From: Sandarakinorhabdus limnophila DSM 17366 | Lineage (GTDB): Bacteria > Pseudomonadota > Alphaproteobacteria > Sphingomonadales > Sphingomonadaceae | Assembly: GCF_000420765.1 (NCBI RefSeq) | Contig: NZ_ATVO01000005.1 | Span: 62,001 to 126,000, forward strand | DNA length: 64,000 bases | Direction: 5' to 3' | Shown: in pieces, positions 1-64,000 of the stretch | Position numbering within the stretch: the stretch's first letter is position 1 | Layout: each line of letters starts with the position of its first letter | Notes under the pieces: model-generated | What the model saw: only the letters and a program-made list of their open reading frames with translations | Database searches by the model: none | What the model was told of the DNA's origin: nothing | Program-made: the position numbers and the translations under genes

Positions 1-8
1 AGAGCACC

Positions 9-836
9 TTAAGCGGTCAATCGCGCCGCGTGCCAGCGCAGGTGATCAGCGACGAAGCTCTGCACGAACCAATAGCCATGGTCGTATCCGGCATGGCGGC
101 GAAGCGTCAGCGGGATGCTGGCGCGGGCACAGGCGACTTCCAGCCGTTCGGGCTGCAATTGCTCGGCCAGGAAGGCGTCTGCCTCGCCCTGATCGACGAG
201 CAATTCCTCCACGCGTGCGCCGCCATCGATCAGCGCGCAGGCATCATGCGCCGCGTGCGCCGCGGGATCATCGCCCAGATAGGCCGGCAGCGCCTTGCGC
301 CCCCACGGCACCTGGGTTGGCGCCACGATCGGCGCCAAGGCTGACACGCTGCGAAACAAGCCCGGATGCTTCAACGCCAGCGTGAGCGCGCCGTGGCCAC
401 CCATACTGTGCCCAGTGATGCCCTGCCGAGCCATGTCGGCCGAGAAATGCGCCGCGATCAAGCGAGGCAGTTCGTCGATCAGCCACGTCCGCATCCGGAA
501 ATGCGCAGCCCAGGGCTCGGCAGTGGCATCAAGATAGAAGCTCGCCGCCTGCCCCATGTCCCACGCCGTATCATCGGCCACACCTTCGCCGCGCGGACTT
601 GTATCGGGCGTCACCAGCATCAGGCCCAGTTCCGCCGCAAGACGCTGGGCGCCGGCCTTGATGGCAAACGTCTCTTCGGTGCAGGTCAGTCCGGCAAGGC
701 ACCACAGCACCGGGAACGGGCCATTTCCCGGCGGCACGAACACGCCAAAGCGCATCGCCGTGCCGGTGCTGTTGCTCTGGTGGCTGTGGAAGCTCTGCAC
801 GCCACCATGGCAGGCCGCGCGGGACAGCGTTTCCAT
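9..836 (-). CDS. fghA: S-formylglutathione hydrolase
   Basis: This esterase hydrolyses S-formylglutathione to formate and glutathione, the second step of glutathione-dependent formaldehyde oxidation in the cytoplasm. The 275-residue protein has the family's usual length. The nucleophile elbow GHSMGGHGAL and the C-terminal HDHGYWF-like segment (YDHGYWFVQSF) are visible, as is the conserved N-terminal LAGLTCTEE block. Its ATG shares one base with the stop of the upstream dehydrogenase gene (TGATG), so the two are translationally coupled. Esterase D type identity is firm. Confidence 0.95.
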   Translation of the reverse strand: METLSRAACHGGVQSFHSHQSNSTGTAMRFGVFVPPGNGPFPVLWCLAGLTCTEETFAIKAGAQRLAAELGLMLVTPDTSPRGEGVADDTAWDMGQAASFYLDATAEPWAAHFRMRTWLIDELPRLIAAHFSADMARQGITGHSMGGHGALTLALKHPGLFRSVSALAPIVAPTQVPWGRKALPAYLGDDPAAHAAHDACALIDGGARVEELLVDQGEADAFLAEQLQPERLEVACARASIPLTLRRHAGYDHGYWFVQSFVADHLRWHAARLTA

Positions 837-1945
837 CAGAACACCACGACGCTACGGATGCTTTCCCCTGAATGCATCAGATCGAACGCCTTGTTGATGT
901 CTTCAAGGTCCAGCACGTGGGTGATCATCGGATCGATGGCGATCTTGCCGTTCATGTACCAATCGACGATTTTCGGCACGTCCGTTCGCCCCTTGGCGCC
1001 GCCAAAGGCGCTGCCCTTCCACACCCGGCCGGTCACCAGCTGGAACGGGCGGGTGGCGATTTCCTTGCCGGCTTCGGCAACGCCGATAATGATGCTCTCG
1101 CCCCAACCGCGGTGGCAGGCTTCCAGCGCGGTGCGCATCACGTCGGTGTTGCCGGTGCAATCGAAGGTGTAATCTGCGCCGCCCTCGGTGAGCGCCACGA
1201 GATGGGCAACGAGATCGCCTGTCACGTCCTTCGGATTCACGAAATCGGTCATGCCGAACTGGCGGCCCCAGCCCTCGCGGTCCGGGTTGATGTCCACGCC
1301 CACGATCTGATCAGCGCCCACCAGCTTCAGGCCCTGGATCACGTTGAGGCCGATACCGCCGAGGCCAAAGACGATGCAGCGCGCACCGGGTTCCACCTTT
1401 GCGGTCTTCACCACCGCGCCCACGCCCGTGGTGACACCGCAACCGATGTAGCAGGCCTTGTCGAACGGCGCGTCGGTGCGGATTTTCGCCACGGCGATTT
1501 CCGGCAGCACGGTGAAGTTCGAAAAGGTCGAGCAGCCCATGTAGTGAAAGATCGGCTGACCCTTGTAGCTGAAGCGCGTCGTGCCATCGGGCATCAGCCC
1601 CTTGCCTTGCGTGGCGCGGATGGCGGTGCACAGGTTGGTCTTGCCGGAAAGGCAGCTTTTGCACTGGCGGCATTCCGGCGTGTAGAGCGGGATCACGTGA
1701 TCGCCCGGTGCCACGCTGCTCACCCCGGCACCAACCTCGCGCACGATGCCGGCGCCTTCATGGCCCAGGATCGACGGGAATATGCCCTCGCTGTCCTTGC
1801 CTTCCAGCGTGTAGGCATCGGTATGGCAGATGCCGGTGGCCATGATTTCCACCAACACTTCGCCGGCCTTCGGGCCTTCCAGGTCAACCTCGACGATTTC
1901 GAGCGGCAGGTTGGGCGCGAAAGCGACGGCGGCGCGGCTTTTCAT
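836..1945 (-). CDS. adhC: S-(hydroxymethyl)glutathione dehydrogenase (class III alcohol dehydrogenase)
   Basis: This zinc-dependent dehydrogenase oxidises S-hydroxymethylglutathione (formaldehyde plus glutathione) to S-formylglutathione with NAD+. The 369-residue protein shows the catalytic zinc site ([20 protein letters not shown]), the structural zinc cysteines ([15 protein letters not shown]) and the Rossmann glycine motif [11 protein letters not shown] chose the ATG that gives MKSRAAVAF, the usual class III beginning. It has an AGGGG ribosome site about 9 bases upstream; a longer in-frame start at 2002 lacks this. It forms a two-gene operon with fghA. No separate regulator gene is adjacent. 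Confidence 0.96.
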
Positions 1946-2126
1946 GACAATATCCCCTGATGAATGCAGGCCACACCTGCCGCCAAAGTCCCGGTTTGCC
2001 AAGGTGGCAGGCTTGCATTTTTGATGTGTTCAGGCCATGGGGCAGGGCCGTCGCCGTGGGATGCCACAGCAGGCGCGCTCAACACAGGATCATTCATGCA
2101 CTTTGCCAGCAGGATTCAGGCTTAAC

Positions 2127-2387
2127 ATGCCGAAAGAGGAAATCATCCGGATCGAAGGTGAAATCACCGAAATCCTGCCCGACGGGCGTTTCCGCGTGAA
2201 GCTGGAAAACGAGCACGAAATCATCGCCTACACCGCCGGCAAGATGCGCAAGAACCGCATCCGTTCCATCGTGGGCGACCGCGTGCATGTGGAAATGACG
2301 CCCTATGACCTGGATAAGGGCCGCATCGTGTTCCGTGAGAAGACCACACCGATGCCGATGAACCAGCGGCGTTTCTTCCGCCGCTGA
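2127..2387 (+). CDS. infA: Translation initiation factor IF-1
   Basis: IF-1 binds the A site of the 30S subunit during initiation. The S1/OB-fold core is clear: an [15 protein letters not shown] opening, then [13 protein letters not shown] and [11 protein letters not shown]. At 86 residues it is longer than the 72 of the enterobacterial protein. The extra part is a C-terminal tail ending NQRRFFRR. I chose the ATG giving MPKEEII because the family begins this way; the longer in-frame start at 2037 adds an unrelated basic leader. It is a single gene between a divergent dehydrogenase and an unknown gene. Confidence 0.93.
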
Positions 2388-2512
2388 CAACTTGATATTG
2401 CAAAGGCCGGCCGGGTCATCGCTGAACCGGCCGTTGCTAGCGACTGTCTTTCCAATTAACCAAAACCACGACATAGATGTCGCATTGCAACATTTGTGTG
2501 TTACGGTGGTTT

Positions 2513-2845
2513 ATGGCTCGGTACATTGTTTCTGCGTTAAAGGCTGTTGCCACCCCGACAGGTGCGGTGCTCGATCGCATCGTTGGCCCGGGCTGGATGG
2601 CCACGCCGTCCTCCCTGCTCGATCTGATGGCCGATGGCAGTCATGAATTCGTGCTTGATGGTGGCAGCCATTCACTGGCGGCTCGGCGCGACCCGGCCGG
2701 CAATATCGCCATCCTGGTGGTGGACAATCAGGGCCGCGAAGTCGAGCCGAGCAGCCTGCCGCACTGGCAGATGGAAATGCACCGCGGCACCCAGGTGAAG
2801 GCGCAAAGCTGGTGGCAGCGCCTGCTCGACCCAGACGCCCGCTGA
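2513..2845 (+). CDS. Conserved hypothetical small protein
   Basis: I do not recognise this 110-residue protein. It begins MARYIVSALKAV, has a mid-region with alternating beta-like character (HEFVLDGGSHSLAARRD, NIAILVVDNQG) and ends with a Trp-rich segment (HWQMEMHRG, SWWQRLL). There is no signal peptide or membrane helix. An upstream in-frame ATG at 2477 would add 12 residues; I prefer 2513 because the residues before it look non-coding. Codon use matches its neighbours. It stands alone between infA and the convergent DUF192 gene. Confidence 0.6.
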   Translation: MARYIVSALKAVATPTGAVLDRIVGPGWMATPSSLLDLMADGSHEFVLDGGSHSLAARRDPAGNIAILVVDNQGREVEPSSLPHWQMEMHRGTQVKAQSWWQRLLDPDAR

Positions 2846-2863
2846 TCAGCCCGATTACCCTGA

Positions 2864-3319
2864 TTACCGACGCACGCGATCGCCCGGCTTCAACCCGATC
2901 CGTTCTGCTTCACCCGCCGCCAGTTCGATCACGTCAGCCGTGACCCCGGCGGAATTGAGCACCTCGCGCGAATAAGGCTGGCCACGCCGCACGTTCAGCA
3001 CCCGCCCAGCCGCAGAGACATAAATGATGTCCAGCGGCAGCGGCGTATTTTCCATCCAGAACCCGGTGGCGCGGGGGGGCCGCATCGGGAAGGCCATGCC
3101 AGTGCCCGGCGCCATGCGATCGCGGAACATCATACCGCAAGCCTGTTCTTCGGCCGTTGCCGCCACTTCGACCTTGAAGACGAACCGACCCTTGGCCGTT
3201 TGAAACGCCACAGGGACGATGCGCAAGCCGCTGTTGGGGCAAGTCGCAGCGCCTGCCGGTGCCAATGGCACCAGCGCGGCAAGACTGAACAGGAAGGCGG
3301 CGGAGCGTATGGAGTTCAT
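2864..3319 (-). CDS. DUF192 family secreted protein
   Basis: A 151-residue DUF192 protein of unknown biochemical role. It has a cleavable signal peptide (about residues 1-25, ending APAGAA), so the mature part should be periplasmic. Family landmarks are GMMFRDRM, GMAFPM and the FWMENTPLPLDIIYV block. The ATG shares a base with the stop of the upstream cold-shock gene (TGATG). This order, cold-shock then DUF192, recurs in alphaproteobacteria as far as I recall. A GTG one codon earlier is an alternative start. Confidence 0.88.
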   Translation of the reverse strand: MNSIRSAAFLFSLAALVPLAPAGAATCPNSGLRIVPVAFQTAKGRFVFKVEVAATAEEQACGMMFRDRMAPGTGMAFPMRPPRATGFWMENTPLPLDIIYVSAAGRVLNVRRGQPYSREVLNSAGVTADVIELAAGEAERIGLKPGDRVRR

Positions 3320-3879
3320 CACTCCGGCGTATTAGCCGGTTGTGCCGCAACCGCCAATGGCCCCTTGTGCCCAGGTGCCACCCGCACTTCCAGGGCTTGC
3401 CCCGGCTGCAATTCACCCAGCCCGGCCCGGCGCACGGTTTCCATGTGGATGAAAATGTCCTCGGTGGAGCCCGGCCGCACCACGAAACCATAGCCTTTCA
3501 GCCGGTTGAACCACTTCACCAGCGCCGGTCCGAACGGTCCGGCGGCGGCCAGCATGGCCTGCGGATTGACGCGATCGGCCGCGCGGGCGGCGGCGGTTTC
3601 CGGATCCGGACCCACGGCAGTGGTGAGATCGAGATCGGTGATGCGCCGCGCCTGGCGGCCGCGATCCCGCGCGACCACAATGCAGGTAAGCGTGGCGCCT
3701 TCCGGCAAGGTGCGACGACCCAGTTCGCGCACCAGGCTGAAATGCACCAGCACATCCGCACCGTCGCCCGCCGATGGCACCATGAATCCATAGCCGCGGA
3801 CCGGATCGAACCACTTCATCGTGCCACGCACGATGACTTCATCAGCGGCAAGCTGCGTCGCTTCTTCGGCGCCCTTCAT
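3319..3879 (-). CDS. Cold-shock protein with two CSD domains
   Basis: An RNA/ssDNA-binding protein with two cold-shock domains. The first is at about residues 17-80 ([13 protein letters not shown], then DVLVHFS); the second is at about 118-180 ([13 protein letters not shown], then DIFIHME). Both keep RNP1-like aromatic residues. The linker is Ala-rich. The start is the ATG at 3879 preceded by a G-run; a TTG one codon upstream is possible. The gene leads the operon with the DUF192 gene. The upstream AT-richer stretch (3883-3984) probably holds its promoter, but I could not fix the boxes. Confidence 0.92.
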
Positions 3880-4062
3880 CAAAACCCCCAGACCCTACAA
3901 CGCACGATACACACCCCGCAGCACACCATACATAGACAGATTATTAACGGATAGTTTTTAAATCGCAATAATGCTTTTCCGCTCATGATTGACTTGTCAT
4001 GTGAAACTGGCATCGAAAGGGCACGACCGCACCGCCACCGCCTTGAACTGGAAAGAGAGTTT

Positions 4063-4683
4063 ATGGACCTTGCAGGATCGGTGGAAATCGCCAGCCCGCG
4101 CCATATTTTGTGGGCGGCGCTGAATAATCCCGATGTGCTGGCCCGCTGCATCGATGGCGTGGAGAGTTTGACTCGCACTGAAGCAGATACGCCAGTTTTC
4201 GATGGCGTCATGCAAGCCAAGGTGGGCCCGGTGCGTGCACGCTTCGCCGGCACTGTGCGGCTGGAAGATATCGTTGCGCCCGAGCGCTATCGCCTGGTGG
4301 GTGAAGGCAAGGGCGGAGTCGCCGGCTTTGCCAAGGGCAGCGCCGATGTCGTGCTCACCGAATTGAGCCCGGCCAAGACGCAACTGGATTATGTGGTGAA
4401 GGCCCAGGTGGGCGGCAAGCTGGCCCAGCTCGGCGCCCGGCTGGTGGAAGGTGCGGCAAAGCAATATGCTGAAGGTTTCTTCGCCAAACTGAAGGCCGAA
4501 GTAGAAGCACCGCCTGTCGACATCGTGGCGCTGGCGGCCGCGTCCGATCAGGCGGCAGCCGCCGAAGCGGAACCTGGCGCCGGTGGTCTGTCACCCTTGG
4601 CCTGGGCCACCGGTCTCATCCTCGTCACGCTGCTTTTCCTGCTCTGGCAATGGTCCGGCGTGGGATCCGGAATGACGATGTGA
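4063..4683 (+). CDS. CoxG-like SRPBCC protein with C-terminal membrane anchor
   Basis: This 206-residue protein resembles CoxG, the membrane recruitment and maturation factor of CO-dehydrogenase-type molybdenum hydroxylases. Residues 1-150 form the SRPBCC fold (MDLAGSVEIASP, then IDGVESL, GPVRARFAG). An Ala/Glu linker and one C-terminal transmembrane helix (WATGLILVTLLFLLWQW) follow. A GAGAG ribosome site lies 7 bases before the chosen ATG. The next gene overlaps its stop (GTGA). The neighbours (XdhC-like, MobA-like) support a role in molybdenum enzyme assembly; the partner enzyme is not in the window. Confidence 0.85.
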   Translation: MDLAGSVEIASPRHILWAALNNPDVLARCIDGVESLTRTEADTPVFDGVMQAKVGPVRARFAGTVRLEDIVAPERYRLVGEGKGGVAGFAKGSADVVLTELSPAKTQLDYVVKAQVGGKLAQLGARLVEGAAKQYAEGFFAKLKAEVEAPPVDIVALAAASDQAAAAEAEPGAGGLSPLAWATGLILVTLLFLLWQWSGVGSGMTM

Positions 4684-5621
4684 CGGGCGTTGGCCGCGAC
4701 GAGGATCTGACCACCCTGGCTACTGCGCTGGGGTGGATTCAGGCTGGCCATGGCGTGGCGATTGCCACCGTCATCACGACCTGGGGATCAGCCCCGCGCC
4801 GCGAAGGCAGCCATCTTGCCATCCGCGCCGATGGCCTGTTCGAAGGCAGCGTTTCCGGCGGCTGTGTCGAAGCCGATGTGATCCTGGCGGCGCAAGACAT
4901 GATATCCGCGCAGGCTGGACACGCCGTGCTGGATTATGGTGTGGCCGACACGGTGGCGTGGACGGCCGGCCTGGCCTGCGGCGGGCGGATTTCGATCCTG
5001 GTGCAGCGCCTGGCCGCCGATGCCCTGCCTCCGGCCTTGGTAGCCGATGTACTGGCCGCGACGGCTGCCGGGCAGATGGCAACGATCAGCAGCGATCCTG
5101 CCACAGGGCGCGCCGTTGCCGGAGAAGTCGGCCCGTTCGTGCGCCGCTATCCGCCCCCGCGCCGGCTGTTCATCATCGGCGCCGTGCACATCGCGCAGGC
5201 GCTGGTGCCGTTGGCCGACGGGCTGGGCGTGGTGCCAACGGTGATCGATCCACGCGGGTTATTTGCCGCCGATGCGCGCTTTGCCGGGCTCGATCTTGAT
5301 CGCCGCTGGCCCGACGAGGCGCTGGAAGCCGTGCTCAACCCGGCGTCTGCCGTGGTCGCGCTTACCCATGATCCCAAGATCGATGATGTGGCGCTGGCCG
5401 CAGCGCTGCGATCACCGGCTTACTATATCGCCGCACTGGGCAGCCGGAAGAATCACGCCGGACGGCTGGAACGGCTGGCGGCGCAAGGCTTTGGCCCGGA
5501 TGATCTGGCCCGTATCCATGGCCCGGCCGGCCTTGCCATCGGCGCCACCGGCCCCGCCGAAATTGCGCTCTCCATCGCCGCGCAGATGACTGCGGCATGG
5601 AGAAACGCGCTCACGCCATGA
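4680..5621 (+). CDS. XdhC family molybdenum cofactor insertion protein
   Basis: XdhC/CoxF-type proteins bind molybdopterin cofactor, promote its sulfuration and deliver it to xanthine-dehydrogenase-family enzymes. The N-terminal part has the conserved TTWGSAPRREGSHLAI and GSVSGGCVEADV blocks and the Cys in AGLACGGRI. The C-terminal Rossmann-like part has the YIAALGSRKNHAGRLERL signature. I favour the GTG at 4680, which overlaps the preceding stop by four bases. An ATG at 4650, inside the CoxG-like gene, would add ten residues. It is the second gene of a four-gene overlapping operon. Confidence 0.9.
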   Translation: MTGVGRDEDLTTLATALGWIQAGHGVAIATVITTWGSAPRREGSHLAIRADGLFEGSVSGGCVEADVILAAQDMISAQAGHAVLDYGVADTVAWTAGLACGGRISILVQRLAADALPPALVADVLAATAAGQMATISSDPATGRAVAGEVGPFVRRYPPPRRLFIIGAVHIAQALVPLADGLGVVPTVIDPRGLFAADARFAGLDLDRRWPDEALEAVLNPASAVVALTHDPKIDDVALAAALRSPAYYIAALGSRKNHAGRLERLAAQGFGPDDLARIHGPAGLAIGATGPAEIALSIAAQMTAAWRNALTP

Positions 5622-7186
5622 AGTTCGGGCCGGTTCCGCTGGCACAGGCCGAAGGGGCCTTGCTGGCGCACGGGCAGCAGATCGGCCAGCGCCGCCTGCC
5701 CAAGGGCCATGTTCTGGACGCTGCCGATCTCGCCGATGCCGCTGCGGCAGGCGTTATCGAATTGGTCGTTGCCCGGCTGGAGCCCGGCGACGTAGCCGAG
5801 GATGACGCCGCTGCTGCGCTGGCCGCAGCACTGGCCGGGCCGGGGTTGGCGTCGTTGGCGCCGGTGCACGGCCGCGTCAATCTTGCCGCCACCGCCGCTG
5901 GCCTGTTCACTGCCCCGCCCGGCATGGTGGCTGCGGTCAATGCTGTCGATGAAGCACTCACCCTCGCCACGCTGCCCACCGGCACGCGGGTGGCGGCAGG
6001 TACCATCGTCGCCACCATCAAGACGATCAATTACGCTGTCACCGGCGACGCGCTGGGCGCCGCCATCGCCGCCGCGCGTCCGCTGATGGTGGCGGCCTTC
6101 CGGCCCCTGTCCGTCGCGCTGATTGCCACCACCCTGCCCGGCACCAGCGCCAAGGCCCTCGCCAAGCTGGAGCGGGTGACGGCCGCACGGATCTCGGCCC
6201 TGGGCAGCTGGATGGAGATGCTGCCGCCCTGCCCGCACGACAAGGCTGCGCTGGCCTCCCAGCTGGCCGGATGCAGCGCCGATCTTCTTTTGGTCGCCGG
6301 CGCATCGGCCACGGTCGATCGCGGTGACGTGATCCCACAGGCCATTATTGCGACAGGCGGCACGGTAGAACGGCTGGGCATGCCGGTCGATCCCGGCAAT
6401 CTGCTGGTGCTGGGCACGCTGGCTGGCCGCCCGGTGATCGGCCTGCCCGGTTGCGCCAAGAGCCCCAAGCGCAACGGCCTCGATCTGGTGCTGGAACGCC
6501 TCGCGGCCGGCTTGGCCGTTACAGCCGAGACGATCGCCGCCATGGGTGACGGCGGCCTGCTGCCCGAAGCCGAACGGCCGGAACCGCGCGCGGTGGCCAG
6601 CGCGCCGGGCCGGGTTGGCGCAATACTGCTCGCCGCCGGCCGCTCCAGCCGCTTTGGTGCCGGCCACAAATTGCTGGCACCCTGGCGCGGCAAGCCCTTG
6701 GTGGCGCACGCTGTGGATGCGATCGCCGCCGCCGGGCTGCCACCGCCGATCGTGGTGCTGGGCCATTATGAAGCAGCGGTGCGCACCGCGCTGGCCGGGC
6801 ACGATGTGCAGTTCGTAACGGCGCCCGACTGGGCCGAAGGCATGGGTCGCAGCCTGGCGGCCGGCATCACAGCCGTGCCTGCCGATTGGGATGCAGCACT
6901 GATTTGCCTGGGCGACATGCCTGCCGTGGAACCCGCGCTGATTGCCGCGCTGGCGGCCACGCCGGGAGAGCTGGTGGTGCCGCTGTGGGACGGCCGTCGC
7001 GGCCACCCGGTGCGCTGGCCACGCGCCGCCTTTACCCGCCTGATGGCCCTGACCGGCGACAACGGCGGCAAGGCGGCCATGGCCGATTTCACCGTCACAG
7101 AAGTCGCGGCACCATCGGCCGCGTGCCTTGTCGATATCGACACCCCCACCGCACTGGCGGAATTGGCCGCAGGAGAAGCAGGATGA
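5618..7186 (+). CDS. MoeA-like / MobA-like fusion for molybdenum cofactor metabolism
   Basis: A 522-residue two-domain protein. The first roughly 330 residues resemble a molybdopterin-binding (MoeA/MoaB-like) domain, with a late MPVDPGNLLVLG and GLPGCAKSPKRNG segment. From about residue 340 it is a MobA-like nucleotidyltransferase with ILLAAGRSSRFGAGHKLL at its start and CLGDMPAVEP as the metal-binding block. The C-terminal domain probably transfers a nucleotide (CMP in the MocA group) to molybdopterin. The ATG overlaps the xdhC-like stop (ATGA). The combined architecture fits the Mo-hydroxylase maturation operon. The substrate nucleotide is not determinable here. Confidence 0.87.
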   Translation: MKFGPVPLAQAEGALLAHGQQIGQRRLPKGHVLDAADLADAAAAGVIELVVARLEPGDVAEDDAAAALAAALAGPGLASLAPVHGRVNLAATAAGLFTAPPGMVAAVNAVDEALTLATLPTGTRVAAGTIVATIKTINYAVTGDALGAAIAAARPLMVAAFRPLSVALIATTLPGTSAKALAKLERVTAARISALGSWMEMLPPCPHDKAALASQLAGCSADLLLVAGASATVDRGDVIPQAIIATGGTVERLGMPVDPGNLLVLGTLAGRPVIGLPGCAKSPKRNGLDLVLERLAAGLAVTAETIAAMGDGGLLPEAERPEPRAVASAPGRVGAILLAAGRSSRFGAGHKLLAPWRGKPLVAHAVDAIAAAGLPPPIVVLGHYEAAVRTALAGHDVQFVTAPDWAEGMGRSLAAGITAVPADWDAALICLGDMPAVEPALIAALAATPGELVVPLWDGRRGHPVRWPRAAFTRLMALTGDNGGKAAMADFTVTEVAAPSAACLVDIDTPTALAELAAGEAG

Positions 7187-8088
7187 CCGAGACGCAACCG
7201 ACCCAGGCGATGATCGCGCTTTATGATCGCTTCACCCATGTGGGCGACCTCAGCCGGCGGGATATGGTCGCGCAAATGGCGCGGCTGGCCGGTGGCACAG
7301 CGGCGGCCAACGCCCTGCTCGGCCTGATTGCGGCGCGCGCCGATGCGGCGCCCCTGGTGGCGGCTGATGATGCGCGCATCAAGGTGGGCGATGTGCGCTT
7401 TTCCGTTGGGGCTGGCCGGGAAATGTTGGGATACCTCGCCCAACCGGCCAAGGGCGCGGCCGCGGCGCCGCGCGTGCTCGTCATTCACGAGAACCGCGGG
7501 CTTAACGATCATATCCGCGATGTTGCCCGCCGCCTTGCCGCCGAAGGCCTAGTGGCGCTGGCCGCTGATTTCCTGGCGCCAAACGGCGGCACGCCAACGC
7601 TGGGTGACGGCACAATCAGCGCCGAGGACAAAGCGCGCACCATGATCGGTGCGCTCGATCGCCAGCAAACGGTGGCCGATGGCGTTGCCACGCTGAAATG
7701 GCTGGCTGCAAGTTCCCCAGGCAAGGGTGTGCCGGGTGCGGTGGGCTTCTGCTGGGGCGGCGGCATGGTCAACGCGCTGGCGGTGGCAGCCGGCCCGGCC
7801 TTGCGTGCCGGCGCGGCTTATTATGGCGCGGCGCCGCAGGATGTGACCGGTGCGACACGGGTGAAGGCGCGGCTGATGCTGCACTATGCTGGCCTGGATG
7901 AGCGGATCAACGCCATGGGCCCGGCCTGGCAGGCCGCACTCACCGCGGCCGGGGTCCGGTTCGAAGCCCATACCTATCCGGGCGTCAATCACGCCTTCAA
8001 CAACGACACCTCACCCGCCCGCTATGACAAGGCAGCTGCCGATCTGGCCTGGCAGCGCACGCTGGCACTGCTGAAATCCGGCGGTTGA
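7183..8088 (+). CDS. Dienelactone hydrolase family protein, possible Tat substrate
   Basis: An alpha/beta hydrolase of 301 residues with a cysteine nucleophile (GFCWGGG), an Asp in HYAGLDERIN and a His in GVNHAFNND, the dienelactone hydrolase triad. Residues about 24-54 contain SRRD followed by an Ala/Leu-rich stretch ending ARADA, which looks like a twin-arginine signal and suggests periplasmic placement. An AGGAG ribosome site precedes the ATG, which overlaps the previous stop (ATGA). It shares the operon with the molybdenum maturation genes, though a mechanistic link is not obvious. The substrate is unknown. Confidence 0.85.
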   Translation: MTETQPTQAMIALYDRFTHVGDLSRRDMVAQMARLAGGTAAANALLGLIAARADAAPLVAADDARIKVGDVRFSVGAGREMLGYLAQPAKGAAAAPRVLVIHENRGLNDHIRDVARRLAAEGLVALAADFLAPNGGTPTLGDGTISAEDKARTMIGALDRQQTVADGVATLKWLAASSPGKGVPGAVGFCWGGGMVNALAVAAGPALRAGAAYYGAAPQDVTGATRVKARLMLHYAGLDERINAMGPAWQAALTAAGVRFEAHTYPGVNHAFNNDTSPARYDKAAADLAWQRTLALLKSGG

Positions 8089-8118
8089 TTATCTGCAATT
8101 GCATCTTATTCTGCGGGC

Positions 8119-8592
8119 ATGAGCATAAGCCCACCCGAGTCGCCTGCCTCCGCACTGCCGCCCGGTCCGGCGGCATTGTGCACAGCGGCCAAGGTGCGGC
8201 GGCTGTCGCGGCAAGTCAGCAAGATCTATGATGACGCGCTCAACCTTCACGGATTGACCATTGGCCAGTTCGGCCTGCTCGCCTGCCTGTCGCGCCGGCG
8301 CGGACTTGCGATCGGCGCGCTTGCGGAGCGACTGGCGGCTGATGCGTCGACCGTTTCGCGCCTGGTGAAACCCCTGGCCAGTGATGGCCTGCTGCGCATC
8401 GAGATCGACCCGGAGGACCGGCGCGGGCGCCTTGTGTGGCTCACCGATGCCGGCCACCAACGCCGCGCCGCCGCGCAAGCAGGCTGGCAGGCCGCGCAGG
8501 ATGTGATGGAACAGCGCCTGGGCGGCGGCAGGCTGGCGGCGCTGCGCTTCCTGCTGGATGAAAGCTACGAACGTCTGGAGATCACAGAATGA
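8119..8592 (+). CDS. MarR family transcriptional regulator
   Basis: A 157-residue winged-helix regulator. The recognition region reads LAERLAADASTVSRLVKPL, and the wing has DPEDRRGRLVWLT, the typical MarR D-x-R-D-x-R-like loop. An N-terminal Pro/Ala-rich leader precedes the dimerisation helix. It is the first gene of an overlapping operon with a thioesterase, an SDR and a DsbA-fold isomerase. It therefore probably controls that operon in response to an aromatic or acyl ligand. The ligand is not predictable. The short upstream region (8089-8118) leaves little room for an operator. Confidence 0.88.
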   Translation: MSISPPESPASALPPGPAALCTAAKVRRLSRQVSKIYDDALNLHGLTIGQFGLLACLSRRRGLAIGALAERLAADASTVSRLVKPLASDGLLRIEIDPEDRRGRLVWLTDAGHQRRAAAQAGWQAAQDVMEQRLGGGRLAALRFLLDESYERLEITE

Positions 8593-9035
8593 CTGCAGTT
8601 GCACAGAAAACCGACGGCCTCACCCAAATGCGCGCGCTCGCTGCCGGCAGGGGCGGCAACGGCATGGGCGCGCTGATGGCGATGGATGGCGGCGAGGCTG
8701 GCGAGGGCACGATGATCATGCACGCCATCCCCGGCAGCCAGCACGGCAATCCCATCGGCATCGTCCACGGCGGCTTTGCGGCCACCCTGCTCGACAGCGC
8801 GATGAGCTGCGCGGTCCACACCACGCTTTCCGCCGATGAGAGCTACGTCACCACCGATCTGCATGTCAGCTTCGTGCGGGCCATCACGCCCGCCACCGGC
8901 CGGGTAACCGCGCGTGGCGAAGTGGTGTCACGCGGGCGCCGGCTGGCGACGGCGCGTGGCACATTGGTGGACGCAAACGGCAAATTGCTGGCCACCGGCA
9001 TCGCCACCTGCATGATCATGAGTACTGGCGCATGA
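8589..9035 (+). CDS. PaaI family hotdog thioesterase
   Basis: A 148-residue hotdog-fold protein of the PaaI/YdiI group, which hydrolyses acyl-CoA or aryl-CoA thioesters. The active-site block IVHGGFAATLLDSAMSCAV is intact, with the Asp that acts as the catalytic acid. Its ATG overlaps the MarR stop (ATGA) and its own stop overlaps the SDR start, so all are co-translated. In this context it may clear CoA intermediates in aromatic degradation. The precise thioester is unknown. Confidence 0.88.
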   Translation: MTAVAQKTDGLTQMRALAAGRGGNGMGALMAMDGGEAGEGTMIMHAIPGSQHGNPIGIVHGGFAATLLDSAMSCAVHTTLSADESYVTTDLHVSFVRAITPATGRVTARGEVVSRGRRLATARGTLVDANGKLLATGIATCMIMSTGA

Positions 9036-9754
9036 GCGGCGCGGCGGTGGTGATTGGTGCCGGCGATGCCACTGGCGGCGCGGTGGCGGCGGCCTTTGCC
9101 CGCGATGGTCTGGTGGCGGTGCCGGTGCGGCGCACGGGCGATGGCCTCGCTCCGTTGGCGGCGCGCATTGCCGATGAAGGCGGGCGCTGCCTGCCAATCG
9201 GTGCCGACGCCCGCGATGAAGAGGCGATGATCGGCCTGTTCGACCGGGTCGAACGCAAGATTGGCCCGGTGGAGGTGCTGGTGTTCAACATCGGTGCCAA
9301 CTCTCCCATGGGCATCCTCGATGAAACCGTGCGGCGTTACCGCAAGATCTGGGAAATGTGTGCACTGGCCGGCTTCATCACCGCCCGCGAGGCTGCCCGC
9401 CGCATGGTGCCGCGCGGGCGGGGCACGATCATCTTCACCGGGGCCACTGCCTCTCTGCGCGGCTCGGCGGGCTTTGCCGGCTTTTCCGGCGGCAAGTTCG
9501 CGCTCAGGAGCCTGGCGCAGGCAATGGCGCGGGAACTGGGGCCCAAGGGCATCCATGTCGTGCACCCGATCATCGATGGCGCCATCGACACCGAATTCAT
9601 CCGCAGCAATTTCCCCGACCGCTATGCCCTGAAGAGCGAGGACGGCATCCTCGATCCCGAAGCCATTGCGGCTGAATATGTGCGCTTGCACCATCAGCCC
9701 CGCTCCGCCTGGACGCACGAGCTGGACCTGCGACCCTGGATCGAACGCTGGTAA
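9032..9754 (+). CDS. Atypical short-chain dehydrogenase/reductase lacking the catalytic Tyr
   Basis: A 240-residue Rossmann-fold SDR. The nucleotide-binding turn is VIGAGDATGGAVA, and NIGAN replaces the classical NAG block. At the active site the usual YxxxK reads FSGGK, with Phe at residue 151 and Lys at 155. The normal Ser position about 13 residues earlier is Ala in FTGATAS. It resembles a recognised SDR subgroup (classical SDR c10-like) in which the tetrad is incomplete, so oxidoreductase activity is doubtful. It overlaps the thioesterase gene by four bases. A ligand-binding or regulatory role is possible. Confidence 0.85.
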   Translation: MSGAAVVIGAGDATGGAVAAAFARDGLVAVPVRRTGDGLAPLAARIADEGGRCLPIGADARDEEAMIGLFDRVERKIGPVEVLVFNIGANSPMGILDETVRRYRKIWEMCALAGFITAREAARRMVPRGRGTIIFTGATASLRGSAGFAGFSGGKFALRSLAQAMARELGPKGIHVVHPIIDGAIDTEFIRSNFPDRYALKSEDGILDPEAIAAEYVRLHHQPRSAWTHELDLRPWIERW

Positions 9755-9765
9755 AGGAGAAGACC

Positions 9766-10356
9766 ATGCCTCACCCGATTGAATTCCTCTTCGACGTGGG
9801 TTCGCCCACCGCCTATCTCGCGTGGCATCGCTTGAAGAAAGTGGCAGCACGGACCGGGGCCAGCCTCGTGCCCGTTCCCATCCTGCTGGGCGGTGTCTTC
9901 AAGGCCACCGGCGGCAGCCCGCCCGGCGTGGTCGTCGCCAAGGGCCGCTGGATGAACGAGGACATGCAACGCTGGGCCGCGCGTGATGGCATAGCGCTGG
10001 GCAACAATCCTTATTTCCCGGTCAATACCATCACGCTGATGCGCATTCTGGCCGGCCTTCAGGGCGACGAACGCTTCGAAGCGGTGACCGACACGCTGTT
10101 CGCCGGCATGTGGCTGCACGGCCGCAACATGGCTGATGCCGAGATACTAGTCGCCACCCTGACCGAAGCCGGCCATGACGCTGCCGCCCTGCTGGCACTG
10201 GCGCAGGAGCCGGAGGTGAAGCAGCGCCTGATCGCCAACACCGAAGCCGCTGTGGCGCGCGGCGTGTTCGGCGCGCCGACCTGCTTTGTCGCCGGGCAGA
10301 TGCACTTCGGGCAGGACCGGATCAATTGGGTCGAAGCGGCGGCTGTTGCCGCCTGA
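9766..10356 (+). CDS. 2-hydroxychromene-2-carboxylate isomerase family (DsbA-fold, glutathione-dependent)
   Basis: A 196-residue kappa-class GST-like protein of the HCCA isomerase family, which isomerises aromatic ring-cleavage intermediates using glutathione. The N-terminal FDVGSPTAYLAWHRL block contains the Ser that activates glutathione. The C-terminal GVFGAPTCFVAGQMHFGQDR block is the thioredoxin-fold cis-Pro region with the family's FGQDR ending. It is the last gene of the MarR-led operon and is followed by a strong terminator. The chemistry may instead concern another glutathione adduct. Confidence 0.87.
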   Translation: MPHPIEFLFDVGSPTAYLAWHRLKKVAARTGASLVPVPILLGGVFKATGGSPPGVVVAKGRWMNEDMQRWAARDGIALGNNPYFPVNTITLMRILAGLQGDERFEAVTDTLFAGMWLHGRNMADAEILVATLTEAGHDAAALLALAQEPEVKQRLIANTEAAVARGVFGAPTCFVAGQMHFGQDRINWVEAAAVAA

Positions 10357-10368
10357 ATGTCCTGCACA

Positions 10369-10410
10369 AAAGTTAAGGCCCGGCGAGTTTCCCCGCCGGG
10401 CCTTAACTTT
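10369..10410. terminator. Bidirectional intrinsic terminator
   Basis: A perfect 17-base-pair inverted repeat (arms 10369-10385 and 10394-10410) with an 8-base loop. The outer AAAG/CTTT ends supply an A/T-flanked stem for both strands. It lies between two convergent genes, the isomerase and the BI-1 gene, and should stop transcription in both directions. Confidence 0.9.
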
Positions 10411-10425
10411 GGTCAGTTCAACTGA

Positions 10426-11163
10426 TCAATCCCGATTGCCCATGAAGCTGAGCAGGAACTGGAACAGGTTGATGAAGTTCAGGTACAGCGTCAGCGCGCC
10501 CATCACGGCGAACTTGCCGGCGAACTCGGTGCCGGCGACCTGATAATACATCTCGCGCAGGCGCTGCGTGTCATAGGCGGTGAGACCAGCGAAGATCAGC
10601 ACGCCCAGGATGTTCACCGCCAACTGCAAGCCGCTGGAGCCGATGAAGATGTTGGCGATCGAGGCGACAATGATGCCGATCAGGCCCATCATCAGGAAAC
10701 GGCCCATCGCCGACAGGTCCTTCTTGGTGGTGTAGCCATAGAGGCTGAGACCAGCGAACGACGCCGCCGTCACGAAGAAGGTCTGCGCGATCGACGCGCC
10801 GGTATAACGGGCGAAGATGACGCTCATCGACACGCCCATCAGCGCGGCAAAGCCCCAGAACAGGCCCTTCAGCGAGGTTTCGCTCATCCGGTTCAGTCCG
10901 AAGTTCATCGCCAAGATGATGGCGAGCGGCGACAGCATCGCCACCCAGCCCAGGATGGTGGGCGAACCGACCTGATTGAAGAACACCGCAAACAGCGCCG
11001 GCGTCGAATAAACCAGCAGCGCGACGATGCCGGTGAGCAGCACGCCTGACGCCATATAGTTGTAGATCGACAGCATGTAGCTGCGCAGGCCGGCATCAAA
11101 GCCGGCGTCGCCTTGGGCCTGGGCCCGGAAGGCAGCAAGCCGGGGGTCCACGTTATTGGCCAT
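10426..11163 (-). CDS. Bax inhibitor-1/YccA family membrane protein
   Basis: A 245-residue inner-membrane protein with about seven hydrophobic helices, the length and topology of the BI-1/UPF0005 family. Family landmarks are the long soluble N-terminus, then GLTAYDTQRLREMYY and ALTLYLNFINLFQFLL near the C-terminus. Members are proposed pH-sensitive calcium leak channels or interact with the membrane protease FtsH; the role here is not established. A near-consensus AGGAGG ribosome site lies 8-9 bases upstream of the ATG. It is monocistronic. Confidence 0.93.
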   Translation of the reverse strand: MANNVDPRLAAFRAQAQGDAGFDAGLRSYMLSIYNYMASGVLLTGIVALLVYSTPALFAVFFNQVGSPTILGWVAMLSPLAIILAMNFGLNRMSETSLKGLFWGFAALMGVSMSVIFARYTGASIAQTFFVTAASFAGLSLYGYTTKKDLSAMGRFLMMGLIGIIVASIANIFIGSSGLQLAVNILGVLIFAGLTAYDTQRLREMYYQVAGTEFAGKFAVMGALTLYLNFINLFQFLLSFMGNRD

Positions 11164-11260
11164 CGTAAAGTTCCTCCTGTGGTCGGCAAATGGCCGACGA
11201 CCCGATCAATATCGGGCATCCCGCCTGAATTTTCAATGACCGAACGTTACGTCGGCGCAA

Positions 11261-13777
11261 TCACAACTGTCGCAGCACCGCTGCCGGCCGGGCCGACAGC
11301 GCCCGCCAGTTGCCAGCCAGACCGAGCACAACGGTGACAACAGCGCCCACACCCACGGTGAGCAGCACGCGCGGCCAATCCGGCGTCCAATCCAGCTTGA
11401 AGATTTGCGTCACCACGAACCAGCCCGCCGTGCTGCCCAGCACCAGCGCCAGACCCGAAACGATGGCGGCGAGCAGGCCATATTCGGCCAGGGTCGCCGC
11501 TGCCACCTGGCCGCGCGTCGCGCCCAGCAGTTTCAGCAGCACCGCATCATAAGTGCGCGCCCGTGCGCCCGCGGCCAACGCGCCGACCAGCACAGCGATG
11601 CCGGCCGCCACGGTGACACTGGCCGCGGCGCGGATGGCGGCAGAAAGCTGGCCCAGCAATGTCTGCACCTGGCCAATCACATCCTTCACGCGCACCACTG
11701 ACGCGGTGGGGAACTGGGCCGAAAGCGCCCGGGCGACGGCGCGTTCCTCGGCGGGCGCCACCTGCACCGTGGCCATCCAGCCATGCGGGGCGGCTTCCAG
11801 CGCACCCGGCGCGAACAATATGGCGAAGTTGAAGCCCAGCGATTGCCAGTCGATTTTCCGCGTGTTGGCGATGCGGGCGGTGATGTCCACGCCCAGCACG
11901 GAGACACTCAGCGTGTCGCCCACCTTCAGGCCCAGCGCCTGGGCGGCCTGATCATCAAGGCTGATCAACGGCGGGCCGGCATAATCGCGCGGCCACCATT
12001 TGCCGGACACCAGCGTGTTGGCTTCAGGGAAATCGGCGGCATAGGAAAGCCCGCGATCGCCGCGCAGGATCCAGCCTTCGGCACCGGCCTTGATCTGCTG
12101 CGCCGGCACGCCGTTCACCGCTGTCACCGGCCCACGCAGGGACGGCACGATCACCGTGCGCCCGCCGGGCGCCGTGCGCTCCACCAGCGCGGCAAATTCG
12201 GCCTTTTGATCATTGGGGATATCGAGCACGAAGAAGCTGGGGGCCTTGGTGGGGATAGTGCGGTTGATCTGGCTGGCCAGATTGCCCTCGATCGTGGCCA
12301 GCGTAGCAAGCAGGGTGAGGCCCAGGCCCAGCGCCACCACCAGATTGCGCGTCGGCGCGCCGGGGCGATGGAGATTGGCCAGAGCGAGACGCGCCAGCGT
12401 GCCCTTGGGCTTGGGCACCCGCGCCGCCAGCCACTTCACGCCGGCCGCCAGCGCCCACAGCACGACGATCAGCCCGATGGCGCCAGCCAGAAAGCCCATC
12501 ACGAACAATTGTTCGTCCGCCAGCAGCACGACCAGCGCCAGCACGGAGCTCGCTGCGCCGGCAATAATCGCCAACGTGGTGTTGTCAGGGCGGGTGCGTT
12601 TCTCGGTCAGGCTGCGCAGCAAGCGCGCGGCCGGCATCCCCGCGCCTTCCGCCAGTGGCCACAAGGCGAAAGCCAATGCGATGGCCAGGCCATAATAGGC
12701 CGCCTGAGCGAGCGCGCCCCATTGCAATGCGGTGGCCGGTGGCACCGGCAGGCTGGCGGCCGCCAACTGCGCCACTGCACCCGGCGTCGCCGCGCCGATG
12801 GCCAGGCCGATCAGCACCGCGCCGCTCGAAACCAGCGCCAGTTGCCACAGGTAGACGGCGCGCACCGTGGCACTGTCGGCTCCCAGCACTTTCAGCGTGG
12901 CGATGGTGCGGGTGCGCGCACCGAGATAGGCGGAAACCCCGCCGGCTACGCCAACGCCGGCCACCACCAGCGCGGTGAGGCCGACAAGGCTGAGAAACTG
13001 GCCCAACTGGTTCACGAAATTGCGGGTACCGGGCGCGCCGTTGCTGCGATCACGCACGCGGCCACCTTCGCCAGCGACGGCCTCCAGCCGCTCGCGGGCA
13101 GCGTCGACGGGCACGCCGGGCTTCAGCTTCACGCGCAGTTCGCTGGTGTACAGGCTGCCCAGCGTGATCAGTTCGGCCCGTTCCAGATCCTTCACGTCCA
13201 CCACCAGGCCGGGGCCAAAGCCAAAGCCATCGCCGGCACGGTCAGGCTCTTCCAGCAATGTCCCGGCATAGGTGAGCGTGGTTTGACCAAGTTGCAGCCG
13301 GTCACCGGGTTTCAGGCCCAATTTGTCGGCCAGCACTGGCTGGGCGGCGGCCATGCCGGGGCCAACCTTGCCGCCGCCTTCCAGCACCACCCGGCCATAG
13401 AGCGGCCAGGTCGCATCGACCGCCTTTACTTCGGCCAACACGCTGTCACCACCATCACCGCGGCTGACCATGCCGCGCAGCTTCACCACGTCGCCCACCG
13501 TGCCCAGAGTGGCAGCGGCTGCACGCTGTTCCGGCGTCGGATTCCGGCCCGAAACGCGCAGCGCCACATCGCCGCCCATCAGAAACTGGCCGCGCTCCGC
13601 CAGCCCGGCATTGATGGCACTGGCGAGGCTGCCGACACCAGCAAGCGCGGCGACGCCGAGCACCAGGCACACGGCCAAGATGCGCAGGCCAGCCAGGCCG
13701 CCGCGCAATTCCCGCAAGGCGAGGCGAAGGGCGAGGCTCAGAGGACTTCGGCCAGCAAGCCGGTCATCGCGGCCCAA
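11261..13777 (-). CDS. ybbP: ABC transporter permease of the FtsX/YbbP type
   Basis: An 838-residue permease with an N-terminal membrane segment, a large periplasmic domain and two FtsX-type four-helix units, as in enterobacterial YbbP. The first helix (LRILAVCLVLGVAALAGVGS) is near residue 30. A second FtsX block follows about residue 250 (SLVGLTALVVAGVGVAGG) and a final one after about 710. It pairs with the YbbA-like ATPase two genes upstream. Such systems are thought to act mechanically on lipid or periplasmic partners rather than as classical importers. The ATG at 13777 overlaps the hydrolase gene by 40 bases. Confidence 0.9.
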   Translation of the reverse strand: MGRDDRLAGRSPLSLALRLALRELRGGLAGLRILAVCLVLGVAALAGVGSLASAINAGLAERGQFLMGGDVALRVSGRNPTPEQRAAAATLGTVGDVVKLRGMVSRGDGGDSVLAEVKAVDATWPLYGRVVLEGGGKVGPGMAAAQPVLADKLGLKPGDRLQLGQTTLTYAGTLLEEPDRAGDGFGFGPGLVVDVKDLERAELITLGSLYTSELRVKLKPGVPVDAARERLEAVAGEGGRVRDRSNGAPGTRNFVNQLGQFLSLVGLTALVVAGVGVAGGVSAYLGARTRTIATLKVLGADSATVRAVYLWQLALVSSGAVLIGLAIGAATPGAVAQLAAASLPVPPATALQWGALAQAAYYGLAIALAFALWPLAEGAGMPAARLLRSLTEKRTRPDNTTLAIIAGAASSVLALVVLLADEQLFVMGFLAGAIGLIVVLWALAAGVKWLAARVPKPKGTLARLALANLHRPGAPTRNLVVALGLGLTLLATLATIEGNLASQINRTIPTKAPSFFVLDIPNDQKAEFAALVERTAPGGRTVIVPSLRGPVTAVNGVPAQQIKAGAEGWILRGDRGLSYAADFPEANTLVSGKWWPRDYAGPPLISLDDQAAQALGLKVGDTLSVSVLGVDITARIANTRKIDWQSLGFNFAILFAPGALEAAPHGWMATVQVAPAEERAVARALSAQFPTASVVRVKDVIGQVQTLLGQLSAAIRAAASVTVAAGIAVLVGALAAGARARTYDAVLLKLLGATRGQVAAATLAEYGLLAAIVSGLALVLGSTAGWFVVTQIFKLDWTPDWPRVLLTVGVGAVVTVVLGLAGNWRALSARPAAVLRQL

Positions 13778-14436
13778 CTGCGCTTGTCAGCCGCCGCGTT
13801 ATACATCGCGGTGCCGGGCGCGTTGGCATGTTCGTTGGTGAAGCTGTGATAGGTGCTGCCATAGGCATGGATCTGCCAATCGGCGCCAGCCGCGGTCATT
13901 TCGGCGGCCAGCGCGTGGTGATCCTGCGGCGGCGTGTAGGGGTCTTCCCAGCCGTGCAGCGCCATCACCTTGGCCTTGATTGGTCCGGCCGCACCCAGGC
14001 CCGGGTTGTAGATGCCGTGGAAGCTCACCGCCGCCTTCACACGCGGATCGCAAGCGCGCGCGACATCGAGCGCGCACAGGCCGCCGAAGCAGTAACCGAT
14101 GATGGCCAAGCGATTGGCGTCCACTTGGCTCAGGCCGGCGGCGGCATCGACAGCGGCGAGCAGGCGCTGGCGCAGCGCGGCGCGATCACCCACCCACGGG
14201 CCCATCAGGGCGCTGTTATCGCCGGCCGGATCGCCGCGACGGCCCTTGCCATACACGTCGATGGCCATGGCGGCGTAGCCAAGCGCGGCCAGCTTGTCAG
14301 CCACAGCGTTGTCCCACGCGGTTTGCCCCACCCAGTTCGGCGCGATCAGCACGCACGGGAACGGGCCGTCGCCGGCCGGTAGCGCCAGATAGGCTTCCAG
14401 TTCGTCGGTACCGTCGAAATAGCTGAACAATGTCAT
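13738..14436 (-). CDS. Dienelactone hydrolase family protein
   Basis: A 232-residue cytoplasmic alpha/beta hydrolase. The cysteine nucleophile sits in GYCFGGLCALD, the Asp in ALHGWEDPYTPP and the His in STYHSFTN. No signal peptide is visible. It is inserted between the YbbA-like ATPase gene (12-base gap) and the YbbP-like permease gene (40-base overlap), so it is surely co-expressed with both. This insertion is absent from the enterobacterial layout. The substrate is unknown; the family accepts lactones and esters. Confidence 0.88.
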   Translation of the reverse strand: MTLFSYFDGTDELEAYLALPAGDGPFPCVLIAPNWVGQTAWDNAVADKLAALGYAAMAIDVYGKGRRGDPAGDNSALMGPWVGDRAALRQRLLAAVDAAAGLSQVDANRLAIIGYCFGGLCALDVARACDPRVKAAVSFHGIYNPGLGAAGPIKAKVMALHGWEDPYTPPQDHHALAAEMTAAGADWQIHAYGSTYHSFTNEHANAPGTAMYNAAADKRSWAAMTGLLAEVL

Positions 14437-14448
14437 GGTCTTTTCCCC

Positions 14449-15153
14449 TTATTCGGCGGCTTGCGCCAGATTCATCCGGTCATCCACGATCAGCCCGTCG
14501 CGCATGGTGATGATGCGGTCACACAGCGGCGCCAGATCGGCATCATGGGTGATCAGCACCAGCGTCGCGCCGGTTTCCGTCAGACGGCTGAACAGCAGAT
14601 CGATGATGGCCGCGCCGGTGGCGGCATCGAGATTGCCGGTCGGTTCATCCGCGAAGATCAGCGCCGGGCGGCCAACCAGCGCGCGGGCGATGGCGACACG
14701 CTGCTGCTCCCCGCCGGAAAGCTGGGTGGGATAGTGGTGGAGCCGATGGCCGAGTCCAACGGCGTCCAGTTCGGCCTTGGCGCGAGCCTGCACATCGGCT
14801 TCACCGGCCAGTTCCAGCGGCACAGCGACATTTTCCAGCGCGGTCATGGTCGGGATGAGGTGGAAGGCCTGCAGCACGATGCCGATACGGCCGCGCCGGG
14901 CGCGGGCCAGGCCGTCTTCGTTCATGGTGGTGAATTCGGCACCGGCCACACGCACGGTGCCGCTGGTGGCGCGCTCCATGCCGGACAGCACGGCCATCGC
15001 CGAAGATTTGCCGGAACCCGACGGCCCGAGGATGGCAAGTCGCTGGCCGGCCGGCACATCCAGCGTCAACCCGCGCAGCACATCGACTGCGGCATCGCCG
15101 CTGCCCAGCCGCAGGGTGACATCGCGGGCTTCAATCACCATATGGCTGTTCAT
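14449..15153 (-). CDS. ybbA: ABC transporter ATP-binding protein of the YbbA/LolD type
   Basis: A 234-residue ATPase with Walker A GPSGSGKSS, signature LSGGEQQRVAIARAL, Walker B ALIFADEPTGNLD and switch His in LITHDADL. It belongs to the MacB/LolD group that works with FtsX-fold permeases. It heads an operon with a hydrolase and the YbbP-like permease and is divergent from tesA, the arrangement known from E. coli (tesA / ybbA-ybbP). A second in-frame ATG four codons downstream is an alternative start. Confidence 0.93.
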   Translation of the reverse strand: MNSHMVIEARDVTLRLGSGDAAVDVLRGLTLDVPAGQRLAILGPSGSGKSSAMAVLSGMERATSGTVRVAGAEFTTMNEDGLARARRGRIGIVLQAFHLIPTMTALENVAVPLELAGEADVQARAKAELDAVGLGHRLHHYPTQLSGGEQQRVAIARALVGRPALIFADEPTGNLDAATGAAIIDLLFSRLTETGATLVLITHDADLAPLCDRIITMRDGLIVDDRMNLAQAAE

Positions 15154-15185
15154 CCGCGTCCCGCTTGGCTGAAAGGATTCGAGTC

Positions 15186-15836
15186 TTGCCCGAATTAGGT
15201 GTTCGAACTGCGCTTTACCAGATGGCGTTGCTGTTTGGCGCGCTGTTCATGTCGCAGGCGGCGCTGGCACGGCCACTCGTGGTACTGGCCTATGGCGACA
15301 GCCTGACGGCTGGCTATCAGCTGCCGCCCGGCCAGGGCTTTGCCCCGCAACTGGAAAAGGCGCTGAAAGCGAAAGGCCGCGACGTGACCGTGGTGGGCGC
15401 CGGCGTGTCGGGCGACACCAGCACACAGGGGCGCGCCCGCGTGAACTGGGTGCTGGCGGGCATGAAGGCGAAGCCTGATCTGGTGGTGCTGGAACTGGGC
15501 GCCAACGACATGCTGCGTGGGCAACCACCGAAGACGGCGCGCGCGAATCTTGATGCGATGGTGAAGACCTTCAAGGCCAAGGGCGCCCGCGTGCTGGTCG
15601 CCGGGATGCGGGCCAATCCGACCTTGGGCAAAACCTATGTCACGGAATTTGAAACCATGTTCCCGGCGGTGGCCAAGGCGAATGGTGTGGCGCTCTATCC
15701 CTTCTTCCTGGATGGCGTTGCCGCGCAGCCCGGCCTGCAGTTGGCCGATGGCATGCACCCCAATGGCAAGGGCGTGGCTGTGATGGTGAAGCGCATCATG
15801 CCCGCCGTGGAACGGGAACTTGCACTGGTGAAGTGA
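15186..15836 (+). CDS. tesA: Periplasmic arylesterase / thioesterase I (SGNH hydrolase)
   Basis: A TesA-like GDSL esterase. Conserved blocks are AYGDSLTAGYQLP (block I Ser), VGAGVSGDTS (Gly), ELGANDMLRG (Asn) and DGMHPNGKG (Asp/His). The signal peptide ends near QAALA, placing it in the periplasm. I chose the TTG at 15186 because AAAGGA lies 8 bases upstream. An ATG at 15222 (MALLFGAL) or a TTG at 15165 are alternatives. It diverges from ybbA, which is the conserved context for this gene. Confidence 0.9.
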   Translation: MPELGVRTALYQMALLFGALFMSQAALARPLVVLAYGDSLTAGYQLPPGQGFAPQLEKALKAKGRDVTVVGAGVSGDTSTQGRARVNWVLAGMKAKPDLVVLELGANDMLRGQPPKTARANLDAMVKTFKAKGARVLVAGMRANPTLGKTYVTEFETMFPAVAKANGVALYPFFLDGVAAQPGLQLADGMHPNGKGVAVMVKRIMPAVERELALVK

Positions 15837-16080
15837 TGCGCTTGATTGCAGGCCTTTGTCTGCCGGAAAGCGTGAAATTGGCGCTGGTGGCGACGATGAG
15901 CGGTGTGGCAGGGGCGCAGGCAAACAGCAGCGCAACTTCGTTTCACCCGGCGTTTAATCGCCCCATGCCGCTGCCTAACTGATCAGGCCGGTTGAACGGC
16001 TGTCCTCGCTGCAAAATCCCCCCGCCTCGCATCCAGAGATCAAGGCGCTGCTCATTCAACCGTTGGTTCGAAATCAACTG

Positions 16081-16872
16081 TCAAACGGAAATGGCACTCG
16101 TGCGGCGACGCGAAATAGCGCCCACTAGGCCAAAACCGGCCAGCAGCATCATCCAAGCCGCTGGTTCCGGAATTGCATTGGGTGTGATGCCCGCCGGCGA
16201 TACCGATGCGCCGTGAGGCACCCAGGTGCCGCCCGGCTGCAACCAGCGGCCGACTGTGTGATTGTCGCTTTCATAGCCGCCGCTCGTCACCTGGTCGAAA
16301 ACGATGCGATCGAAGCTGGTGCCGCTGTGGGCATAAAAGTTCAGAAATGCATAAGGCTCGCCACAATTGCGATTGGCCGGCGCATTGGGATTGCAGCGAT
16401 AGGCGCTGGCGTTGGGCTGCGCATTGACGAAATTGCGCAACACCGTGGCATCAAAGGTAAACAACTGCGTGCTGTTCTGAAAGAAACGCACAGTGTTCCC
16501 ATTGTCGAGCGCCGACAGCCAGAAGCCGAAATACGTGACACCGCCCGGCCGCGATGACGTCAGGTCCAGCGTGAAGCCCGGGGTCCCGAACTGAACGACA
16601 TAACGGCCGCTGCCGCCGGCGCCGCCAAATTGATCGGCGTTGATCACCTGAACCCGGCTATAGGTGCCGTTGAAAGCCGAACCGCCGAAGTTCGAGCTGA
16701 ATATCTGGTTTGTACCAGCAGTTCTGCTGTTGAAGCTCTCAACACCGACAGTCGCAAATCTGGCGGTGCTGTTCTGGATGCCCGGCGCTTCGATCGTGAT
16801 GGAATACACCGCTCGAGCAGACAAGAGCAGCAAAACGGCCATTGCCGCTGCCAACATGAGCTGAATACGCAT
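16081..16872 (-). CDS. PEP-CTERM sorting domain protein
   Basis: A 263-residue secreted protein with an N-terminal signal peptide (MRIQLMLAAAMAVLLLLSARA). Its C-terminal sorting tripartite is IPEPAAWMMLLAGFGLVG followed by a short ISRRR basic end. This tail is recognised and cut by an exosortase, after which the protein is delivered to the surface or exopolysaccharide. The middle is Gly/Asn/Phe-rich with no enzymatic motif, and two Cys (YRCNPN, RNCGEP) may form a disulfide. No exosortase gene lies in the window. Function unknown. Confidence 0.9.
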   Translation of the reverse strand: MRIQLMLAAAMAVLLLLSARAVYSITIEAPGIQNSTARFATVGVESFNSRTAGTNQIFSSNFGGSAFNGTYSRVQVINADQFGGAGGSGRYVVQFGTPGFTLDLTSSRPGGVTYFGFWLSALDNGNTVRFFQNSTQLFTFDATVLRNFVNAQPNASAYRCNPNAPANRNCGEPYAFLNFYAHSGTSFDRIVFDQVTSGGYESDNHTVGRWLQPGGTWVPHGASVSPAGITPNAIPEPAAWMMLLAGFGLVGAISRRRTSAISV

Positions 16873-16976
16873 AGATCGACCCTTGAACTCCGTGCACCCC
16901 TCGCACGGCAGGCGATTTAGAGTATCAAGGTTAAGGAATAGTATCCTTGATCAGCATTGATTGCGATGTTGATTGT

Positions 16977-18539
16977 TCATGCCGCTTCGCTGTCCTTGAA
17001 CGCCAGCACCGGCTTGCGGGCCGCCAGCGTTTCATCAAGCCGGCGGCGCGGCGCGAAATGCGGCCCGGTGCGCCAGGCATCTGGATCGGCCAGCATCTGC
17101 GTCGCGACGTGGCGCATCGCCCCGATCAGCTGATCGAGATTGGCCTTGCTCTCCGTCTCGGTCGGTTCAACCAGCATGGCGCCGTGCACCACCAGCGGGA
17201 AATAGACCGTCATCGGGTGGAAGCCTTCGTCGATCAGCGCCTTGGCCAGATCGAGCGTGGAAAGCCCGGTGCCATCGAGGAAATCATCCGAGAACAGCGC
17301 TTCGTGCATGCACGGGCCGCTGGCGGCGAACGGCGCGGTGTAGAGATCCTTCAGGCTGGCAAGGATGTAATTGGCGTTGAGCACCGCATCCTCGGCGACC
17401 TGGCGCAGGCCATCGGCGCCGTGGCTCATCATGTAGCTGAGCGCGCGGACGAACATGCCCATCTGGCCGTGGAAGGCGACCATGCGGCCGAAGCTCTGGT
17501 TCGCATGGGTGCCGGCGGTGTCTTCTTCGACAAGTTCCAGGCCGGTCGCGGTCTTGCGCACGAATGGGATCGGCGCGAACGGGGCCAGCGCGGCCGACAG
17601 CACAACTGGGCCTGAACCCGGCCCGCCACCACCGTGCGGGGTGGAGAAGGTCTTGTGGAGGTTGATGTGCATGGCATCAACGCCCAGATCGCCGGGGCGC
17701 ACGCGGCCAACGATGGCGTTGAAATTGGCACCGTCGCAATAGACATAGCCTCCCACCGCATGCACCGCATCGGAAATGCGCTTCAGGTCAGGCTCGAACA
17801 GGCCGCAGGTGTTGGGGTTGGTGATCATCACCGCCGCCACATCCGGGCCAAGCCGGGCCAGCATGGCATCCAGATCGACCCGGCCGCGATCGTTGGCCGG
17901 GATGTTTTCCACGGTGAATCCGCAGAAGGCCGCGGTCGCCGGGTTGGTGCCATGCGCTGACTCCGGCACCAGCACGACGCGGCGCGGATCGTTCTTCGCA
18001 TCGAGCGCGGCGCGGATCGCCACCATGCCGCACAGCTCGCCATGGGCGCCGGCCTTGGGGCTCATGGCCACCGCCGGCATGCCGGTCAGCTTCATCAGCC
18101 AATCGGCGAGCACGTCGATCAGTTCCAGCGCGCCTTGCACGGTGGATTGCGGCTGCAGCGGGTGAATGTCGGCAAAGCCGGGCAGCCGCGCCATCTTCTC
18201 GTTCAGGCGCGGGTTGTGCTTCATCGTGCACGAACCCAGCGGGAAGATGCCGAGATCGATGGCATAATTCTGCCGCGACAGGCGGGTGTAATGGCGCACG
18301 GCTTCGGGCTCGGAAAAGCCCGGGAGACCGATGACGGCATCACGGCCAAGGCCGCCGAGGCGATCCGGAACCGGCGGCACCGGCGGCAGATCAACGCCCG
18401 ACGTGTCGAGCGAGCCGCGCTCGAACAGCAACGGCTCTTCCAGCATCAGCGCCTTGTTGCCGGTGAAGGTTTCGGCGACGGCACCGGTGCCGGCGACGAG
18501 GCGGGTGGGGCGGCCCACATTGTTCATTGCAGTCGTCAT
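16977..18539 (-). CDS. gcvPB: Glycine dehydrogenase (decarboxylating) subunit 2
   Basis: This is the PLP-bearing half of the split P protein, which decarboxylates glycine and passes the aminomethyl group to lipoyl-GcvH. At 520 residues it has the expected size. The PLP-lysine motif is HINLHKTFSTPHGGGGPG; the LGSCTMKHNPR block is also typical. Its ATG shares one base with the gcvPA stop (TAATG), ensuring equal production of the two subunits. It is the last gene of the riboswitch-led gcv operon. Confidence 0.96.
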   Translation of the reverse strand: MTTAMNNVGRPTRLVAGTGAVAETFTGNKALMLEEPLLFERGSLDTSGVDLPPVPPVPDRLGGLGRDAVIGLPGFSEPEAVRHYTRLSRQNYAIDLGIFPLGSCTMKHNPRLNEKMARLPGFADIHPLQPQSTVQGALELIDVLADWLMKLTGMPAVAMSPKAGAHGELCGMVAIRAALDAKNDPRRVVLVPESAHGTNPATAAFCGFTVENIPANDRGRVDLDAMLARLGPDVAAVMITNPNTCGLFEPDLKRISDAVHAVGGYVYCDGANFNAIVGRVRPGDLGVDAMHINLHKTFSTPHGGGGPGSGPVVLSAALAPFAPIPFVRKTATGLELVEEDTAGTHANQSFGRMVAFHGQMGMFVRALSYMMSHGADGLRQVAEDAVLNANYILASLKDLYTAPFAASGPCMHEALFSDDFLDGTGLSTLDLAKALIDEGFHPMTVYFPLVVHGAMLVEPTETESKANLDQLIGAMRHVATQMLADPDAWRTGPHFAPRRRLDETLAARKPVLAFKDSEAA

Positions 18540-19906
18540 TACGCCATCACCTCGTCCAGCGCGTCTTCATACGCGTCAAAATCCTCGTCGGTCGCGGTTT
18601 CCGTCACCGCCACGATCATGCCGTTGGCCAGCGCCTTTTCGCCCGGCCACAACCGGCCCAGCGACACACCGCCGAGCACGCCCTTTTCGGCCAGTTTGCG
18701 CACGACGGGGCGGGCTTCGCGGCCAAGGTCCAGCGTGAACTCGTTGAAAAACGGCCCGTTCAGCAGCGTCACGCCGGGCATGCGGCTCAGCCGATCAGCC
18801 AGTTGCACGGCACGGGCGTGATTAAGGGCCGCGAGGTGGCGGAGGCCCTTTTCGCCCAGCAGCGATAGATGCGCCGAAAAGGCCAGCGCGATCAGGCCGG
18901 AATTTGTGCAGATGTTGCTGGTCGCCTTCTCGCGGCGGATATGCTGTTCGCGGGTGGACAGCGTCAGCACGAAGCCGCGCTTGCCGCTGGCGTCCACGGT
19001 TTCGCCGCACAGCCGGCCCGGAGCCTGGCGTACATGCTTTTCGCGGCAAGCAAACAAGCCCAGGTACGGCCCGCCAAACAGCAGCCCGGCGCCGAGCGAC
19101 TGGCCTTCGCCCACCACAATATCGGCGCCCATTTCCCCCGGCGACTTGATGGCACCCAGCGAAACGATTTCGGTGACCACGACGATGAGCAGCGCGCCGG
19201 CCTTGTGGCAGGCATCGGCCAGCGGGGTGAGATCGGCGACATGGCCGAACAGATTGGGGTTCTGCACGACGACGCAGCTGGTTTCGGCGTCAATGCTGGC
19301 AATCAGGCTGGACAGGTCATCGCCCGGCGCGCCCGGCGTGAACACGGGCGTGCCGGCCTCCACAACGTCGCCGGTGAAGCGGGTCAGCGTCTTCAGCACC
19401 GAGGTATAGTGCGGGTGGACACCGGCGGACACGATGCACTTGGATTTGCGGGTGATGCGGCGCGCCATGAACACCGCTTCTGTCATGGCGGTGGAGCCGT
19501 CGTACATCGAGGCGTTGGCCACTTCCATGCCGGTGAGCCGCGCCACCTGGGTCTGGAATTCGAACAGGACCTGCAGGGTGCCTTGCGCGATTTCCGGTTG
19601 ATAGGGTGTGTAGGCGGTGAGGAATTCGCCGCGCTGGATCACCATGTCCACCGTGGCCGGCACATGATGCTTGTAGGCGCCGCAGCCGACAAAGAAGGGC
19701 GTGGTGCTGGCGGTCAAATTCTTGCCGGCCATCTTTACCAGCGCGCGCTCCACCGCCATTTCGCTGGCGTGGTTCGGGAGGCCGGCGATGGGGCCATCCA
19801 GCACAGCTTCGGCAGGCACGTCCCGAAACAGATCGTCGACGCTGGCGGCACCGATGGTGGCCAGCATGGCTGAGCGGTCAGCCGTGGAAAGGGGCAGATA
19901 ACGCAA
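18539..19906 (-). CDS. gcvPA: Glycine dehydrogenase (decarboxylating) subunit 1
   Basis: The N-terminal half of the P protein of the glycine cleavage system, forming the heterotetramer with GcvPB. The 455-residue length agrees with the family. Typical blocks are [26 protein letters not shown] and [10 protein letters not shown] place the start at a TTG (giving [11 protein letters not shown]), with a GGAG ribosome site 8 bases upstream and 5 bases after the methyltransferase stop. A longer in-frame start at 19963 lies within the upstream gene. Confidence 0.94.
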
Positions 19907-19911
19907 GGGCC

Positions 19912-20682
19912 TTACTCCGGGAGATGAGCGGAAAAACGGATGCGGACATAATCGGCGACCCACTGGCCATCGGCGGCTTGCAGCGCCGGGGCGAGGAGAG
20001 CGACGGTTTCGGCGATGATCTGGTCTTTTTGGTCGTCGGGCACGCCGGCGGCGTCGATGAAGCCGCCACGGAAGGTTTCCAGCCAGCCGGCCATTCCGCT
20101 TTCTGGCAGCGGCGTCGGGCGCGGGATGATGGCGCAGCTGTCCACCACGAAACCGCCCGCTTCCAGAACGGCGCGGAAGGCCTCGGCGGTGGGATAGTAG
20201 CTGGTTTCGGCTCCAGCGGCCGGGAAGCCGTGGCGGGCGAGCACAGCGATCAGCGCGGTGCGGATGGCCGCGATATTGGCGTGGCCGCCGAATTCGCCGA
20301 CATAACGCCCACCGGGCTTCAGTGCACGCTTCACGCCCGCCGTCACCACGTCGGGCTGGCCGACCCAGTGCAGGGCGGCATTGGTGAAGACGGCATCGAA
20401 TTCGGCTTCGAAATCGAGCGCGCGCGCGTCGCCGAGCCGGGCATCAATGCCCTTGGCCTGCGCCGCCGCCACCATCGCCGGATCAGCATCAATACCAACC
20501 ACGCTGCAGCCGGCAGCGATCAGCTTCTGTGTCAGCACGCCATCGCCGCAGCCCAGATCGAGCACTTGGCTGCCCGACTGCGGCGCCAGCAGGTCAAGCA
20601 CCGCCGCTCCCAGCGCCGGCACGAAGCTGGCGTGGGTTGCATAGAGGGACGGATCCCAGCGCGTGGCGGTGCCTGTGGTCAC
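19912..20682 (-). CDS. SAM-dependent methyltransferase (trans-aconitate methyltransferase-like)
   Basis: A 256-residue class I methyltransferase. Motif I is [15 protein letters not shown], motif [10 protein letters not shown], the acidic loop GDARALDF and a post-motif TNAALHWV, as in trans-aconitate 2-methyltransferases. The start is a GTG immediately after the gcvH stop, and gcvPA follows within 5 bases. It is therefore embedded in the glycine cleavage operon and co-regulated by glycine. The substrate is unproven. A link with glycine or one-carbon balance is an inference from position only. Confidence 0.85.
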
Positions 20683-21054
20683 TTAAAGGCTGGCGACAAA
20701 CGCGTCGTAAGCGGCCTTGTCCATCAAGCCATCCAGCTCCGACGCGTCGGACAGGGTGAGCTTGAAGAACCAACCGTCGGCTTCCGGCGCACTGTTGACC
20801 AGGCTCGGATCGTCGGCCAGCGCTGGATTGGACTCGGTCACGGTGCCCGACACCGGGGCATAGACATCAGACGCGGCCTTCACCGATTCGACCACGGCAG
20901 CTTCCCCGCCCTTGGTCACGGCGCGACCGGCGTCGGGCAGATCGACGAACACGACGTCGCCCAGCTGGCCCTGCGCATAATCGGTGATGCCAACGGTGGC
21001 TTCACCGCCGGCAACGTCGATCCATTCATGATCCTGCGTGTATAGACGGCTCAT
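20683..21054 (-). CDS. gcvH: Glycine cleavage system H protein
   Basis: The 123-residue lipoyl carrier that shuttles the aminomethyl and hydride groups between P, T and L proteins. It starts [14 protein letters not shown]. The lipoylation lysine lies in [19 protein letters not shown], and the ending [13 protein letters not shown] is typical. Its ATG overlaps the gcvT stop by four bases (ATGA). The next gene, a methyltransferase, starts at the following base. Confidence 0.97.
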
Positions 21055-22190
21055 TTCTTGTCCCCTTCCCGAACATAATTCTTCTGTTTGAACGGCATCG
21101 GTACTACTGTGGCCGCGATCCGCTTGCCCCGCACTTCGATTTCCAACGCCGCGCCATCGGCGGCACAGCCAGTGGCAACATAGGCCATGGCAATCGGCAC
21201 GTTGAGGCTGGGCGCGAAACCGCCGGAGGTGAGCACGCCCACCTGTTCGGCGCCCACCCACACGGTCGCGCCTTCACGAGCCGGCATGCGGCCTTCAACG
21301 GCTAGGCCCACGCGCTTGCGGGCGGCGCCATTGAACAATTGATCGAGCACCCGCTCCGCACCGGGGAAACCGCCTTCGGTCTTGCGGCGCTTGGAAATGG
21401 CGAAGCTCAGATCGGCTTCGACCGGCGTGGTTTCCGGATCGAGATCATGGCCATAGAGCGGCAGGCCAGCTTCAAGCCGCAGCGAATCGCGGGCGCCAAG
21501 ACCAATCGGTTTCACTTCAGTGTGCGCCAGCAGCGCCTCGGCCAGCGCTTCGGCATGTTCGGCCGGCACCGAAATCTCGTAACCATCCTCGCCGGTGTAA
21601 CCGGAACGGGTGATGCCCAGCTTGATCCCGTTCCACAGCCAGCGTGCACCGGCCATGAACTTGAGATCGGCAAAGGCGGGCTGATCGGCAGACTCGGGGG
21701 TGAGGTCGAACCGGCTCATCACCGTCACTGCCTGCGGGCCTTGCAGCGCCAGCAGGGCGTCATCTTCCATGTGGTGCAATGTGATGCCAGCCGGCAGCCG
21801 CGCAGCCATGTGGGCGATGTCGCCATGCTTGGTCGCGCCGTTGACGACGAGATAGAAATTGCGGCCAGTATTGGTGACCATCAGGTCATCCAGGATACCG
21901 CCATTGTCGGCCAGCAGGAGTGAATAGCGCACGCGGTGCGGCTGCAACGCCTTGAAGTCACCGGGCGCCAGGCTTTCCAGCCATTCGGCGGCGCCTTCCC
22001 CTTCCACCAGCAGTTGGCCCATGTGCGACACGTCGAACAGCCCAGCATGTTCACGCGTCCACAAATGTTCGGCGATGATGCCGTCAAACTGGATCGGCAT
22101 GGCATAGCCAGCAAAAGACACCATGCGCGCGCCCAGGCGGCGGTGCAGCGCATCCAAAGGCAGTGTTTTCAGATCGGCATCATCAGCCAT
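21051..22190 (-). CDS. gcvT: Glycine cleavage system T protein (aminomethyltransferase)
   Basis: This enzyme transfers the methylene group from aminomethyl-lipoyl-GcvH to tetrahydrofolate, releasing ammonia. The 379-residue protein has [24 protein letters not shown] and [19 protein letters not shown], all hallmark blocks. I chose the ATG giving [11 protein letters not shown]; a codon seven residues earlier (22211) is an alternative. It is the first gene of the operon and lies about 47 bases downstream of the tandem glycine riboswitch. Confidence 0.96.
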
Positions 22191-22236
22191 ACGGCCCCCG
22201 GCAACAGTCACGGTTCAGCCTTGTGCCAAACCTGGT

Positions 22237-22425
22237 TCCCCCACTGTCGCCAGACCTGAGAGCTTTGACCGGACAATGTCCGGCTTACCCCTTCGGTGGG
22301 GTGAAGGCGTGAGCCCGCACCCGCTTTCCAGAGTGTCGCTAATACGCCGGCGCGGTCCTTTTGCCTGAGAGATTCCGGGGGCGGCTTGCTCCTTCGGCGG
22401 TGAAACTTGCGCTTCACACTCTCCC
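22237..22425 (-). ncRNA. Tandem glycine riboswitch upstream of gcvT
   Basis: Read on the minus strand, two aptamers occur in series. Aptamer 1 starts GGGAGAGTGTGAAG and includes CCGCCGAAGGAGCAAGCC and CTCTCAGGCAAAAGGACCG. Aptamer 2, after a short linker from GACACTCTGGAAAGCGG, includes CACCGAAGGGGTAAGCC, then AAAGCTCTCAGG and the closing GACAGTGGGGG. These blocks and their order match the glycine riboswitch class. It should sense glycine and turn on the gcv operon. The sequence between 22426 and 22673 probably holds the promoter; a TTGACT box at 22490-22485 is a weak candidate. Confidence 0.95.
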
Positions 22426-22673
22426 GCGCGCGGCGCCGGAGTTGCCCCCGGCGACAACCGCCGATTGGGCGAACCTCGCGCCTGAGTCAACTGCTCGAAT
22501 GACCACCACAATGCCGCAACCCCGTCGGCAGACGGCCGTAACTCCAGAGCATGATTGCCAAGCGCCTGCCCCTGATTGTCCTGCTCCTCGGCCTTGCCCT
22601 GGCGTTGAGCATCAACCGCGCAGATGGGGCGCGACCAACGTCAACTCACGCCGAATCGCTGCCCTAATCTGGC

Positions 22674-23321
22674 TTACTTGGCGATGTTGTAGGCCAGCGC
22701 CCGATCGTCGAGCTGGAAGCCGAGCAGCACTTCGAAGCTGGCGGCACGCAGGGCAGCCTTCACTTCAGGATCGGCCATCGGATCGGTGGCCGCATCCAGT
22801 TCACCGGGACGCCGCTTGCGGTTGATCTTGTCGAGAATGGCCTGCGGCACGGCGGCAGCGGTGCGCGATACGGCGGCCGTGGCCGTGCCCTGGGCAACGG
22901 CCCGTTCCTGGCCGGCAGCAAAATTCACCGTCACCTGGGAAATCTGCTTGGCGTTCACGATGTTCCCGGCCTGCACCACGGCGGCAAATACCGGCAGCAC
23001 GAACTGCCGGGCTGGTGCCGCGTCGGTGCGGCGCACGATAACGTCATAATTGATGCGCGAAACGAACTGATCGCTGGTTTCAGCGCAGTCATCGCGCACG
23101 TTGGTGATGGTCGCCACGGCGTCCATGTTGGCCGCATCGGCAACGGTGCCCGCCGCGCCCGGCCGGAACAACGTCATGTCGCCGGCATAGGCCGCCACCG
23201 CGACGGCCGGGCATGAGGAGCGCCGCACCACCAGAGGATTGCGGTCACACGCGGCCAAAAGCAGCGCCGGCACGGCAAGAGCGGTCAGGGCGATGGAACG
23301 GCGAAAAGCAGGGCTCGTCAT
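22674..23321 (-). CDS. Predicted lipoprotein of unknown function
   Basis: A 215-residue protein with a lipoprotein signal ([12 protein letters not shown]), so it is probably anchored in the outer or inner membrane. Mature features are a Cys pair region ([20 protein letters not shown]), a [11 protein letters not shown] segment and a long beta-rich part with [13 protein letters not shown] do not recognise a named family with certainty. The ATG at 23321 has AGAAGGGG just upstream, which decides it over a start 7 codons earlier. It is divergent from ispH and faces the gcv riboswitch region. Confidence 0.8.
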
Positions 23322-23407
23322 GCCCCTTCTCCTATGGGGCAAAAGGCGTCACCGCAAGCGCCAACAAACTGTGGCGCGGGCCGGGCCAATCGCGTATCAG
23401 CCAGGGC

Positions 23408-24385
23408 ATGAGCAACGTCGCCCCCGCCATGGATTTTGTTCCTGCCGAACTGCCAGCCCTGAACGTACTGGTTGCCGCTCCACGCGGCTTTTGTGCCGGG
23501 GTGGATCGCGCGATCCACATCGTTGAACTTGCGCTCGAACGCTGGGGCGCGCCGGTTTTCGTGCGGCATGAAATCGTCCACAACAAGTTCGTGGTCGACA
23601 GTCTGAAAGCCAAGGGCGCCATCTTCGTCGAGGAACTGGACGAAGTCCCCGACGGTGTGCCGGTCGTGTTTTCCGCCCACGGCGTGCCCAAGGCCGTGCC
23701 GGCCAAGGCCGAAGAGCGCGGGCTGACCTATGTGGATGCCACCTGCCCGCTGGTTTCCAAGGTGCATCGCCAGGCCGAACGGCTGGTGGCCGGCGGTTGC
23801 CACATCCTGTTCATCGGCCATCAGGGCCACCCGGAAGTGATCGGCACCTTTGGCCAGGTCCCCGAAGGCGCCATGACCCTTATCGAAACGCTGGAAGACG
23901 CAGCTGCCGTGCAACCGCACAACAGCGGCAAGCTGGGCTTCCTCACCCAGACGACGCTGAGCGTTGACGACACGTCGGACATGGTTGCCGAACTGAAACG
24001 GCGCTTCCCGGATATCGAAGGCCCGCGCGGCGACGATATCTGCTATGCGACGTCCAACCGCCAGGCCGCCGTGAAGGCGATGGCACCGCGCTGTGATCTG
24101 GTGCTGGTGATCGGCGCCGCCAACAGCAGCAACAGCCAGCGCCTGCGCGAAGTGGCCGAGCGCGAAGGCGCGCGCAGCTGGCTGATCCAGCGCGCGGCCG
24201 AGATTGATTGGGCCTGGTTTGAAGGTGTGACCACGGTCGGGCTGACCGCCGGCGCCTCGGCCCCGGAAGTGCTGGTGCAGGAAGTGCTGGCCGCGATGAA
24301 CGAACGCTTTGCCGTGACGACCGAAAATATCACGACGGCGGTGGAAGAAGTGGTGTTCAAGCTGCCGCGTTCGCTGACCGCCTGA
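23408..24385 (+). CDS. ispH: 4-hydroxy-3-methylbut-2-enyl diphosphate reductase
   Basis: The iron-sulfur enzyme for the last step of the MEP isoprenoid pathway, making IPP and DMAPP for carotenoid, quinone and bacteriochlorophyll tails. The three cluster cysteines are visible in [12 protein letters not shown] (residue 29), [11 protein letters not shown] and [10 protein letters not shown]. The [10 protein letters not shown] and GHPEVIGT blocks are also conserved. The 325-residue length is normal. It precedes thrB and rnhA, an order I associate with alphaproteobacteria. Confidence 0.97.
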
Positions 24386-24401
24386 CCCGGGTTGCCGAGC
24401 G

Positions 24402-25358
24402 ATGGCCGTTTACACCCCGGTCAGCGCCGATGATCTGACGGCCTTTCTGGCCGGCTATGATGTCGGCGCCGCAGTCAGCTTCAAGGGCATCGCCGAAGGC
24501 GTCGAGAACAGCAATTTTCTGCTCGAAACCACACGCGGGCGCTTCATCCTCACCCTGTATGAAAAGCGCGTCGACGCCGGTGACCTGCCCTGGTTCCTGG
24601 CGCTGATGGGCCATCTTGCGGCCAAGGGCCTGCCCGTCCCCGGCCCGGTTGCCGATGCCCGCGGCCAGGTGCTGCAGGTGCTGAATGGTCGCCCGGCCTG
24701 CCTGATCGAATTCCTGCCGGGTGTGAGCGTTACCGAAGCCACGCCGGAGGCCGCCCGCGCGGTTGGCGCCGCACTGAGCCAGATGCACCGTGCGCTCGCC
24801 GATTTCACCGCCCCTCGGCCCAACACGCTTGGCCCCGCGGCCTGGCCGCCGCTCGCCGCCCGCTGCAATGGCCGGCTGGGCGAGATTGACGCCGGCCTGC
24901 CCGATGCCGTGGCGCGCGGGCTGGCCGCCGCCGCCGATTGGCCCGCTGGCCTGCCGCAATCGACCATCCATGCCGATCTGTTTCCCGATAATGTGCTGAT
25001 GCTGGATGGGCGCGTCACGGGCCTCATCGATTTCTATTTCGCCTGCACTGATGCCCGCGCTTATGATGTCGCCATCACCCACGCCGCCTGGTGTTTCTCA
25101 GCCGATGGCCGGCAGTTCTTCCCCGAGCGCGCTGCCGGTTTGATGGCAGGCTATCTGGCCGAAGTCGGGCTCACGGCTGCAGAGCGGGCTGCCCTGCCGC
25201 GGCTGGCCGCCGGTGCCGCGCTGCGCTTCACCCTCACCCGCGCCTTTGATTGGCTCAATACACCGGCCGATGCGCTGGTCACCCGCAAGGATCCGATGGC
25301 CTTTGCCCGCCGCCTGACATGGTATCTGGATGCAACTCCGGAGATGATGGGTGGCTGA
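24402..25358 (+). CDS. thrB: Homoserine kinase (APH-fold type)
   Basis: A 318-residue kinase of the aminoglycoside-phosphotransferase fold that phosphorylates homoserine in threonine synthesis; this is the alphaproteobacterial/pseudomonad-type ThrB, unrelated to the GHMP enzyme. It starts [22 protein letters not shown], as the family does. The Brenner motif is [13 protein letters not shown] and the metal site [10 protein letters not shown]. It lies 16 bases after ispH and overlaps the rnhA GTG by eight bases. Confidence 0.95.
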
Positions 25359-25830
25359 CGATGCGCCAGCGCGTCCGCGAGTTGCCATCTTCACCGATGG
25401 CGCCTGCAAGGGCAATCCCGGCCCCGGCGGCTGGGGCGCCATCCTGCGCGCTGGCGGCAAGGAACGGGAACTGAACGGTTCCGAACCCCATACCACCAAC
25501 AACCGCATGGAATTGCAGGCGGCGATTTCGGCCCTGAACGCCCTCACCCGGCCCTGCAGCGTCGATCTCACCACCGACAGCGTCTATGTGCGCGACGGCA
25601 TTTCGAAATGGGTGCACGGCTGGCAGAAGAACGGCTGGAAAACCGCCGACAAAAAACCGGTGAAGAACGATGATCTGTGGCAGGCCCTGCTTGCAGCCGC
25701 CCGCCCGCATGTCGTGCGCTGGCACTGGGTGAAGGGCCACGCCGGCCATGCGGAGAACGAACGCGCCGATACGCTGGCCAATGAAGCCATTGCCGCCTTG
25801 CGGGCAGCAGCCCCGGCCAACAGCGATTGA
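25351..25830 (+). CDS. rnhA: Ribonuclease HI
   Basis: RNase HI cuts the RNA strand of RNA-DNA hybrids. The four catalytic acidic residues lie in [38 protein letters not shown] and ENERADTLA. The basic handle ([18 protein letters not shown]) and HWVKGHAGH loop are present. The 159-residue length is typical. The start is a GTG overlapping the end of thrB. Confidence 0.96.
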
Positions 25831-25871
25831 CGCTATTGCCAAACCCCAGCCAATCGGCTTTTTGAGGCCGC

Positions 25872-27281
25872 ATGTCAGCCGAACAGCCAGCCAAGGGCCT
25901 GAACGCCCAACTCATTAAGGTGTGGACGACATGGGGCACGCGCTTCCTGCCGTTTGCCGATGTTGCCACCCCGGAATTGCCGCTGTCGCGCCTGCTGCGT
26001 CTGTCGCTGATCCAGGTCAGCGTCGGGATCAGCCTGGTGCTGCTGGTTGGCACACTCAACCGGGTGATGATCGTGGAACTGGGTGTGCCGGCATCGGTGG
26101 TTGGCGTGATGCTGGCGCTGCCGCTGCTCGCCGCGCCCTTCCGCGCGCTGGTGGGCCACAAATCCGATACCCACAAATCCGCCATGGGCTGGCGGCGGGT
26201 GCCCTATATCTACATGGGCACCATGGTGCAGTTTGGCGGCCTGGCGTTCATGCCTTTTGCTATCCTGGTGTTGTCGGGGGCGCAGGAAGCTTTTGATGAG
26301 CGGGTGTGGCTGGGCACGCCGGCCGCGGCCATTGCCTTTCTGATGGTGGGTGCCGGCATCCACATCACCCAAACCGTTGGCCTGGCGCTAGCCACCGATC
26401 TCACCAAGACCGAACAACAACCCAATGTGGTTGGCCTGATGTATGTCATGCTGCTGCTGGGCTCGATCGGTGCGGCCCTGTTTTTCGGCTGGGTGCTGGC
26501 GGATTTCTCGCAAGGGCGGCTTATCCAGGTGATCCAGGGCTGCGCAGTGGTGACGGTCAGCCTGAATTTCTTGGCGCTGTGGAAACAGGAAACCCGGATT
26601 CCCAGCCGGCTGCGGCCTCAGCCAGTCGCGCCTGATCCCAGCTTCCGCGAAAGCTGGGACCTGTTTGTGGCCAAGGAAAAGACGCTTCTGCGTCTGCTCG
26701 CGGTGGGACTGGGCACATTAGCCTTTTCGATGTCGGATATCGTGCTGGAACCTTATGGCGGCGAAGTGCTCAATCTGGGCGTTGGCACCACCACCCTGCT
26801 TTCGGCGCTGACGGCGGGCGGCAGCCTGATCGGTTTTGCCTATGCCTCTTATATTCTGAGCCTGGGTGCCGATCCGTTCCGCATGGCCAGCCTGGGCGCG
26901 CTGATCGGCGTTCCGGCCTATGGCCTGGTGATCTTCGCCGCCACATCCGACGCGCCGTCGATTTTCACCCTGGGCGTGCTGCTGGCCGGGCTTGGCACTG
27001 GCCTGTTCGGCCACGGCACGTTGACAGCCACCATGCAGTTGGCGCCGAAACACCAGGTTGGCATTGCCATGGGGGCGTGGGGCGCGGTGCAGGCCACTTC
27101 CCAGGGGATTGGCGCAACCATCGGCGGCGTAGTTCGCGATCTCACCCGCGGCGTCGATCTGGGGTTCAACCTGGCCGCCAAGGCGGATGGTTATGTGCTG
27201 ATCTTTGGCCTGGAACTGCTGCTGATGCTGGCCACGCTGATCGCCATGCGCCCACTGTTGCACCGCGAAAACGAAAATTAA
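25872..27281 (+). CDS. pucC: PucC/LhaA family (BCD) antenna assembly transporter
   Basis: A 469-residue MFS-like membrane protein with about 12 helices of the bacteriochlorophyll delivery (BCD) family, needed for assembly of LH complexes. Landmarks are LSRLLRLSLIQVSVGI, FRALVGHKSDTHKSAMGWRR, the GLALATDLTKTE loop, MSDIVLEPYGGEVLNL and the late GTLTATMQLAPKHQVGIAMG. Because the adjacent convergent operon encodes LH2-type subunits I label it pucC, but sequence alone does not separate it from LhaA. A GAGG ribosome site precedes the ATG. Confidence 0.85.
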   Translation: MSAEQPAKGLNAQLIKVWTTWGTRFLPFADVATPELPLSRLLRLSLIQVSVGISLVLLVGTLNRVMIVELGVPASVVGVMLALPLLAAPFRALVGHKSDTHKSAMGWRRVPYIYMGTMVQFGGLAFMPFAILVLSGAQEAFDERVWLGTPAAAIAFLMVGAGIHITQTVGLALATDLTKTEQQPNVVGLMYVMLLLGSIGAALFFGWVLADFSQGRLIQVIQGCAVVTVSLNFLALWKQETRIPSRLRPQPVAPDPSFRESWDLFVAKEKTLLRLLAVGLGTLAFSMSDIVLEPYGGEVLNLGVGTTTLLSALTAGGSLIGFAYASYILSLGADPFRMASLGALIGVPAYGLVIFAATSDAPSIFTLGVLLAGLGTGLFGHGTLTATMQLAPKHQVGIAMGAWGAVQATSQGIGATIGGVVRDLTRGVDLGFNLAAKADGYVLIFGLELLLMLATLIAMRPLLHRENEN

Positions 27282-27396
27282 TGCGCTGCAGAAGGCATTT
27301 TGCGGCCGGTTTTCCGCTGCACTCCGCCGCCATTGCCCCACATCGCCGGGCCTGATTCGCCCACGGGGGCTGCGCACCCCGGAAAATGATACACAA

Positions 27397-27439
27397 GAAA
27401 AAAGGCCGGTGCCCCACCGTCAAGCGGGTGGCACCGGCC
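27397..27439 (-). terminator. Intrinsic terminator of the pucBA operon
   Basis: On the minus strand a GC stem (10 paired bases outermost, arms 27430-27439 and 27404-27413, with inner pairs and a small bulge) is followed directly by six T residues (27403-27398). This is the classical form of a rho-independent terminator. It sits 36 bases after the antenna alpha gene stop and between that operon and the convergent pucC gene. Confidence 0.9.
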
Positions 27440-27474
27440 CATTCCAGCCTGCCCGGCGATGCCGAGCGAAAGAC

Positions 27475-27744
27475 TTACTTGGCAGCTTCAGCCGGAGCAG
27501 CTTCGGCAGCCGGAGCGGCTTCCACCGGAGCAGCTTCAGCAGCCGGAGCGGCTTCAGCCGGGGCAGCTTCCATTACCGGAGCGGCGGCGACAGCAGCGCC
27601 ACCCTGCCAGAAGGCAGCAAACCAAGTTGTGTTGGTCAGGATCGCCAGATGGATCGAGAAAGCGACCCCTGCGACCCAAACGAGGAAGAACAGCGGCAGA
27701 CCGACGCTGGGGTTGACGTAAAGCCAAATGCGACCTTCGTTCAT
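27475..27744 (-). CDS. pucA: Light-harvesting LH2-type antenna alpha polypeptide with extended C-terminal tail
   Basis: A one-helix bacteriochlorophyll a-binding polypeptide. The opening MNEGRIWLYVNPSVGLP and the block HLAILTNTTWFAAFWQGG match LH2 alpha chains (for example those beginning MNQGKIW...) far better than LH1. His32 is the expected B850 ligand. At the C-terminal pigment-contact pair the residues are Phe45-Trp46. After about residue 49 the protein continues for some 40 residues with an Ala/Glu/Pro-rich tail made of 11-residue repeats. It is 89 residues long instead of the usual 50-55. AGGGAG precedes the ATG, 18 bases after the beta gene. Confidence 0.9.
   Translation of the reverse strand: MNEGRIWLYVNPSVGLPLFFLVWVAGVAFSIHLAILTNTTWFAAFWQGGAAVAAAPVMEAAPAEAAPAAEAAPVEAAPAAEAAPAEAAK
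27481..27570 (-). repeat. Tandem 33-base repeat coding the PucA tail
   Basis: Nearly three copies of a 33-base unit encode EAAPAEAAPAA, EAAPVEAAPAA and the partial EAAPAEAAK. The units differ by only a few bases, which points to recent slippage or amplification. The repeat keeps the frame and stays within the coding sequence, so copy number could vary without breaking the gene. Confidence 0.85.
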
Positions 27745-27762
27745 GTGCCAGACTCCCTTAAA

Positions 27763-27915
27763 TTACTTCATCCAAGGCGTAAGTGCATACGCCAGGATAT
27801 GGGCTAGGACTGCGCATGCACCGTAAATACGGGTGCCCCACTTCAGACCTTCATTGATTTCCATTGCTTCCTTCTCGGTCAGTCCGGTCGGATAGACCTT
27901 AGTATCATCTGCCAT
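27763..27915 (-). CDS. pucB: Light-harvesting LH2-type antenna beta polypeptide
   Basis: A 50-residue antenna beta chain. ADDTKVYPTGLTEKEA and GTRIYG with AHILAYALTPWMK match LH2 beta chains (DDLNKVWPSGLT... and AHFLA...ATPWL in Rhodobacter). LH1 beta usually ends with WRPW. His39 is the predicted B850 ligand and Arg29 the predicted B800-site Arg. The conserved N-terminal His of LH2 beta (His12 in Rhodoblastus numbering) is Asn21 here. A strong GGAAGGGG ribosome site lies upstream. It is the first gene of the pucBA operon. Confidence 0.9.
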   Translation of the reverse strand: MADDTKVYPTGLTEKEAMEINEGLKWGTRIYGACAVLAHILAYALTPWMK

Positions 27916-28078
27916 GATATTCCCCTTCCCATTTGGTGAAGTCACCGTGCCAACCGGCCAATGCCTTCCCGCCTGATTACCAGGCCAAACAGCATCACGC
28001 GCTGGCCAGCCCCTCCCCAACCTTCCACCAACGGCCGACCCGTTGGCAGGATCGCGGCAGGAGATCGCAGGTGATTCC

Positions 28079-28106
28079 CTGATATCCAATCTGTCGCATG
28101 TGTCAA
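28079..28106 (-). promoter_or_regulatory. Candidate promoter of pucBA
   Basis: On the minus strand TTGACA (28106-28101) and TATCAG (28084-28079) are separated by 16 bases, giving a predicted start near 28072 and a leader of about 157 bases before pucB. The leader contains a 7-base-pair hairpin (28028-28034 with 28040-28046). The -35 box is perfect, the -10 is weak. No TGT-N12-ACA (PpsR/CrtJ) site was found between 27916 and 28265. Confidence 0.45.
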
Positions 28107-28179
28107 TCTGTCACTGCGGCATTGCATTTGGCTGGCTTGACAATTTTGCAGTGCAACATTGGCCTTCGCTGCATTGCAG
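28092..28179. promoter_or_regulatory. Repeated TGTC and two TGCA palindromes between pucB and the M20 gene
   Basis: Three TGTC tetramers occur at 28092, 28101 and 28109. The middle one overlaps the candidate pucBA -35 box. Two 11-base palindromes follow, TTGCAGTGCAA (28146-28156) and CTGCATTGCAG (28169-28179), with centres 23 bases apart. A TTGACA at 28137-28142 faces the M20 gene. The arrangement looks like operator sites in a shared control region of divergent genes, but no regulator is identified. Confidence 0.35.
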
Positions 28180-28265
28180 CACTGGGCAAGCCAGCTCAGA
28201 GCGGGCTTTACCCTTCGTCCATGTCCGATATGATCTGCTTTGCTTCACAGTTTTGGGGATACCGC

Positions 28266-29783
28266 ATGACCGATTTCAACCGCCGCAGCCTGATTGCCGG
28301 CGCCGCCGTCATCGCCGCCGCCCCTGCATTGGCCGCCACCCCGAAAGGCCCGGCCGCCGATGCGCAGAAGAAGATCCGCGCCAGCATCGACCGGCAGCTG
28401 CCCGAGAACATCGCCCGCATCCAGGACTGGATCCGCCACCCCGGCATCGCCGCCGGAAACTGGCAGATGGAAGAGGCCTGCACCTACACCATGGGCCTGA
28501 TCAGGGATGCCGGCTTCCAGATGGTCAAGCGCATGCCCACCAAGGGCCAGCCCGGCATTTTCGCCACGCTCGATGCCGGTGCCAAGCGCACGGTGGGCAT
28601 CTATTTCATGTATGACGTGAAGCAGGTGAATCCAGCCGAATGGTCCAGCCCGCCGTTCGAGGCGCGCATCACCAACAAGCCGGGCTGGGGCCAGGTGATC
28701 GTCGGCCGCGGCGCCATCAATCAGAAGGGGCCGGAAGCCGCCTTTCTGGCCGCGCTCCACGCCTTCCGCGAAGCCGGACAGAAACTGCCAGTCAATCTTG
28801 TGCTGGTCGCCGAGGGCGAGGAAGAAATCGCCTCCCCCAATTTCCACCAGATCGTGCAGGCCCCCGAAGTGCTCGCCGCGCTCAAGAAATGCGACGGCAT
28901 CGTCATTCCTACCGCCTGGCAGACGGCCAATGGCAGCACGATGATCAATCTGGGCGCCAAGGGCCCGATCGAGTTCCAGCTGATCGCCAGTGGCGAACGC
29001 TGGGGCAAGGGCCCGAAGATCGACATTCACAGCAGCCAGCACGCCCATGTGGATTCGCCCGTGTGGCACCTCGTGCAGGCACTGAACACGCTGGTGAAGG
29101 AAGACGGCTTCACCCCCGCTATCGACGGCTGGTTCGACAATGTGCGCGGGCTGACAGCGCGGGAAAAGGAACTGATCGCGATGACGGCCGCCAGCCAGAG
29201 CGAGGCCGAGGCCAAGCGCGCCATGGGCGTGAAGATGTGGATCAACAACGAACCGTGGCAGCAAAGCCTTGAACGCCTCGCCAGCCAGCCGACCGTCAAC
29301 ATCCAGGGCCTGGTCGCCGGCTACACCGGCCAAGGCGGCAAGACCGTGCTGCCCGGCCGTGCCGAAGCCAAGCTGGAATGCCGTCTGGTGCCCAATCAGA
29401 CCTTCCGTGAAGCCGAAGCCAAGCTGGAGGCCCATCTAGCCAAAAGGGGCTTTGGCGATATCGAAGTGGTGGTGAGCGGCGGCTACGACCCCACCGAAAC
29501 CGCCGAGGATGCCCGCGTGGTGCGCGCTCAACAGGCCGTGTATGCCCGCTTCAACGCGCCCGCCACGCTCTACCCGCGCAGCGCCGGCAGTTGGCCCGGC
29601 AGTGTCTTCACCCAGCCGCCGGTCTCACTGCCTGCCGGCCAGTTTGGCCTCGGCCACGGCAGCGGCGCGCATGCGCCGGACGAATATTTCGTGGTAGAAA
29701 GCAGCAACCCGGCCGTACAGGGCCTGGCTGGCTGCACGGCAGGGTTCGTTGACTTTCTCTATGAAATGGCAGTGGTTCAATAG
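28266..29783 (+). CDS. M20 family peptidase-like protein with altered metal ligands, Tat-exported
   Basis: A 505-residue M20 (carnosinase/ArgE/DapE) fold protein. The N-terminus NRRSLIAGAAVIAAAPALA is a twin-arginine signal. The usual first metal motif H-x-D-V reads FMYDVKQ, with Met115 where His is expected. The bridging Asp in GRGxxDxKG is Asn152 (GRGAINQKG). The EGEEEIAS catalytic/metal Glu pair (186-187) and the late GAHAPDEYF His remain. It may bind metal differently, or be non-hydrolytic. GGGGA lies 6 bases before the ATG. It is monocistronic, divergent from pucBA. Confidence 0.82.
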   Translation: MTDFNRRSLIAGAAVIAAAPALAATPKGPAADAQKKIRASIDRQLPENIARIQDWIRHPGIAAGNWQMEEACTYTMGLIRDAGFQMVKRMPTKGQPGIFATLDAGAKRTVGIYFMYDVKQVNPAEWSSPPFEARITNKPGWGQVIVGRGAINQKGPEAAFLAALHAFREAGQKLPVNLVLVAEGEEEIASPNFHQIVQAPEVLAALKKCDGIVIPTAWQTANGSTMINLGAKGPIEFQLIASGERWGKGPKIDIHSSQHAHVDSPVWHLVQALNTLVKEDGFTPAIDGWFDNVRGLTAREKELIAMTAASQSEAEAKRAMGVKMWINNEPWQQSLERLASQPTVNIQGLVAGYTGQGGKTVLPGRAEAKLECRLVPNQTFREAEAKLEAHLAKRGFGDIEVVVSGGYDPTETAEDARVVRAQQAVYARFNAPATLYPRSAGSWPGSVFTQPPVSLPAGQFGLGHGSGAHAPDEYFVVESSNPAVQGLAGCTAGFVDFLYEMAVVQ

Positions 29784-29905
29784 CTTGGCGTGACGCAGCC
29801 GTGGCGCGCGGATGAGCGTGCCGCTGACAGCTGCTAACACCGCTAATTTCATGGTTCGGCAACGCCGGAAATGATACCGTCCTCCGATCAACGGTGGAGG
29901 GTGTC

Positions 29906-30613
29906 ATGAACAGGCCTGTACACGTGATAGCGTTGCTGTTGGCGGCAATGCCGGCCGCTGCGGCCGAGGCAGCAACAGTTGTGGTTGGCACCGCACCCTT
30001 GACCCATCCAGTCGGCGGGCAATTTGTTGGACGACTTCATCTCGATTTTCCCCAGAATTGATGGAACTCGGCCCACAGCGGGACGCTGGAGGGCTCCGGC
30101 TTCACCTGGACGTATGATCCGCAAGGGTTCGGGGAAGGTTTCTCCAAAACCTTTGAAGTGCAGAACGCCGCCCGGCCAAACCTGACCAAGGTGCTGACGC
30201 TGACGATGGTCGTGCGGCAGCCGTGGATGCCGCCACCTCTAACCGAATATTGCGCGGATCGGCGAGATTGCTCATCAGGGCGTGATTGGGATTTCTGGGG
30301 CGGCGCCTACGTTGATCTCGGGCCCTTCCCCACTCCCTTTCGTCTCTGGGGCGCTTCCAATATCGGCCAGGATGCCGAAACAGGTTTTTGGAGTGGCCAG
30401 TTCCAGTTCAGGGTGAGTCCGCAGCCCGCAGCGGAATATGTGACCTTCGAGCGATCGGACTGGGGCGCCGTGGTTGATGATATTGTCAGCATGACACTGC
30501 AGATTTCGTGCGTACCGGAACCATCGACATGGGCCACGATGATGCTTGGCTTCGGCGTGGTGGGCGGCGCGGCACGGCGGCGGCGTGGGCTTACGATGGC
30601 AGGTTCGGCCTGA
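29906..30613 (+). pseudogene. PEP-CTERM protein gene interrupted by an in-frame TGA
   Basis: One reading frame encodes a signal peptide (MNRPVHVIALLLAAMPAAAAEA), a secreted middle and a C-terminal VPEPSTWATMMLGFGVVG sorting signal with a RRRR end. A single TGA at 30059-30061 splits it after QN and before WNSAHSG. The frame is open on both sides, so a TGG-to-TGA change (Trp-Trp to stop) is the simplest explanation, or a sequencing error. The 3' part alone could be started from GTG at 30158 but would lack a signal peptide. Intact it would encode about 234 residues. Confidence 0.8.
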
Positions 30614-30686
30614 ATGGGAAAAAGCCAGGCTTGCTCCTGACGTTCAGGCGACAGGCAAACTTTTCCCAATTGGTCTATGCACAGGC

Positions 30687-31163
30687 ATGAGCGCCTCGCT
30701 GCCTGACCTTCACACGAATCCTCTCGATCCGTCCGATGCGGCTGGGGCCCTGCCTGATCAGCCGCCAATCGTGAAGCCGCATTCGCTGTGGCGGGCGATG
30801 GCGCGCGGCGTGGTTGGCAGGTGCCCGCGCTGTGGGCAGGGCCGGCTGTTCCGGGCGTTCCTCAAGCCGGTTGATCGATGCGGCCGCTGTGACGAGGATT
30901 GGTCGCTGCAGCGGGCCGATGATTTTCCGGCCTATGCCTCACTGTTCATCACCGGCCACTTGGTGGCGCCGCTGGCCGTGCATCTGGCGCGGGACGCCAG
31001 CATATCGTCTGCGATGGCCTCCGCTATCATCCTGCCAATCACGGCGGCGCTGGCAATTGGCCTGTTGCAGCCGTGCAAAGGGGCCATCATCGCCGTGCAA
31101 TGGCGGATGGGCATGCACGGGTTCCAGCGCGATCCTTCAGCCGGCGACGACGCGACGCCCTGA
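30687..31163 (+). CDS. DUF983 family membrane protein
   Basis: A 158-residue protein with an N-terminal zinc-ribbon-like CPRCGQGRLFRAFLKPVDRC-type arrangement (a CxxC pair, then CGRCDEDW) and two membrane helices (about residues 82-100 and 105-125). This is the DUF983 layout. Its role is unknown; some members lie near cytochrome oxidase genes, which is not the case here. It runs convergent with the MBL-fold gene. Confidence 0.88.
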   Translation: MSASLPDLHTNPLDPSDAAGALPDQPPIVKPHSLWRAMARGVVGRCPRCGQGRLFRAFLKPVDRCGRCDEDWSLQRADDFPAYASLFITGHLVAPLAVHLARDASISSAMASAIILPITAALAIGLLQPCKGAIIAVQWRMGMHGFQRDPSAGDDATP

Positions 31164-31171
31164 CGTGGCAG

Positions 31172-32266
31172 TCACGCCCTGATGAAACGGTCCACGCCGC
31201 TGCCGTCCTTCACGCGGCTGACCCGGCCGCGCTCTTCCAACCAGTGCAGGTGGGCGACGGTTTCACCTGTTGCCAACCCGTAATCAGCCTCACCAATCGG
31301 CCTGCGGAACAGGGCGGCGAAGCAGTCGACGGCGGTGCGGGGTTCAGCGCAGAAGGCCTCCAGCTTTTCCAGCTTGCCATGGTGATCGGCGGCGAGCTGG
31401 TCCAGTCGCGTGTGCAGGCCATAGAAGGGCTCGTTGTGCGCGGGCAGTACAAGCACATGATCGGGAATGGCGCGCAGCGTATCGATGCTCTCCAGCCAGT
31501 CGCCCAGTGGATCGGCATAGGGCTCAGTGGGATAGACCGAGACGTTCGACGTGATGCGCGGCAGCACCTGATCGCCGCTGATCATCACATCGTCGGCCAC
31601 CAGGCATGCATGTTCCGGCGCATGGCCGCGGCCGACCACGACCGTGAACTGGCGCGGGCCGATATTGAGCACATCGCCATCGCGCAACCGCTTGAAGCCG
31701 GCCGGCATCTTGCTGATGATCTTGCCGAAACTGCCCCAGGCCTTAGCCTTCATCGCGGCGACCTGTTCCTCGCTCCAGCCGGCGCGGATGGAGAAGGCCA
31801 CGGCTTCATCCGGCGGCGCGTCGCGCACATCCAATGTGAGTGTGCGCGCCAGCAGATATTCGGTGCGGGTGATTTCCAGCGGCACATCCCACTTGCGGCA
31901 CAGCCAGCCGGCCATGCCGAGGTGATCCGGGTGATAGTGGGTGACGATGACGCGCGTGACCGGCTTGCCCTTCAACGCGCCGGCAAACAGCGCTTCCCAC
32001 GCCGCTTTCGAAGCCGGCAGGCCCACCCCGGTGTCGACAATCGCCCAGCCGTCGCCGGCATCAATCACCCACAGGTTGATGTGATCCAGCCCGAACGGCA
32101 GGCCCATGCGCACCCAGAAAATGCCGGGCGCCACTTCTTCGGCTTCGCCCGGCCCCGGCACCCAACGGCCGAGCGGATAGCGCAGGCCCTTGATCTCGTC
32201 TGCCTCGCGCGGTTCCGTGCTGGCCTGGCCGGCGGGGATGGGCAGCAAGGGCGGTGGTTCGGTCAT
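31172..32266 (-). CDS. MBL-fold metallo-hydrolase
   Basis: A 364-residue metallo-beta-lactamase-fold hydrolase. The metal motif is VTHYHPDHLGMAG, with an upstream Asp (IVDTGVGLP), His in GRGHAPEHACLV, Asp in MISGDQVLP and a last His in VLPAHNEP. The C-terminal helical part contains a winged-helix-like HLHWLEERGRV. It resembles glyoxalase II-like or LACTB2-like hydrolases; the substrate is unknown. The ATG at 32266 is preferred to an upstream TTG at 32275. Confidence 0.87.
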   Translation of the reverse strand: MTEPPPLLPIPAGQASTEPREADEIKGLRYPLGRWVPGPGEAEEVAPGIFWVRMGLPFGLDHINLWVIDAGDGWAIVDTGVGLPASKAAWEALFAGALKGKPVTRVIVTHYHPDHLGMAGWLCRKWDVPLEITRTEYLLARTLTLDVRDAPPDEAVAFSIRAGWSEEQVAAMKAKAWGSFGKIISKMPAGFKRLRDGDVLNIGPRQFTVVVGRGHAPEHACLVADDVMISGDQVLPRITSNVSVYPTEPYADPLGDWLESIDTLRAIPDHVLVLPAHNEPFYGLHTRLDQLAADHHGKLEKLEAFCAEPRTAVDCFAALFRRPIGEADYGLATGETVAHLHWLEERGRVSRVKDGSGVDRFIRA

Positions 32267-32349
32267 GATGACCAAGGGGGTAGCGGGCAGGCCGCGCGGC
32301 GTCGACTCTCCTTGCCGACAGGATGGGCTTGCGGCAGGGAAACCCCGCT

Positions 32350-32949
32350 ATGCATCCCAATGCCGCCTTTCGCAGCAATGATGACCCGCTCGCTTTCGTG
32401 GCGGCGCAAGGCTTTGCCCACATCTTTGGCCAAACGCCCGATGGACCGCGCTTGGCGCATGCGCCGGTGCTGGTGAGCGCGGCGGGCACGGTGATGTTCC
32501 ACCTCGCGCGTGGCAATGCGCTGGCGCAGCATCTCGATGGCCTGACCGCGCTGATCAGCGTCGGCGGGCCGGGCCACTATGTCTCACCCAACTGGTATGG
32601 GGAGCCGGCCAACAATGTGCCCACGTGGAATTACCAGGCGGTCGAGATCGAAGGCCCGGTGCGCGCCATGAGCATGGACGAAGTGGAGGAACTGCTGCAC
32701 GTCGCTTCGGCCACCTTCGAGCCCCGGGTGGGCGAGAACTGGACCATGCACAAGATGGAGCGCCCGCGCGCCGAAGCGATGATGCGCGCCATCACCGGAT
32801 ATGAACTCACCCCCGCCGCCATCCGTACCACGCTGAAGGCCAGCCAGAACCGCAGCGAGGCCGATGCGTCCGGCGTGATCACGGCGCTGGAGCGACTGGG
32901 CGAGACAGAAGGCGCGGCGAGAATCCGCGCCGCAAGGAAGACATCATGA
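32350..32949 (+). CDS. PaiB-like FMN-binding negative transcriptional regulator family protein
   Basis: A 199-residue PaiB-family protein with a split-barrel FMN-binding fold. Typical blocks are MHPNAAFR at the start, FHLARGNALAQ and GPGHYVSPNWYG, then VPTWNYQAVEIEG. In Bacillus PaiB affects sporulation and protease genes; most alphaproteobacterial members are uncharacterised and may be flavoproteins. The start at 32350 matches the family. Its stop overlaps the HAD gene start (ATGA). Confidence 0.9.
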   Translation: MHPNAAFRSNDDPLAFVAAQGFAHIFGQTPDGPRLAHAPVLVSAAGTVMFHLARGNALAQHLDGLTALISVGGPGHYVSPNWYGEPANNVPTWNYQAVEIEGPVRAMSMDEVEELLHVASATFEPRVGENWTMHKMERPRAEAMMRAITGYELTPAAIRTTLKASQNRSEADASGVITALERLGETEGAARIRAARKTS

Positions 32950-33599
32950 AACTCGCTGTTTTCGATTGCGATGGCACGTTGATCGATAGCCAGGTCAACA
33001 TCATCCGGGCGATGGAGCAGAGTTTCCAGCGCCACCGCCTTCCCGCCCCCGACAGCCACGCCACCCGCCGCATCGTCGGCCTCAGCCTGGTGGAAGCCAT
33101 GCAGGCGCTGCTGCCGGAGGCGGATCATGACCTGCACCTGAGCCTGGCCGAAGACTACAAGACCGCCTTCCAGCGCCTGCGGGCCGACAAGGCGCTCGAT
33201 GCCGAGCCGCTCTACCCGGGTATCCGCAGCCTCCTCGATACGCTCGATGGGCAGGGCTGGCTTCTCGCAGTCGCCACCGGAAAATCCGATCGCGGCCTGA
33301 AACTGGCGCTGGAACACCATGGCATCCATCACCTGTTCGTCAGCTTGCAAACCGCCGATCGCCACCCGTCCAAGCCTCATCCTTCAATGCTTCATATGGC
33401 GCTGGCCGAAGCAGGCGCGAAGGCCGAACAGGCGGTGATGATCGGCGATACCATCTTCGATATCGCCATGGGCGAAGCCGCGGGCGTGAAGAGTATCGGC
33501 GTCGATTGGGGTTATCACGACGCGCATGAACTGATCGACGCCGGCGCCGCGCATGTCGCCGATGATGCCGATCATCTGCTGGCGCTGCTCAATGGCTGA
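32946..33599 (+). CDS. HAD-IA family hydrolase (phosphoglycolate phosphatase-like)
   Basis: A 217-residue HAD phosphatase. Motif I is VFDCDGTLIDS, motif II LLAVATGKSDRG, motif III Lys in HPSKPHPS, and motif IV MIGDTIFDIAMGEAAG. A helical cap lies between motifs I and II. It may dephosphorylate 2-phosphoglycolate or another small phosphomonoester. It overlaps the PaiB-like gene and a small membrane protein gene, in an operon leading to ATP12, a context repeated in related genomes as I recall. Confidence 0.9.
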   Translation: MKLAVFDCDGTLIDSQVNIIRAMEQSFQRHRLPAPDSHATRRIVGLSLVEAMQALLPEADHDLHLSLAEDYKTAFQRLRADKALDAEPLYPGIRSLLDTLDGQGWLLAVATGKSDRGLKLALEHHGIHHLFVSLQTADRHPSKPHPSMLHMALAEAGAKAEQAVMIGDTIFDIAMGEAAGVKSIGVDWGYHDAHELIDAGAAHVADDADHLLALLNG

Positions 33600-33834
33600 G
33601 GAACCGTCCCCCGACGACATGCCGGGTTCCGGCGAGATGATCGCCCGGCTGCGGCGGCTGGGCCGGATCATGGCGATCCTGGCGTTGGCATTCGGCGGTG
33701 CTTTCGTGGTTCTGGCGCGGCGCAGTGCAGCGGCCGGCGAAAACGGTGAGGTGGCGAGCGGACTGTTCTGGGTCGCGGCCGTGCTGCAGTTTGCGCTGGC
33801 ATTCGTCTTGCTGCAGCGCGGCCGACGGGGGTAA
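33592..33834 (+). CDS. Small two-helix membrane protein
   Basis: An 80-residue protein with an acidic, Pro-rich N-terminus (MAEEPSPDDMPGSGE), then two hydrophobic segments (MAILALAFGGAFVVLA and LFWVAAVLQFALAFVLL) and a basic end QRGRRG. The ATG lies 8 bases inside the end of the HAD gene. It is unrecognised. Its place between the HAD and ATP12 genes suggests co-expression only. Confidence 0.7.
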   Translation: MAEEPSPDDMPGSGEMIARLRRLGRIMAILALAFGGAFVVLARRSAAAGENGEVASGLFWVAAVLQFALAFVLLQRGRRG

Positions 33835-33843
33835 GGCCAATCC

Positions 33844-34047
33844 ATGCGTGAAGCCCCCCTCCCCGCTGCCGAAGCGAAGAAACGCTATCTGATCTATCTC
33901 GCCGTCCGGCTGACCGGGCTGGCAGTGATGGCCACCGGCGTGTGGCTGGTGGGCGAAGTGGGGCAGGCACCGGGGCTGGCGGTGGTGCTGCTTGGCGGCT
34001 GCTCGCTGTTCGTTCGGCCGAAGCATCTGGGCCTCACCCGCAAATGA
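33844..34047 (+). CDS. Small membrane protein upstream of ATP12
   Basis: A 67-residue protein with a basic N-terminus (EAKKRYLIYLAVRL) and two short hydrophobic helices (TGLAVMATGVWLVGE, GLAVVLLGGCSLFV), ending [10 protein letters not shown]. Its stop overlaps the ATP12 start by four bases (ATGA). It is not similar to a family I can name. Tight coupling with ATP12 makes it a real gene rather than a chance frame. Confidence 0.72.
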   Translation: MREAPLPAAEAKKRYLIYLAVRLTGLAVMATGVWLVGEVGQAPGLAVVLLGGCSLFVRPKHLGLTRK

Positions 34048-34736
34048 AGCGCTTCTACAAAGACGCAACCGTCACCGGCGACGGGCCTTTCGGCGTGGCG
34101 CTGGACGGCCGGCCGCTGCGCACGCCGGCACGCGTGCCTCTTGCGGTGCCCACGCGATCGCTGGCGGAAGCCATTGCCGGCGAATGGCAGGCGCAAGGCG
34201 AGAAGATTGATCCGCGCAGCCTGCCGCTCAGCGGCTTTGCCAACGCTGCCATTGATCGGGTCGCAGCAGACCACGCCGGCTTTGCCAAACGGCTGGCGAC
34301 TTATGCGGAAAGCGAACTTATCGCCTATCGCGCCGACGGCCCGGCCTCGCTGCTGGCGGCGCAGGCAACGGCCTGGGACCCATGGGTGGAATGGCTCGCC
34401 CGCCGTTACGACGTGGGGCTGACCATCACCACTGGCATCATGCATGTCGCCCAGCCGCTGGCGACGCTGACGCGCCTTCATACAGCGTTTGCCGCCTTCA
34501 CGCCGTACCAGCTGGCGCCATTGGATCCGATCGTGACCATCACAGGCTCTGCCGTGCTGGCATTGGCGGTGGCGGAAGGCGAACTCGAGGCGCAAGCCGC
34601 CTATGACATCGCCCATGTCGATGCGCTTTGGCAGGAACAGCAATGGGGCCGCGATCCGTTGGCGGAAAAGGCCGAAGCAGAGCGCCGCGCTGATCTCGAT
34701 GCGGCGATCCGCTGCCTGCGCCTGTTGGCAGGGTGA
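34044..34736 (+). CDS. ATP12 family chaperone (ATP synthase F1 assembly)
   Basis: A 230-residue ATP12-like chaperone, which in mitochondria binds the F1 alpha subunit before assembly. The N-terminus [10 protein letters not shown] with [13 protein letters not shown] is characteristic. [27 protein letters not shown] and [12 protein letters not shown] blocks follow. It is the last gene of an overlapping operon (PaiB-like, HAD, two small membrane proteins). The bacterial role is inferred from homology. Confidence 0.93.
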
Positions 34737-34798
34737 AAACAACGCACTTGCCCCGAGCATCGCAATTGCTAGGGGAGACACCAAGGGAGTGCACACCC

Positions 34799-36331
34799 AT
34801 GCTGAAGCAACTGGAAGAACTGGAACGCCGCCGCGCCGCCGCCCGCATGGGTGGTGGGGAAAAGCGCATCGAGGCCCAGCACAAGAAGGGCCGGCTGACG
34901 GCGCGCGAGCGGCTGGATATCCTGCTCGATCCCGGCAGCTTTGAAGAGCTCGACATGTATGTGGAGCATAACTGCACCGAATTCGGCATGGCCGAACAGA
35001 AGATCCCCGGTGACGGCGTCGTGACCGGCAGCGGCACCATCAACGGCCGGCTGGTCTATGTCTTCTCGCAGGATTTTACCGTTTTTGGCGGCTCATTGTC
35101 TGAACGCCACGCCCAGAAGATCTGCAAGATCATGGACACCGCCATGAAGGTTGGCGCGCCGGTGATTGGCCTCAACGATTCGGGCGGGGCCCGCATCCAG
35201 GAAGGCGTCGCCAGCCTTGGTGGCTATGCCGAAGTGTTCCAGCGTAACGTGCTGGCATCCGGCGTGGTACCGCAGATTTCGCTGATCATGGGGCCCTGTG
35301 CGGGCGGCGCGGTCTACTCACCCGCCATGACCGACTTCATCTTCATGGTGAAGGATTCGAGCTACATGTTCGTCACCGGCCCGGACGTGGTGAAAACAGT
35401 GACCAACGAGGTGGTGACCCAGGAAGAACTGGGCGGCGCCATCACCCACAGCACCAAATCCGGCGTCGCCGATCTGGCGCTGGAAGATGATATCGATGCA
35501 CTGCTGCGCACGCGGATGTTCTTCGATTTCCTGCCCTTGAACAACCGCGAGGATGCGCCGTTCCGGTCCACCAGCGACGATCCGCTGCGCATTGACCACA
35601 GCCTGGACACGCTGATCCCGGCCAGCGCCGCCAAGCCGTATGACATGCACGAGCTGATCCAGAAAGTCGCCGACGATGGCGAATTCTTCGAGCTGCAGCC
35701 CGGCCATGCCGGCAATATCCTGATCGGCTTTGCGCGCATCGAAGGCCACACGGTCGGTATTGTTGCCAACCAGCCGACGGTGCTGGCCGGCTGCCTCGAC
35801 ATCAACGCCAGCAAGAAGGCCGGCCGCTTCGTGCGTTTTTGCGATGCCTTCAACATACCGATCGTGACGTTCGTGGATGTGCCCGGCTTCCTGCCCGGCG
35901 TGGCGCAGGAATATGGCGGCATCATCAAGCATGGCGCCAAACTGCTGTTCGCCTATGCCGAAGCCACCGTGCCGAAAATCACCGTGATCACGCGTAAGGC
36001 CTATGGCGGCGCCTATGACGTGATGGCGTCAAAGCATCTGCGCGGCGACTTGAACTATGCCTGGCCCACCGCCGAAATCGCCGTGATGGGCGCGAAGGGC
36101 GCCGTGGAAATCATCTTCCGCCAGGATATCGGCGACAAGGACAAGATTGCGGCCCGCACCGCCGAATATGAAGCCCGCTTCGCCAATCCGTTCGTGGCGG
36201 CGTCGATGGGCTTCATCGATGAAGTGATCATGCCGCATGCGACGCGGAAGCGGATCGCGACGGGCCTGCGGAAACTGCGCAACAAGACGCTCGAGAACCC
36301 GTGGAAAAAGCACGACAATATCCCGTTGTAA
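34799..36331 (+). CDS. pccB: Propionyl-CoA carboxylase beta subunit (carboxyltransferase)
   Basis: The 510-residue carboxyltransferase moves CO2 from biotin to propionyl-CoA to make methylmalonyl-CoA. The oxyanion-hole blocks [18 protein letters not shown] and [16 protein letters not shown] are clear, and [29 protein letters not shown] and [13 protein letters not shown] follow. The start gives [15 protein letters not shown], preceded by GGGAG. The partner pccA lies 1.3 kb downstream beyond two small genes. Acetyl-CoA specificity cannot be fully excluded. Confidence 0.94.
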
Positions 36332-36341
36332 GCGGGACGTG

Positions 36342-36809
36342 ATGCCCGAAACCTATCTCGTCTGGAAATTCCTGCACATCACCGGTGTCGTGATGTTGAT
36401 GGGCAACATCACTGTGACGGCGATCTGGAAGTATTTCGCCGATCGCGACGGCCGCGGCCCGGTGCTGCAGTTCGCCCAGAAACTCATCACCTACACCGAT
36501 TGGTCGATGACGGTGTGGGGCGTGGTGCTGACCATGGTTGGCGGCTATGGCCTTGCCATTCAAGGCCAATTTGATCTTGTTAGCGGCTGGTTGCTCTGGG
36601 CGCAGCTTTGTTTCGTCGCCGCCGGATTGATCTGGATGGGGCTGATCGTGCCGATCCAGATCAAGAGCGCGCGGATGGCGCGCCAATTCGGTGATGGGCC
36701 AGTGCCCGATGCCTACAAGGCCTTGTCAAAACGATGGATTTTCTGGGGACTCATCTCCACCGTGCCACTGGTGGCGGCGCTGTGGCTGATGATTGCCCGG
36801 CCCGCCTGA
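36342..36809 (+). CDS. DUF2269-like four-helix membrane protein
   Basis: A 155-residue integral membrane protein with about four helices and a conserved-looking first helix (WKFLHITGVVMLMGNITVTA) containing a His, as in DUF2269 and related heme-like four-helix families. GMPETYLV-like start follows a GGGAC ribosome site 10 bases after pccB. It is probably co-transcribed with pccB, but no functional link is evident. Confidence 0.78.
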   Translation: MPETYLVWKFLHITGVVMLMGNITVTAIWKYFADRDGRGPVLQFAQKLITYTDWSMTVWGVVLTMVGGYGLAIQGQFDLVSGWLLWAQLCFVAAGLIWMGLIVPIQIKSARMARQFGDGPVPDAYKALSKRWIFWGLISTVPLVAALWLMIARPA

Positions 36810-36932
36810 GCACCAATGTGACGGCTATATTGCAGAAAAAAGACTCTTAAATGACATTTTCGTGACAATCTTGTTGCATTCACGTGACATTGCTCGCATC
36901 ATCCTCTCATCAAGTGTTTTGGGAGGTACATG

Positions 36933-37244
36933 ATGCGCATCACGATAGCTCTTCTCGCCGCCGCAACGTTGGCGATGCCGGCTCTGGCCGCCGAACCCGG
37001 CTATGAACAGTGGCAGGTGAAGGTGCAGACTGCGGATCTCGATCTGTCGTCGGCCACTGGCCAGCGCGCGCTGGACAAGCGCCTGTCGCAAGCGGTGACG
37101 CGCCTGTGCGGATACCCGGTCACCTTCACCCGTGACGAACTGGCGGCCTTTGATGCCTGCCGGACCGATGCGATGAAGGCTGCTGCGCCGCAGATTGATG
37201 CGGCCCGCGCCCGGCTCGCTGTTGCGGTTGCTTCCAACCGCTGA
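36933..37244 (+). CDS. UrcA family protein
   Basis: A 103-residue secreted protein with a signal peptide (MRITIALLAAATLAMPALA) and the UrcA core, DLDLSSATGQRALDKRLSQA with two Cys (RLCGYP, DACRTD) that probably pair. Function is unknown; the family is common in Sphingomonadales and Caulobacterales. GGGAGG lies 6 bases before the second of two adjacent ATGs, which I chose. A hairpin terminator follows directly. Confidence 0.88.
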   Translation: MRITIALLAAATLAMPALAAEPGYEQWQVKVQTADLDLSSATGQRALDKRLSQAVTRLCGYPVTFTRDELAAFDACRTDAMKAAAPQIDAARARLAVAVASNR

Positions 37245-37266
37245 AATTCATTCAAGCCTGAACCCG

Positions 37267-37297
37267 AAAGGGCCGGTGCTCACGCGCCGGCCCTTTT
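37267..37297 (+). terminator. Intrinsic terminator after urcA
   Basis: A 10-base-pair stem (37267-37276 with 37287-37296) with a 10-base loop and a CCCTTTT end lies 22 bases after the urcA stop. The A-rich left flank means it may work weakly on the other strand too. Confidence 0.8.
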
Positions 37298-37664
37298 GCA
37301 TTCACCGGGTTGGCGACAGGCCTTCAAACTGAACCACGTCACCGGTCAGGGCGGCAAAGGCAGCAGCGATGGTGGCAAAGAACAAACGCATGGAAAATTC
37401 CGGAAATCAGAGGAGTGGCCGGCGCCGCTGCAGGGGATCAGCAGCGCCGGCCGGGGTATGACCGATGGATGCAGCCTGTGGGGGGATCGGCTGCCCGGGG
37501 GAAGGGGACCATCTGTCACGCCCGCCTGCCTGTGCTGATGCACCGCACCTGACGCAAAGCCCAACAAGTCGTGCCTGCTAAGGGTCATCGCCAAAATCGA
37601 TATGTTGCATGGTGGCCCCGCCCCGCTATGGAGCAATCATACGAGCAGACGGGAGCCACACGCC
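37298..37664. other. Intergenic region with a long hairpin and a possible 29-residue minus-strand ORF
   Basis: No clear gene. A 14-base-pair inverted repeat with one mismatch (37417-37430 and 37439-37452) has no T tract on either side, so it is not a plain terminator. On the minus strand 37391-37302 encodes a 29-residue peptide starting MRLFFATIAAAFAALTGD, hydrophobic at first, then polar (VVQFEGLSPTR). The pccA ribosome site (GGGAG) is at 37651-37655. The short ORF could be a small membrane protein or chance. Confidence 0.4.
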
Positions 37665-39671
<2,007 letters not shown>

Positions 39672-39679
39672 AAGGCCCT

Positions 39680-41167
39680 TCACTTCGCTTCCGCGGTCTC
39701 CTGCACCTCTTTCGGCGGCCCTTCTTCAAGCCGCTTCACGAACGCCGCCGCGTCGCCGGCCAGCGCTGCCTCGCGCAAGCTGCGGGCAAGCGCCGCATAA
39801 CCGTCACCGTGCGGCGCGAAGGCCACTGGTTCCAGAACCTTGGCGGCGTCCGCCATGCGGCCCTTGCGCACCAGCACGGTCGCCATGTCGATCACGATGC
39901 CCGACGCTTGCGGTGCCAGTTCCCACATTCTCTGCACCACGTTGAACAAATTGTCGTCCACCGGGCCGCGTTCGATATCGCTGGTGTGCACGTACAGATG
40001 CAGGGCCCGCCAGTCCGCCGGTGCGGCCTTCGCGGCCCGCACCAGCAGGCGCCGCGCCTCACCGCGATTGGCGCGCGCGTCGACGGCGAGCAGGGCTTCG
40101 GCCTTCAGGCGCAGCAGATCGGAATCGCCGGGCGAGGCGGCCAACTGGCCATCGAGCAAGCTGCTCGCCCGCGCCTTGTCCCCCCAGTACATCTCGGCCA
40201 GCGCCAATGTGCGGGTTGCCAGCACGTCGCCCTGGTGGCGCGCGGTGGCACCCCGCACCCGGGCCAGCGCCGCCTTGGGATCCGGCGCCTCGCCGCCTCT
40301 GTTGTCCAGCCAGGCGTACAGCATGATCACATCGCCCGCCGATGCCGACAGATCGCGCACGGTCACCATTGCGGTTTCCGGCCCCTTGCGGGTGAGCCGG
40401 CTGAAGGTCATCCGGCTCATATAGGCCTTCAGCGGGCCATTGAGTTCCCGCGGCTCGGGCAGCACGTTCGCCTTGAACGCGCTGAGCGGATCAGTGCCGC
40501 CGGCGACGGCCCGCAGATAGGCGTTCAGCTTTTCCGACATGCCCGGCGCACGGAACATGTAATGGGTCAGCAGCCAGCTTTGGGCATAGAACATCAACAC
40601 GTCTGCCGATCGCAGTTTTGCCGTTTCCCGCCCGATCACCCGATCCCAGTTCAGCCATTGCTGGCTGAGCGAATAGGCGCGGCCGGCATCGAACAGGCCG
40701 AAATCAACCCGCGTCGGGAAGAAGGTTGCGGTCATGAAATATTCGGCAAAGCCTTCCAAATACCAGGCCGGATAGCTTTGCCCGGTGGAGGCAAACATGT
40801 GGTGGTGGGCATATTCGTGCAGCAGCACCTTCTGGCCGAATTCCCCCTTGGTGGCGAACGCCACGATGCCGCGATCGCCGGCATTGTAGAACCCGGCGAC
40901 ATCCGGACCGACCTTGCCGAACGGCACGGCACTGGAAATCGTATCGACGATATAGATATCCAGTTTCGGCGCCGCATCATCCACCTGGGCCGTGGTGAAT
41001 TTGCCCAGCAGAGTGCGATAATCTTCCAGCAGTTCTGCCCGCCGCCGCAGATCAGCGGCCGACATGTCGGCATACACCCGGAAATGCGTCGATTCCGCCA
41101 CCCGCCACGCCGCCGCACCGGGGGAGGCCACCACAAGACCAATCAACAGGAACAGCAGCGTACGCAT
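39680..41167 (-). CDS. Secreted HExxH-motif protein with TPR-like C-terminus
   Basis: A 495-residue exported protein (signal MRTLLFLLIGLVVASPGAAA). Residues about 110-155 have LLHEYAHHHMF and, downstream, WYLEGFAEYFM, a gluzincin-like HExxH plus Glu arrangement consistent with a zinc peptidase. The C-terminal half is a run of helical repeats (for example LALAEMYWGDKARASSLLDG and MATVLVRKGRMADAAKVLEP) resembling tetratricopeptides. It is probably periplasmic. The substrate is unknown. It converges on pccA with an 8-base gap. Confidence 0.75.
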   Translation of the reverse strand: MRTLLFLLIGLVVASPGAAAWRVAESTHFRVYADMSAADLRRRAELLEDYRTLLGKFTTAQVDDAAPKLDIYIVDTISSAVPFGKVGPDVAGFYNAGDRGIVAFATKGEFGQKVLLHEYAHHHMFASTGQSYPAWYLEGFAEYFMTATFFPTRVDFGLFDAGRAYSLSQQWLNWDRVIGRETAKLRSADVLMFYAQSWLLTHYMFRAPGMSEKLNAYLRAVAGGTDPLSAFKANVLPEPRELNGPLKAYMSRMTFSRLTRKGPETAMVTVRDLSASAGDVIMLYAWLDNRGGEAPDPKAALARVRGATARHQGDVLATRTLALAEMYWGDKARASSLLDGQLAASPGDSDLLRLKAEALLAVDARANRGEARRLLVRAAKAAPADWRALHLYVHTSDIERGPVDDNLFNVVQRMWELAPQASGIVIDMATVLVRKGRMADAAKVLEPVAFAPHGDGYAALARSLREAALAGDAAAFVKRLEEGPPKEVQETAEAK

Positions 41168-41240
41168 CAGGCCAGCATCACAACAATGTGGCAGCCGTCA
41201 ACAATTGCCGAAGAGAATTTTTCGTTAACCTTTCTCCCTT

Positions 41241-42023
41241 ATGAATCCGTTTTGGATCTGTTGCATTCGGATTGGGTCGAACGTGATTTCCTTGCGCCAT
41301 CTTGCTTGCCTTGCGGCAGGCGTCTTATCCCTTGCGCCGGCTCCCGGCTCGGCCACGGTCATCCTGTCGTCCGGCCCCGTCTCCCCCCTGCCCTCCGAAC
41401 TGGGCGCCCGCGCGCGTTGGGGCGGCACCGGGTTTGAAGCGGTGATGCTCGATGCCGGCACCCAGGTGGTGGGCACGACGCTGAACCCCGTTGGTTCCCC
41501 GGTGTGGCAACTCGGCCAGCCGCACGCGTTTCGCCTGTTCTGGGAATGGTTCAGCGGCACACTAACCTGGCAAATCGATTTCGATCGCAACGGCAGCTTT
41601 GGCGCCGGTGAAACTGCCAGCCTCACCCGGGTGGCGCGGATCGGCACCACCTTCGACTATATCCTGCTCACCGCCGACAGCCGCACGGCCGGCGCGAACA
41701 GCAACGCCATCGACATCAACAATTTTCGCATCAATGGCACCAATTTGGGCAACTTCAGGGCTGACAGCAGCAGCCCCAACATTGGCCAATGGTTCGAGCC
41801 GGCCAGCCCAGGTCCGCGCTTCCGTTCAATCGAGATCTTGGGCGACATGGTCTACCGCAACACTGGTGGCAATGGTGCTTTCCAGGGCGAGCGGCCGCGC
41901 ATGCAGCTGCAATTCTTTGGCCCGGAACCGGTGCCGGAACCGGCAAGCTGGGTGATGCTGGTGGCCGGCTTTGGCGCCGTGGGGGCCGCCCTGCGCCGCC
42001 GCCGGACGGTGGCAGCCGCCTGA
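41241..42023 (+). CDS. PEP-CTERM sorting domain protein
   Basis: A 260-residue secreted protein with a C-terminal VPEPASWVMLVAGFGAVG plus RRRR exosortase signal. The N-terminal hydrophobic stretch LRHLACLAAGVLSLAPAPGSA is the signal peptide. The body is a beta-rich region with a FNG-like repeat (TWQIDFDRNGSFGAGETASL). The ATG at 41241 puts 17 extra residues before the signal; a GTG at 41283 may be the true start. No enzymatic motif is seen. It converges with ogt. Confidence 0.87.
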   Translation: MNPFWICCIRIGSNVISLRHLACLAAGVLSLAPAPGSATVILSSGPVSPLPSELGARARWGGTGFEAVMLDAGTQVVGTTLNPVGSPVWQLGQPHAFRLFWEWFSGTLTWQIDFDRNGSFGAGETASLTRVARIGTTFDYILLTADSRTAGANSNAIDINNFRINGTNLGNFRADSSSPNIGQWFEPASPGPRFRSIEILGDMVYRNTGGNGAFQGERPRMQLQFFGPEPVPEPASWVMLVAGFGAVGAALRRRRTVAAA

Positions 42024-42027
42024 ACCC

Positions 42028-42543
42028 TTACGCCAGCAGCGGCGCCAGCGCGCCTTCGTGCCTGAGCAGCCAAGCCTTGCGCTCCACCCCGCCGGCATAG
42101 CCCGTCAGCGCGCCGCCGGAACCCATCACACGGTGGCAGGGCACGACGATGCCAATGGGATTGGCACCGTTGGCCAGACCAATGGCGCGGCTGGCGGTGG
42201 GTTGGCCGATGGCGGCCGCAAGCTGGCCATAGCTGCGGGTTTCGCCGGCCGGAATCTGGCGCAGCGCGGCCCATACGCGGCGCTGGAATTCGCTGCCGAT
42301 GCGGGCGACTGGCAGGCCATCGAGCGCGGTGACTGCGCCGGTGAAATAGGCAGCGAGCGCTCCCGTCAATTCCGCTGGCGGTTCGCCCGGCGCGAGGCTG
42401 GCACCGGGATGGTGGCGCGCGAACAGCCGGTGCAGGCGCGCTTCGAAATCCGCGAAGTCGAGCGCATGCAGCGTGCCATCGGCGGCAGTGACGGCGAGGA
42501 GATCGCCCAGCGGGCTGGGCAGGCGGGAGAGAGTGTGGCTCAT
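42028..42543 (-). CDS. ogt: Methylated-DNA-protein-cysteine methyltransferase
   Basis: A 171-residue suicide enzyme that removes O6-alkyl groups from guanine. The active-site IVVPCHRVMGSGG contains the acceptor Cys, and QRRVWAALRQIPAGETRSYG is the DNA-binding helix region. A short N-terminal domain is present, as in Ogt; there is no Ada-type N-terminal zinc domain. The gene starts 50 bases after htrA stops, on the same strand. Confidence 0.95.
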   Translation of the reverse strand: MSHTLSRLPSPLGDLLAVTAADGTLHALDFADFEARLHRLFARHHPGASLAPGEPPAELTGALAAYFTGAVTALDGLPVARIGSEFQRRVWAALRQIPAGETRSYGQLAAAIGQPTASRAIGLANGANPIGIVVPCHRVMGSGGALTGYAGGVERKAWLLRHEGALAPLLA

Positions 42544-42592
42544 GCCCCTTTCCTACCGGCGTTCACGATGCTGCGCTGGCGGAAATCCGCCA

Positions 42593-44080
42593 TCATGTCC
42601 GGCAGCTGATCCCGCCGGCATTGTTCACCCCGCATTCGGCGCGCTGTTCACCCATGGCAAAGCGCACCAGCAACGCGCCGGCGTTGGACTGGCGGATCAC
42701 GTCGGCCACCGATCGCACCGGCTGGCCGCCCACGCTTTCCAGCAGGGCGCCGGGGCGCAGAAAGCGCAAGGCTGGTGCGTTGGCCTCGATCGCCACCACC
42801 ACCACGCCCTGTTCGGGCAGACCGGCGCCGAGTTCCTGGGCATAGGCCGGCGACAGATTGGCGACCGTCACGCCGTTCAGGATGGAGCGGCCGGCCAGCC
42901 GCGTGATGCTGCGCGGCGGATTTTCCGGCGGCGGCGCCAGCGTCACCGGCACCTGCCGTTCCGCACCATCACGCCACAGCCGCATGTTCAGCGTGGTGCC
43001 AACGCCTTCGGTGGCCAGCGAATAACGCAGCTGCCCGCCATTGGCGACTTCCTTGCCGTCCACGCTTTTCAGCACGTCGCCAGCCTTGACGCCAGCCTTG
43101 GCGCCGGGGCTGCCGGGCACAACGCCGGTCACCAGCAGCCCGCCGGGGCGATCGAGGCCAAGCTGCTTCGCCGTATCGGCGGTGAGCGCTTCGCCCTCTA
43201 CCCCGATCCAGCCGGAAACCAGCTTGCCCTTGTCGGCCGCGTTCAGGAACACGCGTACCATCTTGGAGGGGATGGCAAAACCGATGCCGTTGGAACCGCC
43301 GCCGCGGCTGAAGATGGCCGTGGGCACGCCGATCAGCCGGCCTTGCGAATCCAGCAGTGCGCCGCCCGAATTGCCGGGGTTGATGGCCGCATCAGTCTGG
43401 ATGAAGAACTGCCAATCGGAAACGCCGATGCCGGTGCGGGCCAGTGCCGAAACAATGCCGGTCGTCACCGTCTGGCCAACGCCAAACGGGTTGCCGATGG
43501 CCACGGTCACATCACCCACTTCCACCCGGTCGCTATCGGCCATGCGGATCACCGGGAGCACGGCGCCTTCGGTTTCCACCTTCAGCAGCGCCAAATCGAG
43601 GCGCGGATCGGCAAACAGGATCTTGGCCTTGAACTCGCGCCGATCGGCCAGGGCGACCAGGATCTGGTCTGCCCCTTCCACCACGTGGTTGTTGGTGATG
43701 ATCAGGCCATCGGCGCCAACGATCACGCCCGATCCCAACGATTGCGACACGCGCGGCTGCACCGGGGCACCACCGAAGAACCGCTGAATGAATTCCTCGT
43801 TCATGCTGCGCGGCCGGCGATCCACCGTGGCGGTGTAGATGTTGACGACAGCGGGCGCGGCGGATTTGACCACGGGCGCGAAGCTGAGCGCCACCTGGCC
43901 GGATTGCGGCACGGCGCGGGGCACGTCGGTCGTGTCCATCGGCGGAATCTGCGCCGCGACATGGCCGGTGTCCGACAGCTGGGCGATGCCCACCGCCAGC
44001 CCGACGCCCGCCGCCGCGCCCAAAAGCACGCCGCCCGCCAATTTCAGCCTGTCCACCATGAGAGCGAATATCCTGTTCAT
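42593..44080 (-). CDS. DegP/HtrA-type periplasmic serine protease
   Basis: A 495-residue trypsin-like protease with an N-terminal signal/anchor (LAGGVLLGAAAGVGLAVGIA). The catalytic residues are His in ITNNHVVEGAD, Asp in RLDLALLKV and Ser in INPGNSGGALLD. Two PDZ domains follow (about residues 285-385 and 400-490); the first has GLLVTGVVPGSPGAKAGVKAGD. It degrades misfolded envelope proteins. The C-terminal residues contain a Cys pair (ECGVNNAGGISC). An internal start at the eighth codon is possible. Confidence 0.93.
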   Translation of the reverse strand: MNRIFALMVDRLKLAGGVLLGAAAGVGLAVGIAQLSDTGHVAAQIPPMDTTDVPRAVPQSGQVALSFAPVVKSAAPAVVNIYTATVDRRPRSMNEEFIQRFFGGAPVQPRVSQSLGSGVIVGADGLIITNNHVVEGADQILVALADRREFKAKILFADPRLDLALLKVETEGAVLPVIRMADSDRVEVGDVTVAIGNPFGVGQTVTTGIVSALARTGIGVSDWQFFIQTDAAINPGNSGGALLDSQGRLIGVPTAIFSRGGGSNGIGFAIPSKMVRVFLNAADKGKLVSGWIGVEGEALTADTAKQLGLDRPGGLLVTGVVPGSPGAKAGVKAGDVLKSVDGKEVANGGQLRYSLATEGVGTTLNMRLWRDGAERQVPVTLAPPPENPPRSITRLAGRSILNGVTVANLSPAYAQELGAGLPEQGVVVVAIEANAPALRFLRPGALLESVGGQPVRSVADVIRQSNAGALLVRFAMGEQRAECGVNNAGGISCRT

Positions 44081-44155
44081 AATGCCGAGATTGCTGCGCG
44101 AAGTTTAAGCAGCCATGAATATGGGGAGCGATTTGGCTTTGCGAAGGGGCACATC

Positions 44156-44767
44156 ATGAAACTCTGGCACTGCCACGATGCGCGCAGTTTCCGGCCGCTG
44201 TGGGCGCTGGAGGAACTCGGCCTGCCCTATGAGCTGGTGCTGCTGCCCTTCCCGCCGCGCTGGATGGAGCCGAGCTTTCTTGAGTTGAACCCACTCGGCA
44301 CTATCCCTTTCTTCACGGATGGTGACGTGAAGATGACCGAAAGCGCCGCCATCTGCCAATATCTGGCCGACAAGGTAAGCGCCTTGCGGGTGCTGCCCGG
44401 CGATCCGCGCTATGGTGATTACCTGAATTTCCTGCACCAGTCCGACGCGACACTCACCTTCCCGCAGACGCTGGTGCTGCGTTACACGCAGCTTGAGAAA
44501 CCGGAAAACCGCAACCCCAAGGTGGCGAGCGACTATCGCCGCTGGTTCATCGCCCGCACCACCTGGGCCGAACGCGCACTGTCTGATGGCCGGCCGTGGC
44601 TGTGCGGCGATACGTTCACCGTCGCCGATATCGCCGTCGCCTATGCGCTGCTGCTGGCGGGCAATCTCGGCCACCTCGGCGAGGTTGGCCCGCATCTGCT
44701 GTCATACTGGGAACGGTGTCAGGCGCGGGATGGCTTCCAGCGCGCCAAGGCGGCGCAGAAGGCTTAG
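44156..44767 (+). CDS. Glutathione S-transferase family protein
   Basis: A 203-residue GST with an N-terminal thioredoxin fold (MKLWHCHDARSFRPLWALEE, then NPLGTIPFFTDGD and MTESAAICQYLAD) and a helical C-terminal domain with TFTVADIAVAYALLL. The N-terminal nucleophile could be Ser11 or a neighbouring residue. GAAGGGG lies 7 bases before the ATG. It may conjugate or reduce electrophiles; the substrate is unknown. It is divergent from htrA and converges with the DUF952 gene. Confidence 0.92.
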   Translation: MKLWHCHDARSFRPLWALEELGLPYELVLLPFPPRWMEPSFLELNPLGTIPFFTDGDVKMTESAAICQYLADKVSALRVLPGDPRYGDYLNFLHQSDATLTFPQTLVLRYTQLEKPENRNPKVASDYRRWFIARTTWAERALSDGRPWLCGDTFTVADIAVAYALLLAGNLGHLGEVGPHLLSYWERCQARDGFQRAKAAQKA

Positions 44768-45063
44768 GCCGCGCGCACCGCGATCACCTCATCCAGCCTG
44801 AGCGGGCGATAGAGGTGCGGGAACAATTGCCCGCCGCGGCTTTCCTCCCACTTCAACGCGTCGCCCAGCGCGTCGGCATCCAGCGTCAGCGCCATCACGC
44901 CCACATCGCCGGCAAACCATTTGGTCAGGGTGCCGGGCGCCTGTTCGGGCGTGGAGATGTGAATATAGCCATCACGCAGATCATCCGCCGATCCGGCAAA
45001 CACGCGCGTTTCCTGAAACTGTGCCCATTCATCGGCGCGCAACAGCTTGATGATCGGTGTCAT
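44764..45063 (-). CDS. DUF952 family protein
   Basis: A 99-residue DUF952 protein. The core blocks are DGYIHISTPEQAPGTLTKWF and LKWEESRGGQLFPHLYRPL, typical of this family of unknown function. It overlaps the stop of the cyclophilin gene by four bases and ends across the GST stop on the other strand. It is the last gene of the ruvX-msrB-ppi-DUF952 operon. Confidence 0.93.
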   Translation of the reverse strand: MTPIIKLLRADEWAQFQETRVFAGSADDLRDGYIHISTPEQAPGTLTKWFAGDVGVMALTLDADALGDALKWEESRGGQLFPHLYRPLRLDEVIAVRAA

Positions 45064-45962
45064 TTCACCTCACGCACGGGTACTTTCAGCGTGCACAGAT
45101 CGGCCGCGCCGGCCTGACGCACGAAGAAACCGGTGCGGTTAGCGCGGGCCTGCACCACCTGGGCAAAGCTGGGGCTGGCCGTGTCCATCATCTGCCAGCG
45201 CGGAAAGCCGGGGATCTGGCTGGCGAGGCGCACGCGGGTGATCTTGGTGCGCTGACGCTCATCCTTGTAGAAACCCAGCGCCTCGGTGCCGCGCGGCAGG
45301 GCGGCGTGCGGCTCGATGCCGGCCAGCACCCGGCCCACGTTGGCGATGTTGCGATCAAGATGGCGCGGGCCATGGCCGATCACGGCATAAAGCTCGGCGC
45401 CGTCGCCGGTATCCGGCGGCATGTCGCGGCCCACGCCCACCGTGCCATAGCAATGCGCCAGCCACACCGTGCCGGTGCTCTGGTCGCGCGCTGCCTGCCA
45501 GCCCGACACAAAGCCGGCTTCGGCATAGCTGTCCTTGAACGGCGACGGCGTGAAGGCGACATCGGCGATGGGGCGCTCATACTCCGCCGGCAGCCGTTCC
45601 GGCCGCACGCGCTGTTCGCGCACATCGGGCGGCTGGCTCACCGGTTCCTTGCCGCTCTCCGGCTTGGCGGCCCATTGCACGACATAATTGTCCTGCACCC
45701 GCACGATACGGCTCTCATCAAAGCGGCCGGCACGCACCAGTTTCTGGATGGCCGCCACGTGCTGCGGCGCGAATTGCGGCGCCAGCTGGATCACCATGCG
45801 GCCGGCGGCGCTGTCCATCACCATGATGTGATCGGGGTTGATGTCGAGCCAATGCGCGCCCGGTGCGTTGGCGGCAATATCATCGGCGGACGTGTTGACC
45901 AAGGACGGCGGCGGCGCTTGCGCCAGCAGCAGTGGCGCCGCGAGGAGGAGCAGCTTGCGCAT
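45060..45962 (-). CDS. Secreted cyclophilin-type peptidyl-prolyl isomerase
   Basis: A 300-residue protein with a signal peptide ([16 protein letters not shown]). The cyclophilin domain begins at about residue 45 ([21 protein letters not shown]) and includes [21 protein letters not shown] and [16 protein letters not shown]. It is longer than a minimal cyclophilin because of insertions. It should accelerate proline isomerisation of periplasmic proteins. Its ATG shares a base with the msrB stop (TGATG). Confidence 0.9.
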
Positions 45963-46324
45963 CAGGCGTCCTCCGCCTGAAAGTCCAGCGCCAGGCCGTT
46001 GATGCAGTGGCGCAGGCCTGTCGGCGGCGGCCCATCGGGGAACACATGGCCCAAATGCCCGCCGCAGCCGGCGCAATGGACTTCGGTGCGCACCATGCCG
46101 TGGCTCACATCGGTCTTTGTGCCCACCGCGCCTTCCACGGCGTCGTAAAAGCTCGGCCAGCCGGAACCGGAGTTGAACTTGGTGCCCGACCGGTAGAGCA
46201 GCGCACCACAGCCGGCGCAGTGATAGTCGCCAGTGCGCTTTTCATCGTTGAGCGGCGAAGTGAACGGCCGTTCGGTGGCATGTTCGAACAGCACGGCGCG
46301 GGCTTCGGGGCTAAGGCAGCTCAT
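45962..46324 (-). CDS. msrB: Peptide-methionine (R)-S-oxide reductase
   Basis: A 120-residue MsrB that reduces methionine-R-sulfoxide in proteins. The catalytic Cys is in RHCINGLALDF, and two CAGC pairs (YHCAGCGALLY, VHCAGCGGHLGH) bind zinc. SGSGWPSF is conserved. There is no signal peptide. I chose the ATG sharing a base with the ruvX stop, with GGAGAG upstream, over one four codons earlier. Confidence 0.95.
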   Translation of the reverse strand: MSCLSPEARAVLFEHATERPFTSPLNDEKRTGDYHCAGCGALLYRSGTKFNSGSGWPSFYDAVEGAVGTKTDVSHGMVRTEVHCAGCGGHLGHVFPDGPPPTGLRHCINGLALDFQAEDA

Positions 46325-46806
46325 CACACTCTCCAACGGGCAAGGGCATCGATTGCGCCTTGCAGGATATAGCTCGCCGCCAGCCTGTCCACCCGCTCCG
46401 AACGACGGGCGCGCGACAAATCCTCGGCGATCATGGCGCGCTCCACCGCAGCGGTGGACCAGCGTTCATCCCACAGCAGCAACGGCAGGCCCAACACAGC
46501 GACGTTGCGCGCAAACGCCCGCACCGATTGGGTGCGCGATGAATCTGTGCCGTCCATGTTCAACGGCAAGCCGATCACCAAGCCAACCAATCGCTCCTTG
46601 GCGACCCAGGCCTTCAGTTCGGCCAGATCGGCGCTGAACTTCGTCCGTGCGATGGTGTGGGCCGGGCTGGCGAAACTCCAACTGGAGTCGCAAGTGGCAA
46701 GGCCAATGGTCTTGGTGCCCACGTCCAGTCCGCCCAGCCGGCCGGCATCGGGCAGCACGGCCGCATAATCCGGCGCGCTGGCCGAGATCAGCGTTCCGCT
46801 TTCCAC
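46324..46806 (-). CDS. ruvX: Holliday junction resolvase-like RuvX/YqgF
   Basis: A 160-residue YqgF-family protein with an RNase H-like fold, implicated in 16S rRNA 5' processing. The blocks [15 protein letters not shown] (catalytic Asp), [31 protein letters not shown] and DRLAASYIL (last Asp) are clear. The start is GTG at 46806, lying 19 bases inside the upstream DUF3089 gene, so the two are coupled. Confidence 0.93.
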
Positions 46807-47999
46807 GCCGCCACCCGCGCCGCCGCATCGAGGCGCACGGCCTGCCAGAACAGCGGATAATCGAACACGTGGAAATTATTGCCCGGCAGCACGAACGCCG
46901 GATAGCCGCTTGGTGCTTCACCTATCAGCAACAGCCCGCGGGGATCACAACGCGCCGGCACACCGGGCGTCACCAGCTTGCCGGCGGTAAGCGTCGCCGA
47001 AGGCACCAGGCTGCCGGGGTTGGCGCTGGCGGGGGCGGCGTCGCCGATGCTGCCCGTGAGGGGATTGCTGCACAGCATCGCCGTGCCGGTGCGGGAGGTG
47101 CCCGCCAGGCCCGTGCCAGCGTAATAAACATCAAGGATCGCCGACGCGTCGGCCGGCTCGGCAAAGCTCTGCCAGCTCAGCAGGCAGCGCGCCTGATCAC
47201 GCCGTTCGCAGGCCCGCAGGCCCAGCGCCGGCAGATCGGCGCTCACCGACACCGGCCAGCCCACCGCATAGGCTGCCACAACGCGGGCAGCGAGCGGCGT
47301 GCCCGCCACCTCTTCCTTCAGAAGGCGCAACAGGTGCAGCGCACCCTGGCTGTGGCCGGCAAGGATGATCGGCCCACCTGGCGGCTGCGCTTCCAGGAAG
47401 CGCGCGAAAGCCGCCTTCACATCAGCATAGGCCAGCCGCTGGGCGGCTTGGGCAAAGCGCCGCGTTTCGGGCGTGTTGGCAAGGAAACTGCCCAGCACCG
47501 CCTGGCGGTAATGCGGCGCCCACAGCGGGCCGGCCGCCGCCAGCGCGCTGGCTTCGGTGCGCAGGAAGCCAGCCAGCCGCAGCGCCGTTGCCGTATCGCT
47601 GGAACGGCCGTTCCACTGCGAATTGCCAAAGGCGGCGGTGGGCGGAATGAAGAACACCGACACATCGCCCCTGGCCATGGCAGGCGCGCCTTCCGGCAGG
47701 AACGCCGTGGGATCATCGGCCCCATCCTTCAGGCCGCCCGGCCGCGCCGCCCAACTGGCAGGATCGCCATAATCATAGGGCGTGCCGGCTGCGGCGGCTT
47801 CAAACGCGCCGCCCGGCACCAACGCCGCGCTGAGCAGGCGGTTGCCGGCCAGCCGCCAGGCAAAGGCGGCCACAATGACAAGGATGATGGCAATCGCCAC
47901 CAGCCACAAGAACAGCCGCGGCAGCCGCGCCGGTCGTTCCACGCGCGCCGGCTTGGCCGTTGGCGCGGCGATATTGGCCTGTTCGTTTTCTTCCGTCAT
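46788..47999 (-). CDS. DUF3089 family alpha/beta hydrolase with N-terminal membrane anchor
   Basis: A 403-residue protein. A membrane helix ([20 protein letters not shown]) near residue 30 anchors it, and the rest is the DUF3089 domain with [20 protein letters not shown] and the nucleophile elbow [13 protein letters not shown]. The substrate is unknown; the fold suggests an ester or lipid hydrolase in the periplasm. I prefer the ATG at 47999 to a TTG at 48011. It heads the operon with ruvX, msrB and the cyclophilin gene. Confidence 0.88.
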
Positions 48000-48100
48000 T
48001 CGTTCAGACAAGTCGCCAGCCTCGTGGTGATGATCGGCTGGTGCCTAGCAGCGGTCGTCATGCACTGCGAAGAAAATCATGTCGCTGCCCTTCGAACCGC

Positions 48101-48129
48101 TTGAGTTTTTTGTAATGAGCGGCATAAAG
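48101..48129 (+). promoter_or_regulatory. Candidate promoter of the response regulator gene, possibly leaderless
   Basis: TTGAGT (48101-48106) and ATAAAG (48124-48129) are 17 bases apart. Transcription would begin at about 48136-48138, at or next to the ATG at 48138, implying a leaderless or nearly leaderless message. No ribosome site is visible in the 8 bases between. Confidence 0.45.
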
Positions 48130-48137
48130 TCACAGCC

Positions 48138-48827
48138 ATGAGCAATATCCTCTGCGTTGAAGACGATGCCACCATGGCCGATCATATCGCGCAGGGTCTG
48201 CGCGAGGCTGGCTTTCATGTTGATATTGCCGGCACTGGAACGTTGGGCCTCGAACTGGCGATGGCCGGGCACTATGCCGCCATCGTGCTGGATCGCATGC
48301 TGCCCGAACTCGATGGCCTCACTGTCCTGTCCCGCCTGCGCGAAGCCGGCAACCGCACGCCGGTGGTGGTGCTCTCCGCGTTGGCCAGCTTGGATGAACG
48401 GGTAAAGGGCCTGCGCGCCGGTTCCGACGATTATCTCACCAAGCCCTTTGAATTGCCGGAATTGCTTGCCCGTCTTGAAGCTGTGCAGCGCCGCGCCCTG
48501 CCATCGGGCGAGATCACCCGGCTGGTGGAAGGCGAGTTGGAGCTTGATCTGCTCGCCCGCCGTGTCACCTGGACGGGCAAGCGCATCGATCTGCAACCGC
48601 GCGAATTCCGCCTGCTGGAATATTTGGTCCGCCACCGTGGCCAGGTCGTCACCCGTTCCATGCTGCTGGAAGGCGTGTGGGATTATCATTTCGATCCCGG
48701 TACAAACGTGATCGACGTGCATGTCAGTCGCCTGCGCAGGAAGCTGGATGAAGGCGGCGCCGGCAATATCGTGCAGACCGTGCGCGGCACCGGCTACCGC
48801 GTCGGCGGCGAAACGGTCACGGCCTGA
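48138..48827 (+). CDS. OmpR-family response regulator
   Basis: A 229-residue two-domain regulator. The receiver (about residues 1-115) has acidic pair EDD near residue 8, phosphoacceptor Asp in VLDRMLPELDG and Lys in DDYLTKPFELPE. The C-terminal winged helix (about 130-225) has LQPREFRLLEYLVRHRG, ending with VDVHVSRLRRKLD and TVRGTGYRV. It pairs with the kinase downstream. The signal and target genes are unknown. Confidence 0.95.
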   Translation: MSNILCVEDDATMADHIAQGLREAGFHVDIAGTGTLGLELAMAGHYAAIVLDRMLPELDGLTVLSRLREAGNRTPVVVLSALASLDERVKGLRAGSDDYLTKPFELPELLARLEAVQRRALPSGEITRLVEGELELDLLARRVTWTGKRIDLQPREFRLLEYLVRHRGQVVTRSMLLEGVWDYHFDPGTNVIDVHVSRLRRKLDEGGAGNIVQTVRGTGYRVGGETVTA

Positions 48828-49021
48828 CGGAGCAGTTGCCGACCAGCTTGGGTTATCGGCACGGAGACGAATTTGATGCACGGCAAGAAGCGAGGAGGGC
48901 GCGATGTCTCTGGCATCGCAACCAACGAGCGACGCAGCCGTGCGCCAAATTGGCGCCGCCCCGAAGGGGTCGCCCCACTTGGGGCGATGACGATTGCGCA
49001 AGCTGGTCGGGAACCGACCTA
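48828..49021 (+). other. Hairpin-dense spacer between regulator and kinase genes
   Basis: Within 194 bases at least five adjacent inverted repeats can be read: 48901-48906/48914-48919 (GCGATG/CATCGC), 48942-48946/48952-48956, 48959-48962/48966-48969 (CCCC/GGGG, GAA loop), 48970-48976/48981-48987 (TCGCCCC/GGGGCGA), and 49005-49010/49014-49019 (GGTCGG/CCGACC, GAA loop). The last hides the only candidate ribosome site of the kinase. A 48-codon ORF (48876-49022) ends in TAATG overlapping the kinase ATG. It might be a dispersed palindromic repeat or an RNA control element. Confidence 0.55.
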
Positions 49022-50458
49022 ATGCCCCGGGCGGGGCTGTCTTCGTGGAAACCATCAGGCTTCCGCCTGTTGCTGAGCGGGCTGGTGCCGCGCACCACCA
49101 CGGCGCGGATCAGCTTGATGCTGTTCCTGGTCATCCTGGCCGGATCGGCGCTGCTGCTGATCCTGCTGGAACGTGCAACCCAGACCCAGCTCGATCGCGA
49201 AGCGCAGGCCCGCATCACCGCCATTGCCGAGACGGCCGAACGGACCTGGCGCCGCAATGGCATCGAGGCTGCCGTCACCATTCTCGATGGCGAACTGGCG
49301 GTGCCTGGCCCGCTCATCATCCACCTCGCCGCCCGCGATGGCAGCCTGCTGCTTGGCAATCTGGCGCGCTGGCCGGCGAGCGTTCCCAGCGACCGGCGCT
49401 ATTACCGCGTGCCCGCCATGCACACCGAACATGGCGACATCGAACCCTATATGGTGACGGCACGGCCCATGCCCGATGGCTATCGCCTGCTGGTCGGCCG
49501 CAGCCTAGAAGCCGAAGTGCAGTTGCAGTCCACGCTCACCACGCTGCTGGCCGTGGCGCTGCCCGTGGCGGCGCTGCTGGCCTGGCTCACCAGCAAACTG
49601 GTGGTCTCCATCATCAGCGATCGGGCGCGCGGCATCGCCGATGTGGTGGGCGAGGTCACCGCCGGCAAACTGCACGCCCGGGTCGATCTGCCGCCGGGCC
49701 CGCCCGCCGATGCCTTTGATTCCATGGGCCAGGCCTTCAACGTCATGCTGGCGCGGGTGGAATCGGTGCTGGATGAACTGCGCGCCGTCACCGATGGGCT
49801 GGCGCATGATCTGCGCTCACCGCTCACTCGGCTGAAAGCCCGCATCGACAAGCTGCAACAGGGCAGCGTGATCGATGCCGCCGATCTGGAAGCCGTATCG
49901 GCCGAAGCGGAATCGCTGCTTGGCATGCTCGATACCAGCCTGGAAATCACCCGCGCCGAAGCCGGCATCGGCCGCGACCGCTTTGAACAGGTCGATCTGT
50001 CCCAGATGGTCGCCGATCTGGCCGACATGTATGGGCCGCTGGCCGAAGATGCCGGCGTGGAACTGGCCGTGCAACCCGGCCTGACCCGGGTGACGGCGCT
50101 GGCACACCGCCAGTTGCTGGGCCGGGCGTTGGCCAATCTGATCGACAATGCCCTGCGCTATGGCGCCTTCGGCAAGCGCATCGAACTGGCCGCCGAGCGC
50201 ACCGATGGCGGGGCGCGGTTGGTGGTGGGCGATCACGGCCCCGGCATCCCCACCGCCCAACGGCGCGAAGCGTTGCGGCGCTTTGGCCGGCTTGATGCGG
50301 CGCGCGGCCGACAGGGCCAGCGGTTGCAGGGGGCCGGCCTTGGCCTGTCGCTGGCCGCCGCCGTCGCCCGCCTGCACGGCGGCACGCTCACACTGGCCGA
50401 TAACAAGCCCGGCCTGCAGGTTGCGATCGATCTGCCAGCCGTGCCGGCGGCGGAATAG
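49022..50458 (+). CDS. Sensor histidine kinase
   Basis: A 478-residue membrane kinase. Two transmembrane helices (LMLFLVILAGSALLLILLE and TLLAVALPVAALLAWLTSK) bracket a periplasmic sensor loop of about 130 residues. HAMP follows, then the H box (DGLAHDLRSPLTRLK), N box (ANLIDNALRYG) and G boxes (VVGDHGPGIP, GAGLGLSLAAAV). I chose the ATG at 49022; a TTG at 48836 in the same frame would add 62 Arg/Pro-rich residues and run through the hairpins. It is the partner of the OmpR-type regulator. Confidence 0.93.
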   Translation: MPRAGLSSWKPSGFRLLLSGLVPRTTTARISLMLFLVILAGSALLLILLERATQTQLDREAQARITAIAETAERTWRRNGIEAAVTILDGELAVPGPLIIHLAARDGSLLLGNLARWPASVPSDRRYYRVPAMHTEHGDIEPYMVTARPMPDGYRLLVGRSLEAEVQLQSTLTTLLAVALPVAALLAWLTSKLVVSIISDRARGIADVVGEVTAGKLHARVDLPPGPPADAFDSMGQAFNVMLARVESVLDELRAVTDGLAHDLRSPLTRLKARIDKLQQGSVIDAADLEAVSAEAESLLGMLDTSLEITRAEAGIGRDRFEQVDLSQMVADLADMYGPLAEDAGVELAVQPGLTRVTALAHRQLLGRALANLIDNALRYGAFGKRIELAAERTDGGARLVVGDHGPGIPTAQRREALRRFGRLDAARGRQGQRLQGAGLGLSLAAAVARLHGGTLTLADNKPGLQVAIDLPAVPAAE

Positions 50459-50462
50459 CGCC

Positions 50463-51677
50463 TCAGCCCGCCACCACCAGCCCGTGCCGCTTCTTGCCGG
50501 CGCTCACCTTCTGGCCCGGTGCCACCAGCACGGCATCGCTGCCCGCCGCTTCCCCATCGATGCGAGCGCCGCCCTGCGCCACCAGCTTGCGCGCCTCGTT
50601 CTTCGATGCAGAAAAGCCCAGCCCGATCAGCGCATCCACGATGGTCACCGGCGCGGCCACCGCAAACTGCGGCAGCTCCTCACCCGCGCCGCCGCCGGCA
50701 AAGGTGGTGCGCGCCGTTTCCGCAGCAGCCTCGGCCGCGTCCCGCCCCCGGCACAGCGCGGTCGCCTCGGTGGCCAGCACCTCCTTGGCGGTGTTGATCT
50801 CCGCGCCTTCCAGCGCCTCCAGCCGGACGATCTCGTCCAGCGGCAGATCGGTGAACAGCCGCAGGAACTTGCCCACATCGGCGTCATGCGTGTTGCGCCA
50901 GAACTGCCAGTAATCGAAATGCGGCAGCTGATCCTCGTGCAGCCACACCGCGCCCTTGGCCGTCTTGCCCATCTTGGCGCCATCTGCGCGCGTGATCAGC
51001 GGCGTCGTCAGGCCAAAGGCGTCCTTCGCATCCACCCGGCGAATGAGATCGGTGCCGTTCACGATATTGCCCCACTGGTCACTGCCGCCCATCTGCAGCG
51101 TGCAGCCAAACCGCCGGTTCAGTTCCAGATAATCATAGGCCTGGAAAATCATGTAGTTGAACTCGATGAAGCTCAGCGGCTGCTCCCGCTCCAGCCGCAA
51201 CCGCACGCTGTCAAACGTCAGCATGCGGTTGATCGAGAAATGCCTGCCATAATCGCGCAGGAACGGCACCAGCTGCAGCCGCGACAGCCAATCATCATTG
51301 TTGACCATCACCGCATCGGTCGGCCCATCGCCAAAGCGCAAAAACCGCTCGAAAATCCGCTTGATGCTGGCAAGGTTGGCATTGATCTGCTCATCCCCCA
51401 GCAACTGCCGGGCCTCATCCTTGCCCGACGGATCACCAATCTTGGTCGTCCCGCCGCCCATCAGCACGATCGGCTTGTGCCCCGATTGCTGCAGATGCCG
51501 CAGCATCATGATCGAAACCAGATTGCCGATGTGCAGGCTGGGCGCCGTGCAATCAAAGCCGACATAAGCCGTGATCGCGCCCTTCCCCGCCGCGCCATCC
51601 AGCGCCGCCGCATCGGTGATCTGATGAATAAACCCGCGCGTTTCGAGACGGGTGAGAAAGTCGCTGCTGTAGGTCAT
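50463..51677 (-). CDS. tyrS: Tyrosyl-tRNA synthetase
   Basis: A 404-residue class I synthetase. The HIGH-like motif is APSLHIGNLVSIMML, the KMSKS-like motif GAKMGKTAKGAVW, and QMGGSDQWGNIVNGTDL is the tyrosine pocket. The C-terminal S4-like domain (ASKNEARKLVAQGGARIDGE) binds the tRNA. I chose the ATG giving MTYSSDFLTRL; an upstream in-frame start (51950) adds an unrelated leader. It converges with the kinase gene (4-base gap). Confidence 0.96.
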   Translation of the reverse strand: MTYSSDFLTRLETRGFIHQITDAAALDGAAGKGAITAYVGFDCTAPSLHIGNLVSIMMLRHLQQSGHKPIVLMGGGTTKIGDPSGKDEARQLLGDEQINANLASIKRIFERFLRFGDGPTDAVMVNNDDWLSRLQLVPFLRDYGRHFSINRMLTFDSVRLRLEREQPLSFIEFNYMIFQAYDYLELNRRFGCTLQMGGSDQWGNIVNGTDLIRRVDAKDAFGLTTPLITRADGAKMGKTAKGAVWLHEDQLPHFDYWQFWRNTHDADVGKFLRLFTDLPLDEIVRLEALEGAEINTAKEVLATEATALCRGRDAAEAAAETARTTFAGGGAGEELPQFAVAAPVTIVDALIGLGFSASKNEARKLVAQGGARIDGEAAGSDAVLVAPGQKVSAGKKRHGLVVAG

Positions 51678-51981
51678 GGTGGGGACGGCTTTACGGTGTG
51701 TGGCAGCGCTTGTCATGCCCCCACAAGCGCGGCCAATTCTGACAGTTCTTTTCCGCATCTCGCCTGTTTTCACCGGCCCTTGTGTGCGGCCGAGGCCAAG
51801 ACCGATGTGTGCTGCGCCGGTCCAACCCATAGTCCGGGCTGTGGGACAGAACAGAGGCAGAAGAGGAGAGCCTCCAGCAGCCCCTTCTCCTTTCCAGCGC
51901 CAGCCGCACAACGCACGGGTTTGACGCCGAGAAACGCTCTCCCCTTGCATCCCGCCGCCTTATCCCCCATCGGGCCCGGGG
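51678..51981. other. Intergenic region between divergent tyrS and b561 genes
   Basis: About 300 bases with no convincing gene. It should hold promoters for both genes. A small purine-rich stretch (GGCAGAAGAGGAGAG) and C-rich tracts are visible, but I found no clear -35/-10 pair, operator or structured RNA. Confidence 0.5.
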
Positions 51982-52755
51982 ATGACATTTATCTATCTGT
52001 TTCTGGCGCTGGGGCTGGCGGTGGGCTTGAACCATCCGGCGTGGGCGTGGCGGGTGTTGGCACAGGTGGGTGCGGCGGCGGCGTTGGGTATGATGGCCTG
52101 GTCGATCTGGCTGGCCAATGGCGATGGTACGTTTGCGGCGCGGGCGGCCGATGATGTGCGGCCGTTGCTGCTCAATATCATGGCGGTGATTGCGGTGCTG
52201 GCGGTCCTGCTGCTGCTGGCGCTGCTGCCGGTGCAGTGGCGGCGGTACGCGGAGCCGGTGCCGGACTGGAACCAGCGGCAGAAGTGGGGGCAGATCGCCC
52301 GCATCCTGCACTGGACGAGCGCCGTGCTGATGCTGGCCGCGCTGCCAATGGGGCTGTTCGTGACGGTGCTTCGCCCTTCGCCGGAGCGCACGGATTTTCT
52401 TGCGGCGCATATCGGCATTGGCGTTGCGGTGTTTTTCCTGCTGCTGTTGCGCTGGGCGGCCCAGCGCGCTTCGCCTGGCCCGGCCAGCCCCAATGGCGCG
52501 GCAAAGCTGAACAAACTGGCGCTGTATCTCTCGCTGGCCACCCTGCCGGTTTCGGGGTTGCTGCTGGCGGGGGCCACCGGCTGGTCGGTGCTGGGGCTGC
52601 ACCTGCCCGAAGCCCTGCCGATGCCGCCGGCCCGCGCTCTGCATATCTGGCTTTCGGGCCTGTTTGCTGCGGCGTTCGCGGCCCATGCCGGCGCGGTGCT
52701 GTGGCATCATTTCGCCCTGCGTGATCGCCAGCTCATTCGCCGCATGCTGCGCTAG
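51982..52755 (+). CDS. Cytochrome b561-like membrane protein
   Basis: A 257-residue membrane protein. The N-terminal part has about two helices; the C-terminal half resembles diheme cytochrome b561, with His residues in RILHWTSAVLML, AAHIGIGVAVF, LHIWLSGLFAA and HAGAVLWHHF. These are the expected heme ligands. It probably moves electrons between quinone and a periplasmic acceptor or superoxide. The first helices are unusual for the family and may be an added domain. Confidence 0.83.
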   Translation: MTFIYLFLALGLAVGLNHPAWAWRVLAQVGAAAALGMMAWSIWLANGDGTFAARAADDVRPLLLNIMAVIAVLAVLLLLALLPVQWRRYAEPVPDWNQRQKWGQIARILHWTSAVLMLAALPMGLFVTVLRPSPERTDFLAAHIGIGVAVFFLLLLRWAAQRASPGPASPNGAAKLNKLALYLSLATLPVSGLLLAGATGWSVLGLHLPEALPMPPARALHIWLSGLFAAAFAAHAGAVLWHHFALRDRQLIRRMLR

Positions 52756-52788
52756 AACAAACGGCGCACATGGTGCAATGATGGCGCC

Positions 52789-54993
<2,205 letters not shown>

Positions 54994-55022
54994 GCGCCCT
55001 TCCCGTCACGCCGGGGTGACGA

Positions 55023-55343
55023 TCAATAATGCGGTTCGCAGGCGAGGCCATCACCATCGCCGTCCCAATCTGCCCGGTAATTTGGTTCATCTGACCTGAT
55101 GTTTTCATAGCCAGCCGCCCGCGCGTCGTTGCAACCGGAAAAGCGCCTGAACGGGCGCGGTTCGGGCCTCACCAAGGCAACCACTTCGTTGACCGGCGCT
55201 ACAGTGTCCCGAACAAGATTGGCCTGCTCGGAGGGCGGCATTGTCGCAAGCCAGCCGCCTCCACCGCCCAACAATATGCCAATAACAGCCAGCGTTGGCA
55301 GCGGCACGGATGATAATTCTTCGTTGCGTCGGCGTCTGGTCAT
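55023..55343 (-). CDS. Excalibur calcium-binding domain protein
   Basis: A 106-residue protein with a basic N-terminus, one membrane helix (TLAVIGILLGGGGGWLA) and a C-terminal excalibur motif: CNDARAAGY with DWDGDGDGLACE, the calcium-binding loop with paired Cys. It is probably anchored with the domain in the periplasm. The function of the family is unknown. The start at 55343 is preferred over one four codons earlier. Confidence 0.85.
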   Translation of the reverse strand: MTRRRRNEELSSVPLPTLAVIGILLGGGGGWLATMPPSEQANLVRDTVAPVNEVVALVRPEPRPFRRFSGCNDARAAGYENIRSDEPNYRADWDGDGDGLACEPHY

Positions 55344-55378
55344 GATGCGGAGCATGCACGACCAATCTTAAAGGCCAA

Positions 55379-55693
55379 TTAAATCAGGCAACCCACCCCG
55401 GCGCGCAGGAATTCCGCCACCAGGCCAGGGTCGCGCTCGTCGGTCAGCTTGTTGGCGATCTCGCGGATACTCATCCGTTCAAAACGTTCGGCACGCAGGC
55501 CGGTGAGTTCCTGCAGGCGGCGCAGCTGGCCGATGGAGAGGCGTTCGCCCAGCCGGCCACCCATGCACTGGGCCTGGCGCGGGGGCACGCCCAGTTCCGT
55601 CAGGTTGCTGGTGATGCGTTGGGCCGGGGTGGTGCAGGCGGTGAGCAGCAGCGGCAGGGCGAGGCAGGCAAGCAGGGAAAGGCGCGGCGTCAT
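55379..55693 (-). CDS. Small predicted lipoprotein
   Basis: A 104-residue lipoprotein with lipobox LLLTAC. The mature part (QRITSNLTELGVPPRQAQCM then GLRAERFERMSIREIANKL) is helical, with two further Cys (QCMGG and VGCLI). I do not recognise a family. The ATG at 55693 gives the shortest sensible signal peptide; an earlier in-frame ATG at 55726 adds HPHQF residues. It is divergent from crtZ. Confidence 0.78.
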   Translation of the reverse strand: MTPRLSLLACLALPLLLTACTTPAQRITSNLTELGVPPRQAQCMGGRLGERLSIGQLRRLQELTGLRAERFERMSIREIANKLTDERDPGLVAEFLRAGVGCLI

Positions 55694-55768
55694 GTCGGCT
55701 CCGAATTGATGGGGGTGCGGCAACACCCCTAGTGATTAGCGGCTTTTGTCTGGCTATAGCATGAACCC

Positions 55769-56362
55769 ATGCTTGATTATCTGGCTTTGCTCTCCACCCG
55801 CTACCCCATGCTTGCCGATGTGAATTGGTGGCAGGGCATCGGCATCGCGCTGCTCGTGGTGGGAATCATGGAGGTGGTGGCCATCGTCTCCCACAAATAT
55901 GTGATGCACGGGTTTCTGTGGGTACTGCACAAATCCCATCACGAACCGCGCACCGGCCAGTTTGAACGCAACGACTGGTTTGGCGTGGCGGGCGCCATCC
56001 CGTCGATGATCCTGCTGATGATCGGCACCCATTATGGCCTGCACATGATCACCGCGATCGGGGCGGGCATCACCATGTATGGCGCCATCTATTTCTTCCT
56101 GCACGATATCCTGGTGCACCGCCGCGTGAAGCACAGCTGGAACCCGCAATGGGGTTACATGAAGCGCGTGGTGCAGGCGCACCGCCTGCATCATGTGGTG
56201 GAAACCAAACACGGCACGGTGAGCTTCGGCTTCATCTGGGCGCCGCCGATCCGCAAGCTGAAGGCGCAACTGGAAGCCGATGGCCGCGGCCGCATCCGCG
56301 CGAGCGCGAAGATGAAGGCCGAGATGGGGATGATTGATAACGCCGAGCATTGGGCGCGCTGA
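55769..56362 (+). CDS. crtZ: Beta-carotene hydroxylase
   Basis: A 197-residue fatty-acid-hydroxylase-fold enzyme that adds 3-hydroxyls to beta-ionone rings (beta-carotene to zeaxanthin) in the membrane. The histidine clusters are HKYVMHG, LHKSHHEPR, HDILVHRR and HRLHHVV, all expected di-iron ligands. About four helices are present. It lies near but opposite in strand to the crtYIB operon. Confidence 0.95.
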   Translation: MLDYLALLSTRYPMLADVNWWQGIGIALLVVGIMEVVAIVSHKYVMHGFLWVLHKSHHEPRTGQFERNDWFGVAGAIPSMILLMIGTHYGLHMITAIGAGITMYGAIYFFLHDILVHRRVKHSWNPQWGYMKRVVQAHRLHHVVETKHGTVSFGFIWAPPIRKLKAQLEADGRGRIRASAKMKAEMGMIDNAEHWAR

Positions 56363-56395
56363 CGCGCCCCACAACGGCTGGCGCGGTAAATCGGC

Positions 56396-56764
56396 TTAGA
56401 ACCGCTCCACCAGCCGGAACGTCTCGCACCACAAATCCATATCATCGGCAAACACGCCCGCCCGCGTGAAATAGCGACGATGGGCAGCGCGCCAATAGTC
56501 GAGCGAGAGATCGCCCTCCCCCTCCAGCGCCGCAAAGTCCGCGCCGACATCGCAATAGCGCATGGCCACGCAGGAGATGGTCTCGACCAGCAGCGCGGGC
56601 TGGCCGGCGCCATCCAGCACGATGCCGCGTTCGCCGGCAACGCTGGGCCCCATCTGCGCGGCCGCCCAACATGTCGCCGTCTTGCGACCTTCGCGCACCA
56701 GCGCCAGCAGCGCATCGGCCAGTTCCGGACTGTCCCCAAATGACCAACGTGGCAGGTCGGTCAT
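56396..56764 (-). CDS. ASCH domain protein
   Basis: A 122-residue ASCH-fold protein (proposed RNA-binding, PUA-like). The landmarks are WSFGDSPELADALLALV, REGRKTATCW and VETISCVAMRYCDV. Its ATG lies 10 bases after the crtB stop, so it is probably the last gene of the crtY-crtI-crtB operon. No link to carotenoids is known. Confidence 0.85.
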   Translation of the reverse strand: MTDLPRWSFGDSPELADALLALVREGRKTATCWAAAQMGPSVAGERGIVLDGAGQPALLVETISCVAMRYCDVGADFAALEGEGDLSLDYWRAAHRRYFTRAGVFADDMDLWCETFRLVERF

Positions 56765-56774
56765 TCCGGTCCCC

Positions 56775-57707
56775 TCACTCCGGCATCGTCCACAGGCCGT
56801 CACGGGGCGGCCCCGGCATCGGCCAGCGCTGCTTGCGCACCAGCGCATCGCCCAGCGCCAACGCCACAGCACGGGCCTTTTCGGCTTTCGTCGTCGAAAC
56901 CCGCTGGGCCAACCCCTCCTCCTCCAGCCCGCGCACCTTGCGGCCGATGCCGCCATAGATGCGGGCTGCGGCCAGCACAGCCCAGGCGGCGCGGTTGCCC
57001 AGTGCCGAGGTGCCGAAGCGGGCTGATTCCTCAAAGTCCTCGGCCTTGAACACCAACCGCGCGACCAGCCGCGACAGCTGCCGGCGGTTGCGTTCCAACA
57101 CGTAACTGTCCGGCTCCAGCCGCACGCTGGCCAGCCAATCATCGGGGATGTAGCGGCGGCCGTTCATCGCGTCTTCGACCACGTCGCGGGCGATGTTGTT
57201 GAGCTGAAAGCTCATCCCCAGATCACAGGCGCGTTCCAGCACCGCACGTTTGTCGGGCTTCACGCCCATCACGATCGCCATCATCACGCCCACGCAGCCC
57301 GCCACGTGATAGCAATAGGTGAGCGTATCATCGAAGGTAAGGAATGGCCGCGCTTCCATGTCGATGCGGAAGCCCTGGATGAGATCGCGCGGATAACGCG
57401 CCGGCATCCCCGTCTGCTGCACCACCAGCGCCAGCGCTTCGTAAGTCGTGCCGGGCGTGGGATTGCCGGCCAGGGCGCGTTCGGTTTCCCAATGCACTTC
57501 GGCCAGGCGCTCGGCCGGCGGGCGGCGATCGTCGTTGCGGCCCTCGCCCAGCACCTGGCCATCGATCACATCATCGGTGTGGCGGCACCAGGCATAAAGC
57601 AGCATGGCGCGGTCGCGCGTTGGGCCATCGAACAGGCGGCTGGCCAGTGCGAAGCTTTTCGAACCGCGGGCGATGGCGTCGCGGGCATTGGCAAGAACGT
57701 CAGACAC
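56775..57707 (-). CDS. crtB: Phytoene synthase
   Basis: Condenses two GGPP molecules to phytoene, the first carotenoid step. The 310-residue protein has ARGSKSFALASRLF, the Asp-rich YAWCRHTDDVIDG and the second Asp motif QLNNIARDVVEDA. I chose GTG at 57707 (VSDVLANARDAIARG), matching the typical MSDxL opening; a TTG at 57743 lies inside a strong hairpin. It follows crtI by 55 bases. Confidence 0.95.
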   Translation of the reverse strand: MSDVLANARDAIARGSKSFALASRLFDGPTRDRAMLLYAWCRHTDDVIDGQVLGEGRNDDRRPPAERLAEVHWETERALAGNPTPGTTYEALALVVQQTGMPARYPRDLIQGFRIDMEARPFLTFDDTLTYCYHVAGCVGVMMAIVMGVKPDKRAVLERACDLGMSFQLNNIARDVVEDAMNGRRYIPDDWLASVRLEPDSYVLERNRRQLSRLVARLVFKAEDFEESARFGTSALGNRAAWAVLAAARIYGGIGRKVRGLEEEGLAQRVSTTKAEKARAVALALGDALVRKQRWPMPGPPRDGLWTMPE

Positions 57708-57719
57708 GGATGGGCTTCT

Positions 57720-57749
57720 GCCCGCCTGCGCCGCGCGGCGCAAGCGGGC
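57720..57749 (-). promoter_or_regulatory. Near-perfect 30-base palindrome between crtI and crtB
   Basis: A 30-base palindrome (15-base arms, one non-complementary pair that is G-U in one RNA orientation) sits in the 55-base gap between the crtI stop and the crtB GTG, 12 bases before the latter. It could stabilise or limit transcript read-through, or regulate crtB translation. No T tract follows, so it is not a standard terminator. Confidence 0.7.
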
Positions 57750-57762
57750 TGGATGGCGGAGA

Positions 57763-59256
57763 TCAGGCCGCCTTCTTGCCCAGCAGATCTTCCACCATCA
57801 ATTTGCCGGTGGCCTTGGCGCTGCCCACCACGCCGGGGATGCCGGCGCCGGGGTGCGTGCCGGCACCAACGAAATAGAGGTTGGACAGCACATCATCGCG
57901 GTTGTGGGTGCGGAAATAGGCGCTCTGCCACAGCACCGGTTCCAGGCTGAAGGCGCTGCCCTGGTGGGCAAACAGTTCGGTTTCGAAATCCTTCGGCGTC
58001 CAGGTGCGCATCGTCACCAGATCGCGCTTGAGATTGGGCAGAACGCGGCGTTCCAACGCGTCCAAAATCGAATCGGCGTACCGCGGGGCTTCCTTTTCCC
58101 AATCGATGTCCAGCTTGCCCAGATGCGGCACCGGCGACAGCACATAATAGGCGCCGTGGCCTTCCGGGGCGAGGCCCGGATCGGTCATCGTCGGGTGATG
58201 CAGATACAGCGAAAAATCTTCCGGCAGCTCGCCGCCCTTGTAGATTTCGCTGAGCAGTTCCTTGTAGCGATGCCCAAACAGGATGGTGTGGTGCGCCACA
58301 TCGGTGCGCACGCCCTTCAGGCCAAAATACAGCACGAACAGCGACGGGGAGAAGCTGCGGCGCTTCATCTTGGCCGCCATTTCGGCACCGCGCGGGTGGC
58401 CGCCCAGCAGCTCCTGGTAGGTGTTGACCACGTCGCCATTGGAACACACCGCATCGAAACGGCCGGACCAGCCATCGGCGCAGCGCACACCCGTAACGCG
58501 CCCGCTGTCAGCCATGATGGCTTCCACCTTGCTGCCCATGCGCACGCTGCCGCCGATATCCTCGAACAGCTTCACCATGCCGCGCACCAGCGAGCCGGTG
58601 CCGCCGCGCGGGAACCAGACGCCCCATTTCTTTTCCAGCGCGTGGATCAGCGCATAGACGCTGGAGGTGCGGAACGGATTGCCGCCCACCAGCAGCGTGT
58701 GGAAACTGAACGCCTGGCGCAGCCGCTCGTCCTCGATGTGGCGCGACACCATCGAATAGACCGAACGGAAGGCTTCATAGCGCATCAGCTGCGGCGCGGC
58801 CTTGAGCATCGATTTGAAATCGAGAAAGGCTTCGTGGCCCAGCTTTTCATAGCCTTCACGAAACACGTTATCCGAAAATTTCAAGAATTCCTGATAGCCG
58901 GCAACGTCTTTCACGTTGAGTTCGCCGATCTGGCGCAGCAGTTCCTTTTCGTCGTTGGAATAATCGAAAACCGTGCCGTCTTCCCACATCAGGCGGTAAA
59001 ACGGCATCACCGGCATCAGTTCGACATAGTCCGACAATTTGCGGCCAGACAGCTCGAACAATTCTTCCAGGCAGGTCGGATCGGTGATCACGGTGGGGCC
59101 GGCATCGAAGATGAAGCCATCATCTTCAAACACATAGGCACGGCCACCTGGCTTGTCGCGGGCTTCGATCAACGTGGTCTGGATGCCGGCCGATTGCAGG
59201 CGGATGGCCAGCGCCAAGCCACCAAAACCGGAACCAATCACTGCGGCAGTCGTCAT
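57763..59256 (-). CDS. crtI: Phytoene desaturase
   Basis: A 497-residue FAD enzyme that converts phytoene to lycopene by desaturation. The N-terminal FAD motif is VIGSGFGGLALAIRL and the following ARDKPGGRAYVF is typical. The C-terminal CrtI signature FVGAGTHPGAGIPGVVGSA is intact. The start overlaps the crtY stop by four bases (ATGA). It works between CrtB and CrtY. Confidence 0.97.
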   Translation of the reverse strand: MTTAAVIGSGFGGLALAIRLQSAGIQTTLIEARDKPGGRAYVFEDDGFIFDAGPTVITDPTCLEELFELSGRKLSDYVELMPVMPFYRLMWEDGTVFDYSNDEKELLRQIGELNVKDVAGYQEFLKFSDNVFREGYEKLGHEAFLDFKSMLKAAPQLMRYEAFRSVYSMVSRHIEDERLRQAFSFHTLLVGGNPFRTSSVYALIHALEKKWGVWFPRGGTGSLVRGMVKLFEDIGGSVRMGSKVEAIMADSGRVTGVRCADGWSGRFDAVCSNGDVVNTYQELLGGHPRGAEMAAKMKRRSFSPSLFVLYFGLKGVRTDVAHHTILFGHRYKELLSEIYKGGELPEDFSLYLHHPTMTDPGLAPEGHGAYYVLSPVPHLGKLDIDWEKEAPRYADSILDALERRVLPNLKRDLVTMRTWTPKDFETELFAHQGSAFSLEPVLWQSAYFRTHNRDDVLSNLYFVGAGTHPGAGIPGVVGSAKATGKLMVEDLLGKKAA

Positions 59257-60419
59257 TTTATCCCCAATTCATACTTGACCAGCGTGCCCAGCGCCCGCAG
59301 CGGCGGGATGGGCGGCCGGCCGGAAAACACTTTCGGCCAATCATTCCAGCGATTGTCGGCGGCATAGAGCCGGCCCACTAGATCGTCTGGATGTTCATAA
59401 AAACGTTCCAGGATCGTGCGCCGTTCCTCGTCCTGCGCGGCGAGGAACAACATGCGATTGAGGACGCGATACATGCCGCGGCTGTTCCACACACGCACTG
59501 CGTGGTCGCGGCAGGCGCGGTGGATGGTCGCGGCATCGAACGCCGGCAGCGCGGCGACCATATCGGCCATGCGCACGGCATCGGGGAAGCTATAGCCGGT
59601 CACCGGATGAAACAGGCCGGCGCCCAGGCCCACGCGCGCCACGCCGGGTACGCCTTCATCGAGGAATTTTTCGATATCGCCGCCAATGGCCAGCGGCAGG
59701 ATGCCGGCTTCTTCACGGGTAACGGCGGTAATCTGCCAGCCCTGCGACACCGCGTAATCGGCGATGTGCTGGCGCAGCAGATCGGGCGCCAGATCGCGGC
59801 CATCGGAAAAATACGTGTCTTCGATCAGCACATGCTTCGGGCCGAACGGCAATGTGTAGATGAAGCGGTAGCCATCGTGCTGCGGCACCGTCGCATCCAT
59901 GATGATCGGGCCATCAAGGCCGTGCGGCTCGGCCAGTTCCACTTCTTGCCCGAGGAATTTCTGCCATCGCAGATCAAGCGCGGTCGATTTGCTCTGGCCG
60001 CGGCCATCGATCACGGCGCTGCAGGTCAGCACGCGCTGATCGGCGAGGGTCACGCTCGTCGGGCTGAGCGCCACCACCGGCACGCCGGTGATGATGCACT
60101 CCGGCGGCAGCGCCTTGGCCACTTCAGCGGCGAGCCGATCGCTGTTGCTGCTGCCATAACCCACATTCAGCGTGCGGGCATGGCGCGGAAAGCGCACCGA
60201 GTAGCAATCCCAGCGATGCGCAAACAGCGGCTGGGTCCAGCGCCGCTGTTCTTCATTGATATCGAGACCGAACGAGGACCAGGTGTGATCGCCGCCAATT
60301 GCCGGCCCAGCTTCGACGATGGCCACGCGCAGTTCCGGGCGCAGTTGCGCAAGGCGCAGCGCGATAAGGCCGTTGGCAAGGCCTCCGCCAGCAAGGACAA
60401 GATCGAAATCCGGTGTCAC
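59253..60419 (-). CDS. crtY: Lycopene beta-cyclase
   Basis: Cyclises both ends of lycopene to beta-carotene. The 388-residue protein has the dinucleotide-binding LAGGGLANGLIALRLAQ near the N-terminus, SSFGLDIN, GRGQ and the late GAGLFHPVTGYSFPDAVR block. I chose GTG at 60419 because a longer in-frame ATG at 60566 gives a Pro/Arg-rich non-homologous leader that also overlaps the P450 start region. It heads the crtY-crtI-crtB operon. Confidence 0.95.
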   Translation of the reverse strand: MTPDFDLVLAGGGLANGLIALRLAQLRPELRVAIVEAGPAIGGDHTWSSFGLDINEEQRRWTQPLFAHRWDCYSVRFPRHARTLNVGYGSSNSDRLAAEVAKALPPECIITGVPVVALSPTSVTLADQRVLTCSAVIDGRGQSKSTALDLRWQKFLGQEVELAEPHGLDGPIIMDATVPQHDGYRFIYTLPFGPKHVLIEDTYFSDGRDLAPDLLRQHIADYAVSQGWQITAVTREEAGILPLAIGGDIEKFLDEGVPGVARVGLGAGLFHPVTGYSFPDAVRMADMVAALPAFDAATIHRACRDHAVRVWNSRGMYRVLNRMLFLAAQDEERRTILERFYEHPDDLVGRLYAADNRWNDWPKVFSGRPPIPPLRALGTLVKYELGIK

Positions 60420-60534
60420 ACTTGGCGTGTTAGCCGGGCGACGCCGCCGGGGGAAGTGGCGGTTTGCCGCTGTGATTGCGCCGGGCGGTGGAAATGCGTA
60501 TCTCACCTCCGCACCCAGCAAGAGGCAAGCGCCC

Positions 60535-61920
60535 ATGAATGCCCCCGTCGCCAAGAGCGAATTCATCCCGGCCGATCTGCCGGAACCGACCTACGCGGAG
60601 CTTGAGCATATCCCCGGCATGGTCCCGGCGCGCTTTCCGATCCTGCGCACGCTGAAGTTCCTCGCCAACCCGCTCGGCCGCAGCCGCGAACTGTTCGAGC
60701 AGCATGGCCGCATCGTGCGCCGCCAGGATTTCGGCGGCTGGGGCGTTTCGATGATCGGCCCGGAAGCCAACGAGATGATCCTGTTCAACAAGGACAAGAT
60801 TTTTTCGAGCGAACTGGGCTGGAATCCGGTGCTGGAACTGCTGTTCCCGCGCGGGCTCATGTTGATGGATTTCGAAGAGCATCGCATCCATCGCAAGACG
60901 CTGAGCGTCGCCTTCAAGACCGAGCCGATGCAGCATTATTTCACCCAGCTGGATGAAGGCATCACCCGCGGGCTGGCGAAATGGCCGAAGGGCAAATCGC
61001 TGAACTTCTACCCATCGATCAAGTCCCTCACCCTCGATCTCGCCGCCACCAGTTTCCTGGGCGTGCCGTGGGGTGGTGAAGCCGAAAAGATCAACAAGGC
61101 CTTCTGCGACATGGTTGCGGCGTCGGTTGGCGTGATCCGCAAGCCGCTGCCCTTCACCGCGATGAAGCGCGGCGTCGATGGCCGTGCCTTCATGAGCCAG
61201 TATTTCGCCGGCGAAATCCCCAAGCGGCGCGGGGTGGACGGCAACGACATCTTCACCCAGGTCTGCAGCGCCCGCGACGAGAATGACAATCTGCTCACTG
61301 AGCAGGACATCATCGACCACATGAACTTCCTGATGATGGCCGCGCACGATACCACCACGTCGTCGATCACCAGCATTGTCTGGTGCCTGGCCAAATATCC
61401 GGAATGGCAGGACAAGCTGCGCGAAGAGATCAAGGGCATCCGCGAGCGCCACGGCAAGCTGACCTATCAGACGCTGGGCGAGATGGAATTGACCGACATG
61501 GTGTTCAAGGAAGCGCTGCGGCTGATCCCGCCGGTGCCGTCCATGCCGCGCCGCGCCGTGAAAAGCTTCACCTTCCAGAACCATGTCGTGCCGGCCGGCG
61601 CGCATATCGGCGTCAACCAGATGATCAGCCATCGCCTGGAAGAATATTGGCCGAACCCGGAACATTTCGATCCGAACCGCTTCACCGCCGAAAACAGCCG
61701 CGGGCGGCACAAATATGCCTGGGTGCCCTTCGGCGGCGGTGCCCACATGTGCCTGGGCCAGCATTTCGCCTACATGCAGGTGAAGATGTTCTTCTTCGCC
61801 CTGCTGGAAGGCCATCGCATCGTCGCGGAAAAGCCACTGGGTGACGTGGAAAGCGATTTCCGCATGTTCCCGATCCCCAAGCCCAAGGATGGCCTGCCCG
61901 TCCGCATCGAGGCAATCTGA
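60535..61920 (+). CDS. Cytochrome P450
   Basis: A 461-residue soluble-type bacterial P450. The heme-binding block FGGGAHMCLGQHFA has the Cys ligand. The I-helix oxygen motif reads MMAAHDTTTSSIT, with His in place of the usual Gly. The ExxR motif is KEALRLIPPVPS. A GAGG ribosome site lies upstream. It is divergent from crtY and shares a 115-base control region, and it overlaps the alpha/beta hydrolase gene (TGATG). It may act on carotenoids or another terpenoid, but this is inferred from position. Confidence 0.92.
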   Translation: MNAPVAKSEFIPADLPEPTYAELEHIPGMVPARFPILRTLKFLANPLGRSRELFEQHGRIVRRQDFGGWGVSMIGPEANEMILFNKDKIFSSELGWNPVLELLFPRGLMLMDFEEHRIHRKTLSVAFKTEPMQHYFTQLDEGITRGLAKWPKGKSLNFYPSIKSLTLDLAATSFLGVPWGGEAEKINKAFCDMVAASVGVIRKPLPFTAMKRGVDGRAFMSQYFAGEIPKRRGVDGNDIFTQVCSARDENDNLLTEQDIIDHMNFLMMAAHDTTTSSITSIVWCLAKYPEWQDKLREEIKGIRERHGKLTYQTLGEMELTDMVFKEALRLIPPVPSMPRRAVKSFTFQNHVVPAGAHIGVNQMISHRLEEYWPNPEHFDPNRFTAENSRGRHKYAWVPFGGGAHMCLGQHFAYMQVKMFFFALLEGHRIVAEKPLGDVESDFRMFPIPKPKDGLPVRIEAI

Positions 61921-62915
61921 TGTCGGGTGGGAAGAAGCACAATTGGTGGCGCGGTTTGGGCTACGGGCTGGCCGTGTTCGCTGGCTTGATCGCGGTATTG
62001 TGGGCGGTGTTTGCCACACCCGATATTCCGGTGGCCACGCTGAAGGCCAAATATGCCAACACCGCCAGCCAGTTCGTGGAACTGTCGCCGGGCACCACCA
62101 TCCATGTTCGCGATGAAGGGCCGCGCGATGGCTTCCCGGTCGTGCTCGTCCACGGCTCCAACGCCTCGCTGCACACCTGGGAGCCGTGGGTGGCGCGGCT
62201 CACCGCCAAGGGCTATCGCATCATCAGCCTCGATCTGCCGGCGCACGGGCTTTCCGGGCCAACGCCGGAAGGGCTGTACACCAGCGCAGCTTACGTGGGC
62301 ATCGTCGAGAAACTCGTCGACAAGCTCGGCCTCACCCGCTTCGCGCTCGGTGGCAATTCGATGGGTGGCGGTGTCGCCTGGCGCTATGCCGTGGCGCACC
62401 CTGATCGGCTCTCCGCCCTTATTCTCGTCGATGCCAGCGGCCAGCCGATGCCGAAAGGTTCCTCGCCGCCGCTCGGCTTCCGGCTGGCGCGCGTGCCCGT
62501 CGCGCGCGATATCCTCGCCACCGTCACGCCGCGCAGCCTGATCGAAAAGAGCTTCCAGCAGAGCGTTTCCAACCAGGCCATCGCCACCCCGGCCATGGTC
62601 GATCGCTATTGGGAACTGCTGCTCTACCCCGGCAACCGCCGCGCCACGGTGCAACGGTTCGGCCAGTACAGCGGCGATGATGGCGCGGCGACCAAGCTGC
62701 CCGGCCTTACCGTGCCGACGCTGATCCTGTGGGGCCGGGAAGACAAGCTGATCCCGGTTTCGGTCGCGCAATGGTTCAACAGCCAGATCAAGGGCAGCCG
62801 CGTCACCATCCTCGATGGCATCGGCCATATTCCGATGGAGGAAGCCCCCGATCGCAGCCTGGCGCCAGTGCTGGAACTGCTCAGCGCAACGCAAATACCG
62901 TCGCAAAGCGCCTGA
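61920..62915 (+). CDS. Alpha/beta hydrolase with N-terminal membrane anchor
   Basis: A 331-residue protein with one N-terminal hydrophobic helix (GLGYGLAVFAGLIAVLWAVFA) and an alpha/beta fold. The nucleophile elbow is LGGNSMGGGVAW, the oxyanion motif VHGSNASLHTW, the acid Asp in ILWGREDKLIP and the His in DGIGHIPMEE. It overlaps the P450 stop, so the two are co-expressed. The 3' end overlaps the convergent winged-helix gene by 35 bases. The substrate is unknown. Confidence 0.88.
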   Translation: MSGGKKHNWWRGLGYGLAVFAGLIAVLWAVFATPDIPVATLKAKYANTASQFVELSPGTTIHVRDEGPRDGFPVVLVHGSNASLHTWEPWVARLTAKGYRIISLDLPAHGLSGPTPEGLYTSAAYVGIVEKLVDKLGLTRFALGGNSMGGGVAWRYAVAHPDRLSALILVDASGQPMPKGSSPPLGFRLARVPVARDILATVTPRSLIEKSFQQSVSNQAIATPAMVDRYWELLLYPGNRRATVQRFGQYSGDDGAATKLPGLTVPTLILWGREDKLIPVSVAQWFNSQIKGSRVTILDGIGHIPMEEAPDRSLAPVLELLSATQIPSQSA

Positions 62916-63654
62916 GCCAACCGATCATCGCTTCGTGCGCCTGATCGGAAAGGGTGATGAAAGCGCGGCGGGCGTCACCCGGATCGGTGCGGCGCACGAA
63001 CACGCCGGCTTCACTCAGGCTGCGCACCCAGCGCAGCGCCGTGGTGGTGGGCACGGCAACGGCCACGCACAGGCTGGAGACGGCGACATCCACCCCCTCC
63101 ATGCGCGCCGCCACCAGATCGAGCAGCATGTCCCAGGCCGGATCGCCGAACAGATCGGCGGGGAAATGGCGATCGCGATCGCGGCGCAGGCGGATAAGGC
63201 GGCGCACCATCGGGGCTGCCACCTGCGCTTCACCCTCCTGTTCGGTGCTGCGGGCCAGTTCAGCCAGCGCATCGGCAATGCGCTGGGCTTCGGCGGACAG
63301 CGCCGAGATATGCTGGGCCGTGCCTGCCTGTTCGGCCACGCGCCAGCCGGTGCCGGCATTCAAAACGCTGCTGGCCACAGTGGCAATCGTATCGGCATCG
63401 TCGCCGGCCAGCACGAAGCCATCGGCGCGGTCCAGCCAGTGAGCGGCCGGCGCCTCGCCTACCGCCACCAGCAACGGCAGCGCCAGCCGGTCAATCAGGC
63501 CTTCCGGCACCTCCGAATCGGCCGGCAACAGCGCCAAGTTGGCCACCACCGCCAGCGGATCGTTACCAGCAGGTAAAATTTCCCAACCAGGCACCCTGTG
63601 CAGGCCGGCAAGCCTGGCTTCGTCGCCGAGGAAAATGATGCGGCAATTGATCAT
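62881..63654 (-). CDS. MarR-like winged-helix regulator with a receiver-like N-terminal domain
   Basis: A 257-residue protein. The C-terminal 90 residues contain FPADLFGDPAWDMLLDLVAA and TTALRWVRSLSEAGVFVRR, followed by DARRAFITL, a MarR/winged-helix pattern I have seen often in sphingomonad proteins. The N-terminal half (residues 1-90) looks like a degenerate receiver or sensory domain (IIFLGDEARLAG, LLVAVGEAP). It may control its neighbours, but this is inference. Its 3' end overlaps the hydrolase gene tail-to-tail. Confidence 0.78.
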   Translation of the reverse strand: MINCRIIFLGDEARLAGLHRVPGWEILPAGNDPLAVVANLALLPADSEVPEGLIDRLALPLLVAVGEAPAAHWLDRADGFVLAGDDADTIATVASSVLNAGTGWRVAEQAGTAQHISALSAEAQRIADALAELARSTEQEGEAQVAAPMVRRLIRLRRDRDRHFPADLFGDPAWDMLLDLVAARMEGVDVAVSSLCVAVAVPTTTALRWVRSLSEAGVFVRRTDPGDARRAFITLSDQAHEAMIGWLRRFATVFALR

Positions 63655-63825
63655 GTTTGCTCCGTAATGGAGAATTCAAAGGCTGTGGATGACTTTCGCT
63701 GCATCATACTGGAAGCATTCACACCTTAAATCAGCGCACTTACCTTGTAACACGAATAGTGCGCGATCGGGGGCAAACCGGAACTTGCGTCATAATGGTT
63801 TATTTTGCGTTAAGGATTATGCGGC

Positions 63826-64000
63826 ATGCGGGGCAAATCCAGGCATAGTTCACCAGTTGCGGTGCGTACTGATCTCCAATTGGCAGCGTTGGTGGGCATC
63901 AGCCCGGCCATTGCTGCCATCCGCTGCGAAATCGACAAGATTGCCGATGCCGATGCTTCGGTCTTGATCACCGGGCCATCGGGCAGCGGTAAGGATGTGG
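63826..64000 (+). CDS. Sigma-54 dependent activator, truncated by the window edge
   Basis: Only the first 58 codons are present. They read MRGKSRHSSPVAVRTDLQ, then LVGISPAIAAIRCEIDKIA and the Walker A ITGPSGSGKDV, the beginning of an NtrC-type AAA+ domain. There is little space for an N-terminal receiver, so this is a single-AAA form such as a FlbD- or TyrR-like regulator, or one whose sensing part is elsewhere. The gene continues past the window. Confidence 0.8.
   Translation, partial: MRGKSRHSSPVAVRTDLQLAALVGISPAIAAIRCEIDKIADADASVLITGPSGSGKDV

Follow-up and report, generated by a model that had tools for sequence, protein, structure and literature searches.

The window, by which the whole 64,000-nucleotide stretch analysed here is meant, carries a light-harvesting locus made up of three protein-coding genes and two non-coding elements (Table 1). 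All three genes were found where the original prediction had placed them, and their Pfam families agree with it, the scores lying above the Pfam cut-offs of 21 for PF03209 (PUCC) and 23 for PF00556.

Table 1. Genes and non-coding elements of the puc locus, in window coordinates.
Feature	Coordinates	Strand	Description and evidence
pucC	25872..27281	+	LH2-type PucC, 469 aa, major-facilitator assembly factor; PF03209 474.5 bits and tree placement
Hairpin	27403..27440	-	Probable pucBA terminator between the convergent genes; T-run 27398-27403, 3' of pucA
pucA	27475..27744	-	LH2 alpha chain, 89 aa; PF00556 34.1 bits, PDB neighbours, tree
pucB	27763..27915	-	LH2 beta chain, 50 aa, C-terminus TPWMK; PF00556 31.2 bits, PDB 9lt4, tree
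Conserved block upstream of pucB	28095..28112	-	Probable promoter core; GACAGATTGACACATGCG on the - strand

The gap between pucB and pucA is 18 bp, and the reading frames are intact. The pair and pucC run towards each other with 193 bp between them; therefore, the operon that had been predicted does not exist in the sense of a jointly transcribed pucBAC unit. The prediction that no pufLM follows is borne out, since pufL and pufM lie on a different contig of this genome. The neighbouring genes are ispH, thrB, and rnhA at one end of the locus and an M20 peptidase gene at the other. Further upstream in the window (16977-22211), glycine cleavage genes stand in a row (two P-protein halves, H, and T).

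According to a direct reading of the ligand and B800-site residues, the chains have alpha His32, beta His39, beta Arg29, and beta Asn21. Counted from the beta ligand His, Asn is thus at -18 and Arg at -10, with Trp at -13. The alpha chain ends in an Ala/Pro/Glu-rich tail of ~43 residues.

As for the non-coding elements, the hairpin belongs to a 93-nt fold of -47.5 kcal/mol (z -4.56), with 1 of 200 shuffles as good, and a terminator scan of positions 27250-28300 reported 2 overlapping sites at it, compared with a mean of 1.2 in shuffles. Upstream of pucB, TTGACACATGCG (- strand) is invariant in the window and the 9 aligned relatives (L092, L094, and L099 are outside this alignment) and has a single copy within the window. 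The block is probably a promoter core; a consensus promoter scan of positions 27250-28300 did not pick it out. PpsR/CrtJ sites have the motif TGT-N12-ACA. Such a site was rejected for pucB, near which there is no match, and the 6 exact matches in the window compare with 6.23 by chance.

LH2 affiliation and the reaction-centre genes

The genome comprises 2,613,739 bases and is 99.99% complete. It has 4 antenna-chain matches, 2 at the puc locus (contig C5) and 2 on contig C8, as well as 2 PucC-family matches, one at the window locus and one on C8. The antenna pair on C8 is LH1-like, keeps beta His-18, and sits with pufL, pufM, pufC, bchZ, bchY, bchX, and bchC, with bchH further along the contig. 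The search for pufBALM in the remaining genome, proposed along with the original prediction, thus yielded pufBALMC on C8, and the case named against that prediction, a genome without reaction-centre genes, did not occur. In other words, the puc genes lie outside the puf operon, and the reaction-centre genes are encoded elsewhere.

The joined alpha-beta core tree (98 rows) separates 61 LH2 from 37 LH1 rows at 100/100 and places the window with LH2; the alignment behind it is short, and many of its inner forks are left unresolved. The best PDB match of the window beta chain is the LH2 beta chain of 9lt4 (1.6e-22), and the PDB chains closest to the window alpha chain are LH2 alpha chains. In the PucC tree, a 45-row LH2-linked clade, to which the window PucC belongs, is split at 100/99 from 19 rows, among them those of G091, G041, and G103, family members that have just two LH chains. 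This tree covers 64 of 67 loci (the second PucC of the window genome, L083, is missing, as are L105 and L122) and is drawn without 8 of the 39 loci from the beta-chain search of named genomes described below. The window PucC thus groups with the PucCs of puc loci and not with those of LH1-only genomes. An LH1 core would cluster with LH1 and adjoin pufLM, neither of which is seen here, and the claim that the polypeptides are LH2 rather than LH1 stands.

LH2 of Rhodoblastus acidophilus, Rhodobacter sphaeroides, and Rhodopseudomonas palustris shares with the window the ligand His in both chains, beta Arg-10, and a PucC-family protein. Unlike the window, these canonical systems keep beta His-18, a residue that is not strictly defining for LH2, and have alpha Gln3 or Asn3. 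In addition, of three Rbl. acidophilus loci one yielded a pucC, which is co-directional with pucBA, whereas pucC is convergent in the window.

Altogether, the locus very probably encodes the apoproteins of a peripheral LH2 ring (PucB and PucA) and a dedicated PucC. PucC would assist assembly of the ring, the alpha-beta pairs would bind bacteriochlorophyll a with alpha His32 and beta His39 as ligands, and energy would be passed on to the RC-LH1 core, whose genes lie in another part of the genome; we hold this reading with the same high confidence when the long-wave band of ~832-839 nm discussed below is included.

Distribution, kinship, and alternative readings

In a survey of 397 Sphingomonadaceae genomes, 76 have an antenna-chain match, and at least 15 of these 76 have three or more LH chains, a lower bound because chains just under the limit were missed (e.g., in G169, counted with 3). 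Among the genomes listed there are 11 from the window's genus, of which 10 have four chains, whereas the remaining one, G214, lacks antenna chains and, at E 1e-30, also PucC. A recent review describes most Sphingomonadales as being without LH2 genes (PMC12654162), and the photosynthesis clusters presented for two Sphingomonadales strains contain none (PMC3176799). Blastomonas fulva T2 is reported to have pucBA (PMC9505733), LH2 and LH1 types not being distinguished here. A plasmid origin of the locus was rejected: no plasmid record has a beta-chain relative at E 0.01, and the 11 PucC-bearing records are all <60% identical.

The beta-chain alignment search of named genomes returned 39 loci, with Sandarakinorhabdus sp. 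AAP62, S. rubra, S. oryzae, and S. cyanobacteriorum among the closest. These nearest named relatives place the window in the genus Sandarakinorhabdus. The genes rnhA and thrB beside pucC are common to 11 close relatives. Within the 45-row LH2-linked clade, the window PucC is nested in a 30-row clade (99/95), the other 29 rows of which are either sphingomonads, recognised by name or by kinship, or alphaproteobacterial records without a closer label. The alpha-beta tree shows a comparable, mainly sphingomonad grouping. Regarding arrangement, pucC is convergent with pucBA in 31 of the 32 loci with Asn or Gln at beta -18 (Asn/Gln type), the remaining one (L114) being without a pucC match on its 5.4-kb contig, and co-directional in five other loci (L122-L126).

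The original prediction had called the antenna rare or transferred. The first half of this holds, given the at least 15 genomes among the 76 LH-bearing ones; as for the second, recent horizontal transfer of the puc cassette into the genus from outside the sphingomonads is unlikely. In its favour are the patchy occurrence of LH2 in the family and a different location of the cassette in 3 (Polymorphobacter multimanifer, G286, and G317) of the 10 genomes of the wider genus that carry puc genes. In P. multimanifer (G252), the puc cassette and an rnhA-M20 neighbourhood are on different contigs, and in G317, the cassette and the M20 gene are likewise on separate contigs. The family member G038 also has a separate, co-directional puc set of the His type, and L099 and L114, both in the Asn/Gln clade, belong to metagenome bins with the labels Hyphomicrobiales and Acetobacteraceae, respectively, and may be either sphingomonad contigs that were binned wrongly or cases of transfer from the group to others. 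Against these points stand the flanks common to the 11 relatives and the mainly sphingomonad PucC and alpha-beta clades, which together argue that the cassette is not a recent import, so that the transfer half of the prediction is not supported for this genus.

Two further observations concern arrangement in related genomes. In G286 (L077), there is no pucC match in the 12 kb around pucBA, and an LH2-type PucC is encoded ~0.29 Mb off on the same contig. The puc loci L046 and L047, from the family members G250 and G038, are both His-type LH2; G250 shares the convergent pucC of the Asn/Gln clade.

The absence of LH chains and PucC from G214 indicates that loss or lack of phototrophy occurs in the genus, and it might be supposed that the puc genes of the window are likewise silent or relict, decaying while only RC-LH1 is made. 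However, the frames are intact, the pucB-pucA spacing is short, the upstream block and hairpin are present, and all 10 genus genomes with a match show four LH chains, which makes such decay very unlikely. It is hardly credible that the locus encodes an LH1-like or concentric outer-ring antenna (such as LHh of Gemmatimonas) instead of free LH2 rings. In favour of such an antenna is the lone NCBIfam hit of the beta chain, an LH1 beta model; it stays below its cut-off (53 vs 61 bits), and an LH1 reading of that chain was rejected. Against it, the alpha-beta tree and the nearest PDB sequences point to LH2, and 9lt4, the nearest solved relative, lists nine of each chain.

B850 residues and the expected spectrum

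In Rbl. acidophilus, alpha Tyr44 and Trp45 hydrogen-bond the B850 pigments. At these positions the window alpha chain has Phe and Trp, respectively, and with Phe in place of Tyr44 one B850 hydrogen bond is expected to be missing, so that the long-wave band of the LH2 ring is expected near 832-839 nm and not at 850 nm. The same Phe-Trp pair is found in Erythrobacter ramosus, which we take to be the present name of Erythromicrobium ramosum, and in E. dokdonensis. The bands given for these species in the review are 832/798 nm (Erythromicrobium ramosum) and 835/800 nm (E. dokdonensis), and those for S. limnophila are 837/800 nm (PMC12654162). LH2 of this B800-830 type thus combines an 800-nm band with one at 832-837 nm; its two Erythrobacter representatives have the pair seen in the window. 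For Rba. sphaeroides, LH2 that has lost the hydrogen bond of alpha Tyr44 is described as a B800-839 complex (PMC9618040).

The alpha chain of Polymorphobacter multimanifer has Tyr-Trp, and an 855-nm shoulder is mentioned for Polymorphobacter strain FW250 (PMC12654162). Tyr-Trp is also present in Sandarakinorhabdus AAP62, S. rubra, S. oryzae, and S. cyanobacteriorum, which are predicted on this basis to absorb nearer 850 nm. The locus points to a simple rule linking these alpha residues to the B850 band. For a river strain grouped with S. limnophila, LH2 has been considered possible, judging by the spectrum (PMC5017807). The antenna type is already known in the genus from the 800/837-nm spectrum of S. 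limnophila, and the presence of an LH2 locus is thus mostly expected; what the locus adds is the genes behind an antenna that had been recognised in the genus by its spectrum.

The B800 pocket

The unexpected part, compared with the mostly expected LH2 locus, is a coupled change in the B800 pocket. In Rba. sphaeroides, the network around the B800 Mg is described as beta His22 (-18), alpha Asn3, and a carboxylated alpha Met1, and exchange of beta His22 for Ser removes almost all B800 absorption (PMC8775250). The same paper recounts a mass-spectrometry study in which carboxylation of alpha Met1 was not found. In another report, replacement of beta His21 by Ser abolished B800 binding (PMC6358721). 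The window beta chain retains Arg-10 and has Asn21 in place of His-18.

Among 61 distinct alpha-beta pairs, 36 have Asn or Gln at beta -18, and these are accompanied by Trp-13 in 36/36 and by alpha Glu3 in 35/35 readable cases. The 25 pairs with His-18 have a residue other than Trp at -13 in all cases and other than Glu at alpha 3 in 24/24 readable ones. The proportion 36/61 is not a frequency because the locus search was seeded with Asn/Gln-type chains, and since these 36 pairs form one clade (96/94) in the alpha-beta tree, the three coupled changes may count as one event. The beta-chain patterns used for pair collection and for the tree demand Arg at -10, so that its conservation in the collected pairs is by construction; the LH1 pattern demands His-18, and accordingly no claim is made on LH1 at large.

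The class (385 genomes) and phylum (398 genomes) samples are less biased than the seeded set but overlap with each other, with at most 30 loci read per sample query. Of 53 loci, some of them near-duplicates (e.g., L233 and L234) and one without a reading (L219), 52 gave readable LH1 or LH2 beta chains, 50 of which have His-18; Asn is present in the window and in one LH1-type chain (L216). The other 23 LH2-type loci of these samples have His-18 in 23/23 cases and never Trp-13 or alpha Glu3.

These coupled residues lead us to a tentative proposal, which we regard as possible and somewhat doubtful, that the 800-nm pigment is held by a second solution. The alpha Glu3 carboxylate would ligate or anchor the Mg, and beta Asn/Gln-18 and Trp-13 would complete the pocket, replacing the set of carboxylated Met1, His-18, and Asn/Gln3; the change would have originated in one lineage and been kept in Sandarakinorhabdus, Polymorphobacter, and Erythrobacter. 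Alternatively, with beta His-18 replaced, B800 could be weakly bound or absent. The 800-nm band of whole cells does not prove bound B800, as RC-LH1 alone also absorbs near 800 nm (PMC5017807). If the pocket has been rebuilt in the proposed way, it would be a natural case of B800 binding without the residue needed in Rba. sphaeroides, which would bear on antenna engineering and on LH2 diversification.

In addition, the alpha chains of the window, L090, and L072 are longer by one residue ahead of the ligand His than the other LH2 alpha chains, which might disturb the fold; this concerns 3 of 60 distinct pairs, setting aside one Rbl. acidophilus chain with an extended N-terminus. For five of the 60 pairs in this comparison, the start used lies too far into the chain, and L113 and L156 could not be read.

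The closest known counterpart is LH2 of Erythrobacter sanguineus, which has two puc loci (L105 and L113). Similarly to the window, it combines beta Asn-18, Trp-13, and alpha Glu3 with pucBA convergent to a pucC match, and the L105 beta chain is 76% identical to that of the window. Its alpha chain, however, has Phe-Phe at the B850 hydrogen-bond positions, compared with Phe-Trp in the window. The beta chain of 9lt4, an entry named B-800/814 by its PDB depositors, is identical to that of E. sanguineus DSM 11032 and of the Asn type, and the listed 9 alpha and 9 beta chains suggest a nonamer. A structure search with the modelled beta chain of E. sanguineus returned 6 matches (best E 2.3e-3), with 9lt4 not among them. 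Among the openly licensed PMC papers listed for these topics, there was none on 9lt4 or on a sphingomonad B800 site, and the coupled change in the B800 pocket did not appear there either. As for the genes of E. sanguineus, the pucC match at L105 has no open frame of 330 aa, and the second pucA of DSM 11032 (L113, 5189-5416) is not one frame from the usual start. By contrast, 9lt4 contains a chain that is near-identical to the product of this L113 pucA and has the usual start.
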